Assembly: GCA_004292745.1 (NCBI GenBank) | Contig: RDXH01000002.1 | Location: 1-55,383 of the forward strand | Origin: Oscillatoriales cyanobacterium | GTDB taxonomy: Bacteria; Cyanobacteriota; Cyanobacteriia; Cyanobacteriales; Microcoleaceae | Direction: 5' to 3' | Length of the DNA: 55,383 bases | Shown here: piece after piece, positions 1 to 55,383 of the stretch | Numbering within the stretch: position 1 is the first letter of the stretch | Layout: each line of letters opens with the position of its first letter | Notes under the pieces: model-generated | Seen by the model: only the letters and a program-made list of their open reading frames with translations | Told to the model about the DNA's origin: nothing | The model's database searches: none | Translations under genes and position numbers: made by a program

Positions 1-186
1 CTTTTTTCAGGTATATTGTATCGATCGAGTTATTGCGATGGATAATAGCAATGTTTTCTAGATCGATACTCGCATTGTGAGCGGGCGCGTTGAGTCACTA
101 ACCGACGCAAAGTGGTGGATACATAACTCCTGCTGCTGTCTGTAAGTGTTTGTAAGCATGATTTTTGGCTAAGCGCACCCAATGTT

Positions 187-1698
187 CTAGGAGCAAGTAT
201 CGATCGAGTTCGACTCTGTGTTATCCTCAGAGGCAATAAAAGGAAAAGACCTGCAAATCAATCCGTGTTTACTTCGTCCCGGATCATCTATCTCAATTTT
301 TATAGACTCCATATAATTACCCTGATACCCCAGAATTGCCAGAAATACCCGCACAACTAGGTTTGACAACTTGCGAAGTTCAAGAGCTACATCCACTCCA
401 CCAAATCCTTCATGAACAATCTTGTCTCTTATTGTTATGAACTCTAATTCTGGAAATAAGTCTTCATATGGCACACTATAAGTCTTAAACATTTCCTTGA
501 GGCTAGTTCGTAAATTTCCTATCTGATTGTAGGAACCACTAGCAAAAGACTTTTTAACTTTAAGCGCAAAAATATTATATTTTTTAAGATCATCTTGGTT
601 ATTAATACCTTGCGGGAAGTCCGATACAACCTTTAAAATCAGGTGTCTGATTTGTCGGTAAATATTCGTAGGAAGAAGGCTCTTGCTAGCATTGCTCGAA
701 TGTTTTTTGTTTAAGGATTCTAAAACCGTACATAAAAGTAAGAAATTCACGGCAGCCATAGGGCTAACAAATGTATCAATGTACCAGCTTAAGGCTAAAC
801 CTACACCTTTATCGCTGAAGGTTTCCCATGTCAAATTTTTAGCAGACTGCTGCATGAATTGATATAAATGAGGTGATTGTATAACAGCTATTCCCCTTGC
901 TTCACTACGTAGTTTTCTCCCTGACCAGTATTCACTTTTTATCTGAAAATGCTCATACCTCACACCCTTGATGCTATATATTTTATCAACGCAATGCCCC
1001 GATGCAAGTGAAAGAAGTGATATGAGCCAAGCACAATAAGTCTCATAGGAATCTTGTTCATTTTCACGAATATTTCTGAGTGTCATCTCGGCGCTTAAGA
1101 TACCACTTTTATTTGTGCTTTCTCTAGTTGAAACGGACTCAATACACATTTCAGCTTCAAGGTTTCCAATTTTAGCTGAAAAATTATGTCTTACTTCTAT
1201 ATTTGCAAGACCATACACAATTTCTTGAGGTCCTCCGTCTTCTAAGGAATCTAAATTGTAATCAATGTACAAGTCCCTAAGTCTAACTTGAGATTTACCC
1301 TCTTGGTCGATATTTTCAGATTTGTCAAACCCAAGCGTGACTTGAAAGTTGACATCAGCAATAATCGCCTTTATTTTCCATCCCTCAAGTGTTTTGCCTT
1401 CAATCTCGTAATCACCCTCATATGGTGGTTGAACCATCTCTCTTTCAAGTCCATCGAGTTCCCAGAATTGCAGAATATCTAGTTGCTCTGTTGTCACATC
1501 TTTCAACTGATAAATGGGAGAAGATTCATAAAATCTTTTGTGACTAATCTCTTGATTTACTTGCGAGTTCATTTCAAACAAAATATTGCCGTTTACATGG
1601 CAATATATATTAGCGTCATTAATTTGTATCGGCTGAGTATCTTCTTCGTGAAACTTCTTAAATATTCCTGAAAAAGTAAACTGCTTCTTAAGTTCCAT
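187..1698 (-). CDS. ApeA-like HEPN domain protein, candidate anti-phage factor
   Basis: 503 residues. The C-terminal part is helical and carries the HEPN ribonuclease signature R-x4-H as RDKIVH at residues 424-429, followed by a Gly-rich turn. The N-terminal half (to about residue 270) is a mixed strand region with no motif I can name. This two-part layout matches ApeA-type proteins, whose HEPN domain is thought to cut RNA during phage infection; both catalytic residues are present. The gene stands alone, is read towards the left edge, and neighbours other accessory genes (remnants, toxin-antitoxin pair). Its AT-rich codon use differs from the GC-richer housekeeping genes further right, which fits acquisition. 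HEPN call fairly sure; the defence role is inferred from the family. Confidence 0.65.
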   Translation of the reverse strand: MELKKQFTFSGIFKKFHEEDTQPIQINDANIYCHVNGNILFEMNSQVNQEISHKRFYESSPIYQLKDVTTEQLDILQFWELDGLEREMVQPPYEGDYEIEGKTLEGWKIKAIIADVNFQVTLGFDKSENIDQEGKSQVRLRDLYIDYNLDSLEDGGPQEIVYGLANIEVRHNFSAKIGNLEAEMCIESVSTRESTNKSGILSAEMTLRNIRENEQDSYETYCAWLISLLSLASGHCVDKIYSIKGVRYEHFQIKSEYWSGRKLRSEARGIAVIQSPHLYQFMQQSAKNLTWETFSDKGVGLALSWYIDTFVSPMAAVNFLLLCTVLESLNKKHSSNASKSLLPTNIYRQIRHLILKVVSDFPQGINNQDDLKKYNIFALKVKKSFASGSYNQIGNLRTSLKEMFKTYSVPYEDLFPELEFITIRDKIVHEGFGGVDVALELRKLSNLVVRVFLAILGYQGNYMESIKIEIDDPGRSKHGLICRSFPFIASEDNTESNSIDTCS

Positions 1699-1831
1699 AC
1701 TGGGGTCTCTAGAGAGTAAATAATCCTGTTTAAATTATGAGGTTGATTCAGCAGGTTGTCTGCTTCAATACCACACAGCCTAACAATTCAAATGCAGCAT
1801 AGCACAAATTAAGAAAAAGCGCTTCGATTGA

Positions 1832-2167
1832 GTGCTGCTGGATGCAATCATGCCATATCTAGATGGATATGAGGTGACGGCACAAGTGCGTCAGAATCAG
1901 AAGTTATCTTTTATGCCTATTGTGCTGATGACAGATTGCGAGACTCCCAGCTTAGTTTATAGGCTAGATTGTGGCGCCGATGATTTTATTTGCAAGCCGA
2001 TTAAACGGAAATATCTGCTGGCGAAGATTCGGGCGTTGTTGCGGTTGAAGTCTGCGATTGAAGAACGCGATCGCGCTAGCCGCGCACGCTTCTTGCGCGA
2101 TCGCATTTACGAAGGTGCGGATACAATCACGAACGACATTACCATCCGCTTTCATCAACCCCTATAG
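1832..2167 (+). pseudogene. Response regulator receiver domain remnant
   Basis: The frame begins at the third strand of a CheY-type receiver domain: the phospho-acceptor Asp (LLDAIMP), the switch Thr (VLMTD) and the conserved Lys (CKP) are visible, but the first two strands and the acidic pocket that should precede them are missing. In-frame stops and no ribosome site lie upstream, and only about 30 residues follow the domain, without an output module. It is best read as a decayed piece of a two-component or hybrid kinase gene. It overlaps the end of the converging antitoxin gene by a few bases, suggesting the breakpoint came with that gene pair. Confidence 0.6.
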
Positions 2168-2488
2168 CGAGATCGCAATTTCAGCAGATTGATTTCCCCC
2201 ATGACGAGGGCGAAGATGTAAAGTAATTTCCGTATCGAGTCGCTTGAGGAAAAGCAGTAGTTTTCCCTCGCCAAAGCGTTGAAACTCTCCGTTCATTAAA
2301 TGAGAGACTTCTGGTTGTGGAATTCCAAGTAATTCGCTCATTTCACGCAGTTCTAAGTTGCGCTGTTTCAACAGGCGAAGTACCTGAATGCCGATTTTAC
2401 CTCGCGCAAAAAGTTCATCAGCATCTGCCAATCCAAGGTCAGCAAATACATTACCACTGCTTTCTTCAAAAATAGTTTCTTCTGTCAT
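2162..2488 (-). CDS. XRE-family antitoxin of a RelE/HigB-type pair
   Basis: 108 residues with a helix-turn-helix of the XRE type at about residues 36-75 (pattern ...LELREMSELLGIPQPEVSHLMNG), the form seen in HigA-like antitoxins. Such proteins bind the partner toxin and repress their own promoter. Its start codon overlaps the stop of the upstream toxin gene by four bases (ATGA), so the two are translationally coupled in the order toxin-antitoxin, the HigBA order. No anomaly was seen. Confidence 0.8.
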   Translation of the reverse strand: MTEETIFEESSGNVFADLGLADADELFARGKIGIQVLRLLKQRNLELREMSELLGIPQPEVSHLMNGEFQRFGEGKLLLFLKRLDTEITLHLRPRHGGNQSAEIAISL

Positions 2489-2859
2489 AATTCTTGCTCC
2501 CTAGCTAGTGCGTCTTGATAGCGTTTTTTAATTAAGTCAACATCAGCCTGTGGGGTTTTAATCCCTTGCTTTGATTTCTTCTGAAAAGCGTGCAATACAT
2601 ATATTTTTTCACCAATCTTTACAGCATAAACTGCCCTGTAAGTATCGGTATCGTAACGTTTGACGATTTCATACACACCGCTTTCCACCCCTTTAAAGGG
2701 CTTGGCTGACAAAGGTGTTTCCCCAGCTTGCACCAGTTGTAGGGAATAACCTACAGCTTTTTGTACCTCTTCAGGAAACTCGCGGATATTTTTGCGAGAG
2801 TCTCCCATCCAAACAAGAGGTCGTAAAGGCACTTCTATAGTATCTTTGTTATCGACCAT
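2485..2859 (-). CDS. RelE/ParE-superfamily toxin (Gp49/HigB-like)
   Basis: 124 residues. The pattern of a short toxin core is clear: PLVWMGDSRKNIREFP, then KPFKGVESGVYEIVKRYDTDTYRAVYAV and a final strand LHAFQKKSKQG, typical of the phage Gp49-like/HigB branch of RelE, which cleave ribosome-bound mRNA. It is the first gene of a two-gene operon with the XRE antitoxin (4-base overlap). The promoter must lie in the 149 bases shared with the divergent nuclease-like gene at 3009. Function is inferred from family and context. Confidence 0.8.
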   Translation of the reverse strand: MVDNKDTIEVPLRPLVWMGDSRKNIREFPEEVQKAVGYSLQLVQAGETPLSAKPFKGVESGVYEIVKRYDTDTYRAVYAVKIGEKIYVLHAFQKKSKQGIKTPQADVDLIKKRYQDALAREQEL

Positions 2860-3008
2860 TTTATACGAAATTTCCTGTAAAAACCAAGTTTGACAATAGC
2901 ATAAAATGTTGCCAAGCCTAAAAATCGATTTCCTCGATAAGGGGTTCTTGTGTCATAGTTCTCTCTCGGCATGGTATAGTAGCCATCTTCGATTCCCATC
3001 GACAACTC

Positions 3009-4163
3009 ATGAAAACAGACACCATTTTCTACAGCCTGTTTCAGGAATTTCCCAGCTTCTTCTTTGAACTGATCGATCGCCCTCCAGACGAAGCCGCCGC
3101 CTATGAATTCACCTCCCGCGAAATCAAACAACTCGCATTCCGCATCGATGGCTTATTTCTCCCCACAACCGAAGAACCGGAAAAACCATTTTACTTGGCA
3201 GAAGTTCAGTTTCAACCCGATCCCGACTTGTACTACCGCATCTTTGGCGAGCTCTTTCTCTATCTGCGACAATACAAACCAGTGAATCCTTGGCGCGTCG
3301 TTGTCATCTATCCCAATCGTCGCATCGAACACGAACAGATGCTGCAATTTCAGGAACTCTTAACCAGTCAGCGGGTACAACGGATTTACCTCGATGAATT
3401 GCCAGAATCTGCCGATCGCTCCCTGGGAGTGAAAGTTGTTAAACTGGTAATCGAGCCAGCAGAGACAGCAGCAGAACAAGCACGCCAGTCGATCGCCATG
3501 GCCCGCCAGCAGTTGTCCGATCCCACCGTTCTGCGCGATTTAATCAGCCTCATCGAAACAATTATTGTCTACAAACTCCCCCAAAAAAGCCGCGAGGAAA
3601 TTGCCGCCATGCTAAATTTAAGCGAACTCAGACAAACTCGATTTTATCAGGAAGTCAAGCAAGAAGGTTTAGAAGAAGGACTCGAACAAGGACTCGAACA
3701 AGGACTCGAACAAGGTGAACGGCAGGCGAAGTTAGAAGCCATTCGTCGGATGATCACGTTTGGCATGAATTTAGAGACGATCGCCCAATTATTAGATCTG
3801 TCTGTTGAATTTGTGCGACAAACCATTAACAAAATTCAACGGGAATCGATGTCACTCTCCGAACAAAAGATTGACTCGTTTATCGAACTGTTAACTCAGC
3901 AGCGATCGCTCTTTTCTGCCACACAATTAACTGAACTAGGGCAGCTAATTGAACCTTTATCAGACGAGAGCGATGTTCTTTCCGAAGCGATTTCATCCTG
4001 GGCTGCAAATTACCCTTCAATTCAGGAAGCTCAAGCTAAACTGCTGGAACCGCTACCGCCGATCGCCAAAGCATCAGAAACACCGGCAGCAAGCCCAGAA
4101 AGCGAATCTCCAATGGGCGATCGCCTCAACAAGCAAGCTCTCAAAAATGCCATTTTATTGTAA
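3009..4163 (+). CDS. DUF2887/Rpn-like PD-(D/E)XK family protein
   Basis: 384 residues. The N-terminal 130 residues match the cyanobacterial DUF2887 family, related to Rpn transposase-like nucleases: an Asp in FRIDGLFLP and the E-x-Q pair in LAEVQFQ form the PD-(D/E)XK core. Around residues 222-235 there is a run of EQGL repeats made by a 12-base DNA repeat (about 3682-3716), then a helix resembling HTH-like segments, then a C-terminal helical region (about 290-360) like DUF4351 tails. The function of these proteins is not established; a DNA-cutting role is inferred from the fold. The gene is monocistronic, and a palindromic repeat begins a few bases after its stop. Confidence 0.7.
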   Translation: MKTDTIFYSLFQEFPSFFFELIDRPPDEAAAYEFTSREIKQLAFRIDGLFLPTTEEPEKPFYLAEVQFQPDPDLYYRIFGELFLYLRQYKPVNPWRVVVIYPNRRIEHEQMLQFQELLTSQRVQRIYLDELPESADRSLGVKVVKLVIEPAETAAEQARQSIAMARQQLSDPTVLRDLISLIETIIVYKLPQKSREEIAAMLNLSELRQTRFYQEVKQEGLEEGLEQGLEQGLEQGERQAKLEAIRRMITFGMNLETIAQLLDLSVEFVRQTINKIQRESMSLSEQKIDSFIELLTQQRSLFSATQLTELGQLIEPLSDESDVLSEAISSWAANYPSIQEAQAKLLEPLPPIAKASETPAASPESESPMGDRLNKQALKNAILL

Positions 4164-4168
4164 TAATT

Positions 4169-4218
4169 CGGCGGTTGAAACCGCTACTACACAAACAAAG
4201 CCCGCCGACGCGGGCTAA
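4169..4218. repeat. Palindromic repeat, GGCGGTTGAAACCGC family
   Basis: Two short hairpins in series, cggcggttgaaaccg and gcccgccgacgcgggc, joined by a ctac.acaaacaaag spacer. The same arrangement recurs at 8681-8731, 10907-11080 and 29089-29227. It lies directly after the DUF2887 gene. Confidence 0.8.
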
Positions 4219-4255
4219 GAAATAAAGCGGGGATTTCAGCTAAATTGCAAGGCTC

Positions 4256-4420
4256 TTGTAGGGGCAATCCCCCCGTGGTTGCCCCTAGGGCGTGTTTTCA
4301 AACCCAAAGATCCCCCCAGCCCCCCTTAAAAAGGGGGGGAAAGAGTCTTTAAGTCCCCCTTTTTAAGGGGGATGCGAGGGGGATCTAAATCTTAAGGAGT
4401 AGTTTGAAAACACGCCCTAG
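4256..4420. repeat. G/C-run palindromic element (MITE-like)
   Basis: A non-coding element with inverted arms tagggcgtgttttcaaac (4286-4303) and its perfect complement (4402-4419), enclosing runs of C and G that pair again internally (4311-4345 with 4350-4385). A further small hairpin, ttgtaggggcaa...ttgcccctag, abuts its left side. Related C/G-run units occur at 11756-12116, 22905-23055, 51484-51606 and 55006-55172. No open reading frame; probably a non-autonomous repeat. Confidence 0.7.
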
Positions 4421-4448
4421 CCCTAGGCATACTAAAAAACAAAATAGT

Positions 4449-4483
4449 CAGAGTCCCGACTTCTTCAAAAAATCGGGACTCTG
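4449..4483 (-). terminator. Intrinsic terminator of the NfeD-like gene
   Basis: An 11-bp perfect stem (cagagtcccga / tcgggactctg) with a 13-base loop, read on the minus strand just after the stop at 4514 and followed on that strand by a T-rich stretch (actattttgtttttt). Confidence 0.7.
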
Positions 4484-4513
4484 ACAGTGAAAAGGTTTAG
4501 ATTACTTTCTCGT

Positions 4514-4801
4514 TTAGTCTGCGGGTGCGAGGGAAACTAACAGAGTGATGTTGTCAACGCCGATGACAAAAACCGTGTCTCCTGGTGTTAAAGTGATTTG
4601 GCGATCGCACCGTGCGGGCCACCAGCTACCTTGGAAACGAACGCGACCAGTTTGATTGGGGTAAATCGATTCATCGACAACTGCTTCTTCGTTGAAGTAG
4701 TGGAAATTGGTATTGATGTAGTTGTCGATTAACATATTATGTGCTGTGATGTATTTTTGATTAGAAAAAATAGAACCGAAAGCTTTTACTACGTTCAACA
4801 T
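4514..4801 (-). CDS. NfeD-like C-terminal domain protein, copy 1
   Basis: 95 residues. The last 55 residues form an OB-like NfeD C-terminal domain: [14 protein letters not shown], then the PGD..V.V and the final strand. In full-length NfeD this soluble domain follows membrane segments and works with a stomatin-like partner; here there is no membrane segment and no stomatin gene nearby. The start is supported by AGGAG nine bases upstream. The neighbouring gene at 4920-5207 is about 94% identical in protein (89 of 95 residues by eye), a recent tandem duplication. Function unknown. Confidence 0.7.
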
Positions 4802-4919
4802 TTCCCTGACTCCTTTGTTGTTTATATATGTGAAAATTTAATAGTCGGTTTATGCTATTTGAGAGGCTGCATTTCCTCGATTGCAATTGATTACTTTTTC
4901 GGGTTGTTCGCGCTCTAAT

Positions 4920-5207
4920 TTAGTCTGCGGGTGCGAGGGAAACCAAAAGAGTGATGTTGTCAACGCCGATGACAAAAACCGTGTCTCCTGGTGTTAAAGT
5001 GATTTGGCGATCGCACCGTGCGGGCCACCAGCTACCTTGAAAGCGGACGCGACCTGTTTGATTCGGGTAAATTGATTCATCGACTACTGCTTCTTCGTTG
5101 AAGTAGTGGAAATTGGTATTGATGTAGTTGTTGATTAACATATTATTAGCAGTGCTGTAATTTTGAGCGGAAAAGATAGAACCGAAAGCTTTTACGACGT
5201 TGAACAT
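4920..5207 (-). CDS. NfeD-like C-terminal domain protein, copy 2
   Basis: 95 residues when started at the ATG at 5207, which aligns with the start of copy 1 and has AGGAG at the right distance; an upstream in-frame ATG at 5273 would add 22 residues with no counterpart in copy 1. The six differences from copy 1 all lie in the first 26 residues; the domain itself is identical. It lies 118 bases upstream of copy 1 on the same strand, with no obvious terminator between, so the two may be co-transcribed. Role unknown; by family it may be a membrane-protease accessory domain, but the partner is missing here. Confidence 0.7.
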
Positions 5208-5872
5208 ATCCCTAACTCCTTTTGTGTTAATATAGGATGTAATTTTGTTTGTATGCAATTTGAAATGCTGCATTTCCAGGGTTGAGATTATTTATTCCTG
5301 ATATTTCCTTGTTCTTGCTTTCCCTCCTTTTTTCAGGATAGAATTCAAATAAATTGGGAAATACTTAAGGAAGTTAACAATCTGTTTATAAAAATCTTAA
5401 ATCTGCTAATTACCAGGGATGTAATTAAGGATTTAGTTGTTGTGCAGTTAGTGGTATTTACCTCAAGGTTGGATGTTATTAGCTACATTAGAGATTGAGT
5501 GATTCCGCATTACTGAGACTAGGAAAATATTTTATTTTGCGGTTGGCTTTTTTTTGACTGGGTTGTGACTCACTTGCTTTACATTTACTAATTTGCCAGG
5601 AGTCTAAGGTATTTGGTGCGATCGCCTGTCCACTTTCGAGTCCTGGTAATGGCACAGGACAATTTTCACCGGGCAAACAACGATTTTATAAGGTTTTCCG
5701 GCTAGATAACAGCCCTAGTGCTGTGCCACTTACGCCCAGTGACACAGCACTAAGTAAATCATCAACTTACGCAATCGGGAGCTCCAAACCCGGAATATCC
5801 GTAAATTAGACATCTGTTAAACAGCCTGTGAAGGGCTCGCTGGATGCCTACCCCAAGAATTTTCGGAGATGT
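5208..5872. other. Gene-poor spacer with one hairpin
   Basis: About 660 bases without a convincing gene. A hairpin at 5716-5752 (tagtgctgtg / cacagcacta, extended by cact/agtg after one mismatch) is the only structure seen; it could end transcription from either side but lacks a clear T-run. A 62-codon frame at 5488-5676 has no ribosome site and no recognisable motif. Confidence 0.5.
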
Positions 5873-6346
5873 CTAGTCTTTAACATTTTTTTGATACTGC
5901 ATAATAGTGACAGGAATTCTGAAAAAAATTTTAGCTAATTGAGACAAGCCGAATTTAAATTTAAGCGACTGCGGTAACTCTTGCCATGGAGCTTGTACGA
6001 ACCCAAAGCGAGTGTAAAATGCTGCAAGTCTGGAACCCAAACATTCTAAGTACAGAGGTGCTGTAGCCTGTGAAATCAAATGTTGAGTGAGGTAAGTCCC
6101 CAAACCTCGATCGCGCCAATCCTTCATCACCACCAAACTACCCAATTCTTGCGCCCCCGCAAAGTTCCGCAACTGTCCGCAAGCAGCCAGATTCCCACCA
6201 CATTCTATTACCCAGAATTGCTGCCAAAGCAACTGAGTTGGATCGAGTTTTGCACTCCAGACTAACATTCTAATTGATTTGATATCTTGAGCTGAGGCTG
6301 GGCGGATGGTGCATTCTGATGGTAAGGAAGTAAAATTCTGAGTCAT
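5873..6346 (-). CDS. GNAT family N-acetyltransferase
   Basis: 157 residues from the ATG at 6346. The acetyl-CoA loop is visible as WRDRGLGTYL (a form of the R/Q-x-x-G-x-G/A motif), preceded by the strand ELGSLVV and followed by the late strand and helix LGSRLAAFYTRFGFV, all hallmarks of GNAT enzymes. The substrate cannot be told. Upstream in-frame ATGs (6364, 6445) would overlap the divergent NADAR gene or its control region, so the inner start is preferred. The two genes are head to head with a 36-base gap and may share regulation. Confidence 0.75.
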   Translation of the reverse strand: MTQNFTSLPSECTIRPASAQDIKSIRMLVWSAKLDPTQLLWQQFWVIECGGNLAACGQLRNFAGAQELGSLVVMKDWRDRGLGTYLTQHLISQATAPLYLECLGSRLAAFYTRFGFVQAPWQELPQSLKFKFGLSQLAKIFFRIPVTIMQYQKNVKD

Positions 6347-6382
6347 TCGTTTTGATATAATCATAAAAAGCTCATAAATATT

Positions 6383-6829
6383 ATGCCAATTTATTTCTAC
6401 AGCACTCGCGGCGAGTATGGCAGTTTTTCTAATTTCTCCGATCACGGCTTTGAGTTAGACGGCGAATACTGGCCAACTAGCGAGCATTATTTTCAAGCAC
6501 AAAAGTTTCCCGGTACGCCTCATAGCGATCGCATTCGCCAACTAAAAACACCAAAAGATGCAGCGACAATGGGGCGCGATCGCACTCTGCCCCTGCGTTC
6601 CGATTGGGAACAGGTGAAAGACGAGATTATGAAAAAAGCTGTACTCCGTAAATTTGAGACTCATGGAGAAATTCGCGAAATTTTACTAGCCACTGGCGAT
6701 GAGGAAATAGTCGAGAATTCACCTATAGATTACTATTGGGGTTGTGGCAAAGATGGCAGTGGGAAAAATATGTTGGGACAAATTTTGATGGAAGTGCGAG
6801 AGATATTGCGATCGCGCACCCAAGACTAA
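6383..6829 (+). CDS. NADAR/YbiA-like N-glycosidase family protein
   Basis: 148 residues covering one whole NADAR domain: FYSTRGEYGSFSNFSDHGF at the start, WPTSEHYFQAQKF, and YYWGCGKDGSGKNMLGQILM near the end, all diagnostic of YbiA-type proteins. YbiA removes the sugar from reactive intermediates of riboflavin synthesis, and related NADAR enzymes act on ADP-ribose derivatives; a metabolite-repair role is inferred. Divergent from the GNAT gene and convergent with the Uma2 gene. No riboflavin gene is nearby. Confidence 0.85.
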   Translation: MPIYFYSTRGEYGSFSNFSDHGFELDGEYWPTSEHYFQAQKFPGTPHSDRIRQLKTPKDAATMGRDRTLPLRSDWEQVKDEIMKKAVLRKFETHGEIREILLATGDEEIVENSPIDYYWGCGKDGSGKNMLGQILMEVREILRSRTQD

Positions 6830-6862
6830 AATAAAACTCACAGCTTTCTGGATTGAGGATGA

Positions 6863-7624
6863 TTAGTTGAGAGCATTTGGATCTTCGCCCAATTCTCGCA
6901 ATCTAGCTGCTAGTCGATCGGCTCGCTGACGTTCCTGTTCCGCCTGTTGTTGAGCAGCTTCCGCCTGTTGTTGAGCAGCTTCCTCCGGTAACAAAACTAA
7001 ATTCCCAAATTCGTCGAAAAAACGCACCCAAATAGCCGTTTCTCGATCGACTGTTCCTTCCCAAGTTCCCAACCAAAAACCCAAGGTTTCGCACCACAGC
7101 CTGCCCCGTTCATTCGGCACTAACGGTTCATAGCCCAAGCCGGGATTTAAACGCCATCCTTGCAAAGAATCTGGATCGAAAGGATCGAATATAAAATAAT
7201 CAGGGGTTCTAAAAATCCGCTCATAAATATCCTTTTTTACTCCTTTGTCTGCACTAGCAGTTGACGGCGACAGCAGTTCCACAATCACATCGGGGTAACG
7301 TCCATTTTCCTGCCAAACAACCCAACCTTGTCGAGTAGGAGTGCTGTCAACATCCATAACCGCAAAAAAATCAGGTCCTCGAAAATCGCGATTGCGAAGC
7401 TGTTCGGCGCTGAAATAAATAAACATATTACCGCCCGCAAAAAAATCGCTGCGGTGAGCTAAACCTTGCTCTAAAGAACGAATTAAAACATTCATGCCTA
7501 TGCGGTGGCGGTTGCTTTCCATTTCTGCACCATCATCAAAGATTAAATCAATTGGTGGCTGATTTTCTGCGAAGAACAAGTCTTCTTCTGTCAAAATTTG
7601 ATCGGCAACTGATTCAACTGACAT
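6863..7624 (-). CDS. Uma2 family (DUF820) endonuclease-like protein
   Basis: 253 residues. The restriction-endonuclease-like core is seen as RGPDFFAVMD (catalytic Asp), then DVIVELLSPST (Glu position) and the KKDIYERI...DYFIFDP helix-strand, the Uma2 pattern found in many copies in cyanobacteria. After residue 210 follows a Gln/Glu-rich coiled coil, AAQQQAE repeated twice by a 21-base DNA repeat (6955-6996), ending LRELGEDPNAL. The biological role of Uma2 proteins is unknown. A remnant of a second family member lies at 11085-11255. Confidence 0.8.
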   Translation of the reverse strand: MSVESVADQILTEEDLFFAENQPPIDLIFDDGAEMESNRHRIGMNVLIRSLEQGLAHRSDFFAGGNMFIYFSAEQLRNRDFRGPDFFAVMDVDSTPTRQGWVVWQENGRYPDVIVELLSPSTASADKGVKKDIYERIFRTPDYFIFDPFDPDSLQGWRLNPGLGYEPLVPNERGRLWCETLGFWLGTWEGTVDRETAIWVRFFDEFGNLVLLPEEAAQQQAEAAQQQAEQERQRADRLAARLRELGEDPNALN

Positions 7625-7747
7625 CGTACCATCTCCCGATTGAGTTTTATCGATGTTTCTATTCTACAATGTCAATTGCCCGAACTCACAGATGGTGGCC
7701 ATAGATACCTGTTCCACAATCAACATTATTTTCTCTTAATTCTCTCG

Positions 7748-7860
7748 TCCCCCGGCAGAGCCGGGGGACGCAGATCTAGAGGCTCTGCCTCATCTTTTCC
7801 TCCGTAAATGACGAGGCAGAGCCTCTAGATATCGGTTCCCCGGCTCTGCCTGGGAACCAG
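7748..7860. repeat. Palindromic repeat of the AGGCAGAGCCTCTAGA family, copy 1
   Basis: A 113-base compound palindrome. A short hairpin cgtcccccggc/gccgggggacg is followed by tctagaggctctgcctc pairing with gaggcagagcctctaga, then by ggttccccggctctgcctgggaacc. A diverged copy lies at 8766-8879. It occupies the 329-base gap before the ATPase gene. Confidence 0.75.
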
Positions 7861-7953
7861 TTACAGGCCAGTTATAGAAGATTTACGATATACGTCAAAT
7901 TTAACGTACAATAAAAAAAACGTAGATTGCACAAATATAATTAAGCATACAAA

Positions 7954-8706
7954 ATGAAAGCAAATCCAGGCGGAGAAATTGCCCCAGCAGAAGTCATGGG
8001 GCGGGACCAGTTAATTGCTGATTTGTGGGGAATTTTAGAGCAGCAAAGTGTCATATTGAGTGCCGAGCGCCGGATGGGCAAAACCTCAGTAATTAAGAAA
8101 ATGCGATCGGAAGCTACCGCAGATAAATTGCCGATTTATCGTGACTTAGAAGATGTTAAATCTCCCTTAGAATTTGTCGAGAAAGTCTTTCAGGATGTGG
8201 AAGCATATTTAACAGGTTTTAATCGCACCGCCAAGAAAAATCGCGGATTACTAAAACACTTGGGAGGAGCAGAATTTAGCGGTTTCAAGTTACCTGAAAT
8301 TGCCGCGCCCCACTGGAAAGCATTGCTGACTGAAACGATCGCAGATTTGGCAGAAAATCAAGACCGCAGAGTCATCTTATTTTGGGATGAAGTGCCGTAT
8401 ATGCTGGACAATATCGGCGATGCAGCGGCGATGGAACTGCTCGATACTTTGCGATCGCTCCGGCAGATGTACCCAGCCGTGAGAATAGTTTATACAGGTT
8501 CAATTGGCTTGCATCACGTCCTTGGTGTTCTCAGAAAAGCCGGCTATACAAACGACCCGATTAATGATATGTACGTCCAAGATGTGCCACCACTATCTGT
8601 TAAAGATGCCACGAATTTAGCCCGCAAATTGCTGGAGGGCGAAAATATTACAACACCGGATATTCAAGGAACAGTTAATCCGGCGGTTGAAACCGCGGCT
8701 ACATAA
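7954..8706 (+). pseudogene. P-loop ATPase (STAND/archaeal-type), 3'-truncated by a repeat
   Basis: 250 residues starting NPGGEIAPAEVMGRDQL, with Walker A as AERRMGKTS (about residues 46-54), Walker B as ILFWDEVPYM (about 145-154) and a sensor-like YTGSIGLHHV. Related cyanobacterial ATPases continue for well over 100 residues through a lid and winged helix; here the frame runs into a palindromic repeat at 8681 and ends with the repeat-encoded tail NPAVETAAT. The ATP site is intact but the C-terminal regulatory part is gone. It may belong to the same original gene as the wHTH/TPR part at 9076 or be a separate broken gene; I cannot decide. Confidence 0.65.
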
Positions 8707-8731
8707 ACAAAGTCCACCTTCGTGGACTAAG
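8681..8731. repeat. Palindromic repeat, GGCGGTTGAAACCGC family
   Basis: Hairpin cggcggttgaaaccg followed by ctacataaacaaag and a second hairpin tccaccttcgtgga. It supplies the last nine codons and the stop of the truncated ATPase frame. Confidence 0.8.
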
Positions 8732-8765
8732 AGTTTACTCGTTATTTACTCGTTCTACTCTTTAC

Positions 8766-8879
8766 TCGTTACAAGGATCTGCCTTGTAACGCAGATCCGG
8801 AGGCTCTGCCTGGAATGTTGTTTTCGGAAACGAGGCAGATCCTCTAGACATGGGTTCCCAGGCAGAGCCTAGGAACCAG
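8766..8879. repeat. Palindromic repeat of the AGGCAGAGCCTCTAGA family, copy 2
   Basis: Same modular order as 7748-7860: a short first hairpin (ttacaaggatctgccttgtaa), an ggatc/aggcag arm pair, and gggttcccaggcagagcctaggaacc at the end. The two copies bracket the ATPase remnant, one before its start and one after its end. The rest of the 8732-9075 gap holds AT-rich filler with short tandem units (ctagcgggttagcgg; aaccaacaaaat) and no gene. Confidence 0.7.
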
Positions 8880-9075
8880 TTAAACCAGTTAACTAATGAC
8901 TTATTCAGTCCTCTTTCAGAGGACTTTCGCTATGAGACAGGGAATGAATTCCCTGGCGGACTAGCGGGTTAGCGGAGAGATTAGCGGGCGGCTAGACTAA
9001 CGAACTAACCAACAAAATAACCAACAAAATCAACCCATTAAAAATACAATTATCTCACGATTTACCCCTAGCTTG

Positions 9076-10872
9076 ATGGCACCAGAAACCCTCGAAGCCA
9101 TCCTAGTACAGCGTCACACACTAGCAAACCATTTAGTAGAAAACATCCGCGAAAGCGCCCTAGACGATTTGACGCCCTATTACCAGGATCGGATGAAATA
9201 TATCTCAAATCAGCAGCGCAAAATAGTTGACTTTTTGGCTGATTTGCGCCGCGCGGGCCCGGTGAAAGAAATTGCGAAGCGCTGTTTTATCTCTCAACAA
9301 ACTGCGTCGAGTCAATTGAAGGATTTGCGGCAAAAGGGTTATGTGAAAAGTGAAGAAATCGGGCGGGAGTCTTGGTACGAATTGCGGGAACCGCTGATGC
9401 GTTTTTGTTTGGAAGTGAAGAAGCAGCGCAATGAACCGGTTAGATTGTTTGTGGATTTTTTGCGGGTTTGGTATACGAAGGCAGAGTTGCAGCAGCGATT
9501 GGGATTGAGGATGGCGGATGTTGATTTTGGGGATAAGGAAAGTGATTTTGAGTATCGGCGAAATCTGGAACCAATTCCTCTTGATGATGTGATGCAACGA
9601 GAATATTATAGGCTGGCACTGGAGGAGAAGGAGAGAAATGAGGAAGATCCGCGTCTGAAGGCTTATTTTGATGAAATTAAGTATTGTCGCGAACAGAAAG
9701 ATGATGTTTCGGCTTTAGAATATGCGGATAAATTGGTAGAAAGTCGCGGTGATGCAAAGGATTGGTCGGAAAAGGGGCGTTGTTTGAATAGGCTGAAGCG
9801 CTACGATGAAGCTTTGGAATGTTTAGATAAAGCTATTGAAATTGACTCTAATTATGCGAGGGCTTGGGCTTATCAAGGTGATGTACTGGACGACCTCAAA
9901 CGCTATGATGAAGCTTTAGCATCCTTCGATCGCGCGATCGAACTAGATGCTAATGATCCGTGGGATTGGGCCCATCGAGGCAATGTACTCAACAACCTCA
10001 AACGCTATGATGAAGCCTTAGTATCTTGCGATCGCGCGATCGAACTTGATGCCAATTATCAGTTGGCTTGGGCTTTACGAGGTTATGTACTCTACAACCT
10101 CAAACGCTATGATGAAGCTTTAGTATCCTTCGATCGCGCGATCGAACTTGATGCTAATGATCCGTGGTATTGGGCTTTACGAGGCAATGTACTCTACAAC
10201 CTCAAACGCTATGATGAAGCCTTATTATCCTTTGATAAAGCCATTGAAATTGACTCCAATTCTTTTTCTGGGTGGGCTTGGCTTATTCGAGGTGATGTGC
10301 TCAAGAATCTCAAACGCTATGATGAAGCTTTAGCATCTTATGAAGAAGCTTTAATATCTTGCGATAAAGCGATCGAACTTGGTAAAGAAGGTGCACCTGT
10401 ATTCTTCAACCGCGCCATTGTCATTCTCGGATTCAATCGTTGGGATGAAGGTATCGCCGCCTTAGAAGACGCATTTCGACGCCTCGAACCAGACGACGAA
10501 GCTAGTTCCGAAGATGCCGAATTAATTATCCGCAACCTATTCGCAAACACGAACGATCCGATAACTCAAACTCGCATCACCAGCCTAATTGCAGTTTACG
10601 AAAAACACAAATATCTCTCAATCTTAGGACATGGAATTGTGCGAAACATCCCCGCGCTAATCTCAGAAATGGTCAGCGACAAAGCCGCCCGCACTTGGTT
10701 AGAATTGTGGCAAGAACCAACCAGCAACTACGAACAATTCCAAATTCCCATGCGCCTGCTGAATGCCGCTGTCCGCTATAAGGAAACCAAGGGCGACAGA
10801 CGAGTTTTTCTAGAACTTCCCATAGAAGAACGCCATTTATTAGAACCCTTGGTATCAGGAAAAATAGAATAA
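9076..10872 (+). CDS. Winged-helix/TPR protein, probably missing its N-terminal ATPase
   Basis: 598 residues from the ATG at 9076. Residues 50-110 hold a winged-helix segment (QQRKIVDFLADLRR, KEIAKRCFISQQTASSQLKDL), and residues about 210-440 a row of TPR units repeating KRYDEALxxFDKAIELD every 34 residues. The remaining C-terminal helices are unassigned. Relatives usually carry a P-loop ATPase in front of the winged helix; none is encoded here, and the open frame upstream only reaches into filler at 9001. The TPR units are near identical at DNA level (CTCAAACGCTATGATGAAGC recurs), suggesting recent expansion. Whether it is expressed is unclear because no ribosome site is visible. Confidence 0.6.
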   Translation: MAPETLEAILVQRHTLANHLVENIRESALDDLTPYYQDRMKYISNQQRKIVDFLADLRRAGPVKEIAKRCFISQQTASSQLKDLRQKGYVKSEEIGRESWYELREPLMRFCLEVKKQRNEPVRLFVDFLRVWYTKAELQQRLGLRMADVDFGDKESDFEYRRNLEPIPLDDVMQREYYRLALEEKERNEEDPRLKAYFDEIKYCREQKDDVSALEYADKLVESRGDAKDWSEKGRCLNRLKRYDEALECLDKAIEIDSNYARAWAYQGDVLDDLKRYDEALASFDRAIELDANDPWDWAHRGNVLNNLKRYDEALVSCDRAIELDANYQLAWALRGYVLYNLKRYDEALVSFDRAIELDANDPWYWALRGNVLYNLKRYDEALLSFDKAIEIDSNSFSGWAWLIRGDVLKNLKRYDEALASYEEALISCDKAIELGKEGAPVFFNRAIVILGFNRWDEGIAALEDAFRRLEPDDEASSEDAELIIRNLFANTNDPITQTRITSLIAVYEKHKYLSILGHGIVRNIPALISEMVSDKAARTWLELWQEPTSNYEQFQIPMRLLNAAVRYKETKGDRRVFLELPIEERHLLEPLVSGKIE

Positions 10873-10906
10873 GCGATTGGAAATTGCGCTTACAATTCAG
10901 ACCCCT

Positions 10907-11080
10907 GGCGATTGGAAATCGCGGCTACACAAACGATGTCCGCCTCCGCGGACGGAAGAAAAGAAATTCAACCCGCGCAGGCGGGTTTTGTGTGTGTAGA
11001 CGCGGTTTCAACCGCCGGGTTTATTCAACCCGCGGAGGCGGGTTTTGTATGTGTAGACGCGGTTTCAACCGCCGGGTTTT
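10907..11080. repeat. Cluster of palindromic repeats, GGCGGTTGAAACCGC family
   Basis: At least three units: gcgattggaaatcgcggctacac with tccgcctccgcgga, then two nearly identical copies of aacccgcg.aggcgggttt followed by tgtgtagacgcggtttcaac at 10968-11018 and 11027-11076. The last unit ends a few bases before the Uma2 remnant. Confidence 0.8.
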
Positions 11081-11084
11081 TCCT

Positions 11085-11255
11085 GCATCGGGAGACTTGG
11101 AAATTTATCGTCCCGATGGATTGAAATTTTTGTCTTATGTGGAGTTGTCAAGACAAATGGAACAAGAACGACAGGAGAAAGAGTTAGTAAAGCAAAAAGC
11201 CGATCGCCTTTCTGAAAAACTCCGAGAAATGGGGATAAATCCAGAGGAAATTTGA
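11085..11255 (+). pseudogene. Uma2 family C-terminal remnant
   Basis: The frame after the repeat cluster reads SGDLEIYRPDGLKFLSYVEL, then a charged coiled coil and LSEKLREMGINPEEI, the standard tail of Uma2 proteins (compare LAARLRELGEDPNAL of the gene at 6863-7624). All of the nuclease core, roughly 180 residues, is missing and replaced by repeats. An unbroken frame extends back through the repeats to 10884, but that part is repeat sequence, not protein-like. Confidence 0.7.
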
Positions 11256-11371
11256 GACTTTTATAGTCCTGGAATCACGGGTTGTCAGAAACCGGGTTTT
11301 CCACCGAATCTGCGGGCTGTAACCAAGTATTATCTTAAAAAACCCCGTTTCTAAGTCCTCACATCTTAAAT

Positions 11372-13059
11372 ATGCAAAATCCCCGCCAAATAGCCTTTCT
11401 CGCACTCCGCGAAGTCCACCGCCGGGGTGCATTTGCAGATGTCGCCCTCGATCGCACTTTTCGCAATTCTCAACTCACCGACCTCGATCGCCGTTTAGTC
11501 ACAGAATTAGTTTATGGTAGCGTCAGGAGAATGCGGGCGATCGACTTTATCATCGACAAACTAGCCACCAAAAAATCCTCCCAACAACCGCCAGATTTAC
11601 GTACAATCCTACATTTAGGCTTATATCAACTCCAATATCTCAACCACATCCCCCCCTCCGCCGCCGTCAACACCACCGTTCAACTAGCAAAAGAAAACGG
11701 CTTTTCAGGACTCAGCAGTTTTGTCAATGGTTTGTTGCGACAATATATTCGTTTAACCCCCCCAACCCCCCCTTACCAAGGGGGGGCTAAGAATAATCCT
11801 AATTCCCCTCAACAACCAGAGACTCAAACCACCTCTAATCCCCCCCCTTACCAAGGGGGGGCTAGGGGGGGTTTAAATCCCCAACCACAACCAGAGACTG
11901 AAACCCCCCCAACCCCCCCTGATCAAGGGGGGGCTAAGAATAGTCCTAATTCCCCTCAACAACCAGAGACTGAACCCCTCAACAACCAGAGACTGAAACC
12001 CCCCCAACCCCCCCTTACCAAGGGGGGGCTAAGAATAGTCCTAATTCCCCTCAACAACCAGAGACTAAAACCACCTCTAATCCCCCCCCTTACCAAGGGG
12101 GGGCTAGGGGGGGTTTAAATTCCTTAAAACTACCAGAAAACCCCATCCAACGCCTAGGAATTCTCCACAGTTTCCCCGACTGGATTATCGAAATGTGGAT
12201 CGAAGAACTAGGCGAAACCGAAACAGAACAACTCTGTGAATGGTTCAACCAATCCCCCACAATTGACCTCAGAATCAATCCTTTAAAAAGTACAATTCAC
12301 CAAATCGAAACCGCCTTCAAAGCCCAAAATATCAGCGTTAGCAGAATCCCACACTTACCCCAAGCCCTAAGACTAAACAGCAGCAGTGGCGCAATTCAAA
12401 ATCTCCCCGGATATAGTGAAGGTTGGTGGACAATCCAAGATAGTAGCGCTCAATTAGTCACCCATTTACTCGATCCGCAACCGGGAGAAACCATCATTGA
12501 TGCGTGCGCCGCACCGGGAGGAAAAACCACCCACATTGCCGAATTAATCGCAGATACAGGTAGGATTTATGCCTGCGACAAAACTGCAAATAGACTCAAA
12601 AGACTTAAAGAAAATGCAGACAGACTTCAGATGAAATCAATCCAAATTCATACCGGAGACAGCCGTCATTTTCCTGAGTTTATTAACCTAGCAGACAGAG
12701 TTTTATTAGATGCACCTTGTTCGGGCCTGGGTACCCTCCACCGTCGCGCCGACGCCCGTTGGCATCACACAGCCGAAAACATCCAGCAACAATCCCAACT
12801 GCAATCGGAATTGCTAACAAATTCAGCGACATTTGTCAAGTCCGGCGGCGTATTAGTTTACGCAACTTGCACGATTCATCCTTTAGAAAATGAACGAGTT
12901 GTGCGATCGTTCTTAGACAGCAATCCTGACTGGGAAATCGAACCGCCCACCATAGATTTACCAGTACAGCCATCACCGGAAGGATGGGTAAAAATTTGGC
13001 CCCATCGCCATCAAATGGACGGCTTTTTTATGGTGCGGTTAAAACGAGGTGAGAAATAA
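11372..13059 (+). pseudogene. rsmB: RsmB-like 16S rRNA m5C methyltransferase, frameshifted in a repeat-filled linker
   Basis: The first part (11372 to about 11755) encodes the NusB-like RNA-binding domain (RQIAFLALREVHRRGAFAD, YGSVRRMRAIDFIID). The second (about 12117-13059) encodes the methyltransferase with the SAM motif DACAAPGGKT, the DAPCSGLGTLHR loop and the catalytic Cys region YATCTIHPLENE. RsmB methylates C967 of 16S rRNA. Between them lie about 360 bases of C/G-run repeat. The N-terminal part is in frame 2 and the C-terminal part in frame 1; a 23-bp tandem duplication (unit starts at 11955 and 11978) accounts exactly for the shift. The first frame ends at 12118. Broken as it stands; sequencing error or slippage-based switching remains possible. 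RsmB is dispensable in other bacteria. Confidence 0.8.
11756..12116. repeat. C/G-run repeat array inside rsmB
   Basis: Five units of the form ccccccttaccaaggggggg separated by a spacer close to aattcccctcaacaaccaga. Each unit is a small hairpin of a C-run against a G-run. The array encodes PPYQGGA/PPLTKGG-type peptides according to frame and carries the 23-bp duplication that breaks the gene. Confidence 0.85.
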
Positions 13060-13071
13060 AGACTAAAGTCC

Positions 13072-15624
13072 TTATTGTGGCGGTTCTTGATAATTATTGG
13101 GTTCTTGATAACCAGGATCTTGCCACTCGCGATGCCTAGGTTCAGGATTAGGATTGTAAGGGACGATCGCACCATCGTCATTGACAATCATGCCACGAAT
13201 AATCCGATTTGGTTCCACCGGTTTGGGCTTAATACTACCTTTGCGGCCCTCCAACTTCGGCAACTTGGGAAATTCCTCAACCGGCATTCCCTTCACAGCT
13301 TGACTCATAAAATCGCGCCAATTGTAAGCAGCCGTACCGCTAGTTCCCCCGGTGGGATAGTTGTCATCATTCCCTAACCAAATTCCAGTCACAACCTGGG
13401 GAATGTAACCAATAAACCACAAATCCCTGACTTTTTCCGAAGTACCGGTTTTGCCCGCTACAGCGCGATCGTTTAAAGCCGCAGGGCCACCTGTACCCCC
13501 CTGCACCACACCCTGCAACATCCAAGTAGTAATAGCAGCACTATCCTTATCCAAAACCTGCTTCGGTTTAAAATTAGCCTGATAAATCACATCTCCTCGT
13601 TGATTAATCACGCGACTAATACCGTGGGCTTCAATAAAATTACCCTGGGCCGCCAAAGAGCCGTAAGCATTAGTTAACTCCAGCAAATTCACCTCAGAAG
13701 AACCCAAAGCCAGGGAATAAATAGGACTCAATTTAGATTTAATTCCCATATCGTGGGCTAATTTGATTACAGGTTCAAATCCAACATCCATCAACACCTT
13801 GACAGCCACCACATTCACCGAACTCGTCAAGGCATCAGAGATCGATCGCCAACCGCTAAACTTTTTGCCATAATTATTCGGTTGATAGCCATCGATAATA
13901 ATTGGTTCGTCTTCATAGCTGTCATAAGGCGAAAAACCAGCCCCCATCGCGGTGGCATAAACTAACCCCTTAAAAGTCGATCCGGGTTGCCGCAAAGCCT
14001 GAGTAGCGCGATTAAACTCACTTTCCTGAAAATTTCCACCTCCTACCAGGGCCTTCACTTCCCCAGTTTTAGTATCCATAGAAACTAAAGCCGCCTGTTC
14101 AAAACCCTGACGGCGGCCATCAACTTCGATCGCACTTTTAATCACCTCTTCAGCGATTTTCTGCCACTTCAAATCCACCGTCGTCTCAACAGTCAAACCA
14201 CCAGCTTCCAAAGCATCCTGAGAAACATAGCGTGGCAATTCCTTTCTAATGTAACTCGCAAAATAAGGCGCAGTCACTTTAAAACGCTTTGGTGGACTTT
14301 GTTTAACAGTCAAAGGTTCCGCCATCGCTTCCTTAGCTTGAGCCTCAGTAATTACCTTCGCTTCTTGCATTTGTCCCAGCACAAGATTGCGGCGCTTCTT
14401 CGCAAAATTCGGATTAACCAAAGGCGAATATTCGCTCGGTGCCGGAGGCAAACCCGCCAAAGTTGCCATTTCTGCCAAAGTCAATTGATCGACGGTTTTG
14501 CTAAAGAAAACCCAAGCTGCATCGGATACTCCGTAAGAATCAGAACCCAAATAAACCAGATTCAAGTATCGTTCTAAAACTTGTTCTTTACTCAACTCTC
14601 GCTCAATTTTCTGAGCCAAAAGAGCCTCCCGCAGCTTCCGTCGAATACTTCTTTCCTGATTGAGAAAAACAACGCGAGCTAATTGTTGGGTAATGGTACT
14701 GCCACCCTGGACCAAATCTCTCGCCAGTAAATTAGAAACAATCGATCGCACAATACCTTGATAATCCACACCGCGATGTTCGTAAAAACGGCGGTCTTCT
14801 ATAGAAATAAAAGCTTTAATCAACAGATCGGGGATTTCTTTAAGTTTCAACTTATCTCTAGTTGCAGGCCCCGATTGCAACAAAATCGTATTATCTGCTG
14901 CCTTAATTGTCAGCGTCCCATCGCGGTTAAAAGCCGACAAATCATTAACATCCGGCAAACTTTTATCTAAGGTGTGCAAAATCCACAAACAGTAGATTAA
15001 AGCGCCACCGCCAATACTAGCAACACCGATTCCTGCCCAAAATTTAGGACCACGGGACAGCAGTTTCTTCAACTTTCCCGGTGGTTTGCTATTTGTCGGT
15101 AGTTCGATATTTTCCCCTAGTTCGACATTTTCCCCTAGTTCGGTATTTTCCGCTAGTTGATTATTTTCCGCTAGTTGATTATTTTCCGCTAGTTCGCTAC
15201 TTGCAGGTAGTTTGCTACTTGCCGATTTTGTAGGCAATTTAGCATCCAACAAATTCAACCTAGGCTGGAACAATACTTTTCCCTTTGCTTGCCAACTTGT
15301 AACTAGATCTTGTATTTCCAGCCACACTATTAAGCGCTTCAACCCTTCCCAATCGCGTTTAACTATGGGATAGTTATCAGTTTCCTGTTCTAATTCCGAC
15401 TCTGTTGGAGGTGCTGGATCTTCTGGTGCCAGATACTCCCATTCTTCCGCCGTTGTCCGTGTAGAAAATTCCGCCTCCGATGACGGCGAGTCGAGTTCAT
15501 TGTCCTCTGCTGTCTGGGGCGATTCTGCATCGGAATTGCCACTTATTGCGTTAGTGACTTTGCTCAACTTATCTTTGATGTTTGAGAAAAATTCTGCCAC
15601 GTTTAGACCTTCACACCTCATCAA
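13072..15624 (-). CDS. Class A penicillin-binding protein (transglycosylase/transpeptidase)
   Basis: 850 residues. Layout: a long acidic cytoplasmic region (1-190), one membrane anchor (about 193-216), a GT51 glycosyltransferase with SIEDRRFYEHRGVD (about 274-287) and GGSTITQQLARV, then a transpeptidase with SxxK as STFK (about 548), SxN as SSVN (about 600) and KTGTS (about 725). It polymerises and cross-links peptidoglycan on the outer face of the membrane. Residues 143-175 hold a hexad repeat (LAENNQ, ELGENV) built on an 18-base DNA repeat (15110-15190). Convergent with rsmB with a 12-base gap. Start could be either of the first two Met codons. Confidence 0.92.
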   Translation of the reverse strand: MMRCEGLNVAEFFSNIKDKLSKVTNAISGNSDAESPQTAEDNELDSPSSEAEFSTRTTAEEWEYLAPEDPAPPTESELEQETDNYPIVKRDWEGLKRLIVWLEIQDLVTSWQAKGKVLFQPRLNLLDAKLPTKSASSKLPASSELAENNQLAENNQLAENTELGENVELGENIELPTNSKPPGKLKKLLSRGPKFWAGIGVASIGGGALIYCLWILHTLDKSLPDVNDLSAFNRDGTLTIKAADNTILLQSGPATRDKLKLKEIPDLLIKAFISIEDRRFYEHRGVDYQGIVRSIVSNLLARDLVQGGSTITQQLARVVFLNQERSIRRKLREALLAQKIERELSKEQVLERYLNLVYLGSDSYGVSDAAWVFFSKTVDQLTLAEMATLAGLPPAPSEYSPLVNPNFAKKRRNLVLGQMQEAKVITEAQAKEAMAEPLTVKQSPPKRFKVTAPYFASYIRKELPRYVSQDALEAGGLTVETTVDLKWQKIAEEVIKSAIEVDGRRQGFEQAALVSMDTKTGEVKALVGGGNFQESEFNRATQALRQPGSTFKGLVYATAMGAGFSPYDSYEDEPIIIDGYQPNNYGKKFSGWRSISDALTSSVNVVAVKVLMDVGFEPVIKLAHDMGIKSKLSPIYSLALGSSEVNLLELTNAYGSLAAQGNFIEAHGISRVINQRGDVIYQANFKPKQVLDKDSAAITTWMLQGVVQGGTGGPAALNDRAVAGKTGTSEKVRDLWFIGYIPQVVTGIWLGNDDNYPTGGTSGTAAYNWRDFMSQAVKGMPVEEFPKLPKLEGRKGSIKPKPVEPNRIIRGMIVNDDGAIVPYNPNPEPRHREWQDPGYQEPNNYQEPPQ

Positions 15625-15777
15625 TTTAAATTAAAAATTAAAAACTAAAAAGGCTATTCCTTTTCAATTTTTAATTTTTAACTTGACATTTTTCTTCAAT
15701 ACAATTGCACTGATTTTTGACTGCGGGATTTTGGATTAAAAATTATTTAATTCAAAAGTGCCAACTCACAAATTTGC

Positions 15778-16785
15778 TTAAGCAGCATGACCAAGTGCCA
15801 AAGCTGCTACCAGCATACCCAACACCAGGAAAGGCTGAGCACTTGCCTGATATTTAACATCATTTTCGAGAGGATTGCGTAAAAAATACATATCCTGAAA
15901 AGTGATTTGGGGCACAATCAGCAGCAGGAGAATGACAGCGTACAGATTTTGGTGGATGCTAATCAAGTAACCTGCAATCCCGGCTTGAAATATGTCGATC
16001 ATCAACACGCAGATCCAAGCTGCGGTGCCGATGCCAAACATCACTGGCAAAGATTTTAACCCTAATTGGCGATCGCCCTCAACACTTTTAAAATCATTAA
16101 CGATCGCAATTCCCAGCCCAGCCAAACTGTAAAACAGGGTCAAAATCATAATGGTGGGATCTAGTTTACCAAACAAAGCTTGACCAGCCCACCAAGGCAA
16201 AGCAATGTAACTAGCACCCAGGGCATAATTTCCCAACCAGCCATTCTGCTTGAGTTTCAACGGTGGCGCAGAGTAGATGTAAGCTAAAAATGCCCCGACT
16301 ATAGTCAAAACAGTCATAGTGGGAAATTCATGACCAGCCCACAAGTCTAGAGCATAAGCGATGCCGATGCCTGCGGCTAATAATACCAAAATTTGCGCGA
16401 CTACTTCGGGAATGGAGATCAGCCCGGAGGGAATTGGACGGTAGGGTTCGTTAATGGCATCAATTTCGCGATCGTAGAAATCGTTCAAAGTTTGAGTATA
16501 ACCAGTCAGCAACGGGCCTGACATCAACATACAAGCTGCGGCGATCGCAAAATTTTCGAGATTCCAGGTATAGTGACCAGAAGAGGCCGCCCCGCACACC
16601 ACGCCCCAAATCAGGGGAATCCAGGTAATCGGCTTCATCAGTTGCAAGCGAATCTTCCAAATGGAAGTTTCCCCGGTAGCAGCCCCTTTCATACCCAACA
16701 GTTGCCTAGTTTTGGCATTCCGGTTGTCTGTAGCTGAACTTTCTGGGGATTCTGGGGAAATTGGGGATGGAGGAGAGTCAGACAT
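15778..16785 (-). CDS. chlG: Chlorophyll synthase ChlG
   Basis: 335 residues, an integral membrane prenyltransferase of the UbiA family. The first Asp-rich motif is NDFYDREIDAINEPYRPIPS (about residues 109-128) and the second is NDFKSVEGDRQLGLKSLP (about 229-246), the pairing specific to chlorophyll/bacteriochlorophyll synthases, with eight or nine hydrophobic segments. It attaches phytyl or geranylgeranyl diphosphate to chlorophyllide a in the last step of chlorophyll synthesis. The residues expected for Mg-diphosphate binding are all present. It stands alone, which is common in cyanobacteria. The Ser/Pro-rich first 25 residues are variable in the family. Confidence 0.95.
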   Translation of the reverse strand: MSDSPPSPISPESPESSATDNRNAKTRQLLGMKGAATGETSIWKIRLQLMKPITWIPLIWGVVCGAASSGHYTWNLENFAIAAACMLMSGPLLTGYTQTLNDFYDREIDAINEPYRPIPSGLISIPEVVAQILVLLAAGIGIAYALDLWAGHEFPTMTVLTIVGAFLAYIYSAPPLKLKQNGWLGNYALGASYIALPWWAGQALFGKLDPTIMILTLFYSLAGLGIAIVNDFKSVEGDRQLGLKSLPVMFGIGTAAWICVLMIDIFQAGIAGYLISIHQNLYAVILLLLIVPQITFQDMYFLRNPLENDVKYQASAQPFLVLGMLVAALALGHAA

Positions 16786-16957
16786 AAATGTGATTTTAGG
16801 GGTATCCTACTGTCGTGTCGATCGGCGTTGCCATAATAATTCTGTAGAATAGCATCAATATTCCAAGCATTGTGTAGTCCAGGATTTTTAGATACCCGAC
16901 TTCGCAGAAGTTGTCGGGGATCTGGGTATTATATTTTTTGAGGTGGGGTTAACTATG

Positions 16958-17443
16958 CTAGTTTTCAGTCATCCCATCTGACAAAAAGTCTGGCAAAAAA
17001 TTAGAATCTAAAACCTCAGCAGAAGTGTAAACACACCATTGCGGAAATGTCTCTAGGGACAATCCAGTTTCAGCACTTGCTTGTTCTATTGCATCCGAAT
17101 AGCATTCAGAAAACACTTCTTCCAGATAGGGTTTGAGACTGGGGGAATCCTGGAGACTTTTGCGAAGGCGTCTACGGTGTTCGGCTATGGTACTTTTCCA
17201 ACTACCGCTTCTGCGATCTGGTTGAAATTCCCACTTTAGCAAGTGCATCAGAAGTACCACAAGATTACTCTCCAAACTCCGCCGTTCAGTTCGCCCCATG
17301 TCTTCTATTTGTTCAATCATATTTTCCCAGTCAATGTTTGAATAATCGCGAAGCCGCAACTTTTCCACGGTTGTTTCAATCCATTTTAGGTAGTCTCGAT
17401 CGTACAATTTTTGTAGATTAACATCGAGTTTTGCCATCGTCAT
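16958..17443 (-). CDS. DUF29 family protein
   Basis: 161 residues from the ATG at 17443. The DUF29 pattern is plain: LYDRDYLKWIETTVEKLR, IDWENMIEQIEDMGRTERRSLESN, then LLMHLLKWEFQP and the WKSTIAEHRRRLRK helix. DUF29 proteins are small helical proteins, abundant in cyanobacteria, with no known function. An earlier ATG at 17479 would overlap the upstream HhH gene by seven bases; neither start has a strong ribosome site, so translation may be coupled. A hairpin with a TCGGG core lies shortly after its stop (16893-16925). Confidence 0.8.
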   Translation of the reverse strand: MTMAKLDVNLQKLYDRDYLKWIETTVEKLRLRDYSNIDWENMIEQIEDMGRTERRSLESNLVVLLMHLLKWEFQPDRRSGSWKSTIAEHRRRLRKSLQDSPSLKPYLEEVFSECYSDAIEQASAETGLSLETFPQWCVYTSAEVLDSNFLPDFLSDGMTEN

Positions 17444-17472
17444 ATTTTTTAGAGTCGAGGATGTACAGATAA

Positions 17473-18177
17473 CTAACATAAATGGCGGTAGGAATCAAAA
17501 GGCAGCCCCGTGCGTCGCTTCACCTCAACAACAGATTTATATTCGCCTTTAATCTGCCTTTCTGTAACTATTTTCTCTGCCACAACTCTGTCTAAGCCAC
17601 TGGCTATTAATTCCTCCACCGAAAATACATTTAATCGTTTCCAAGTAAAACTTACTTCTTTGCGATAATTGTAGCTAAAGCAAATCATCGGGGCGATGCG
17701 TCTGACGTGACTAGCTGGAACTCCGGCTATTTCTGACAACTCTTCGGCGTAAGTAAAAATATATCCTTCATTTTGCAAAGATTCAATATCATTAGCATAG
17801 ACGATTGGCAATCCCAAGACTCTCACCAAATCATCTTTGGTACACTCATTAATATCTATTTTGCCGCGTATATTTGCCAACTCTTCTGCACTTGTTGCAC
17901 TCGCAGGAACCAGTAAACCTCTGGGTGCTGTTTTGATGAGATAGCGTTTTTTCAAAGAAAATGCAGTGACAATTTGAGCTATCCAAACCAGCAGGCCCAA
18001 ATTAGCTGAAGCCGATAGCGCTACTGCGGCTAAAGTAAAGCCAGCGCCCCACCCGATCCAACTGCGAATATTTGTTTTTTGGCCTGCATAGACGATCGCC
18101 AATCCGCCGAAGTAGGGAATAAAAGAATACCATACCCAATAGGGAGTTTGACGCAGCCAGTGTAAATCTTGAAACAC
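17473..18177 (-). CDS. Membrane protein with helix-hairpin-helix (ComEA-like) domains
   Basis: 234 residues. The first 85 hold three hydrophobic segments (YWVWYSFIPYFGGLAIVYA, IGWGAGFTLAAVALSA, LGLLVWIAQIVTAF). After that come two or three HhH-type modules: KIDINECTKDDLVRVLGLP, FTYAEELSEIAGVPASHVRRI, and VFSVEELIASGLDRVVAEKIV followed by KGEYKSVVEVKRRTGLP. The last resembles the DNA-binding part of the competence protein ComEA. A DNA-binding or protein-contact role at the membrane is inferred only. It precedes the DUF29 gene closely and may be co-transcribed with it. Confidence 0.65.
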   Translation of the reverse strand: MFQDLHWLRQTPYWVWYSFIPYFGGLAIVYAGQKTNIRSWIGWGAGFTLAAVALSASANLGLLVWIAQIVTAFSLKKRYLIKTAPRGLLVPASATSAEELANIRGKIDINECTKDDLVRVLGLPIVYANDIESLQNEGYIFTYAEELSEIAGVPASHVRRIAPMICFSYNYRKEVSFTWKRLNVFSVEELIASGLDRVVAEKIVTERQIKGEYKSVVEVKRRTGLPFDSYRHLC

Positions 18178-18332
18178 TTTAATTTTATCCTTAAACAGTT
18201 GTTATTTTACACTCATTCTTATCCCACTCTTTGAAGGGCGGGTTTCCTGCTTCCTGCTTCGTGCTTCCTGCTTCCTGAAGCGGTTCAGCCAGCGGAGTCG
18301 AAGGGCCTGCTTCCTTCTTCCTTCATAATTAA

Positions 18333-18680
18333 TTACAAATCTCGCAGTAGTTTGAGTCGTTTTTCTTCATATTCTTCTGCCGTAATTGCACCCATATCAT
18401 AAAGTTTTTTGAGATCGGCGATCGCCCCAGTGACATCTGTTGCCGATCGCAGGAAGCGCCCGGATTGCAACATCCCCGGATTGTACTGTGCTTGAAAAGT
18501 TGGTTCCGACATCAGTAGCAAGCCGAGAAAATCAAAAAATGCGATTACTGAGGGAATGAATGTCAGAGAGAATAGCAAGTATAATACCCCTGCTAAATTA
18601 TTTCCTAAATAAAACTTGTGGGCTCCAAATCCTCCTAAAAAGAAAGCCAACAAAACTGCTACTGTTTTATCTTTAACCAT
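18333..18680 (-). CDS. TM2 and SHOCT domain membrane protein
   Basis: 115 residues. The first 65 form a TM2 domain: two hydrophobic segments around the motif GGFGAHKFYLGN. The last 30 residues form a SHOCT helix pair (IADLKKLYDMGAITAEEYEEKR). Such proteins are widespread, small and of unknown function; SHOCT is thought to mediate oligomerisation. The start ATG at 18680 is clear. After its stop lies a short patch of ctgcttcctgcttc repeats (about 18245-18325). Confidence 0.85.
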   Translation of the reverse strand: MVKDKTVAVLLAFFLGGFGAHKFYLGNNLAGVLYLLFSLTFIPSVIAFFDFLGLLLMSEPTFQAQYNPGMLQSGRFLRSATDVTGAIADLKKLYDMGAITAEEYEEKRLKLLRDL

Positions 18681-18748
18681 TTTTTTGTGTGCCCCATTTT
18701 TTAAGTGTCACTGCAACTACCTGGCTGGGTAATCTTACTAATCTTGAC

Positions 18749-18961
18749 TCATTTATTTTTAGATGTACGAAACTTAGACATCGCAAAATACAGCAAAACT
18801 ATACCGGTTTGAGCTTCGAGAATCACCAAGTAGCCTCTCCAGAAATAATTGAGTTCGGTTGCTGAATTCAGAGAAAATAATAAAAGACCGAAGGCTGCGT
18901 AGGGTAAGAAACGCATCCAAGTCCGCGTTCCCTCTAACTTGTGGCTATTAAAATTGCTCAT
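18749..18961 (-). CDS. Small predicted membrane protein
   Basis: 70 residues with two hydrophobic stretches (FLPYAAFGLLLFSL and GYLVILEAQTGIVLLYFAM) and a basic C-terminus (KFRTSKNK). I do not recognise a family. The position, in line with the TM2 gene and on the same strand with a 68-base gap, and the membrane-like composition favour a real gene. Function unknown. Confidence 0.5.
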   Translation of the reverse strand: MSNFNSHKLEGTRTWMRFLPYAAFGLLLFSLNSATELNYFWRGYLVILEAQTGIVLLYFAMSKFRTSKNK

Positions 18962-19187
18962 TGCGTCAAGCCTGATTCTTACTTAAGATCTACAGAAAAA
19001 TTGGCTAAGTTGTCAAGTTGTGTCCTGTACGATCGCGCGAGCTAAAAAGCACCGACCAAGATCTAACTCCAATGTTAACGCAAGTTTTTCCGCTCAGCTT
19101 GAGACATGGCATCCTAAGCAGCCTAGAGTGCTTAGGATATTTGCCAAAACAGCAAGGGGAATTAACAATTATTCACAAAAGCCCGAA

Positions 19188-20780
19188 TTAACTCCCGCCG
19201 CCCAAAAGAAACAGACTCAGGAGAGTGCCGCTATTCCAGAGACTATGGAGTAGCATGGGAGCAAGGAGATTGCGCGATCGCGTGTACACAAATCCCAACA
19301 CCGCCCCCAAAGTCGCCAAAGGCAGAATTTCCGACACGCTCAAGTGAGCCACAGCAAACAACAAAGCAGAAGTAGCGATCGCCCCCCAAACAGGCAAATA
19401 GCGAGTCAGAGAAGGCAACAGAAAGCCCCGAAACATAATTTCCTCAAAAACCGGAGCCGCGATCGCCGCCGTGGCAAAAAACACCGCCAAAGCCAGCTTA
19501 TCCTTACCTTCAAGGACGATCGGCAAAATCGGATTACTACCACCTTGTCCCTGCCATAATTGCTGATTGATCAGCGACACCAAAACTACCAAAGGTAAAG
19601 CCACAAAATAGCCACCAAAACCCCACCAAAACCAATTTCCCCGCCAATTAATCCGAAACCAACTTTCAGGTAAAGGCAAAAACGACCTTACTGAAAAATA
19701 CAATACCGAAAGTCCCCCCGCCGACAATAATAGATAAGTAGTAAAGATATAAACAGCCTTACTACGCGGATCAAAACTAGCAGGATTTAGCTTAAAAACA
19801 GCCAAAGAAAGTGGCAACAACAAATAGGGGATCAAGATTTGTCCCACAAAGAAAAAGCCGACAACAAGTACCTGCCAAACAATCTCGCCATCCCAAGGAA
19901 CATCCCAACTCAAGCTATAATTTTGAGCCAAAATTGGTCCAGAACCAGTTGGTTGTAACTGCTTTCGTTGCAACAACCACTGCACGGTCAAACCAGCCAA
20001 CAACAGCGTACCTATACAAAGTCCGATCCCCGGAATCCCAATCACAATCGCCAACTTTTCCACAGAATTTTCAGCGATGATTTGCTCAGCAGATTGCAGC
20101 GATGCCAGGTCTTGATAACGCTCCTGTAACTTATAAAGTTGAGCCAGAGTACGATAGCGAAACCAACCATCTAAAGACTTTTGAATGCTCGATTCAGCAT
20201 CGGGTAAAAGTTGAGGTGGATTGCTCCAAATTCCCTTTAAAACGGGAGCAGCTTGAGTGGAAGGGTCAGCATTAGTTTGAGTCTTGTATCTATCGATTAA
20301 ATCTTGCCAAGTTTGCAGAGCCAGCTCAACTTTACCCGTACTAGCCTGCAAAATTCCCACCCGCAATTCAAGTTCGCTTTGCAAGGTTGACAACTTGTTG
20401 ATGGAGTCTTCCAGAGCATTATTCTGAGCAAATTTTATTTTTTTGGCAGTAACATCTGAAGAAGCGTTTGGAGTTTCAACTTGTTTAAATTGTGCTTGAG
20501 TTGTGGTGAGAGTTTTCTGAGTCGAGGTTCGCGCGTCTTGATACTGAGCTAAAGCAGTATCTAAAGGAGCGGAACCGATAATAGTGTTACGAGCTGAACT
20601 TAAATTAGAATTAGAATTATTTTCCCCCTGCCACTCCGAAGCATGAAGCAGTAAATTTGTCTGATAGAGTTCCAGCCGACTTTGAATTTGTGGCTCATTC
20701 CAGCTAGCAAGTAAAGACAAACCGACCAAGGCGATCGCGATCGCTGTTAAAATACCTAAAAATATCCGCTTTAGTGTCAT
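19188..20780 (-). CDS. CPBP-family intramembrane glutamic protease
   Basis: 530 residues. A signal-anchor at the N-terminus is followed by a soluble helical region (about 30-240) rich in Gln and Leu, then seven or so membrane segments. The CPBP (Rce1-like) motifs are EEIMFRGFLLP (Glu pair near residue 445), FAVAHLS with its His, and LLHSLWN. These residues activate water for cleavage inside the membrane. Cyanobacterial members have the same long extracytoplasmic N-terminal part; their substrates are not known. The start ATG at 20780 follows no other gene closely. Confidence 0.85.
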   Translation of the reverse strand: MTLKRIFLGILTAIAIALVGLSLLASWNEPQIQSRLELYQTNLLLHASEWQGENNSNSNLSSARNTIIGSAPLDTALAQYQDARTSTQKTLTTTQAQFKQVETPNASSDVTAKKIKFAQNNALEDSINKLSTLQSELELRVGILQASTGKVELALQTWQDLIDRYKTQTNADPSTQAAPVLKGIWSNPPQLLPDAESSIQKSLDGWFRYRTLAQLYKLQERYQDLASLQSAEQIIAENSVEKLAIVIGIPGIGLCIGTLLLAGLTVQWLLQRKQLQPTGSGPILAQNYSLSWDVPWDGEIVWQVLVVGFFFVGQILIPYLLLPLSLAVFKLNPASFDPRSKAVYIFTTYLLLSAGGLSVLYFSVRSFLPLPESWFRINWRGNWFWWGFGGYFVALPLVVLVSLINQQLWQGQGGSNPILPIVLEGKDKLALAVFFATAAIAAPVFEEIMFRGFLLPSLTRYLPVWGAIATSALLFAVAHLSVSEILPLATLGAVLGFVYTRSRNLLAPMLLHSLWNSGTLLSLFLLGGGS

Positions 20781-20964
20781 TCTGCCTGTTCCGTCCCGCG
20801 CGTATCCGTGCCTAAGTCTATTTCGTCTTTAATCATAGGCGGTTGTTAGCGAGAGTGTCCCCGGAACTGGTAAAATTTCTACTGGCTCATCTTTGGAATC
20901 GTTTCAAGCCCCAGATTTATGCCCAGGCTAAATCTAAAATCTAAAATCTAAAATCTAAAATCGA

Positions 20965-22329
20965 ATGACTACTCGCGTTATCTTAGTCCGTCACGGTCAA
21001 AGCACTTACAATCAAGAACGCCGTATCCAAGGCCGTTTGGATAAATCAATTTTGACAGAAGCAGGGCGCACCGCCGCGCTTCAAGTAGGCGAAACGCTCA
21101 GCAGTATCACCTTTGATGCCGCCTACAGCAGCCCCCTGCAACGAGCCAAAGAAACAGCAGAAATTATCGTTTCGCGCTTGACAAATCCGCCCCAACTCCA
21201 GCCCACAGATCAATTGATGGAAATCGATTTACCTCTGTGGGAAGGAATGCTACGTCAAGATGCGATCGACCAATTTCCAGAAGCCTATAAATCTTGGCAG
21301 CAACATCCAGACAAATTTTCGATGAAACTGCCATCAAAGGAAGCAGAAACAGAACACTTTCCCGTCTTGGCAATTTTTGCTAACGCTAGAATGTTTTGGA
21401 AAGAACTATTATCTAAGCATAGTTCGGGTACTATTTTAGTAGTAGCTCATAACGGCATAAACCGGGCACTGATCGCCACAGCATCGGAAATTTCTCCCGC
21501 TTACTATCAATCTATTCAGCAGTCTAATTGCGGGATTAGCATTATCAATTTTGGAACTGCTCCTGTTGGCACCAGTGAGCAAGGTGAGCAGCAACAGAAA
21601 CTGACAGTTCAACTAGAATCCCTGAATTTAACAGCTCACACAGGAGAAATTTTTCCCAAGCCTAGGGATGGAAATCGCGGGCCACGTTTATTGCTGGTAC
21701 GTCACGGCGAAACTGACTGGAACCGAGCGGGTAAATTTCAAGGACAAATAGATGTACCGCTCAATGATAATGGTCGCGCACAGTCTGGCAAAGCCGCAGA
21801 ATTCCTAAAGAATGTAAAATTAGATTTTGCCATCAGCAGTTCGATGTTGCGCCCCAAGGAAACAGCGGAAATTATTCTCCAATATCACCCAGACTTGAAG
21901 TTAGAACTCCGCGATGAGTTAAGAGAAATCAGTCACGGATTGTGGGAAGGAAAATTTGAGTCAGAAATAGAATCATCCTATCCAGGTTTGCTGCAAGAAT
22001 GGAAAACATCTCCTGAAAATGTGCAAATGCCAGACGGGGAAAATTTACAAGAAGTTTGGGAAAGAGCGATCGCCTGTTGGCGAGATATAGTACAATCAGT
22101 TTCTGGTACAGGGATTGTGGTTGCTCATGATGCGATAAACAAGGCAATTCTGTGTAATTTGTTCGGCTTAGAACCAGAACATTTCTGGAAATTCAAACAG
22201 GGAAATGGTGCGGTTAGCGTGATAGATTATCCCCATGGCCCAGAAGGTTTGCCAGTATTGCAGGCGATGAATGTGACAACTCATTTGAGTAGTAGTGTTT
22301 TTGACCAAACCGCAGCGGGTGCACTGTAG
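20965..22329 (+). CDS. Tandem-domain histidine phosphatase (phosphoglycerate mutase-like)
   Basis: 454 residues with two complete histidine-phosphatase domains. Domain 1: VRHGQSTYNQERRIQGRLD at residue 8 onward, YSSPLQRAKETAE, and the second catalytic His in VVAHNGINR. Domain 2 starts near residue 244: VRHGETDWNRAGKFQGQID, SSMLRPKETAE and VVAHDAINK. Relatives in cyanobacteria include the metal-independent phosphoserine phosphatases, so a role in serine synthesis is possible; both active sites look intact. Repeats of taaaatc just upstream (20931-20961) and GGGCATA just downstream bracket it. Confidence 0.85.
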   Translation: MTTRVILVRHGQSTYNQERRIQGRLDKSILTEAGRTAALQVGETLSSITFDAAYSSPLQRAKETAEIIVSRLTNPPQLQPTDQLMEIDLPLWEGMLRQDAIDQFPEAYKSWQQHPDKFSMKLPSKEAETEHFPVLAIFANARMFWKELLSKHSSGTILVVAHNGINRALIATASEISPAYYQSIQQSNCGISIINFGTAPVGTSEQGEQQQKLTVQLESLNLTAHTGEIFPKPRDGNRGPRLLLVRHGETDWNRAGKFQGQIDVPLNDNGRAQSGKAAEFLKNVKLDFAISSSMLRPKETAEIILQYHPDLKLELRDELREISHGLWEGKFESEIESSYPGLLQEWKTSPENVQMPDGENLQEVWERAIACWRDIVQSVSGTGIVVAHDAINKAILCNLFGLEPEHFWKFKQGNGAVSVIDYPHGPEGLPVLQAMNVTTHLSSSVFDQTAAGAL

Positions 22330-22333
22330 GAAT

Positions 22334-22405
22334 TAAGGGCATAGGGCATAGGGCATAGGGCATAGGGCATAGGGCATAGGGCATAGGGCATGGGGCATAG
22401 GGCAT
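22334..22405. repeat. Heptanucleotide minisatellite (GGGCATA)n
   Basis: About ten tandem copies of ggcatag with one variant (ggcatgg). Similar tracts lie at 35770-35835 (complementary strand, CCCCATG/CCCGATG) and 37725-37890. Such STRR tracts are common in filamentous cyanobacteria. Confidence 0.9.
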
Positions 22406-22488
22406 ACCTCACTTCTCTATTATTGATCTCTCTCTTCCTCTTTCTCTGCGCTCTCTGCGCTCTCTGCGGTTAAATAATTCTTAATATA

Positions 22489-23946
22489 ATGGATTTTTAC
22501 TTAGGCATAGATTTTGGTACAACAGGAGTGCGATCGACTGCGATCGACTCCAGTCGCAATATACATAGTGAGAGCCAGTATGATTTCACTCACCATGAGG
22601 AACCAGCATCGGAATTGCCATCGCGCTGGGAGAATGCCCTCTGGGCGGTAATCGAGCAAATTCCCTTAGCCATTCGCCGTCAGATCCGGGCGATCGCCAT
22701 TGATGGCACTTCCTCCACGGTGATGCTATGTGATACCAAAGGTATACCCGTAGAGGCGCCAATTTTATACAACGATGGACGCGGTGTGGCGGTACTCGAT
22801 CGACTGCGGGCGATCGCACCAGCCCATCACACAGTATTAAACGCCACATCAAGTCTGGCAAAACTCCTGTGGTGGTTAGAGTGCAAGGAAAAAGACACAG
22901 CCCCTAGGGAGTGTGTTCAAACCTTCAAACCCGGAGATCCCCCCCAGCCCCCCTTAACAAGGGGGGGGAATTCACTCAAAGTCCCCCTTATTCCCCCCTT
23001 GGGGGGGGCAGGGGGGGGTGGGGATTTAGGGGGATCTCCGGTGCAAACAGCCCCAAGATTTTTCCTGCATCAAGCAGATTGGTTGTCCTTTTTACTACAC
23101 GGAAGATTGGGAATTAGCGACTATCACAATGCTCTGAAATTGGGTTACGATGTTGCCAATTTGTGCTATCCCCATTGGCTGACAGAGGGAATTGCGGGTG
23201 TTTCTGGGTCGATCGCCCCTACATTACCGCAAGTTGTCGCACCGGGAACGCCGATCGGACCTGTGACAGCAGAAATAGGCGATCGATTTGGCTTTCCCCG
23301 CGACTGTATAGTTTGTGCTGGCACTACCGATAGCATAGCAGCCTTTTTAGCTAGCGGCGTCAATTCTCCGGGGGAAGCAGTAACTTCTCTCGGTTCAACT
23401 TTAGCCCTCAAACTGTTAAGTTATACCCGTGTAGATGATGCCACCTACGGAATTTATAGTCATCGTTTCACCTCCCCTTCACAAGGGGGGGCTGGGGGGG
23501 TGTTGTGGTTAGTGGGAGGCGCTTCTAATACCGGAGGTGCTGTGCTGCGCCACTTTTTTACTGATACTGAATTGGACAATTATAGCCAACAAATTGACCC
23601 CCATCGACCGAGTTTGCTGGATTATTATCCATTGTTAAAAAAAGGCGATCGTTTTCCCAATAACGACCAAAATTTGCTTCCTAGATTAGAACCTCGTCCT
23701 GCTGATGCTGTGGAATTTTTGCACGGTTTGCTAGAAAGTATAGCCCGGATTGAAGGGCGGGGATATGAATTATTGCAGCAGTTTGGTGCAACTCCTTTGA
23801 CAAAGGTTTATACGGCTGGTGGTGGGGCAAAAAATCAGGTTTGGAGTGAGATCAGAAAGCGTTATTTGAAAGTTCCTGTGGTAACTCCGGTTCATACTGA
23901 TGCTGCTTATGGAAGTGCATTATTGGCGATGACAGTTGACTGTTGA
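22489..23946 (+). CDS. FGGY-family sugar kinase, likely D-ribulose kinase, with in-frame repeat insertions
   Basis: 485 residues. The ATPase fold shows the phosphate-1 motif GIDFGTTGVRSTAID at residue 5, the sugar-site region IAIDGTSSTVMLCD, and the late adenosine motif YTAGGGAKNQVWSEIR. It resembles the cyanobacterial/plant kinases shown to phosphorylate D-ribulose. Between LLWWLECKEKD and FFLHQADWLSFLLHG about 45 residues rich in Pro and Gly are extra, encoded by a C/G-run element (22905-23055); a second small extra, TSPSQGGAGG, is at 23470-23502. Frame is kept through both. Without them the length would be the usual 425-430. Activity is likely, as both lie between conserved blocks, but not certain. 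Confidence 0.85.
   Translation: MDFYLGIDFGTTGVRSTAIDSSRNIHSESQYDFTHHEEPASELPSRWENALWAVIEQIPLAIRRQIRAIAIDGTSSTVMLCDTKGIPVEAPILYNDGRGVAVLDRLRAIAPAHHTVLNATSSLAKLLWWLECKEKDTAPRECVQTFKPGDPPQPPLTRGGNSLKVPLIPPLGGAGGGGDLGGSPVQTAPRFFLHQADWLSFLLHGRLGISDYHNALKLGYDVANLCYPHWLTEGIAGVSGSIAPTLPQVVAPGTPIGPVTAEIGDRFGFPRDCIVCAGTTDSIAAFLASGVNSPGEAVTSLGSTLALKLLSYTRVDDATYGIYSHRFTSPSQGGAGGVLWLVGGASNTGGAVLRHFFTDTELDNYSQQIDPHRPSLLDYYPLLKKGDRFPNNDQNLLPRLEPRPADAVEFLHGLLESIARIEGRGYELLQQFGATPLTKVYTAGGGAKNQVWSEIRKRYLKVPVVTPVHTDAAYGSALLAMTVDC
22905..23055. repeat. C/G-run palindromic element inside the FGGY kinase gene
   Basis: Perfect 13-base inverted arms CCGGAGATCCCCC (22931-22943) and GGGGGATCTCCGG (23029-23041) enclose runs of C and G. 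Outer sequence cctagggagtgtgttcaaac resembles the arm tagggcgtgttttcaaac of the intergenic element at 4285-4420, so the two are related. Confidence 0.8.
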
Positions 23947-24079
23947 CGGTTGACTGTTGACGGTTGACTGTTGACAGTTGACAGTTGACAGTTTGAACAA
24001 TACCGATGCAACCGAAAACGATAATACCCTTCGACTACGCTCAGGGTAATCATTGCGGTTCCTGAGCGTAGTCGAAGGG
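23943..24079. repeat. TTGACNG minisatellite and CTTCGACTACGCTCAG inverted repeat
   Basis: About seven copies of gttgacg/gttgact at 23943-23993, starting inside the kinase stop region. Then an inverted repeat, cccttcgactacgctcagg (24027-24045) with cctgagcgtagtcgaaggg (24061-24079), a stem of about 19 bp with a 15-base loop. It could end transcription from both converging genes; no T-run follows. Confidence 0.7.
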
Positions 24080-24150
24080 TCGAAGGGTCTTCTTCCTTCT
24101 ATCCTTTACATCCGTTACATCCGTTACAAAATCCGTTGCCGAACTTCCTT

Positions 24151-25218
24151 CTACTTATAAATCTTCTGAATAGTCCGATCGCACTTAAGTTCAATTGCCA
24201 AATCCACTCTAGCCCCACTAGCAACTATGGACTTAATAAATAACTCTGGATGCAGCGCTTTCCAAAAATATTCCACAAACTGATTAATTTCCAACTCAGT
24301 CATTCCTGACTTCCCCCTCGCCATCATTTCCTGTTCCGCTTGATTGCGCCAAATTTTAGAAACACGATAATCTTGGGGATACAAAACTATCAATCGATCC
24401 AAGCGATTCCACAGCGGTACATAATCCGATAGTTTAGCATTCATATCACGAGCAAACAGTCGATCGCCCTCTGTGCAAATTGGAAATGGTGTACCCTCCA
24501 AAAACTGATTCAATTGTAGCTCATCCACCGGCTCTACACCCACAAACCAGCCTTCAAACAGTACAATATCCACATCAGAAACATTTTCAGGGGAAATTCT
24601 ATCTCCGGCCCCCCCCCAAGCAGACTTATCAAATCGGGGGATTTTGATATTTTTAACTGATGCTAATTCTTCTTTCCGATTGGAACGCAACTGATCCAAA
24701 ACAGAAATGCCCAATTCAATATCGTGAGTGCCAGGTGGTCCCCGCCAAATCAACCGTGGGTCTTCTTTTTGGAGTTTGAGGCGATCGGCATAAGTCTTGT
24801 AAAGGTCATCTAAAGAAAGGCTGACAGTAGAATAGCCCAATTTACCCAAAATCAGCCGTAAAACCTCAGATAAAGTTGTTTTGCCCGTTCCTTGCCCTCC
24901 CAAAATCCCTTGAATTAAAGGACGTTTTAAACTTTGTGTTTCAGACGACAATTTCATAGCCAACGGCAGCCAAAGAACCCACAAATTTTCCAGAAAATTA
25001 GTTGACTTTGCGGAAAAAGTATGTAATAAATTAATAACAGAAAAGAATAAATCGGCTTTGTGCCGAACAACCTCAGCCGCATTTTCGGGAGTAATGCCAA
25101 AAGCAGGCGATCGCCAATCATCAGAAAGTTCCCACAGGGCTAACTGCTCGAAATCACGTTGGATCGGGCAATTTCCAGCTCTCCATCCTTCTAAAATTTC
25201 CACAAGCGTTAAAGTCAT
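24151..25218 (-). CDS. glyK: D-glycerate 3-kinase (plant type)
   Basis: 355 residues with the uridine-kinase-like P-loop GGQGTGKTTLSE near residue 108, the lid-side motif SLSLDDLYKTYADR, then the substrate segment WRGPPGTHDIELG and VLFEGWFVGVEP. This set belongs to plant/cyanobacterial GLYK, which phosphorylates D-glycerate to 3-phosphoglycerate, the last step of the photorespiratory path and the return to the Calvin cycle. The first 90 residues are a helical extension seen in other cyanobacterial members. The gene converges on the FGGY kinase. Regulation is not evident from sequence. Confidence 0.88.
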   Translation of the reverse strand: MTLTLVEILEGWRAGNCPIQRDFEQLALWELSDDWRSPAFGITPENAAEVVRHKADLFFSVINLLHTFSAKSTNFLENLWVLWLPLAMKLSSETQSLKRPLIQGILGGQGTGKTTLSEVLRLILGKLGYSTVSLSLDDLYKTYADRLKLQKEDPRLIWRGPPGTHDIELGISVLDQLRSNRKEELASVKNIKIPRFDKSAWGGAGDRISPENVSDVDIVLFEGWFVGVEPVDELQLNQFLEGTPFPICTEGDRLFARDMNAKLSDYVPLWNRLDRLIVLYPQDYRVSKIWRNQAEQEMMARGKSGMTELEINQFVEYFWKALHPELFIKSIVASGARVDLAIELKCDRTIQKIYK

Positions 25219-25346
25219 AGCAACCTATTCTCAAAACTCACAGCTTTTTAACTCAAAAATGATATCTGAACCTTGTCGGTAATTAGGAAGTTTTTAATTC
25301 CTAAAACCATCGATATTATTTTGTTGTGCTTCTTCCATCTTCCTTC

Positions 25347-25679
25347 TCAAGAACCCAGCTTGAAAGCTTCCACAAATAAATTGTAAATCACACCAATTTT
25401 CAGAGCATTGAGCAAATCGACCCACAGAGAACGCACCTGGGGCTGATTGCCACGATAAACAAATCGGTTAACCAATTCAGTCAAAAAAACCAACCAAGCA
25501 GCAGCGACAATATCCCAATTAGCAGATTGTCCCGCAATTGTAGAAATAGCTGTTCCCAAAAAATTTCCAAATAGCAGAGTAATCATAAACAGCGAAATCC
25601 GTCGCCAAGGATTACTCACCCAGCGTCCGAATTGCTGAGCGAGAACATCAATAAATCTATTTATTCGGGTATTCTGCAT
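25347..25679 (-). CDS. Ycf20-like (DUF565) protein
   Basis: 110 residues with the DUF565 pattern: NRFIDVLAQQFGRWVSNPWRRISLFMITLLFG, then a second hydrophobic stretch and LVNRFVYRGN...LWVDLLNALKIGVIYNLFVEAFKLGS. Ycf20 homologues occur in cyanobacteria and algal chloroplasts; in algae a relative is needed for normal energy quenching, but a general function is not established. Two membrane segments are predicted. Divergent from the gene at 25728 with a 48-base gap, so promoters overlap. Confidence 0.85.
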   Translation of the reverse strand: MQNTRINRFIDVLAQQFGRWVSNPWRRISLFMITLLFGNFLGTAISTIAGQSANWDIVAAAWLVFLTELVNRFVYRGNQPQVRSLWVDLLNALKIGVIYNLFVEAFKLGS

Positions 25680-25727
25680 AAAAAACAGTAATTACTATGT
25701 GCCACCTATTTTTAAATCATAAAATGT

Positions 25728-26291
25728 ATGAAAATTAAAATTTACCAGATAGTAACAGGATTGTCGATCGTCCTGATCGCAGCACTCTTCCTAAGACGTT
25801 TTGAAATCACCATCGCCAACAACTCCACCCTACCAAACAATTTACCACCGACAGCCACCGTACTCCCCCCAAGCACCACCACCAGCCCAGAAATAGTAAG
25901 TCCACCCAAACCCAAGCCCACATCAACCCCAAACCCACCAGAAGAAATCAGCAATGCCTCATCAATACCTCAAAACGTCGAAGCCATAGGAACTTTGCGC
26001 GTCAGTAACCGCAGCGAACACCCAGTGCGAGTGGCCCTGTTGGCCAAGGGAGAAGCCGAAAAATCCTACAACAAACCCGCTCACTGGGACTTTGCACCAG
26101 GAGAAGGTGGCGGCAAAGGACTGATGCTCTCGCTTCCCGAAAGAAAACTCAAAATCAAACAAGGAGACATTCTGGTTGTCTTCGCTCAAGATGGCTCTCG
26201 TCGCTACTGGGGGCCCTACGTCGCCGGAGAAACAGCCTCCCCCGCTTGGAACACCAAAGCCGGAGAATGGCAATTAATTTTGTCACCCTGA
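25728..26291 (+). CDS. Membrane-anchored protein with Pro/Thr-rich linker, unknown function
   Basis: 187 residues: one N-terminal membrane anchor (IVTGLSIVLIAALFL), a Pro/Ser/Thr linker to about residue 75, and a compact C-terminal domain of about 105 residues (IGTLRVSNRSEHPVRVALL, HWDFAPGEGGGKGLMLSLP, WGPYVAG). The domain resembles a small beta sandwich of the kind seen in cyanobacterial secreted proteins, but I cannot name the family. The last codons (LILSP and stop) form part of a repeat unit that is triplicated downstream. Confidence 0.65.
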   Translation: MKIKIYQIVTGLSIVLIAALFLRRFEITIANNSTLPNNLPPTATVLPPSTTTSPEIVSPPKPKPTSTPNPPEEISNASSIPQNVEAIGTLRVSNRSEHPVRVALLAKGEAEKSYNKPAHWDFAPGEGGGKGLMLSLPERKLKIKQGDILVVFAQDGSRRYWGPYVAGETASPAWNTKAGEWQLILSP

Positions 26292-26622
26292 GAAAACCTC
26301 AATCAGAATTATTCATCTCTGTGCTCTTCCTCTGCGCCCTCTGCGCCCTCTGTGGTGAAAAAAAAAATCCTCAAAAACTAATCCAACCGCTTAATTTTGT
26401 CACCCTGAGAAAACCTCAATCAGAATTATTCATCTCTGTGCTCTTCCTCTGCGCCCTCTGTGCTCTCTGTGGTTAAAAAAAATCCTCAAAAACTAATCCA
26501 ACCGCTTAATTTTGTCACCCTGAGAAAATCTCCACCAGAATTATTCAACTCTCTGCTCTTCCTCTGGGCCCTCTGCGCCCTCTGTGGTGAAAAAAAATCC
26601 TCAAAAACTAATCCAATCGCTG
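26274..26622. repeat. Tandem triplication of the convergent 3' ends
   Basis: Three direct copies of about 117, 115 and 117 bases starting at 26274, 26391 and 26506. Each contains ttaattttgtcaccctga, equal to the last codons of the gene at 25728, then cctctgcgccctctgtggt and ctaatccaaccg, equal on the minus strand to the last codons RLD and stop of pcrA. So the whole spacer plus both gene ends was duplicated. Confidence 0.9.
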
Positions 26623-28977
26623 CAACTTAGCACTCCTGGGATCGATAATTTTTCGACCCAAACCAGAAAACTTAATAGCCAAATTAACCTTCTCTCCATC
26701 CCCCAAAACATGAGTAATTTCTCCCAGCCCAAAAGCAGGATGAACAACTCGATCCCCCGCTTTCCAATCTACCAATTGTAGATTTTTACTCTGTTGAGAA
26801 CGCCGGGAATTCGATGCTGAACTATTGGTTTTACCGGGGGAAGCAGCAGTTTTTCCAGCCTGAGTTTTCCCCGCACTTCCAGCGATAAACTCTCGTGGCA
26901 ATTCCCCTAAAAATAGCGAAGGAGTACAATGTTCGCGAAAACCTCCCCACAGGCGACGTTCGCGAGTGTGAGTTAAAAAGAGCAGTTCGCGAGCGCGAGT
27001 GATCCCAACATAACACAAACGCCGTTCTTCTTCTATGGCTCTGGGATCATCTAAACTGCGGAAATTGGGAAATAAACCTTGTTCCATTCCGACTATAAAT
27101 ACTACTGGAAATTCTAACCCTTTGGCAGAATGTAGCGTCATCAGCGACACGCGGGAATCTTCTTCTTGTAAGTCGTCTAAATCTGAAGCTAAGGATACTT
27201 TTGACAAAAATGCTGTGAGGGTAGCTTCTTCGTTTTGCTCTTCAAATTGCAGCACCGCGTTGTACAATTCTTGGACGTTTTCGATGCGATTTTCGGCTGC
27301 TTCGGTTGCTTGATTTTTGAGGTCTTGAATATAACCAGAATCTTCGATAATTCCTTGGACAATTTGCGAAGCAGGCAAGGTTTCAACTTGCGATTGCCAA
27401 TGGGCAATCATTGTGGCAAACTTAATCATAGCTTTTGCCGATCGCCCTGCGATGGTATTCACATCAGACTCATTCTTGAGGATTTCCCACAGCGGAATAC
27501 CCAATTGAGTTGCAGCATCTTCGATTTTCCCAAATGTAGTATCGCCAATACCGCGCCGGGGAGTATTAATGATGCGTTTGAGGCTCACGCTGTCGTCGGG
27601 GTTGGCAAGGGTTCGCAGGTATGCTAGGATGTCTTTGATTTCTTTGCGATCGTAAAACTTCAAACCGCCGACAATATTGTAGGGAATATCTAAACGCATT
27701 AATGCTTCTTCAAAGGAGCGGGATTGGGCGTTAGTGCGGTAGAGAATCGCAAAATTACTCCCTTGTTCAAATTCAGAATTCTGACGCTTCAAGGTTTGAA
27801 TTTGACCAGCCACAAATTCTGCTTCATCTATTTCATTGTCAGCCCGCCAAATCGTAATCGGTGCTCCGGGATCGCGAGTGGCACGCAGAACTTTGTCGAT
27901 GCGTTCGGTATTGTTTTGAATTAAGTGGTTGGCGACTTCCAGGATGTTTGAGCGCGATCGATAATTCTCTTCTAATTTTACCATGGTCTTAGTTTTTTCG
28001 TCAGACAAACCATCCCCGAAATCTTCCTGAAATTCCAGCAGTATGGTATAATCAGCCATCCGAAAACTGTAGATTGATTGATCGACATCACCCACTATAA
28101 AAATAGAACGATTTTGCCATCTATCGAAGTTTTTCGGGTCTGAGTTATTTGTCACTAAGAGCCGAATTAAATCAGATTGAGTCCGGTTAGTATCTTGGTA
28201 TTCATCAACTAAAATATGACAAAACTTTTGATGCCAATAATTTAATACTTGCTCATTTTGGCGCAAAAGTTGCACAGGAACTAGGATTAAATCGTCAAAA
28301 TCTAAAGCATTGTTGGCGGCTAAAGCATCTTGGTAACGAGTGTAAACATCAGCAATTACGCGGCCTCTATAATCCGGTTCTGCTAACTGGTATTCTTGGG
28401 GCGACCAACCTTTGTTTTTAGCATTGCTAATCGCGTATCGTACTTTGCGAGGGTCAAATTTCTTGTCATCGAGGTTGAGGGTTTTGATGACAATTTGTTT
28501 GACCAGAGTTTGAGCATCTGATTCGTCAAAAATTGAAAAATTGCGTTTCCATTGCCTGCCTTTTTCGTCTTGATATTTTTCAATGTCATAGCGAAGAATC
28601 CGGCCGCACAGAGAGTGGAAAGTTCCCATCCAAATGTGTTTGGTAATGTTACGATAAATTTGCGATCGCAATCTAGTTTGCACATCCGGTGCTAACTCTT
28701 CTAAAGGTTTGCCATATTCGGCTTCAGCTTGTTGAGTAGCCAGCAATTTCTCAATTCTTTCTTTCATTTCTCTGGCGGCTTTATTGGTAAATGTCACCGC
28801 CAGAATATTTTCAGGATTGACTCGATTGGTGCGAATTAAATTAGCAACTCGGTAAGTTAGAGCTCGTGTTTTGCCGGAACCTGCCCCGGCTACTACTAAC
28901 AGTGGCCCGTTATAATGTATGACTGCTTGGCGTTGAGATGGGTTGAGTGTGCTGAGAAAGTCAGTAGTTTGAGTCAT
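26608..28977 (-). CDS. pcrA: UvrD/PcrA-type DNA helicase
   Basis: 789 residues, superfamily 1A. Q-motif LNPSQRQAV at residue 11, Walker A AGAGSGKTR (30-38), motif Ia AVTFTNKAAREMKER, Walker B with VDEYQDTN (about 254), motif III VGDVDQSIYSFRMAD, motif IV ENYRS, motif V SLMTLHSAKGLEFPVVF and motif VI YVGITRARELLF are all present. The C-terminal part ends with a Tudor-like fold (WKAGDRVVHPAFGLGEI). It unwinds DNA 3'-5' in nucleotide excision repair and clears stalled forks and recombinase filaments. Monocistronic. Its 3' end takes part in the triplicated repeat. Confidence 0.95.
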   Translation of the reverse strand: MTQTTDFLSTLNPSQRQAVIHYNGPLLVVAGAGSGKTRALTYRVANLIRTNRVNPENILAVTFTNKAAREMKERIEKLLATQQAEAEYGKPLEELAPDVQTRLRSQIYRNITKHIWMGTFHSLCGRILRYDIEKYQDEKGRQWKRNFSIFDESDAQTLVKQIVIKTLNLDDKKFDPRKVRYAISNAKNKGWSPQEYQLAEPDYRGRVIADVYTRYQDALAANNALDFDDLILVPVQLLRQNEQVLNYWHQKFCHILVDEYQDTNRTQSDLIRLLVTNNSDPKNFDRWQNRSIFIVGDVDQSIYSFRMADYTILLEFQEDFGDGLSDEKTKTMVKLEENYRSRSNILEVANHLIQNNTERIDKVLRATRDPGAPITIWRADNEIDEAEFVAGQIQTLKRQNSEFEQGSNFAILYRTNAQSRSFEEALMRLDIPYNIVGGLKFYDRKEIKDILAYLRTLANPDDSVSLKRIINTPRRGIGDTTFGKIEDAATQLGIPLWEILKNESDVNTIAGRSAKAMIKFATMIAHWQSQVETLPASQIVQGIIEDSGYIQDLKNQATEAAENRIENVQELYNAVLQFEEQNEEATLTAFLSKVSLASDLDDLQEEDSRVSLMTLHSAKGLEFPVVFIVGMEQGLFPNFRSLDDPRAIEEERRLCYVGITRARELLFLTHTRERRLWGGFREHCTPSLFLGELPREFIAGSAGKTQAGKTAASPGKTNSSASNSRRSQQSKNLQLVDWKAGDRVVHPAFGLGEITHVLGDGEKVNLAIKFSGLGRKIIDPRSAKLQRLD

Positions 28978-29088
28978 AGCTAGAATGTTAGTTTAATTTT
29001 TTTAATGAATAAATAATACTTGGTATGGAATACCGCGAGTTTTGTTAACGTAATGTGCGCTCGCCCTACAATATAATATCAGATCAGA

Positions 29089-29227
29089 CGGCGGTTTAAA
29101 CCGCGTCTTGTCAAACGATGTCCGCCTCCGCGGACTTAAGAGAATAGCCTAAAACATAATTTTCACCGCCTATTCTTTAACCCGCGGAGGCGGGTTTTGT
29201 CTGTATAGCCGCGGTTTCAACCGCCCG
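29089..29227. repeat. Palindromic repeat pair, GGCGGTTGAAACCGC family
   Basis: A left unit, cggcggtttaaaccgcg with tccgcctccgcgga, and a right unit, aacccgcggaggcgggtt with gccgcggtttcaaccgccc, in opposite orientation around a 45-base AT-rich core. The whole is one large inverted repeat (arms about 45 bases). Confidence 0.85.
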
Positions 29228-29232
29228 GTATT

Positions 29233-29616
29233 CTAACGTTTAAATATTTGTTTCAGCCAGATGGCAGCTAATATTCCCAAGCCAATCCAGATGGCAATAA
29301 TCACAACAGCGGCAGCCCGATTAATCGGTTTTTCTCGCTTTATTTGTGCGGCGGCTTTTTCCCGACACTCGGCTAATACTTCTGGCGGAATCATTTTTAT
29401 GACTAGCCAAATTCCGAAAGGTACAATGATTAAATCGTCCAAGTAGCCGAGAATTGGTATGAAATCGGGAATTAAGTCGATCGGGCTGAAGGCATAGGCA
29501 ACCGTAACACCGGCTAACATTCTCGCATACCAAGGCACTCTGGGGTCAAGACTGGCTAAATAAATAGCGTAAGTTTCTTTTTTGAATTTTCTAGCAAGTT
29601 GTTTTAAGGATTGCAT
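29233..29616 (-). CDS. YkvA family (DUF1232) membrane protein
   Basis: 127 residues. The DUF1232 signature is SLDPRVPWYARMLAGVTVAYAFSPIDLIPDFIPILGYLDDLI; a second hydrophobic stretch near the C-terminus (VVIIAIWIGLGILAAIWL) forms an additional anchor. The family is widespread and its role is not known. The stop lies only five bases from the palindromic repeat, which may act as its terminator. Upstream at 29624-29657 is a TTGACTG/TTGACAG minisatellite, then repeats of cgcaatgcccaatt (29764-29800). Confidence 0.85.
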   Translation of the reverse strand: MQSLKQLARKFKKETYAIYLASLDPRVPWYARMLAGVTVAYAFSPIDLIPDFIPILGYLDDLIIVPFGIWLVIKMIPPEVLAECREKAAAQIKREKPINRAAAVVIIAIWIGLGILAAIWLKQIFKR

Positions 29617-29828
29617 ATATAGCAGTTGACTGTTGACTGTTGACAGTTGACAGTTATAATACCCGAATCAAACTGTTTAGCGCGGATTTGAGATTCCATT
29701 CATTAGGTTATTGATGCCATAACTGATGTGGAGATTGCTATATTAACTACTCTACGCTCAATGCCCAATTCGCAATGCCCAATTCGCAATTCCCAATTCC
29801 CATATTATAGATGAGGAGAATCAAGTTT

Positions 29829-30569
29829 ATGAATCCAATTGTCCGATCGCGCGATCGCATAAATTTCCGCAGTCTGCTAACAGCTTTATGTTTAACCTTA
29901 ACTCTCGTTAGTTTCACCGGATTGGGCGAGGCGAGGGCTCAAGAACAGCGGCTGAGAACGCTAACAGTTACTGGGCGGGGGATCGAAGTAATTCCGACTA
30001 CACAGACTCAAGTTCGTTTGGGTGTTGAGGTGCAGGGGAAAACCGCCGCCGAGGTGCAGCAGGAAGCGGCGAGGCGATCGTCTGCTGTGGTAGAGTTACT
30101 GCGATCGCGCCAAGTCGAAAAACTCGAAACCACCGGCATCACCCTCAATCCCAGCTACAGCTACGAAAACAATCAGCAGCGCTTGACTGGCTATACAGCG
30201 ACGAATACCGTCACTTTTCGGATTAATACTCAATCTGCCGGAACTTTGCTCGATGATGCAGTGAATGCCGGGGCTACACGCATTGATGGTGTGAGTTTTG
30301 TGGCTGTCGAAAGTGCGATCGAATCTGCTCGAAAACAAGCACTCCGCAAAGCAACCCAAGACGCTCAATCCCAAGCCGATGCCGTCTTGAGCAGCATCAA
30401 CCTCAAGCGGGGAGAAATTGTCAGTATTCAAGTCAACGGTGCTTCCGCACCGCCTCCTATGTACCGACAATTGGCTGGTACTCGTGGTGTTGCTGCTGAG
30501 GCTACAACACCCGTGGTGGGAGGGGAACAACAGATTGAAGCATCGGTGACTTTGCAAATTAGTTATTGA
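29829..30569 (+). CDS. SIMPL (DUF541) domain secreted protein
   Basis: 246 residues from the ATG at 29829, which has GAGGAG about ten bases upstream; an ATG at 29811 overlaps that site and is less likely. A signal peptide (LLTALCLTLTLVSFTG, cut near EARAQ) is followed by one SIMPL domain (TVTGRGIEVIPTTQTQVRLGVEVQ, then YTATNTVTFRIN, and a C-terminal ASVTLQISY). The fold is common in periplasmic proteins, some of which respond to oxidative stress; no function is set. Expected in the periplasm or outer-membrane side. Confidence 0.85.
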   Translation: MNPIVRSRDRINFRSLLTALCLTLTLVSFTGLGEARAQEQRLRTLTVTGRGIEVIPTTQTQVRLGVEVQGKTAAEVQQEAARRSSAVVELLRSRQVEKLETTGITLNPSYSYENNQQRLTGYTATNTVTFRINTQSAGTLLDDAVNAGATRIDGVSFVAVESAIESARKQALRKATQDAQSQADAVLSSINLKRGEIVSIQVNGASAPPPMYRQLAGTRGVAAEATTPVVGGEQQIEASVTLQISY

Positions 30570-30653
30570 TGGGGGCTGCATTCTAATTGAACCTAAAATG
30601 CGAGATCTGTTAGAAACCCGACTTTTTAAATCTGTGTTTTGCAAATATATTCG

Positions 30654-30724
30654 TAGGGGCGAAGCATGACCGCTGTAAATCTCTGGTTATCACTAACAAA
30701 TTGTCTGCCGGAATGCTTCGCCTA
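30654..30724. repeat. Small palindromic element GGCGAAGCAT...ATGCTTCGCC
   Basis: About 71 bases with perfect 10-base ends (30658-30667 and 30713-30722), flanked by tagg/ccta. It reads aaatctctggttatcactaac inside. The ATG of the next reading frame lies inside the left arm, so the element supplies that frame's first codons. Confidence 0.7.
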
Positions 30725-31319
30725 TGCAAAATCGGGATGCTCCCAAAGGGCGATCGCCCAGTTGAGCAGTTTAGCAACAGACGATCCGTTACGGATTATC
30801 GCGCTAGAATTGTTGTATCAGTTACAGTCAAACTTAGTAACAGATCCCCAACAGGAGTTACAGCCAGAAGAGCGGGAGTTAATTATGGCGATTCCATCAC
30901 TTTTTCGAGAACAGTTAGAAGCCGCACAACAACAAGGAATTGAACAAGGAATTGAACAAGGAATTGAACAAGGCAGACAAGCACAACAACGCTTGATTTT
31001 AGAAAATTTTCTGCGAGTGCGATTTGGAGAAATTACTTCAAAAATGACTGCTTTTTTATCTCCAATATCCAAGTTGCAGGCTGCGGAATTTACGGTACTG
31101 TTGCTGGCAATATCGATGCTGACAGTCGATGAAGCAGGAAGACAACAAGCGGTCAGATTATTAACAGAAAATGTCTTGAAAATGCGCCAAAGTGAGTTGG
31201 GCGAGCTTCTGCCTACAGCCCTTGCCAATTTATTAGCATTGCCTGTGGATGAATTGACATTGTTTGTAGAACAATTGCCTCGATTATCGGCGGATGAATT
31301 GAGAGCAAGGTTGGGATAA
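30666..31319 (+). pseudogene. N-terminally truncated Rpn/DUF4351-like protein fused to a palindromic element
   Basis: 217 residues. From about residue 26 (SQRAIAQLSSLATDDPLRIIALELLYQL) onward it matches the C-terminal half of a cyanobacterial nuclease-like family of roughly 350 residues: an EQGIEQGIEQGR repeat near residue 95, then helices LILENFLRVRFG and a Leu-rich tail. The whole N-terminal part with the PD-(D/E)XK core (about 150-180 residues) is missing; in its place the first 20 or so residues come from the small palindromic element. No ribosome site is evident. Best seen as a decayed gene, though a short protein could still be made. Confidence 0.65.
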
Positions 31320-31483
31320 AAACCGGGATAAGACCTGTTCGGGTAGTCATCAACTCTACCCGAATTTTCCGCGATCGCATGAAAGTCATCCGAAAAATCT
31401 ATGGGCGATCGATCCCTAACTTTTAGCGTGACATACAACCAGGTGCCGTATATAATGGAGAGACTAGATAAACCGTATTTTGT

Positions 31484-31783
31484 ATGACTAAAACTACTAA
31501 ATCGGAACCATCAGCCCTATTAGAGGCTCGTGTCAGTCCAGAGATTAAAGCCCTTTGGCAAAAAGCCGCTGACTTAGAAGGACGTACCCTAACAGATTTC
31601 GTCATCGCCAGCGTTCAAGCAGTCGCTTCCAAAGTTATTGAACAGCACCAAAGACTGAAACTTGACCTTGACGACAGTGAGGCTTTCGTGAATGCCCTCC
31701 TGAATCCAACCCAGCCGAATCAAGCTCTCAAAGCAGCAGCCTTGCGCTACAAACAAGTGATGGGCGATGGTACTCACAATTGA
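31484..31783 (+). CDS. DUF1778 (TacA-like) antitoxin
   Basis: 99 residues. The ribbon-helix-helix part is seen as ARVSPEIKALWQKAADLEGRTLTDFVIASV and the C-terminal toxin-binding arm as LDDSEAFVNALLNPTQPNQALKAA, the DUF1778 pattern. Such antitoxins bind their own operator and block an acetyltransferase toxin. The stop overlaps the start of the toxin gene by 17 bases, antitoxin first, as in TacAT pairs. An AT-rich promoter region precedes it (tataatggag at 31449). Confidence 0.88.
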   Translation: MTKTTKSEPSALLEARVSPEIKALWQKAADLEGRTLTDFVIASVQAVASKVIEQHQRLKLDLDDSEAFVNALLNPTQPNQALKAAALRYKQVMGDGTHN

Positions 31784-32285
31784 ACCCTTAGATAGCAGCA
31801 GACATCACAGAGAGCTTTTTTGTTGTGGACAAGATAGTTTGGACAACTACATCCGCAAACAAGCTTCTCAGGATCTCAAAAAGAAAGTCGCAATCGTATT
31901 CGTTTTAGTGGACTCTCCCAACACTGATGTGATTGCCTATTATACGCTTTCTGCATACACCATTGAACTCGCAGATTTGAATGAATCTTTTGCAAAAAAG
32001 CTGCCCCGCTATCCCCTTCTACCTGCTACATTACTCGGTCGTTTGGCAGTCGATCGTACTTATCAAGGTCAACATCTCGGCGAGTTGATTCTGATAGATG
32101 CTTTGACCAAAGCACTCTTAGCAACTGCACAAGTTGCATCTCTCGCTGTCATTGCAGAAGCTCTGGATGAGCCAGCAGCCAATTTCTATCAAAAATATGG
32201 TTTTCAAAAGTTCAAACAAAACCCGATGAAGCTTTATCTACCAATGAAATCGGTTGAAGAACTTTGTCAAAATTCTAACATTTAG
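31767..32285 (+). CDS. GNAT acetyltransferase toxin (TacT-like)
   Basis: 172 residues: FCCGQDSLDNYIRKQASQD near the start, YYTLSAYTIEL, then the acetyl-CoA loop LGRLAVDRTYQGQHLGELIL and the end piece EPAANFYQKYGFQKF, all typical for TacT/AtaT2-type toxins that acetylate the amino acid on charged tRNAs. The Tyr proposed as catalytic (NFYQKYGF) is present. Second gene of the pair, translated from an ATG inside the antitoxin gene. Target tRNA cannot be told from sequence. Confidence 0.88.
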   Translation: MVLTIEPLDSSRHHRELFCCGQDSLDNYIRKQASQDLKKKVAIVFVLVDSPNTDVIAYYTLSAYTIELADLNESFAKKLPRYPLLPATLLGRLAVDRTYQGQHLGELILIDALTKALLATAQVASLAVIAEALDEPAANFYQKYGFQKFKQNPMKLYLPMKSVEELCQNSNI

Positions 32286-32436
32286 TTGATTTTGTTAAAA
32301 ACCGATCGCACATCCCATCCCCAACCTCGCCACAGACACCCCACCGGCCCCAACAACCCCCAGAACTTCAATTACTACCGGATAGGCGATCGAAGTAACC
32401 GAGATCGACTAAAGTAAACAGAAATTATGATTAGCG

Positions 32437-33627
32437 GTGATTAGAGTGATTGAAACTTTAGCAACAGGAATCGCAGCAGCAGGTTCGCTGCTAGCATTAG
32501 GCGGGCTAGGCCTGGAGTTGAACTATCGCCTGCTTCCCCGTGGAAATAAACTAGAACTCACAGCCGGAGAATGGCACTTAGCCATAAACGAAGCCAACCA
32601 CTACCTGTTAATAGGGGAAATGGAGTTCCGCAACCTCACACAGCGGTTTGAGATTATGTTGCCGGAAGTGCGTGCAGAGGTGAAACTGATCTCAGATGCC
32701 AGTTTGGATGATGTGACTTCCAAGACAAAAGTGATTCCTTGCCACAAAGACGCATCAGCTAGAACCGACGATTACTGGTTCGGCTACATAGTCAAAGCCC
32801 AAAAATCGACAAAAATCAAAGTCTCCATAGACATTCACGGACAAGATTTAAGCAAGCTACAGTCAGCTTGGGTGCAAGTACATTTCACCACCTACGGCCC
32901 AGGCGGCCGCATCCCGAAAGTCCGCCACGTCGTAGTACCGCTGCAATTTCCCAACTCCGAGACAGTACCAAATGCGCGCAATGTCGGAGTTGCAGAAGTC
33001 TTACCCATTCGCACCCACATCCTGACAGAAATAGACAATCCCGTCGAAATTGTCAAACGTTACGTGCTACCCCGCGCCCAGAAAGGCGATATTGTCGCCC
33101 TAGCAGAGACTCCCTTAGCTTTGATGCAGGGACGCTATCGCCATCCCAGCGAAGTCAAACCCGGATGGGCTGCTAAGCGAGTGTGCTTGTTTTTCTTACC
33201 CATGTCCAGTTTGGCTACAGCTTGCGGAATGCAGACTCTCGTTGATGTAGTTGGGCCTTGGCGGGTAGTTGGAGCATTTGCGATCGGCGCTGTGGCTAAA
33301 ATATTTGGTAAACCCGGAGTCTTCTACCAACTAGCAGGGGAACAAGCTAGACTGATTGACGATGTTACGGGCACATTACCTCCCTTTGACCAATTTATAG
33401 TGCTTGGACCGGACAATCCCCAGCAAGTTGTAGAAGAAATTCAACGAGAAACCGGACTTGCCGCGGCGATCGTAGACGCTAATGACTTGAAAGCAGTTAA
33501 GATATTAGCAGCGACCTCCGATTTATCGGTAACATTTTTAGAGCAAGCCTTGCGCAGCAACCCCGCAGGCAATGCAGATGAGCGTACACCGGTGGTTGTA
33601 ATTCGACCTCTGCCAAATAACTCTTGA
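32437..33627 (+). CDS. CofE-like (F420-0 gamma-glutamyl ligase family) protein
   Basis: 396 residues from a GTG. A membrane-like N-terminal stretch (LATGIAAAGSLLALGGLGLEL) and a region of about 140 residues with no named domain come first; the second half (about 185-390) has the ligase fold pattern: VLPIRTHILTEID, KRYVLPRAQKGDIVALAETPLALMQGRY and VVGAFAIGAVAKIFGKPGVFYQLAGE. Many cyanobacteria have this two-part version. True CofE adds glutamate to F420-0; whether this enzyme does is unknown, and no other F420 gene is in the window. A second GTG at 32446 could also start it. Confidence 0.75.
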   Translation: MIRVIETLATGIAAAGSLLALGGLGLELNYRLLPRGNKLELTAGEWHLAINEANHYLLIGEMEFRNLTQRFEIMLPEVRAEVKLISDASLDDVTSKTKVIPCHKDASARTDDYWFGYIVKAQKSTKIKVSIDIHGQDLSKLQSAWVQVHFTTYGPGGRIPKVRHVVVPLQFPNSETVPNARNVGVAEVLPIRTHILTEIDNPVEIVKRYVLPRAQKGDIVALAETPLALMQGRYRHPSEVKPGWAAKRVCLFFLPMSSLATACGMQTLVDVVGPWRVVGAFAIGAVAKIFGKPGVFYQLAGEQARLIDDVTGTLPPFDQFIVLGPDNPQQVVEEIQRETGLAAAIVDANDLKAVKILAATSDLSVTFLEQALRSNPAGNADERTPVVVIRPLPNNS

Positions 33628-33811
33628 GTTAAAAATTAAAAATTAAAAATTAAAAAAGTGATTTTTAATTTTTAATCCAAGGAAGAAGGGGACAGAACCG
33701 AAAAATTTTGAGCGATCGGCAATGAATTCACAACTCAAAATTTCCTAAATTCTTCCCCTTTGGAAAGTTTTAATTTTTAATTTTTAATTTTCTATTCCCC
33801 ACTTTCCTGCT
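33628..33811. repeat. Spacer with TTAAAAA tandem repeats
   Basis: Tandem ttaaaaa units at 33630-33656 and their complement tttttaatttttaat at 33661-33675 and 33770-33790, so the spacer can fold on itself. No gene; a terminator role is possible. Confidence 0.6.
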
Positions 33812-35137
33812 ATGACTTCACTCCATTCCCCAAACCAAAACCAGGTTGCGATTCGCCCCTTTCAATATCGCGACATAGAGGCGATGGAACAACTTTGCGC
33901 CGAAACAACCGACGAGGCAGAAAACCCCAAGGGCGCAAGCCCGGACTTGGTATTGAACCGCAAGTTGCAGCAACTTCGCCGTTGGTACGGACTGCTAAAG
34001 ATTTTGAGCCTGTTTCCCAACCCTTTTCAGTCGCTGTTTCGGGCTCATGTTGCCGAAGAAGAGGGCACTGTTAAGGGCGTAATTCAGATTTCTCCCTTCA
34101 ACCGCACCCGCAGCACTTGGCGGATCGATCGCATCGGCGTAGACTCAGAAGCCCGTAGCAAAGGAATTGGTTCCATGCTACTGCGACACTGCTTCGAGGC
34201 AGTGTGGGAGGCTAGAACATGGCTGCTAGAGGTGAATGTGGGCGACAAATCAGCCCTGGCTTTGTATCGGCAAAACGGGTTTCAACCTTTAGCCCAGATG
34301 ACATATTGGACGATCGCCCCAGAACGTCTTCAAGAAATGGCAATTTCTACCCCAGACTTGCCCAACCTGCTGCCAGTGAGCAACGCCGACGCTCAGTTAC
34401 TTTATCAACTAGATACCGCATCCATGCCACCGCAAGTGCGCCAAGTATTCGATCGCCACATTCAAGACTTCAAAACCAGTTTTTTAGGTGCTTTGATCGA
34501 AGGTGTCAGACAGTGGTTAGCAAAAACAGAAGTAGTCAGTGCTTACGTATTTGAACCACAGCGGAAAGCTGCCATCGGCTACTTTCAAGTGCAGCTATCC
34601 CGCAGCGGTAACGAGCCTCACATCGCCCAATTGACAGTACACCCAGCCTACACCTGGCTCTACCCAGAACTGCTATCCCAAATGGCCCGCCTCGTCCAAG
34701 ATTTTCCAGTACAAAGCCTAAACCTAGCTTCCGCCGATTATCAACCCGAACGAGAAGCATATTTAGAGCAATTTGGAGCCGTGCGTGTAGAACACAGTTT
34801 GCTGATGTCGCGATCGGTATGGCACAAATTACGCGAGTCCAAATTGGTCTCACTAGAAGGACTCCAACTATCAGAAATGCTGCAAAGCTTCCAACCAACT
34901 CGCAAACCAGTACCCGGTAGGATGTCGTGGCTAGGACCGATCGCAGCCGAACCAGCAGCCGGCCCCCCATCCTCAGAGATTAAACCCCTGTTGACCGACT
35001 CAGGAAACAACCAAGGCAATCAAATTAACCCCTTAAACTTTCAAAACTCAGAATCAGCAGCAACAGATACTAGCAACATCTTACCTGTAAAATTCCCAGA
35101 ATTACCTCAAGACCGAGACTCGCCAGAAAAAAGTTAA
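33812..35137 (+). CDS. Double GNAT-domain acetyltransferase
   Basis: 441 residues. The first GNAT domain spans about 8-165: VAIRPFQYRDIEAMEQL, then WRIDRIGVDSEARSKGIGSMLLRH (acetyl-CoA loop RSKGIG) and NVGDKSALALYRQNGFQP. A second, diverged GNAT-like half follows (about 185-345; IGYFQVQLS, AQLTVHPAYTWLYPELLSQMA) without a clear acetyl-CoA loop. The last 90 residues are Pro/Ser-rich and low in order. Long cyanobacterial versions of this kind exist, function unknown. It precedes ruvX by 154 bases with a ctttcttccttc-rich spacer and a copy of the CGTCCTTCGCG repeat. Confidence 0.75.
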   Translation: MTSLHSPNQNQVAIRPFQYRDIEAMEQLCAETTDEAENPKGASPDLVLNRKLQQLRRWYGLLKILSLFPNPFQSLFRAHVAEEEGTVKGVIQISPFNRTRSTWRIDRIGVDSEARSKGIGSMLLRHCFEAVWEARTWLLEVNVGDKSALALYRQNGFQPLAQMTYWTIAPERLQEMAISTPDLPNLLPVSNADAQLLYQLDTASMPPQVRQVFDRHIQDFKTSFLGALIEGVRQWLAKTEVVSAYVFEPQRKAAIGYFQVQLSRSGNEPHIAQLTVHPAYTWLYPELLSQMARLVQDFPVQSLNLASADYQPEREAYLEQFGAVRVEHSLLMSRSVWHKLRESKLVSLEGLQLSEMLQSFQPTRKPVPGRMSWLGPIAAEPAAGPPSSEIKPLLTDSGNNQGNQINPLNFQNSESAATDTSNILPVKFPELPQDRDSPEKS

Positions 35138-35291
35138 TAATTAATATTTGAAAGCAGAAAGTAGAAAAAAAATCAATTACTTCCTGCTTTCTTCCCTTCT
35201 CCCTTCCCTTCTTTCTTAGCGTCCTTCGCGTCTTCGCGGTTCGTTAAACAAGAATTTTGGGAGGACTAACTAACTCTCAAATCAATCGCTC

Positions 35292-35729
35292 ATGTCAGAC
35301 CAAAAATTGTGGATTTCAGCACTAGGACTAGATATCGGACTCAAACGAGTCGGCATCGCCGGGTGTGATGGCACGGGTTTAATCGCTACGGGTATTACAA
35401 CTCTAGTGCGCTCCTCCTTCGATCGAGACGTAGCTTACATCAGACAGCTCGTCCAAGAGCGGAATGTGCAAATTTTGGTGTCAGGCTTGCCCTACTCCCT
35501 GAGCGGAGACGTAGGCCCCCAAGCCCGACAGGTGCAGAAATATGCCACTCGTATCGCCAGAGCCTTAGAACTGCCTCTAGAATACGTGGATGAGCGCTTG
35601 ACTTCTGTTCACGCAGAGGAACTCATCCAAGCACAAGGAATTTCGCCGTCCCAAAACAAAGGTTTGATCGATCGCAAAGCCGCAGCCCTAATATTACAGC
35701 GATGGCTAGACGAGCGAAGGCAAAAATAG
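35292..35729 (+). CDS. ruvX: RuvX/YqgF-type nuclease (pre-16S rRNA processing, Holliday junction resolvase family)
   Basis: 145 residues with an RNase-H-like fold: first Asp in ALGLDIGLKRVGIA (D14), the SGLPYSLSGDVGPQA loop, the DERLTSVHAEE motif and a final Asp in LIDRKAAALILQRWL. These residues form the metal site. In E. coli YqgF is needed for 16S rRNA 5'-end maturation; a recombination role has also been proposed. It starts the ruvX-DUF3727-mltG-yqeG-proB row. The start is at ATG 35292 after an A-rich leader. Confidence 0.93.
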   Translation: MSDQKLWISALGLDIGLKRVGIAGCDGTGLIATGITTLVRSSFDRDVAYIRQLVQERNVQILVSGLPYSLSGDVGPQARQVQKYATRIARALELPLEYVDERLTSVHAEELIQAQGISPSQNKGLIDRKAAALILQRWLDERRQK

Positions 35730-35750
35730 TCAGAAGGAAGAAGGCTCTTC

Positions 35751-35835
35751 GACACTTCGACTACGCTCAGTGTCCGATGCCCCATGCCCCATGCCCCATG
35801 CCCGATGCCCCATGCCCGATGCCCCATGCCCCATT
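35751..35835. repeat. CTTCGACTACGCTCAG palindrome and (CCCCATG)n minisatellite
   Basis: acacttcgactacgctcagtgt (35751-35772) is an imperfect palindrome related to 24027-24079. It leads into tandem ccccatg/cccgatg units up to 35832. Located between ruvX and the DUF3727 gene. Confidence 0.75.
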
Positions 35836-35971
35836 AGCAATTTCGCAGCAGCTTAACAAAGCCGTGATATCCTAGTTGTGCAAGTTTGCTACGCACACCT
35901 GTAACCGTTGACGCACGGCCGAAAATTTCCCAGTAAACTCGGTACTGAAGAAGGAAAATAAGATACACGCG

Positions 35972-36550
35972 ATGTCCTCATCCCCATACCGCAAACAGAA
36001 TAGCAAATCCGACGCAGTTTCCGTCACCCTGACTGACGAAGTTGGGCGATCGCTGACTTGCAACATAGAATATTCTATGGACTTAGAAGGTCAAGAATAC
36101 GCTTTACTGCTTCCCATTGACTCACCAGTAGAAATTTTTACTTGGAACGGAGACGAAACAACCGACGAAGCAGCAGTTCCCGTAGAAGACGAGACCGAAA
36201 TTGACAAAATTTTTGATACCGCTAGAGTTGTCCTGCAAGAGCAGAACTTAACACTCCGGCGCACGGCTGTGACTCTGACGGTAATTGGCGAATTGCCAGA
36301 TTTTCCCGACGAGGATGCGGAGCCAGATGCCGATCCAGAGCAGGAGTCAGATTTTGAGGAATTGATGTGGTTGACCAGCTTCTATCACGAAGAGCAGGAA
36401 TATGCTATTTATACGCCTCTCGACCCGTTCTTTATCTTGGCTAGAATGAATGATGACGGTCAGCCAGAATTGCTCTCGGAAGAAGAGTTTGAAAGACTGG
36501 AACCTATGTTACCTATGCTAGAAGACCAGTTCTTTGACGAGCTTGATTAG
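35972..36550 (+). CDS. DUF3727 domain protein
   Basis: 192 residues, strongly acidic. The pattern VSVTLTDEVGRSLTCNIEYSM, YALLLPIDSPVEIF, then a second half EELMWLTSFYHEEQEYAIYTPLDPFFILARM belongs to DUF3727, found in cyanobacteria and plants. The function is not settled. The two halves look like an internal duplication of a DUF1292-like fold. It lies between ruvX and mltG on the same strand; the 26-base gap to the mltG start suggests co-transcription. Confidence 0.85.
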   Translation: MSSSPYRKQNSKSDAVSVTLTDEVGRSLTCNIEYSMDLEGQEYALLLPIDSPVEIFTWNGDETTDEAAVPVEDETEIDKIFDTARVVLQEQNLTLRRTAVTLTVIGELPDFPDEDAEPDADPEQESDFEELMWLTSFYHEEQEYAIYTPLDPFFILARMNDDGQPELLSEEEFERLEPMLPMLEDQFFDELD

Positions 36551-36576
36551 ATCTTAAATTGAAGGCAGAAGGGACT

Positions 36577-37701
36577 ATGGATCGAGAACAACTGACAAAC
36601 AGCAGCGCGCGCGAGGGCCGAAAAGGTACTCCGCAAGTTTCTAAATGGTTGTTTTATCTAGCGTTACTCCCGGCGGTTTGGGGTGTGTGCGCTTGGCAGG
36701 GCTGGGCTTGGTGGAGCTGGGCTTGTGCCCCTGCTAAACTAGCTGCTGAGTCAACGACCCCAGCAGTCACAAATGCTGTTTCTATCCAAATTCCCGAAGG
36801 TACTTCTAGCCAACAAATCGGACAAGATTTGGAAGCTGCGGGGTTAATTAGATCGGCCTCCGCATGGAATATGTGGGCCCGCTGGTTGACTCTGCAAAAC
36901 CGGGAGGGAGGTTTTAAAGCAGGGACTTACCAACTGTCACCAACTCAGCCACTGAGCGCTGTGGCGGACAAAATTTGGAAAGGTGAAGTTGTACAGCAAA
37001 GTTTCACGATTCCCGAAGGTTGGTCGCTCACACAAATGAGCGCTTATTTTGAAGCACAAGGTTTTTTCCCAGCTAAGAGTTTTATGGCGGTGGCGAGTCA
37101 AGTTCCCTACGCTCAATACCCTTGGCTACCGAGCGGTTTGCCTCATTTGGAAGGGTTTTTGTACCCGGATACTTATCAGCTAGACGGGGATGCTGTCACC
37201 CCAGAAGCTGTGATTAAGCAAATGCTCAGCCGTTTCGAGCAGGTGGCTCTGCCTGTCTATCAAAAAAATCAGAAAAATACTAAGCTGGATTTGAAAGAGT
37301 GGGTCACTTTAGCAAGTATTGTGGAAAAAGAAGCTGTGGTGGCCAGTGAGCGCCAGCGCATTTCAGGGGTATTCAACAACCGTCTGAAAAAGGGTATGCC
37401 CTTGGGTTCTGACCCGACAGTTGAATATGCTCTCGGCATCAGGCAAACTAAGGAGAAGCCTCTGACTTTTAAGCAGGTAGAAACGCCTTCTCCTTACAAT
37501 ACTTATATAAACGCAGGACTACCACCAACTCCGATCGCAGCTCCGGGAATCGCGAGTCTGGAAGCGACTCTGGCTCCTGAAAATACCGAATATTTGTATT
37601 TTATGGCGCGGTATGACGGCACTCACATTTTCAGCCGCACTCAGGCGGAACACGATGCTGCTGTGGCTCAAATTGACCAAAAAGTGCGATCGGGGCAATA
37701 G
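36577..37701 (+). CDS. mltG: Endolytic murein transglycosylase MltG (YceG)
   Basis: 374 residues from the ATG at 36577, preceded by an AG-rich site; an in-frame TTG at 36559 would add six residues. After a membrane anchor (WLFYLALLPAVWGVCAW) comes a LysM-like region (VSIQIPEGTSSQQIGQDLEAAGLI) and the YceG catalytic domain with LEGFLYPDTYQL, the active Glu in LASIVEKEAV, FNNRLKKGMPLGSDPTVEYALG and SPYNTYINAGLPPTPIAAPG. It cuts nascent glycan strands and is thought to set their length. Complete relative to the family. Followed by minisatellites. Confidence 0.93.
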   Translation: MDREQLTNSSAREGRKGTPQVSKWLFYLALLPAVWGVCAWQGWAWWSWACAPAKLAAESTTPAVTNAVSIQIPEGTSSQQIGQDLEAAGLIRSASAWNMWARWLTLQNREGGFKAGTYQLSPTQPLSAVADKIWKGEVVQQSFTIPEGWSLTQMSAYFEAQGFFPAKSFMAVASQVPYAQYPWLPSGLPHLEGFLYPDTYQLDGDAVTPEAVIKQMLSRFEQVALPVYQKNQKNTKLDLKEWVTLASIVEKEAVVASERQRISGVFNNRLKKGMPLGSDPTVEYALGIRQTKEKPLTFKQVETPSPYNTYINAGLPPTPIAAPGIASLEATLAPENTEYLYFMARYDGTHIFSRTQAEHDAAVAQIDQKVRSGQ

Positions 37702-37724
37702 CAGAATATGAGACAATTGGGAAT

Positions 37725-37915
37725 TGGGCATGGGGCATAGGGCATAGGGCATAGGGCATAGGGCATAGGGCATCGGGAATTGGTAATTGGTGATTGGGAA
37801 TTGGTAATAATTACCAACAAAAAAGAAGCAATCAATAACAAGTAATACATTCCAAATGCCCTATGCCCTATGCCCTATGCCCCATGCCCAAATCTAAAAT
37901 CTAAAATCTAACATC
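37725..37915. repeat. Minisatellite block GGGCATA / GAATTGG / CCCTATG / TAAAATC
   Basis: ggcatag units (37731-37774), then ggaattggtaattggtgattgg, then after a short AT stretch ccctatg units (37857-37885) and aaatctaaaatct (37891-37915). The first and third blocks are complementary, so the 224-base gap can form a long hairpin. No gene is seen. Confidence 0.8.
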
Positions 37916-37925
37916 TAAAATAATT

Positions 37926-38447
37926 ATGTCTTGGGGTAAACTACTACAGCCCGATTTAGTTCTTGGCACTGCTGTCGTGAATTTAACGGCTGATATTCTT
38001 CAGAAATATCACATAAAAGGATTAGTGTTAGATGTGGATGAAACTCTCGTCCCAATCACAGCAGCAAATGCTTCTCCCGAACTCAGTTTGTGGGTGAAAG
38101 AGATTAAACCCTTCGTATCCCTATGGTTGGCGAGCAATAATTTAAGTCAGAATCGGATTGGTCGAATAGCTGATTCTTTGAATCTACCCTACATCACTGG
38201 TGCTGCTAAACCCTCGCGGCGCAAATTACGCAGAGCACTGGATGCGATGGATTTGCCGGTGGAACAGGTGGCGATGGTAGGCGATCGACTTTTTACCGAT
38301 GTTTTAGCAGGCAATCGTTTGGGTATGTTCACTATTTTAGTAGAACCCATGGTAGATGCTGGGGATGCGGTGAGGAAATATCCGGTACGCTCTTTTGAAG
38401 TTTGGGTTTCTCAAGCTTTGGGCGCATCTCTGAAAACTAAAGATTAA
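37926..38447 (+). CDS. yqeG: YqeG-family HAD phosphatase
   Basis: 173 residues. HAD motif I is [11 protein letters not shown] (nucleophile D36, D38), motif II lies in SLWLASNN, motif III in [13 protein letters not shown] and motif IV in [23 protein letters not shown]. This is the YqeG branch (HAD subclass IIIA), probably a phosphatase for a phosphatidylglycerol-phosphate or similar small substrate; relatives in plants and yeast dephosphorylate PGP. Place in the row before proB is conserved. An intact active site is seen. Confidence 0.85.
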
Positions 38448-38592
38448 ATTGGGAATTGGGAATTGGGCATTGGGAATTGGGCATTGGGAATTGGTAATTA
38501 GGAATTGGGAATTGGTAACTAATGGCAACAGACAACAGACAACAGTCAACAGTCAACAGACAACAGACAACAGTCAACAGACAACATACTCA
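38448..38592. repeat. GAATTGG and CAACAGA/CAACAGT minisatellites running into proB
   Basis: Units of ggaattg and ggcattg fill 38449-38519. From 38525 on, caacaga/caacagt units (about nine, heptamers) follow and are translated as the N-terminus of ProB. Confidence 0.85.
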
Positions 38593-39694
38593 AACTATTG
38601 TTGTTAAAATAGGAACTTCGACACTCACTCGATCGACTACAGGAAACTTAGCCCTTTCCACCATTGCTACATTAGTCGAAGTTTTGACAAATTTGCGACA
38701 CCAAGGTCATCAAGTAGTTTTGGTTTCTTCCGGTGCAGTTGGAGTTGGCTGCGCGCGCTTGGGATTGACAGAACGCCCGCGGAATATCGCTCTCAAACAA
38801 GCTGTAGCCGCCGTAGGACAAGGGCGGCTGATGCGGGTGTACGATGACTTGTTTACTACTCTACAACAGCCGATCGCCCAAGTTTTACTAACACGCCACG
38901 ATTTAGTGCAGCGTAGTAGTTATGTTAATGCTTCCAATACCTTTGGGCAACTGTTGCGATTAGGGGTGATTCCGATTGTCAACGAAAACGATACTGTAGC
39001 TGTAGACGAACTCAAATTTGGCGATAACGATACGCTTTCAGCATTAGTAGCCAGCTTAGTCGAAGCAGATTGGTTATTCGTGCTCACAGATGTCGATCGA
39101 CTTTATTCCGCCGATCCCCGCAGCAATCCCGACGCCCAACCCATCGCCCTAGTCCAAAGTATGGCACAGCTCACAGAATTTCAGGTAAAAACCGGAGATT
39201 CCCGCAGCGGTTGGGGCACCGGCGGAATGGTGACAAAAATTGAAGCAGCCAGAATCGCCACAGCATCAGGAGTCCGCACCGTCATCACCAACGGCCGCTT
39301 TCCCGCTAACATTGAAAAAATCATCAACGGAGAGTCCATCGGTACCCAATTCGAGCCTCAACCGCGCCCTGTAAACGCTAGGAAACATTGGATAGCCAAC
39401 GTGCTAATTCCTGTGGGGAAACTCTACTTAGATGCGGGTGCTGTCAACGCAATTACTCAAGGTGGAAAATCGCTGCTAGCTGCGGGAATTTCGCAAATAG
39501 AAGGAGAATTTCAAGCAGAAGATGCCGTCCGATTATGCGACACAGAAGGCAAAGAAATTGCCAGGGGACTGGTGAATTATCATAGTTTAGAATTGAGACA
39601 AATTCAGGGCTGCAAGTCAGATCAAATTGCGGAAATTTTAGGATATCCAGGAGTAGAAACTGTGGTTCACAGAGATAATCTAGTCATTGTTTAA
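38522..39694 (+). CDS. proB: Glutamate 5-kinase ProB with repeat-encoded N-terminus
   Basis: 390 residues. The amino-acid kinase core starts [14 protein letters not shown] (K29) and continues with [51 protein letters not shown] and a substrate loop [15 protein letters not shown]. The C-terminal PUA domain is [25 protein letters not shown]. It phosphorylates glutamate in the first step of proline synthesis and is likely feedback-inhibited by proline. The first 22 residues ([14 protein letters not shown]...) come from a caacaga/caacagt minisatellite and have no place in the usual family start; no other ATG precedes the core. No RBS was seen. Confidence 0.92.
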
Positions 39695-39774
39695 GCCTTT
39701 TTACGAAGATACTTTCAACAAACAATTTTTGCATCCTCTTATTTCTTCCTTCTTCCTTCTTTCTTCCCCACTTG

Positions 39775-40165
39775 GGAGTGGCTGTTTGATTCTCAAAAAA
39801 ACGATGATGGGGAATAATACCCACCCCTAGCCCCTCCCTGGAGGGGAACCGGATCTCGTCGCGAGCGAGGGGCTCGGAGGGGCTGTTTGATTCTCAAAAA
39901 AACGATGATGGGGAATCATACCCACCCCTAGCCCCTCCCTGGAGGGGAACCGGATCTCGTCGCGAGCGAGGGGCTCGGAGGGGCTGTTTGATTCTCGAAA
40001 AAACGATGATGGGGAATCATACCCACCCCTAGCCCCTCCCTGGAGGGGAACCGGATCTCCTCGCGAGCGAGGAGGGTAAGCACACACCATGCTTTGAAGC
40101 GATTGTTGACACTAATGGGGGGTGACTTCTTCTTTCCCCACTTGGGAGGGGCTGTTTGATTTTCA
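39775..40165. repeat. Tandem 101-bp repeat (three copies plus a partial)
   Basis: Units begin at ggctgtttgattctc (39781, 39882, 39983) with exact 101-base spacing, and each holds cccctagcccctccctggaggggaaccgg followed by the palindromic ctcgtcgcgagcgag. A diverged partial unit lies at 40149 and touches the stop codon of the minus-strand gene. The array fills the 468-base gap after proB. Confidence 0.9.
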
Positions 40166-40918
40166 CAAAAAATCCAAACAGTCGATCGAGGAATCTAACC
40201 CCACAAAGGAAGCCACTTGCAGCACCGTATTGCAAGAATTGGTTTTCGTGTGTCTAAATAATTCGTTCATCGCGTCTGTAAACAATTCAAATACTTTGTC
40301 AGCTAATTCTAAAGCTTGTTGTTTTTCCCACTCAGTCAGTTGAATTTCTTTAAGTAATTGCAACATTTCTGGTGTATTTAAAATGTGATGATTTTCCAAA
40401 CGCACATAACCACCTCCAAAATAGACATATTCTTTTTTTGTGATTTTCTGTAATTCCATTACCACTTCCAGGGCAGCCTCAAAGAAAACTGTCGCTGTTG
40501 CTTCGAGAACTTCCACTAACACAATTTTTTGCAGAGGAGATGCTTCAAAAGCGTAGCGTTCCAAGGTGGCACAGAGCGATCGAGTTTTTTTCGTTTCTTC
40601 ACCCCAAAGCATTCTAAAGTCGCCGTAACTCATGGATTGGTTAAATCCCAGTTCCTCCAGGTATTCCAGATAGCCGTGCCAGTAGTAATTTTCTTTGTAA
40701 GTATATTTGTCGATCAGTTCCTGAACTTTGTTATTACTTGCAGAATCTCGGAGGACGTACTTGTTTAAATCACTCAATCCCACTGCCAAAGGATCTAGTA
40801 CAGGTGCAAAAATTAGCCTTTGATTAGGGTGGATACTTTTATTAGTTAGAAATTCAAACAACGGCAATTTCACAAACTCTTGCTTTTTGTGTTCAATGAA
40901 TGCTACAATCTCTTTCAT
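40163..40918 (-). CDS. Helical protein, possibly haem-oxygenase-like fold; unknown function
   Basis: 251 residues, nearly all alpha-helical with spaced acidic/His residues: FAPVLDPLAVGLSDLNKYVL, KYTYKENYYWHGYLEYLEELGF, then MLWGEETKKTRSLCATLERYAFEASPLQKIVLVEVLEATATVFFEAA and VRLENHH. This layout reminds me of cyanobacterial proteins with a haem-oxygenase-like (TENA/diiron oxidase-type) fold; the E-x-n-H pairs could bind metal, but I cannot assign a family with certainty. The last 15 or so codons abut a partial repeat unit and could be altered. It stands alone, opposite in strand to proB and ndk. Confidence 0.55.
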   Translation of the reverse strand: MKEIVAFIEHKKQEFVKLPLFEFLTNKSIHPNQRLIFAPVLDPLAVGLSDLNKYVLRDSASNNKVQELIDKYTYKENYYWHGYLEYLEELGFNQSMSYGDFRMLWGEETKKTRSLCATLERYAFEASPLQKIVLVEVLEATATVFFEAALEVVMELQKITKKEYVYFGGGYVRLENHHILNTPEMLQLLKEIQLTEWEKQQALELADKVFELFTDAMNELFRHTKTNSCNTVLQVASFVGLDSSIDCLDFL

Positions 40919-41217
40919 CTTTATAGCCTTTGTTTTGCGATCGCTGTTTTCAATATACGGTTAATGCCTAGTTCTATTATCTATGTTAAAAGCATAGATA
41001 GCAGTGTTTGTCATCATAGATATTGGTATTGTACATCAGGGAAAATTGTGATTTGCATCATAGGGTGCAGAATCCATCAATGGGGGCCAGAGGGAACCCT
41101 CCCCTAGTGGCACCGCAATGGTAGCAAAGGACAATTTGCCATTTCCTCAATTGCCTTTGGGTACGTTCTGGGTTAATCTATTTTTTGGATCAGTTAAGAA
41201 AATTCTAGGAGCTCAGC
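40919..41217. other. Control region between divergent gene pair (40918- and ndk)
   Basis: About 300 bases without a gene. A small inverted repeat ctatgttaaaagcatag (40981-40997) with a related catagat repeat, and gagggaaccctcccc near 41090, are the only structures seen. The ribosome site of ndk (aggagct, 41207-41213) is at its end. Confidence 0.4.
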
Positions 41218-41667
41218 TTGGAACGCACTTTTTTAGCGATTAAGCCCGATGGCGTACAGCGCGGACTCGTTGGCGAAATTATCGGTCGTTTTGAGGCCAA
41301 AGGCTTTACGCTAGTTGGCATGAAACTGATCGTGGCGACTCGCGAATTGGCCGAACAGCATTACGGTGTCCACAAAGAAAGACCGTTTTTTGAAGGATTG
41401 GTAAACTTCATCACTTCGGGCCCGATGGTGGCGATGGTGTGGGAAGGCGACGGTGTTGTGGCTTCGGCGAGAAAAATCATTGGCGCAACGAATCCTCTGA
41501 ATTCGGAACCGGGGACAATTCGTGGCGATTTGGCTGTGAATGTCGGCCGCAATATTATTCACGGTTCGGATGCTGTGGAAACTGCCAATCAGGAAATTAG
41601 TCTCTGGTTCAAGGATGAAGAATTGAGTGCTTGGAAACCTTGTTTAACTCCTTGGATTGTGGAGTAG
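41218..41667 (+). CDS. ndk: Nucleoside diphosphate kinase
   Basis: 149 residues, full length for the family. Key parts: [48 protein letters not shown], then [25 protein letters not shown] with the phospho-accepting His (about residue 115) in NIIHGSD. It keeps the NTP/dNTP pools in balance. The start is TTG at 41218: no ATG precedes the family start, and AGGAGCT lies at 41207-41213. A 10-bp terminator hairpin follows the stop. Codon use is typical of housekeeping genes here. Confidence 0.96.
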
Positions 41668-41676
41668 TTTTGAGAT

Positions 41677-41700
41677 TCTCCCGATTCATCAATCGGGAGA
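41677..41700 (+). terminator. Terminator hairpin of ndk
   Basis: Perfect 10-bp stem tctcccgatt / aatcgggaga with a four-base loop (catc), starting nine bases after the ndk stop and followed by ttatctgaaattatt. Confidence 0.8.
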
Positions 41701-41758
41701 TTATCTGAAATTATTAGGCGAGGAAAATAGAGTCTTGACCAATTCCGGGGGTGATATC

Positions 41759-41818
41759 AATTCCGGTTGTATCGTCAGGTGATTTAACCGCGAAGGCGCT
41801 AAGGACGCGAAGGAAGAG
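41759..41818. repeat. 60-bp direct repeat, copy 1
   Basis: aattccggttgtatcgtcag and the following gtgatttaaccgcgaaggcg...gcgaaggaagagaagagaga match copy 2 at 51993-52051 in the same orientation. The tail (cgcgaaggcgctaaggacgcg) also resembles repeats at 35218 and, in another version, at 22440 and 41960. Confidence 0.8.
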
Positions 41819-41908
41819 AAGAGAGAGTTTAATACAGGACTATGAAGACAGGATTTTATATGAAGAGTCCTAAAAGATTATTTAACCCACATATTTTACG
41901 CTCAAAAA

Positions 41909-41937
41909 AACCCAGAATTAGGGAAAAATTCTGGGTT
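41909..41937. terminator. Bidirectional terminator between ndk and the SLBB gene
   Basis: Perfect 11-bp stem aacccagaatt / aattctgggtt with a seven-base loop; A-run on the left side gives a T-run when read on the minus strand, so it fits the converging export gene best. Confidence 0.75.
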
Positions 41938-42087
41938 ATATCGTTGACTGTTGCATCGTGATTTAACCACAGAGAACGCAGAGAACACAGAGGGAGATAA
42001 CAGAGATGAATAATTCCCATGCTACCAGATTTGATATTATGGCTATGGGATTTTTCAATTATAGCAATCGCCAAGGTGCTTGTTAGA

Positions 42088-43917
42088 TCAAGGATTAGAC
42101 TGAGTTTGCTGTGGCTGCTGATTTTGGAGGAGAAGTTGCTGCTGTTGAATCTGAAGTTGCTGATTTTGCAGGTCTATTTGCCGCTGTCTGTCTTCTAGTT
42201 GCAGTTTTCTGTCTTCGGCTTGCTGTAATCTATCTTCACGTTGTATCTCTCTTTCTAGTTGTCTGTCTTCACGTTGCTGTTCTCTATCTTGACGTTGTTC
42301 GCGAATCTGTCTAAGCTGATTGCGTCGCTCGAAATCTCCGCCTAAAAATAAGTTCTGAAAAGTGTTGATAGTTGTTTGAAAACCACTCAAAACTCCGCTA
42401 ACACTGTTGATGACACCTGCAACTCCGGTGAAGGGTTGCAAGAAACTGTTGACATTATCTGCTACTCTAGTATAGCCCGATCGCGCCACAAGAATCACAT
42501 CATTGTTGCGGAGAGTGGGATTATTGTTTGGATTCAAACCTTGGGCAAAGTCAACATCTATAGTGCGGCGAGAAACAGTGCCATTGGCGTTCAAACGTAG
42601 CAGTTCCACCTTGTCTTTTTTAGCACGCAATTGATTGAAACTGCCAGCAGTTAGCAAAGCTTGGTGGAGAGATGTACTGGGTTTAACTAACAAAGCTCCC
42701 GGTCTGACCACTTCGCCTACAATATTGATGCTAATGGCGTTGGGAGAGAAGCTACTACTGCCAATTTGTGAAATTTCTGTCAAGTCTACATTCGTTGCGG
42801 TGGGGATAATAACGCTATCGCCTTCTTGGAGCAAAACATCTTGGGTAGCATCACCTTTTTGCAGCAAATTCCAGAGATTTATCATGATAGTTTGTTCGTT
42901 TCCTCCTCTGATTTGGCGGCGGATTTGTACGCGGCGAATGTCTGCTTCTGTGGTGATACCGCCAGCAATTTTGAGTGCTCTAGTGATAGTTGGTAGACCC
43001 ACCACGGCTCCTTGTTGTTGCTCGATGCTAACAAAACCCAGTTCGGTTTGTTGGTTGGTCGATCGCAAATCAGCAGCAGATATAGTATAAGGTCCAGGGC
43101 GACTTACCTCGCCGACAATGACCACACCGATTGGTTTAGTAATATCAGCGGAAAAATTTGCACTGGCTCTTTGACGTACTTCTTGAGTATTGAGAGAACT
43201 AGCTGTGGGTATATAAATTGTATCTCCATCTCGGATAGTGACGTCTTGCTGTAGATTTCCGGTATCTAAAAATTCCTGCAAATTAACAGTAATAATTTGC
43301 TCTGGTCCTCCTTTGCGGGGACGGCGGATTTGGACTGCCCGCATATCTCCTGCGGATGTAACTCCTTTTGCAAGTTGCAGCATTTCCATTAAAGTGGGAA
43401 ATTTGACTCCTCCCCCTTCTCTGGAGGGATTAATCTTGTAGGAACCGGGACGAGTAATTTCTCCAGCAATCCCGATGTTTAGGGGTCTAGCAACCATCAA
43501 AGTTACGGTGACAACGGGCACATTGATGAAGGGTTCATATCGCTTGGTAATGGCGCTGGCGGCTTGTTGCAATGTTAGCCCTTGAATTGATACACTACGA
43601 ATGATTGGTAAATTTAGAGTACCGTCAACTAATACTTGGTATTCTTTGCTAAATTCAGGGACACCGAAAATATCTAAAGCAATGCGATCGCCCGAACCTA
43701 AAACATAAGGTGATTCCTGGGTGGGTAAACCGGAATTGCCGAGGGGGACACGAGCACCAGGAAGAGGTGGCGGTGGCGGTAGTCTCACTGGATTTGGGTT
43801 AGGAAGGGGTGGTCTGGGTCTGAGGGCTGGTAACTGAGCGATAGTGGGTAGTGAACTGCTCAATAACAGGAGTGCCGATAAACTAAGACTTGTAGCGCCT
43901 TTAACGGTTTGTTTCAT
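42088..43917 (-). CDS. Polysaccharide export protein (Wza/SLBB family)
   Basis: 609 residues. Signal peptide (SLSLSALLLLSSSLPTIAQ), Pro-rich linker (about 28-66), then the polysaccharide export domain YVLGSGDRIALDIFGVPEFSKEY...FINVPVVTVTLMVARPLNI, followed by three SLBB-type units each starting with a V.GE(I/V)xRPG motif (IAGEITRPGSYKI, IVGEVSRPGPYTI, IVGEVVRPGALLV). The last 90 residues are a Gln/Arg/Asp coiled coil (REQRQDREQQRED) and lack a membrane barrel. By family it forms the outer-membrane channel for exopolysaccharide; no partner kinase or polymerase gene lies near, which is usual in cyanobacteria. Confidence 0.9.
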   Translation of the reverse strand: MKQTVKGATSLSLSALLLLSSSLPTIAQLPALRPRPPLPNPNPVRLPPPPPLPGARVPLGNSGLPTQESPYVLGSGDRIALDIFGVPEFSKEYQVLVDGTLNLPIIRSVSIQGLTLQQAASAITKRYEPFINVPVVTVTLMVARPLNIGIAGEITRPGSYKINPSREGGGVKFPTLMEMLQLAKGVTSAGDMRAVQIRRPRKGGPEQIITVNLQEFLDTGNLQQDVTIRDGDTIYIPTASSLNTQEVRQRASANFSADITKPIGVVIVGEVSRPGPYTISAADLRSTNQQTELGFVSIEQQQGAVVGLPTITRALKIAGGITTEADIRRVQIRRQIRGGNEQTIMINLWNLLQKGDATQDVLLQEGDSVIIPTATNVDLTEISQIGSSSFSPNAISINIVGEVVRPGALLVKPSTSLHQALLTAGSFNQLRAKKDKVELLRLNANGTVSRRTIDVDFAQGLNPNNNPTLRNNDVILVARSGYTRVADNVNSFLQPFTGVAGVINSVSGVLSGFQTTINTFQNLFLGGDFERRNQLRQIREQRQDREQQREDRQLEREIQREDRLQQAEDRKLQLEDRQRQIDLQNQQLQIQQQQLLLQNQQPQQTQSNP

Positions 43918-44116
43918 ATTTTTTTTCTGGTTGCAGTCTGTTCCGGGGCGATCGCAATTCGGTTAATTAGTTTCTAATTTTAGACCCAAGTTTAACCTCC
44001 ACATTCATCTGGGGAGTCAATCTCAAATCTCAAATCTCAAATCAACCGACATCCAGTGTAGCCTCACTTTCCTGTAAAATCCAGATCGTCTACTCTTATT
44101 TGCGAGTCAAAAATAC

Positions 44117-44806
44117 GTGGGACTTAAGCTTGATAAAGTGATTCCTTGGGGTCGCTGCTTGGACGAATATATCGGAATGTTCCACCTGACATCGGCAGAC
44201 CGGAAGTTAAAGATACTTGACTGTGCTGGTGGTCCAGCTAGCTTCAATGCAGAAATGACTCGCCAAGGTAATCAAGTAACTTCTTGCGATCCTGTTTATC
44301 AGTTTTCGGCGGCCGAAATTGCCGATCGCATCCAGGAAACATATCAAAGGGTGATTGATGGAGTCAGGGCCAATGTAGACGACTACCTGTGGACAAATAT
44401 CGAGTCGCCAACTAAATTGGGCGAAGTGAGAATGGCGGCGATGCAACAATTCTTGGAAGATTTGCCCCAAGGGATTCAGGAAGGGCGTTATGTAACTGGT
44501 GAATTGCCGATATTACCTTTTGAGAATTGCCAGTTTGATTTGGCACTATGCAGTCATTTTTTGTTTACTTATTCCGATCATTTTACGGAAGAATTTCATC
44601 GGCAATCAATTCACGAAATGTGTCGTACTGCTAGGGAAGTGCGGATTTTTCCTGTTATCAAAATTTCTGGTGAACCTTCTCCTTTCCTAGTGCCAATCAT
44701 CAAAGAGTTAAAAGGACATGGATATAAAGTAGAAGTTCAGGATGTATCTTATGAGTTTCAAAAGGGAGGAGACCAATTGTTGCGAGTATGGAGTGTGGCG
44801 AATTAG
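44117..44806 (+). CDS. SAM-dependent methyltransferase-like protein
   Basis: 229 residues from a GTG at 44117. A class I SAM fold is suggested by the motif-I-like LKILDCAGGPASFNAEM (about 31-47), an acidic residue at the end of strand 2 (VTSCDPVY) and LPFENCQFDLALCSHFLFTY (motif IV region). The central 60 residues are an insertion of helices (FSAAEIADRIQETYQRVIDG). Substrate unknown. Related proteins are common in cyanobacteria. It could be co-transcribed with the phosphatase gene that follows after about 105 bases. Confidence 0.7.
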   Translation: MGLKLDKVIPWGRCLDEYIGMFHLTSADRKLKILDCAGGPASFNAEMTRQGNQVTSCDPVYQFSAAEIADRIQETYQRVIDGVRANVDDYLWTNIESPTKLGEVRMAAMQQFLEDLPQGIQEGRYVTGELPILPFENCQFDLALCSHFLFTYSDHFTEEFHRQSIHEMCRTAREVRIFPVIKISGEPSPFLVPIIKELKGHGYKVEVQDVSYEFQKGGDQLLRVWSVAN

Positions 44807-44912
44807 AGTATTCGGCGGTTGAACATTGTCTAGACGTAAACTCCTCAAATTATATTCAGTCTGCATCCTATTTGATATAATGTTAAACCATTCGCCAAAT
44901 TCAAACCAACTC

Positions 44913-45551
44913 ATGCCACAAACAGTCTGGATCGCACGACACGGAAACCGCATTGACTTCGTTAACCCCGACTGGTTTCTCACCGCAGAACACCGCTACG
45001 ATCCCCACCTTTCAGAAGATGGACATATTCAAGCTAAACAATTGGCTAACCGCCTCAAAGGTGAAGGCATTTCTCACATTTTTACTTCTCCTTTTCTGCG
45101 AACAGTCCAAACGGCAAACTACGCTGCCGAAGCTCTGGATTTGTCGCTAAAATTAGAGTGGGGATTGTGCGAGTGGCTGAATCCTGAATGGATGACGGAA
45201 ATGCCGGAAACTCTTTCTGTGGAGGCTTTATGTCAGCGTTTCCCTCGGATTGATGCTTCCTATAAAGGTGGGATGCCAAATTATCCCGAAACAGGGGAGG
45301 CTTGTCTCCAAAGGGCTGGGGAAACTGCTAGACGCCTTGTCGCTGAGTTTCCTGAAGATATACTGTTAGTAGGTCACGGTGCGTCGGTGTTAGGGACTGC
45401 GATCGGACTGGCGGGGGGTATGGAAACGGAAATTAATGCTTCTCTGTGTTGTTTGGTGAAAGTGGTACGGGATGGGGGAGAATGGTCGATCGAACTTAAT
45501 GGCGATACTTCTCATCTGATCGATACGGAAGCGACGCTCCGGTTTAATTAA
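44913..45551 (+). CDS. Histidine phosphatase family protein
   Basis: 212 residues from the ATG at 44913, where relatives begin (MPQTVWIARHGNRIDFVNPD); in-frame ATGs at 44880 and 44826 would add 11 and 29 residues with no family match. Catalytic motif ARHGNR at residue 8, DPHLSEDGHIQAKQLA, FTSPFLRTVQTANYAAE and the second His in LLVGHGASVLGTAIGL. This is the branch related to UBASH3/TFIIIC phosphatases, whose bacterial substrates are unknown. Active-site residues are intact. Confidence 0.85.
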   Translation: MPQTVWIARHGNRIDFVNPDWFLTAEHRYDPHLSEDGHIQAKQLANRLKGEGISHIFTSPFLRTVQTANYAAEALDLSLKLEWGLCEWLNPEWMTEMPETLSVEALCQRFPRIDASYKGGMPNYPETGEACLQRAGETARRLVAEFPEDILLVGHGASVLGTAIGLAGGMETEINASLCCLVKVVRDGGEWSIELNGDTSHLIDTEATLRFN

Positions 45552-45637
45552 AATTGAGAATTATGCAATCTTGTGTATTAAAATGAGGCTGAGATTGTTC
45601 AATTTCAAAAATATCAAATCGACAATTCATAATCGGT

Positions 45638-46408
45638 ATGGCTGGACATAGTAAGTGGGCGAATATTAAACGCCAAAAAGCTAGAGTTGATGCCGTTAAA
45701 GGCAAGGTTTTTGCTAGAATATCTCGTGAAATTATTGTCGCAGCCCGCAGCGGTGTGTCAGATCCGGCGGGCAATTTTCAATTGCGAACGGCTATTGAAA
45801 AAGCGAAGGCGGCAAGTATTCCTAATGAAAACATAGAAAGGGCGATCGCCAAAGGTGCGGGTTTGTCTGGGGCGAGTTCGGAATTAGAGGCTATCCGCTA
45901 CGAAGGTTACGGTATTGGCGGTGTGGCTATTTTGATTGAAGCGCTGACAGACAATCGCAATCGCACGGCGGCTGGCTTGCGGGAAGCTTTTACGAAAAAT
46001 GGTGGGAATCTGGGTGAAACTGGCTGCGTGGGCTGGATGTTTGACCAAAAAGGGGTTTGTACGGTAGTGGGTTTTATTGATGAGGAAAAATTGTTTGAAG
46101 CGTCCCTAGAAGCAGAGGCTCAATCCTATGAGTTGATATCTATTGATGAAGATGAGGAAGGTGGTGAGGTGTTTACAAATGTGGCTAATTTGGAAAATAT
46201 TTCTGAGGTTTTGAAACAGAAAGGTTTTCAAGTTTTGCAGTCAGAGATTCGTTGGATTCCCAGTATTACAGTGGAAATAGAGAATGTTGAAAAAGCTCGA
46301 TCGCTCTTGAAGTTGATGGATGCACTGGAAGATTTGGATGATGTCCAAAGTGTGACTGCTAATTTTGAAATGGCGGAAGAGTTGATGTTGTTGACAGTTG
46401 ATAGTTGA
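45638..46408 (+). CDS. yebC: YebC/PmpR family protein
   Basis: 256 residues, three-domain YebC: the N-terminal MAGHSKWANIKRQKARVDAVKGK, the middle NENIERAIAKGAG and GYGIGGVAILIEALTDNRNRT, and the acidic C-terminal domain ending in ALEDLDDVQSVTANFEM. Older work calls these transcription regulators; recent work on YebC shows action at the ribosome in translating difficult proline stretches. The RBS is weak. The last codons run into a ttgacag minisatellite (46389-46410). Confidence 0.93.
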   Translation: MAGHSKWANIKRQKARVDAVKGKVFARISREIIVAARSGVSDPAGNFQLRTAIEKAKAASIPNENIERAIAKGAGLSGASSELEAIRYEGYGIGGVAILIEALTDNRNRTAAGLREAFTKNGGNLGETGCVGWMFDQKGVCTVVGFIDEEKLFEASLEAEAQSYELISIDEDEEGGEVFTNVANLENISEVLKQKGFQVLQSEIRWIPSITVEIENVEKARSLLKLMDALEDLDDVQSVTANFEMAEELMLLTVDS

Positions 46409-46477
46409 CAGTGGGCCGTGGCTAGTGGGAAGGGTGCACTAACCAATAACTAATAACTCATAACTAATAACCAATGA

Positions 46478-48349
46478 CTATTCTTTCGGACCAGTTAGCA
46501 AATAAGTAATCATGTAGCCTTTGCCTTTAATTTGAATAGCGCCACGCTTCTCAAAAGTATACTTATCTTTTAAGAGTTCTTGGGTTTCTACGGTGACTTG
46601 AATGCAGCCGGTAATCCCATGGGATTCCATGCGCGAAGCAATATTTACTGTGTCGCCCCACAAATCGTAAATAAACTTTTTGAGTCCGATAACTCCGGCT
46701 ACTACTGGCCCGGTGTGAATGCCGATCCGAATGCTGAAAGGTTCTGAATGTTCTAAACTGAGGCGGCGAATTTCTTGTAGCATATCGATCGCCATTGCTG
46801 CGATCGCCTCGGCGTGATCCTTTCGGGGGGTAGGCAAACCACCCACTACCATGTAAGCATCACCGATAGTTTTAATTTTCTCTAAACCGTGGCGATCGGC
46901 CAAGTGGTCAAAAGCGGAAAAAATATCGTTGAGCACTTCCACCACCGCGGTGGCTGAAATTCTCGAAGAAAGTTCTGTAAACCCGACAATATCAGCAAAC
47001 ATGACGGTTACTTCGCTAAAACTTTCGGCAATATTATTTTCGTTATGCTTCAAACGCTGGACAATCGCGGCCGGTAACACATTTAGCAAGAGTCGATCGG
47101 ACTTTGTTTGTTCGGCTTCCAACTGTTTGTAAGCATCGTGCAACTGGGAAGCTTGGCGGGCTCTTTCTTGGGCTAGTTTTTCGATTTGGGCAGTGCGGCT
47201 CAAAGCTGTCAGCATATAAGTGACGGGAATGAAAGTCCATAACATCCCCATGGTGAGAGTTCCCCAAGAACGCCAGTGTTTACGATTTTTACGAATTTCC
47301 CGACTGGCTGAGATGTAGACATACCAATCGCGATCGCTAATTTTGAGGCGTCTCCTGCAAGCGGTATAATCTGGACCCGGATTGTTGAGAATGGGACAGT
47401 TTGACTTGACTTGCCGTTGCAACTCGGCAGACCCCGGCAAGACTTGTTGGCTGTCGGACTGAAACAGCACTGAAAATTCGTTAATTTGGCTGGTGGCGGG
47501 TGTATCTTGCCCAACGGGGGGGCGGCTATTCCGTGAAATTGAGGATGCTTGTGGCTTGTCTGGAGCCTCGCTAGAGATATAAATATTTAGATAGTCGGTA
47601 TTGCGTCCTTTTAAAGAAGTTTGCAACACATCTTTGCCTCGAAATACTCCCATGACAAATCCTTGCAGCAGTTGGCGACGAGATGCGACGGTAGTTGGTT
47701 TGGTGCTGGTTTCGTAAATCGGGACTATGGCTAATAGATTTAATTCCGAGGAATTATTTTGAATTAAACCGATGTAGCTGGTGACAACCATTTCTCCGGT
47801 ATCTCGCCCGCGAGAGAGTGCGGCCTGGATTTGTGGTTGGGAGGCGAAGTCAAAGCCCAAAACAGTTTTGTTGGTTGCTGCGGGTTCTAGGTATAAAGCA
47901 GGGAAGTATTCGGAACGTTGACGGGCTGGGATTGGTTGTCCTTGGAGACCTAATTCTGTAATCTGGAAGTTGGGCTGGTTTTGGGTTTGGTTTTGGGCTT
48001 CGTAGTCGGCACGATCGCGATCGGGGACGCGGGGTAGCCAAGCCAGGATTTGCAGACTGGGGTGGACTGATAGGGGACGACCCACAAATCGGGCAAAGGA
48101 GGACTTATCGACTGTGCGGAAAGCTTTCATGTAGTCGCTGAGGGCGAGAACAGTGTCTAAATCGGAGTTTAGCTGCCTTTCGAGGGCGATCGAGATATCA
48201 TCCATGCGACGGTGGGTTTCGTAGTCCCAGCGCCCGTTTTCCCAGTTCCACACAATGGCAAATGTAAACACAGACAACCCTATACCCAAACTCAGCGTCA
48301 AACCTGCTGGAATGTAGCGAAACCAGGGCAAAGGTAATTTTTTCAACAT
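46478..48349 (-). CDS. CHASE-domain class III adenylyl cyclase
   Basis: 623 residues from the ATG at 48349. Two membrane segments (IPAGLTLSLGIGLSVFTFAI and TLTMGMLWTFIPVTYMLTA) flank an extracellular CHASE domain (about 60-320; VHPSLQILAWLPRVPDRDRA), which is a small-ligand sensor. A short coiled coil leads to the cyclase domain: metal Asp in VMFADIVGFTELS (about 450) and KTIGDAYMVVGG. The purine-site Lys (EKIKTIGD) and Asp (YDLWGDTVN) indicate ATP, not GTP. It likely makes cAMP. A protein with a cyclic-nucleotide-binding domain is 6 kb away at 54423. Confidence 0.92.
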   Translation of the reverse strand: MLKKLPLPWFRYIPAGLTLSLGIGLSVFTFAIVWNWENGRWDYETHRRMDDISIALERQLNSDLDTVLALSDYMKAFRTVDKSSFARFVGRPLSVHPSLQILAWLPRVPDRDRADYEAQNQTQNQPNFQITELGLQGQPIPARQRSEYFPALYLEPAATNKTVLGFDFASQPQIQAALSRGRDTGEMVVTSYIGLIQNNSSELNLLAIVPIYETSTKPTTVASRRQLLQGFVMGVFRGKDVLQTSLKGRNTDYLNIYISSEAPDKPQASSISRNSRPPVGQDTPATSQINEFSVLFQSDSQQVLPGSAELQRQVKSNCPILNNPGPDYTACRRRLKISDRDWYVYISASREIRKNRKHWRSWGTLTMGMLWTFIPVTYMLTALSRTAQIEKLAQERARQASQLHDAYKQLEAEQTKSDRLLLNVLPAAIVQRLKHNENNIAESFSEVTVMFADIVGFTELSSRISATAVVEVLNDIFSAFDHLADRHGLEKIKTIGDAYMVVGGLPTPRKDHAEAIAAMAIDMLQEIRRLSLEHSEPFSIRIGIHTGPVVAGVIGLKKFIYDLWGDTVNIASRMESHGITGCIQVTVETQELLKDKYTFEKRGAIQIKGKGYMITYLLTGPKE

Positions 48350-48677
48350 AATCGAGTGGCCAATAGGGGATTTAGGATAGCGCAGCACTGATTTCGATTA
48401 ATTTCAGCTAATTTCAGCGTTTTATGCTGCGAATTTAAAGCCCCGATCGCTCAAAAACGGAGGGCAATTGGGAATTAAAATTTAGAGGTTTCTGACATTT
48501 TGCACCTATGTCAATAACTTAAGAATTTACTCCCACACAGGTATTTGAATCCATTATTCCGTTCCCTGGCAAGAATGCCCAGATACACCGCAGGCTTCCC
48601 TTATATTTTTTTACCATAATTTGATAGCCGATCGACAGTTCCCAATCTGTCATTTCCTGTGCGCTTCGCCCATCTCT
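48350..48677. other. Spacer between cyclase and sbcC
   Basis: About 330 bases with no gene and no strong hairpin. AT-rich, with one CGATCG site near 48632. It should hold the cyclase promoter and the sbcC terminator, but neither is distinct. Confidence 0.4.
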
Positions 48678-51600
48678 CTACACCGACAAGCTGATACAAG
48701 AACCGCGAGCAGTTTTGTTAACTTCTATTCTGGCTTGAAAAGCTTCTTTTAAGTGTGGCATATGGGTAACAGTTAGAATGCAGGCAAAATCCGAGGCGAT
48801 CGCGTTAATAGCTGCAATCAGTCGATCGCATCCTTCGGCATCCTGAGTCCCGAATCCCTCGTCAATAATCAACATTTGCAAAGCCGTTCCTGCCCGCTGA
48901 GATAACAATCTCGCCAGGGCCAACCGAATCGCAAAATTAATCCGAAAAGCTTCACCACCAGAGTAAGTTTCGTAGGGACGAGTGCCACGGGCATCGGCGA
49001 TTAAAATATCTAAAGTATCAATCAATTTAGTCGCTTTTTTAGAAGCAGCAGCCCGCTGAGTAATAAATTGAACGTGCAATTGATTGGCGCTCAACCTGGA
49101 TAATATTTGATTAGTTTCTGCTTCTAGTTGAGGCAACACATTTTCAATCATTAAAGCTTGAATACCATTTTTACCAAAGGCTTGACCAAGCTCTTGATAA
49201 ACTCGCTGCTGGCGTTTGGCAACTTGCATTTGCTCCTTTTGAGCTACTAGCTGAACTTGCCAAGCTTCTAGACTTTGCTGCTGTTGCTGAAGCCGTCCCA
49301 GACTTCCCAAATGTTGGTCTAGCTGCTGGCGACGGCGACTGATTTGTTGCTCGATCGCACTTATTTGTGGTCTGGAATCGGGATGTTCTTGCAACTGCTT
49401 ATTCATGGCCGCAATTTGAGCGCTGACAGCTTGCAAATCTCGATCGCGCACAGCCATCGAACTAGCTATTTCATTAACTCGCTGCTGCACTTGTGGGTAC
49501 TGCTGAGTTGCCGCCCGCAGTTTTTCCGCCCTAGGAAGCCAAAATTGCGTCCGGCGCATTTCGCTGCGGACTTGTTCGTGCTGTTCAAAATTGTAACCAA
49601 CTTCCGCAATATATCTATCTAAAGACAGAATTTGCTGCTGTATGGGCGAACTATTTTTTTCCTGTTCTAATTGCTGCTGTAATGCGACTAATTGGGTTTG
49701 CAATTCAGGACGGCGGGCGTTAATTTTATGAAGTTTTTGTTGAGCATCTTTGATTTGAGATTGCTGAATTTCTGCCCACCGCAAACGCTTTTCCTCACTC
49801 CGGGCGAGGGAGTGACTGCGATCGCTATAATTGAGTTGTTGAAGTTGCTGTTCGATTTGTTGGAGTTGGGCATACTCATCCGATGCGTAATCCCCTGTAC
49901 GGAGCGATCGCTCTATTTCCGCAGCATCTTTTCGCAGAATTTGCAAGCGGTTTTCATCCTTACCTAGGGCCTCCAATTGAGCCTGCAAATTAGCGCGCCG
50001 TTCTCGCAATTCTTCGTAGGGGGCTAACTCAGTTTCTAGTTGGCGAAATTCCTGTCTGAGGACGTGAATTTCCCGTTCCGACACGGCTAACTGTTCGCGG
50101 ACTACCCAGAGTTGGTTCCAAATTTCTTGCTGTTGGGTATGATGTTTTTTGACTACCAAATTCCAGTAATGCTCGTCTAAAGGTCGATCGCACAAAGGAC
50201 AATTCCCAAAATCGGCATCCCGCACAACTAAAGGAGAGTGAGATTGCTCATTTTCCAGCAAATTCGCTGCTTGACTTTCCCGTAGCAAAGCCTTCTCGGC
50301 AGTTTTTTCTCTTTCATCTTTCCGTAAAAGTTGCAGTTTGCGATCGATTTCATCTAATTTAGTTTGATAGTCCAGGCTTTTAGCTTTCAAGTTTTCGAGA
50401 AAGTTGTGTCTTTCTTTGCCTTTTTCTCGGACTCGCTCCTGATAAACTCGCTTGTTTTCTAACAGTAAAATTTGATTAGCAATTGCCGAAATTTCCTGTT
50501 GCAATTGTGGCTGTCGCTGCTGCTGTTCCACTTGCAATTGTCGGTTAATTTCCTGCAAGCGGGCGGTTAAACCTGCGTGGGCGCGATCGAGTTTAGTTTG
50601 TGTCTGTTGTTGCTCTTGGAGTAGGGGCGAAACTTGCAGTTGCAGTTGTTCTAGTTGTTGGAGTTGCGATCGGGCTACTTGCAATTTAGCCAGTCCTTTT
50701 TCCACCTCCGGCTGCTGTTTCAGAACTTCCATCACTTCGGTTTCTTGCTGTTGCAAAACATCTAATTGAGCTTGCAATTGTTGAATTCTGCCTTGCAAAA
50801 GACTCAATTCTTGCCGCTGCTGTTCTTGCAATTTTTGACGTTGAATTTGAGCCTCTTGGTTAGCTTTAAATTTCCCGGCTAGACTCTCTTCAGTGGCTTG
50901 TAGACTGTGGAAATAAGTAATTCCGGTTGTAATTTCATTTTCTTGTTGTAGCAGGGCTTGCAGCTCATTTTGCTGCTGTTTGGCTGCGGCGAGTTCTTGC
51001 TGCAAGCGACGGCATTCTTGAGAGATGTTGTTGTGTTGCTGTTGGTAGCCACCCAGGAGAGTTTGCCAAGTTTGGCGATTGTGGTGTTGCAGTTGCAGTT
51101 GCTGCAACTGTGCGGTGTCGATTTGCTGCTGTTGTTGCAATTGCGTCGTAGCTTGCTGCAATTGGGCTTGTTCTGTGGCGATCGCATCTTTTTGTTGCAG
51201 TTGCTCTTGTATGGTTTGCAAACTCTGCTTGAGCACTTCAACTTGAGTTTTAAATTGTCTCGATTTATCCTTGGCTTGTTCCGACAAAGCATCGTAGCGA
51301 TCGAGTTTGAGCAGATTTGCTAACACTTGTTTGCGCTCGATCGGCTTTTTCAGCATAAACTCATCAGCTCGCCCTTGTCGCAGATAGGCTGAGTTGATAA
51401 AAGTATCGTAATCTAATTTAATGTATTCCAGAATTTTTTGCTGAGTGATTCTCAGACCTTTATCAGTCAGCGTGCGAAAATTCACCCCTCCTAGCCCCTC
51501 CTTAGTAAGCGAGGAAGAAGAAGTGAATTCTGCTTGGGTTCCCTCACCAAAGGAAGAATTCTCCTCTTGCGCCCCCCCTTTACTCAGGGCGTGGAAGGGG

Positions 51601-51905
51601 AGGTTGGTTGCTACTTGAAATTCCAAACTCCCGGATTGTCCGCGGCGGCGATGGCGAATCACCCGATAAACTTGGCCACCAGTAGCAAAAGTGAAATCAA
51701 CCCGAACATCAATTTCGCCCATGTGGATGATCTCATCTTCATCGCTGCGGCAACAGCCCCAAACAGCCCAGGTAATCGCTTCCAAGAGTGAAGATTTGCC
51801 AGCACCGTTAGGCCCGCAAATGCAAGCAGTGTGCAAGCCGCGAAAGTCTAAAGCAGCTTCGCGATAGCTGAGAAAATTTTTGAGTGTCAGTTGTATAGGA
51901 ATCAT
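48678..51905 (-). CDS. sbcC: SbcC/Rad50-type nuclease ATPase with an in-frame repeat insertion
   Basis: 1075 residues. Walker A CGPNGAGKSSLLEA (residues 30-43), a long Gln-rich coiled coil with the zinc-hook CPLC (about 567), then the signature YSGGEAFRINFAIRLALARLL (about 980) and Walker B LIIDEGFGTQDAEG (about 1010). With SbcD it cuts hairpins and processes DNA ends. Between GSLEFQVATN and NFRTLTDKGLRITQQ about 41 residues (PFHALSKGGAQEENSSF... to SLTKEGLGGV) are extra, encoded by a repeat at 51484-51606; the frame is kept. The insert sits in the N-terminal ATPase lobe, after the Walker A helix. sbcD is not next to it. Confidence 0.93.
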   Translation of the reverse strand: MIPIQLTLKNFLSYREAALDFRGLHTACICGPNGAGKSSLLEAITWAVWGCCRSDEDEIIHMGEIDVRVDFTFATGGQVYRVIRHRRRGQSGSLEFQVATNLPFHALSKGGAQEENSSFGEGTQAEFTSSSSLTKEGLGGVNFRTLTDKGLRITQQKILEYIKLDYDTFINSAYLRQGRADEFMLKKPIERKQVLANLLKLDRYDALSEQAKDKSRQFKTQVEVLKQSLQTIQEQLQQKDAIATEQAQLQQATTQLQQQQQIDTAQLQQLQLQHHNRQTWQTLLGGYQQQHNNISQECRRLQQELAAAKQQQNELQALLQQENEITTGITYFHSLQATEESLAGKFKANQEAQIQRQKLQEQQRQELSLLQGRIQQLQAQLDVLQQQETEVMEVLKQQPEVEKGLAKLQVARSQLQQLEQLQLQVSPLLQEQQQTQTKLDRAHAGLTARLQEINRQLQVEQQQRQPQLQQEISAIANQILLLENKRVYQERVREKGKERHNFLENLKAKSLDYQTKLDEIDRKLQLLRKDEREKTAEKALLRESQAANLLENEQSHSPLVVRDADFGNCPLCDRPLDEHYWNLVVKKHHTQQQEIWNQLWVVREQLAVSEREIHVLRQEFRQLETELAPYEELRERRANLQAQLEALGKDENRLQILRKDAAEIERSLRTGDYASDEYAQLQQIEQQLQQLNYSDRSHSLARSEEKRLRWAEIQQSQIKDAQQKLHKINARRPELQTQLVALQQQLEQEKNSSPIQQQILSLDRYIAEVGYNFEQHEQVRSEMRRTQFWLPRAEKLRAATQQYPQVQQRVNEIASSMAVRDRDLQAVSAQIAAMNKQLQEHPDSRPQISAIEQQISRRRQQLDQHLGSLGRLQQQQQSLEAWQVQLVAQKEQMQVAKRQQRVYQELGQAFGKNGIQALMIENVLPQLEAETNQILSRLSANQLHVQFITQRAAASKKATKLIDTLDILIADARGTRPYETYSGGEAFRINFAIRLALARLLSQRAGTALQMLIIDEGFGTQDAEGCDRLIAAINAIASDFACILTVTHMPHLKEAFQARIEVNKTARGSCISLSV
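51484..51606. repeat. G/C-run repeat inside sbcC
   Basis: 123 bases (41 codons) with paired blocks: acccctcctagcccctcctt opposite gaaggggaggttgg, and gaattctgcttgggttccct next to aggaagaattc. The tagcccctcctt.g unit resembles the 101-bp repeat at 39830 and the other C/G-run elements. Confidence 0.7.
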
Positions 51906-51992
51906 TTAAGGCATCGCGCCATACAATCTCTTATAAGTAACACTATTTGTGTGGTGTTGGCTAGTTGTTCAATCCAGATCCAGAATAATATT

Positions 51993-52051
51993 AATTCCGG
52001 TTGTATCGTCAGGTGATTTAACCGCGAAGGCGCGAAGTACGCGAAGGAAGA
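51993..52051. repeat. 60-bp direct repeat, copy 2
   Basis: Matches 41759-41818 in direct orientation. The remainder of the 281-base gap between sbcC and the outer-membrane-like gene (51906-52186) holds no gene; ttgagaagttatatc reads into an imperfect hairpin around 52070-52110. Confidence 0.8.
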
Positions 52052-52186
52052 GAAGAGAGAGGATTTGATATAACTTCTCAAAGAAGTCCCGACTCTGGGG
52101 ATCGCTCCTAAATCAAAAAAAAGATTGGCTGCAATCCTACAGCCAACCACCTACTTACTTGTTAGAGATTTGCTCCCACAGCCCAA

Positions 52187-53290
52187 CTATCGAGCAATAT
52201 TCGGGAACGTATAACCGACACCCAGTAACAATCCCACTTCAGTACCATCCAGAAAACCAATATTCAACCCGGCGGTTGCTGTAAAATTTCTCGACAGTGG
52301 CACATCTACGCCCCCGGAAATCAGGAAGCCAAAATTGCTGTTGTCTCCCGTAGAAAATGCCACGCCAGCACCTGCATAAGGAGCAGCAGTAATCACAAAA
52401 TCATCGCTGACTTCTACTGCATTTCCCGCTCCAAAATCGTAGGTAACAGGAATCAAAACCGTGAGGTTGTCCCGGAACAAAACACTAGGCCTCACCGAGA
52501 AATTGTTCGTCAAACCAATTTTGCTAATAATCGCAAAGGAAGTGTCGCCCAAGGCTGTATCTCCCCCAAAACCAAGATTACCACCAATGCCGATGTAGCT
52601 AGGGCCAGAACGGGTAGAGCGTCCGGGTCTGACTTGGTTTTCTTGAGCCACTTTTTGAGTTGGTGCCGAGGCAATTTCCGGTTTTTCATTAGCAGTTGTC
52701 GGTTCCTTTGTCAAGGCAGATGCCGAAGTGCTCACAGGATGACTCAACACTTCCTCTGCTGTTTTGACTTCTTTATCAGCATTTACTGCTGTCAGTTCCG
52801 AAGTTCGATCGCCCTTGGTGGGGTTTTCGGCAGTAGGCTGCACTTTAGCGCTATTATCGGCGATGGTAGCTGCTGGTTCCGAGTTTTTAGTCTCAGCAGC
52901 CATAGATGTATTTTCCAGATTTTCAGTCGCCGGGATTTCCGCATTTGCCACATCTGATGTGGCTGGTGCCATGGCAGATGCTTGCACATTGGTGGATGAT
53001 TCCGAAGTTGCTGTCTCTGGTACTAACTCAGATTTGACTCCCCCATCTAGTTGTAGAGAACTTATAGAATCAATTTGTTTATTACTAGCAGTTGTTACTG
53101 CATCAGTTTTAGCCGCCACAGTCGCAACGGACTCGGAAAGTTCAGGAATGTTTTGAGACGGCAAACTTGCTGATGTGGCGGTATCTGGCAAGTTGCCAGT
53201 TTCAGCTTTAACTGACAGGGTAGTGCAACAAACAGCCAAAGCGGCAAGATTTACTAAGGCGAAAGTAGACCTGGAAAATAGATTATTCAC
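52187..53290 (-). CDS. Outer-membrane beta-barrel-like protein
   Basis: 367 residues. A signal peptide (FALVNLAALAVCCTTLSVKA, cut near AET) is followed by about 200 residues rich in Ser, Thr, Ala and Glu with no predicted order, and a C-terminal beta-barrel (about 225-367) of alternating strands: GPSYIGIGGNLGFGGDTAL, NFSVRPSVLFRDNLTVLIPVTYDFG, FTATAGLNIGFLDG and a last strand VGLLLGVGYTFPNIAR. This matches small cyanobacterial OmpA-like/opacity-type barrels. Function unknown. The low-complexity linker is unusually long. Confidence 0.75.
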   Translation of the reverse strand: MNNLFSRSTFALVNLAALAVCCTTLSVKAETGNLPDTATSASLPSQNIPELSESVATVAAKTDAVTTASNKQIDSISSLQLDGGVKSELVPETATSESSTNVQASAMAPATSDVANAEIPATENLENTSMAAETKNSEPAATIADNSAKVQPTAENPTKGDRTSELTAVNADKEVKTAEEVLSHPVSTSASALTKEPTTANEKPEIASAPTQKVAQENQVRPGRSTRSGPSYIGIGGNLGFGGDTALGDTSFAIISKIGLTNNFSVRPSVLFRDNLTVLIPVTYDFGAGNAVEVSDDFVITAAPYAGAGVAFSTGDNSNFGFLISGGVDVPLSRNFTATAGLNIGFLDGTEVGLLLGVGYTFPNIAR

Positions 53291-53362
53291 AGATTCTCCT
53301 CAATTAATGGTGTGTTAAAAGTGTATCAGAGGTGACATACTCCCACGTCAAGCCGAGTACAG

Positions 53363-53725
53363 CTATGACGTGGGCATCTTTGCAGCCCTAATAAGGGTAT
53401 ACAAAATTTCCTTTATGGTACTGTCATCCATAGTTCCTACTATAGAAAGATTCCCACCACGGCGTTTTATACTGGGGAAAATGTCCAACCCCAGTCTCTT
53501 TAAATTAATCGCGGCATTAATATCGCGGTCAACCATCAGAGAGTTTTGCTCATCCCAATAATCTCGAATACTGCAATCGGTGAAAATAATTTCATTCCGA
53601 TAACAGAGTACCATTGAGGTATAAGCAGGTTTTTTTGAAATGACAACTGCTCCAGCTTTTGCGGCTATGTAGTCCAGTGTCTTGAAAAATTGACCGAATC
53701 CAGCATCCAGCCAAGACTTGTAAAG
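53363..53725 (-). pseudogene. TnpB C-terminal remnant
   Basis: The frame from 53725 reads SWLDAGFGQFFKTLDYIAAK, then VVISKKPAYTS and the late RuvC motif DRDINAAINLKRLGL near its end, followed by GGNLSIVGTMDDSTIKEIL as tail. Upstream is a TAG, and the first 250 or more residues with the first two catalytic acids are gone. The Cys pairs of the usual zinc finger are absent, as in one cyanobacterial TnpB branch. It converges on the hairpin at the right end of the element, where the guide RNA of active TnpB proteins comes from. Not functional as a nuclease. Confidence 0.75.
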
Positions 53726-53760
53726 CTAGCCTATCAGGATGTACATTTAGTGTCAAGCAA

Positions 53761-54006
53761 ATGAGCTCATATTTTATTCCTAAGGCTAGATGGGTTTCCG
53801 ACCTCAAATTTCGCTTAGTGTTAACGACTAAGTATTGTCACAAAGTTCTCGCAGATACAATGCCGATCGGACTTGAAGTGATATTTAAAGATTTGCTCGT
53901 CTCGTCATCCGCCCGCTTACTGCTAACATCTTTGATTGTTAGATTGCAAGTGGGCGGAATCCTCGCCTCACACGCCTTTCATCCCACACTAACCGAGGCG
54001 GTATAG
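53761..54006 (+). pseudogene. TnpA (Y1/HUH transposase) N-terminal remnant
   Basis: The first 48 residues read VSDLKFRLVLTTKYCHKVLADTM followed by LEVIFKDLL, which is the beginning of IS200/IS605 TnpA. The HUH motif and the catalytic Tyr that should follow are lost, and the frame ends through the terminal hairpin. Divergent from the tnpB remnant, the IS605 layout. Confidence 0.6.
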
Positions 54007-54012
54007 TGTGGG

Positions 54013-54422
54013 GATTCCCGTCTGTTTAGCTAAAGTCGAGAGCGTTGTGTGAACTTGACAAAAATCTGAGTTGTCTTGTTCCTACATTGCCACTTAACCG
54101 TTGAACAGTCAACTCTCCTGCCGATGCACTTCTTTGAGTATCTATCAGTTGTGGGTTTTATGATAATTTGCCGATCGGCCAAAAATCAATCCCAGGGAAG
54201 ATTTTATACAAAAGCTGTGTCGTTAGCAGAGTACAGAGTCGATCGCGGGTAAGACCAAGATACAATCTTCTAGTGAGTCGCAGCACCGACAGCCACAGGG
54301 AAAAATCCGGCAAGTCTGGCCACACCAGCGGGAAACCAACAGAAAGCCAGATTTCAAAACCGTCTATGCAGCATCCGCAGTTAATAATTGATCTACATAC
54401 TATCTAATCTCAACCTGATTTT
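54013..54422. other. Spacer upstream of the cyclic-nucleotide-binding gene
   Basis: About 410 bases without a clear gene. A 79-codon frame (54168-54407) has no ribosome site and no family. The part 54200-54360 (gtgtcgttagcagag... to aacagaaagccag) is less AT-rich than the rest and could hold a small RNA or a leader, but no known RNA was recognised. Confidence 0.35.
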
Positions 54423-54944
54423 ATGAGCAAAGTTTTAGTTATATTAGGGGAATTGAGCGATCGGGACATTGATTGGATGATTGCCAACGGGAAGCGCACC
54501 CAAATCAAAGCCGGCACCACACTCATCACCGAAGGCAAACCCTTAGAAGCACTATATATCGTCCTCGATGGCACTTTGAGCGTATTTGCCTCATCCGTAG
54601 GCAACAAACAAATTGGGACAATTATTGCCGGCGAAGTCCTAGGCGAAATGTCCTTTGTAGACGGAAGACTGCCATCTGCTAGCGTCCTCGCCCTAGAAGA
54701 ATGCCTAATCCTATCAATTTCCAGACGTCTGCTAACCGAAAAACTCGAACAAGACGTACTATTTTCCCTGCGATTTTATCGCGCCATTACCAAATTTTTG
54801 TCATCCAGATTACGTGGTACTGTCAAGCGTTTAGGCGAAGATAGCAACGACCTAGTATATCAACAACCACAGGACGAACTCCCCATCTCCCAAGCTGTAG
54901 AAAATCCCGATTTATCCCAATCGAGATTTCAAAAAGGGAATTAA
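54423..54944 (+). CDS. Cyclic-nucleotide-binding domain protein
   Basis: 173 residues. The beta-roll is clear: AGTTLITEGKPLEALYIVLDGTLSVFA, then IIAGEVLGEMSFVDGRLPSASVLALEECLILSI. The phosphate-binding cassette has GEMSFVDGRLPSASV, where an Arg before Pro-Ser-Ala is the kind of residue expected to hold the cyclic phosphate. There is no HTH after it, only a C-terminal helix (KFLSSRLRGTVKRL) and a polar tail, so it is not a CRP-type transcription factor. It may sense cAMP; an adenylyl cyclase gene is at 46478-48349. Confidence 0.82.
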   Translation: MSKVLVILGELSDRDIDWMIANGKRTQIKAGTTLITEGKPLEALYIVLDGTLSVFASSVGNKQIGTIIAGEVLGEMSFVDGRLPSASVLALEECLILSISRRLLTEKLEQDVLFSLRFYRAITKFLSSRLRGTVKRLGEDSNDLVYQQPQDELPISQAVENPDLSQSRFQKGN

Positions 54945-55005
54945 AGAAGTTTTTGGGGAGATGTCTATAGCCTTTCTCAGTTAGGTGGGTACAGGGTAAT
55001 GGGAA

Positions 55006-55172
55006 CCCCCCCTAGGGAGCAGGGCGGTTTCATTCTCCAAAAAACGAGGGGTTTGTAGGGGTAGTGCCCCCGTGCCTACCCCCCCACCGACGATTTTCCG
55101 TCATTTCAGAGATAGGGGCAGCCACGGGGGGCTGCCCCTACAAGAGAATGAAACAGCCCTGCCCTAGGGGGG
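55006..55172. repeat. Nested palindromic element (MITE-like)
   Basis: Outer arms ccccctagggagcagggcgg-tttcattctc (55007-55037) pair with gagaatgaaacagccctgcc-ctaggggg (55144-55171). Inside, ttgtaggggtagtgcccccg (55053-55072) pairs with cacggggggctgcccctaca (55122-55142). The left part ttgtagggg.agtgccccc is shared with the element at 4256-4287. Confidence 0.8.
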
Positions 55173-55194
55173 ATGGGGGATGGGGGGAAGGATA

Positions 55195-55290
55195 TAGGGC
55201 ATTACCAATTACCCATTACCAATTATCAATTACCAATTACCAATTACCCATTACCAATTACCAATTACCAATTACCAATTACCTATTACT
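55195..55290. repeat. ATTACCA minisatellite
   Basis: About twelve tandem heptamers of the attacca/attaccc kind between 55200 and 55290. The last 90 bases of the window hold no complete gene. Confidence 0.85.
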
Positions 55291-55383
55291 ACTTCCTCTG
55301 CAATTTAATACCTCTCATAGAATAATCTAAAAGCTCGATGGGGTGCATCAAACAAACCGCTTTTCCCTGCAACTCCAAATGCT

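Follow-up and report, generated by a model that had tools for sequence, protein, structure and literature searches.

The window analysed here, a stretch of 55,383 nucleotides from the genome of a Microcoleus-like cyanobacterium (G000; the other genomes of the genus are numbered from G001 onward), contains a gene for an FGGY sugar kinase whose reading frame runs through a palindromic block with C/G runs.

The kinase gene and its inserted block

The features of the gene, and the intergenic element with which the block was compared, are as follows (positions are those of the window).

4285..4420, no strand assigned: intergenic full copy, a core in a MITE-like shell that carries CTAG at either end and has GGGCGTGTTTTCAAAC.. 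as its terminal inverted repeats
22489..23946, + strand: open reading frame of the FGGY sugar kinase, SePSK/AtXK-1 type, host of the inserts; 485 aa, FGGY_N at residues 4-137 and FGGY_C at 326-481
22897..22907, + strand: left copy of the 11-nt near-direct repeat ACAGCCCC(T/A)AG that flanks the block; 91% identity between the copies, spacing 150
22908..23046, + strand: inserted block of the GATCCCCC family, with a degenerate outer end resembling that of the 4285-4420 element; missing from the 22-residue linkers of 5/26 genomes of the genus
22931..22943, + strand: left perfect arm CCGGAGATCCCCC, 13 bases, exact reverse complement of the right arm
22936..22965, + strand: left GATCCCCC unit, tag plus CCCCCTTnnnAAGGGGG hairpin, from a scan of the window; the pattern was also counted in 386 genomes of the phylum
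22993..23016, + strand: extra C/G hairpin of 24 nt (8 codons) in G000, absent from the otherwise similar G018 insert in the alignment
23029..23041, + strand: right perfect arm GGGGGATCTCCGG, 13 bases, exact reverse complement of the left arm
23047..23057, + strand: right copy of the 11-nt near-direct repeat; it occurs once in G019, which is without the block

The closest solved proteins are 5htr, a putative xylulose kinase of Arabidopsis (E 5.5e-127), and 5htn, a probable sugar kinase of Synechococcus elongatus (E 1.6e-112); AtXK-1 and SePSK are the names of these solved homologs of Arabidopsis and S. elongatus, respectively.

The block lies between LLWW and FLHQADW, two conserved segments of the kinase. 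Since the 11-nt near-direct repeats are 150 nt apart, it adds 50 codons: together with one flanking repeat it makes up 150 nt, corresponding to residues 137-186. The preliminary description had proposed an in-frame insert of about 45 residues at 22905-23055. The open frame was confirmed, the size had to be corrected to about 50 residues, and the extent is slightly larger, from 22897 or 22908 to 23046 or 23057.

The inverted arms at 22931-22943 and 23029-23041, described earlier as perfect over 13 bases, are indeed exact reverse complements. They were rejected as proof of structure on their own, because arms of at least 13 bases were reached in 6/300 dinucleotide shuffles and are thus not very rare where C/G runs abound. 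The fold of 22926-23046 (z -3.7, 0/200 shuffles as good) is less likely to be due to chance than the arms. The likeness to the intergenic element at 4285-4420, which had been noticed by inspection, holds over 93 nt with 78.5% identity (E 2e-18), and C/G runs like that at 22993-23016 are also present in several intergenic copies. It is the high copy number in the genome that places the reality of the block beyond doubt.

Copies and distribution of the GATCCCCC family

In the window genome (5.9 Mb) the block gave at least 79 BLAST matches at E up to 10, several of them being pieces of one copy; 40 of 272 candidates were scored, so that 79 is a lower bound. The half-element pattern GATCCCCCNNANNCCCCCTTNNNAAGGGGG is matched exactly in 106 places of the same genome, which bears out the expectation that the arm sequence is dispersed. 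It is present in 81/386 cyanobacterial genomes, sampled evenly across the phylum, and the reversed control pattern had no match anywhere in these 386 genomes. Within the genus, a peptide query representing one frame of the unit matched 29/29 genomes, with at least 2,712 matches at E up to 1 when summed over the genomes (at most 150 candidates scored in each). Among the matches listed, at least 11 are in stop-free open frames that are at least 250 residues long, two of these 11 being kinase copies. In plasmids, three partial matches were found, in Nostoc, Kovacikia and Allocoleopsis. An Rfam search returned 18 matches, all under the gathering score of the family concerned.

Both ends of the unit are GATC. 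Among the best 30 of the 79 matches in the window genome, the outer shells around the core are of at least three unlike kinds (TAGGGCGTGTTTTCAAAC..., GTGTCAACTTAAG... and TACCAATTTTTTATGAGG...), and in four loci (L008, L018, L023, L029) the first shell is nested in another core, clearly at CTAG in three of them. Terminal inverted repeats with target duplication were found for one shell of the intergenic copies, the kinase copy having degenerate ends only. As the core is common to three unlike shells, it is not merely the inside of one MITE.

Of the best 30 of the 79 places, only the copy in the kinase is enclosed in an open frame longer than 130 codons, which indicates that most of the family lies between genes and that the kinase copy is exceptional. 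In seven cores that were compared, the unit is stop-free in some frames, as set by the length of the loop and by CAG versus TAG/TAA. In four places (L020, L027 and the glcE genes of G011 and G019, see below) a REP lies within the first hairpin of the unit and partly replaces it.

State of the kinase loop in related genomes

The linker between the two conserved segments was read in 26/29 genomes of the genus, the window genome included, and its classes were sorted by eye from the DNA; the three others are G004 (kinase not found), G012 (a fragment) and G014 (gene on two contigs, split at this point). An insert-free linker of 22 residues is present in 5/26 (G016, G020, G023, G024, G025). The kinases of these genomes are about 425-438 aa long as against 485, close to the 425-430 aa predicted earlier for an insert-free version, and the relatives thus do not all share the same residues without a palindrome. 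The GATCCCCC block is found in 2/26, giving linkers of 73 residues in G000 and 65 in G018. A GTAG-type REP (GTAGGGGCGGTGCCCCCGTGCCCGCCC and its complement) occupies the linker as a doublet in 3/26 and in single or truncated form in 8/26; its peptide has matches in 28/29 genomes of the genus. The repeat GTGGAACAGGCATCTTGCCTG, whole or in part, was found in 5/26, in tandem in G002. It is dispersed through 28/29 genomes, with 75 copies in G000 and 562 in G007 when one mismatch is allowed. Eroded-looking remnants make up the remaining 3/26.

Some repeat or remnant is therefore present in this loop in 21/26 genomes, and the kinase frame is open in all 26. One loop of the kinase is occupied by three unrelated dispersed repeat families in different congeners. 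Among named records, Microcoleus sp. CAWBG506, which was assembled independently, carries a homologous block, in frame and 24 nt shorter, and the corresponding loop of Phormidium sp. LEGE 05292 holds half a GATCCCCC unit.

Outside the genus, the linker (length from SLAKL minus 4) was read in 25/32 family genomes. All but one of them have 23-29 residues, the exception having 36, and no repeat of the genus types is seen there by eye in any of the 25; six family genomes had no kinase match and G057 was left out. An ancient kinase domain that was lost elsewhere was rejected as an explanation of the extra residues, as the 22-residue linker was found in 7/7 read loci with proteobacterial titles (L079-L083, L085 and L087 out of eight, L086 being left out). 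The 10 residues at the linker position in the solved homolog 5htr also count against it.

Insertions at other sites

A second site in the kinase and a site in rsmB, both within the window, carry sequences of the GATCCCCC family.

11758..12116 (approximate), + strand: array of GATCCCCC half-units between the NusB and methyltransferase parts of rsmB, with the frame broken in the assembly
23467..23502 (approximate), + strand: second, shorter GATCCCCC-family unit in the kinase, encoding TSPSQGGAGG in a turn between two strands

The turn after YSHR in the kinase holds inserts in 10/26 genomes of the genus. By eye, six of these genomes, G000 and five relatives, have a short GATCCCCC-family unit, and the remaining ones GTAG-REP-like or other sequences.

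The glcE gene, with an FAD_binding_4 domain (by Pfam), has a loop after LDWGGLV that is 29 residues long in seven genomes and 33-34 in four, including G000. A whole core in frame is found in this loop in G005, G006, G016 and G028. G011 and G019 have a core whose first hairpin holds a REP, in frame, and G013, G022 and G027 have partial cores. The contig of G015 starts inside a core, and G004, G007, G010 and G014 have other forms; the survey was made without G003, G008, G009 and G026 (the last having the gene on separate contigs). Stop codons occur in the matched stretch of glcE, one each in G019 and G022, three in G008, and one in the N-terminal piece in G000 and G018.

In rsmB, which has the domains NusB and Methyltr_RsmB-F, the stretch between the two parts was read in 26/29 genomes (G003, G008 and G017 left out). 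It has 41 residues in 14/29 genomes and is lengthened in frame to 52-149 residues in eight. The lengthening is out of frame in 4/12 such genes (G000, G004, G007, G028; the break in G004 spans an assembly gap), which means that either tolerance has limits or some of the assemblies are wrong. In the window as assembled rsmB appears as two open reading frames, the NusB part at 11372-12118 and the methyltransferase part at 12193-13059, and the frame changes where there is a 23-nt tandem duplication, near 11963-12008.

Further in-frame copies in long open reading frames were found in a CHAT-like protein (G010, G020, G023) and a TPR-like protein (G024), both labelled by eye, and in shikimate dehydrogenase (G009, by Pfam). 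The encoded peptides differ: DPPQPPLTRG in the kinase and glcE, PPTPPYQGG in rsmB, and SPSQGGAGG at the second kinase site. The second kinase loop, glcE and rsmB behave like the first kinase loop.

Order of events in the kinase loop

When the insert columns are left out, the kinase tree pairs G018 with G017 as sisters (100/97), and G000 is next to them (100/100). Mapping of the loop states on this tree gives 11 changes (8 when the outgroups are treated as empty and eroded remnants as REP) against a shuffled mean of 18.3, so the states are clustered. As they are clustered and support is weak on 10/28 inner branches, independent gains were not counted.

G017 has a REP instead of the block, and the right end of the block, CAAACAGCCCCAAGG, is retained there as in G000 and G018, its last base differing in G000. 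The block of G000 contains 24 nt more of C/G hairpin than that of G018. The simplest account would be a single arrival of the block before the split of G000, G017 and G018, followed by its replacement in G017.

The stretch of G018 that matches the 11-nt repeat in the alignment is ACAGCCCCAAG on both sides of the block, and G019 has ACAGCCCCAAG once, without the block. The single occurrence in G019 could be an empty target or a leftover after loss. The direct repeats could accordingly be a target duplication, decayed remnants of REPs or the degenerate ends of the element itself; target duplication is not claimed, because G019 is compatible with both an empty target and loss.

Effect on the protein and selection

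The AlphaFold2 model of the kinase, built on an alignment of 21 sequences, has a mean pLDDT of 82.3. Values below 50 occur only at 135-186 and 333-336, the two insert sites, of which the former lies between the helix 122-136 and the strand 191-194 and the latter between the strands 322-327 and 339-346. The best PDB matches of the model are 5htr and the S. elongatus kinase entries, with a TM-score to the target of 0.83-0.87. The predicted fold of the enzyme is thus kept despite the inserts, and the inserted residues probably form a floppy, disordered loop rich in Pro and Gly.

Outside the inserts, dN/dS is 0.43 for G000 and G018, 0.30 for G000 and G017, and 0.36 for G017 and G018, the median being 0.16 over 40 pairs with dS below 0.25 (these three pairs included); a slightly different choice of columns gave 0.44, 0.31 and 0.36 for the three pairs. 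The ratios remain below 1, and the gene is still constrained. The clade with the insert has the highest values among the 25 closest pairs printed; mild relaxation in this clade is therefore possible, and the raised ratio in part speaks against complete harmlessness of the insert.

Origin and maintenance of the insert

The likely explanation of the locus is that a non-autonomous palindromic repeat inserted in a permissive loop of the kinase and has been kept there as a selfish, roughly neutral, translated passenger. Its arrival would most simply be dated to the ancestor that the window genome shares with its two closest relatives. The unit could have been carried at least in part by MITE-like shells, or by some transposase. 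Since it is stop-free in some frames, part of its insertions would be readable. Selection would then remove the copies that shift the frame or carry a stop, leaving stop-free variants, that is, those with CAG instead of TAG/TAA at the fourth codon of the unit in the frame used. A hairpin, once present, may draw further insertions, replacements and expansions. The GTAG family could be moved by Y1 transposases, as GTAG repeats adjoin 1/10 Y1 genes and a Y1-like open reading frame in G017.

Arrival by template switching during replication or by gene conversion from another copy, primed by C/G hairpins, would explain the internal changes between close relatives, such as the 24 nt by which G000 and G018 differ and the exchange seen in G017. 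The expansion of arrays in rsmB and the REPs in, and partly replacing, the first hairpin of the unit at four places also point in this direction. The insert-free states and the whole cores found in three shells at many loci fit insertion better for the first arrival, and this route is considered unlikely for it. Erroneous joining of a repeat into the gene has to be kept in mind in a draft genome of 408 contigs, as C/G-run repeats are hard to assemble and the kinase of G014 is split over two contigs at the same point. However, on either side of the block the window contig goes on into the remaining parts of the kinase. A relative that was assembled independently also has this block, with matching ends and with substitutions of its own. 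An artefact is therefore barely credible.

The insert could also mark a dying gene, and the dN/dS of 0.30-0.43 among G000, G017 and G018 as against a median of 0.16 would suit such a decay. But the ratio is still well below 1 and the frame is open in all 26 genomes read. The ratio tends to be inflated at low dS, and the three pairs in question have the three lowest dS values; decay of the kinase is very unlikely. Co-option of the inserted residues, for example as a disordered linker altering the stability, oligomers or regulation of the kinase, could be considered in view of the open, in-frame insert in two genomes and the repeat or remnant in the loop of 21/26. It is most improbable, given that the insert sequence is wholly different between congeners (three families) and absent from five, that the residues track the DNA of the repeat and not a conserved peptide, and that the insert has low confidence in the AlphaFold2 model.

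The REPs in the first hairpin of the unit (L020, L027 and two glcE genes) suggest that hairpins may attract insertions, although four cases are no proof. It is conceivable, if somewhat doubtful, that in Microcoleus and its near relatives certain loops of conserved enzymes serve as landing pads, in which, after one hairpin has arrived, unrelated palindromes insert, replace one another and multiply, filtered for an open frame. If this were true, hairpins would be the actual insertion target, coding palindromes would be self-recruiting, and proteins would grow by successive small selfish elements.

Relation to known repeats

The Rickettsia palindromic elements (RPE), reportedly described by Ogata in 2000 and 2002 (cited in PMC10969869), are the closest analogy in behaviour: in both cases palindromic repeats of about 150 bp are read in frame within genes of varied function. 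Here, in-frame palindromes occur in the conserved kinase and glcE genes, in 8/12 lengthened rsmB genes, in shikimate dehydrogenase and in others. The comparison with RPE, already drawn in the preliminary description, therefore stands for behaviour and fails for membership, as a CGTC end is lacking and the repeat is read in more than one frame. The GATCCCCC repeats differ further in being cyanobacterial and in sharing single loops with unrelated families. The RPEs of R. conorii are reported to end in CGTC (PMC3733652); by eye, CGTC is absent from 22897-23057. A conserved encoded peptide, given as a feature of RPEs (PMC10969869), was not found either, the peptides varying by gene and site.

In the former source, GTAG and CGTC palindromes are reported from many bacteria, GTAG palindromes also from cyanobacteria, some of them within ORFs, and different REPs are placed at about one site of recB in two species of Xanthomonas (PMC3733652). 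Consequently, neither translated palindromes outside Rickettsia nor a shared site is new as such. PMC10969869 treats RPEs as an unusually frequent case, similar events elsewhere being conceivable, and PMC3116915 describes REPINs, with Nostoc punctiforme among the genomes. The GATCCCCC units resemble the REPs and REPINs that go with RAYT transposases (PMC3733652, PMC3116915): hairpin units, single or as inverted doublets, present in high copy number and in some cases within ORFs. The likeness to GTAG REPs concerns the second family at the kinase loop, which ends in GTAG and adjoins a Y1-transposase gene; the GATCCCCC hairpin has no GTAG tag. At the ten Y1_Tnp loci of the window genome, with about 2-3 kb examined around each, GTAGGGGC repeats were found at 1/10 and GATCCCCC at 0/10.

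In having terminal inverted repeats at CTAG, the intergenic GATCCCCC copies are like a MITE derived from an IS; Nezha is named as a MITE in two of the sources (PMC3733652, PMC10969869).

The small dispersed repeats (SDRs) of cyanobacteria are said, in the account of Elhai from 2008, to be very small, mobile, present in minitransposons and nested in one another, and by this description they resemble the GATCCCCC core nested in three shells. We know of no translated insertion into protein genes in that account. As to the first supposition, that the family has no named counterpart, six exact unit strings of 13-17 bases were found in open-access text in a single paper, on a human RNA. Another text search for the unit's sequence matched 412 papers, and the 20 titles listed looked unrelated. 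In open-access text no paper was found on the GATCCCCC unit or on cyanobacterial enzyme loops occupied by one repeat after another.

Rickettsia is the best-known case of translated palindromic elements, in-gene REPs being scattered elsewhere. In a free-living genus with many sequenced species, one loop can be seen empty, occupied by one family or by another, nested, eroded and replaced. With these states side by side, it can be asked how selfish repeats create protein sequence, how far they are tolerated and whether hairpins attract hairpins. The other, unrelated hairpins in the same loop of sister species mean that protein length is reshaped by short mobile repeats. For annotators, Pro/Gly-rich stretches such as PPQPPLTRG and CRGGAPVPAL in these proteomes can be repeat DNA.

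Other repeats in and near the window

Several repeats adjoin the kinase gene. A tandem repeat of GGCATAG lies at 22335-22405, between an ORF like phosphoglycerate mutase (labelled by eye) and the kinase. The 3' end of the kinase, with its stop codon, lies in heptamer repeats (TTGACNG) at 23936-23989, and the C-termini of the congeners differ. Just past the gene, at 24030-24076, there is an inverted repeat TTCGACTACGCTCA/TGAGCGTAGTCGAA, one arm of which occurs again at 35756-35769; this is probably a further dispersed palindrome.

At locus L163 (G017:C23) an ORF resembling a Y1 transposase (by eye) shares its frame with GTAG REPs that lie upstream and are translated as GTGAPPLRIGWGGHGGTAPT; unknown bases make up a stretch before the ORF. 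Palindromes of the CGGTTGAAACCG type are present in the window at 4171-4184, 8683-8696, 11002-11015, 11059-11072 and 29211-29224. A similar hairpin flanks the Y1 transposase at L171, and it looks as though these palindromes were another REP family with its own transposase.
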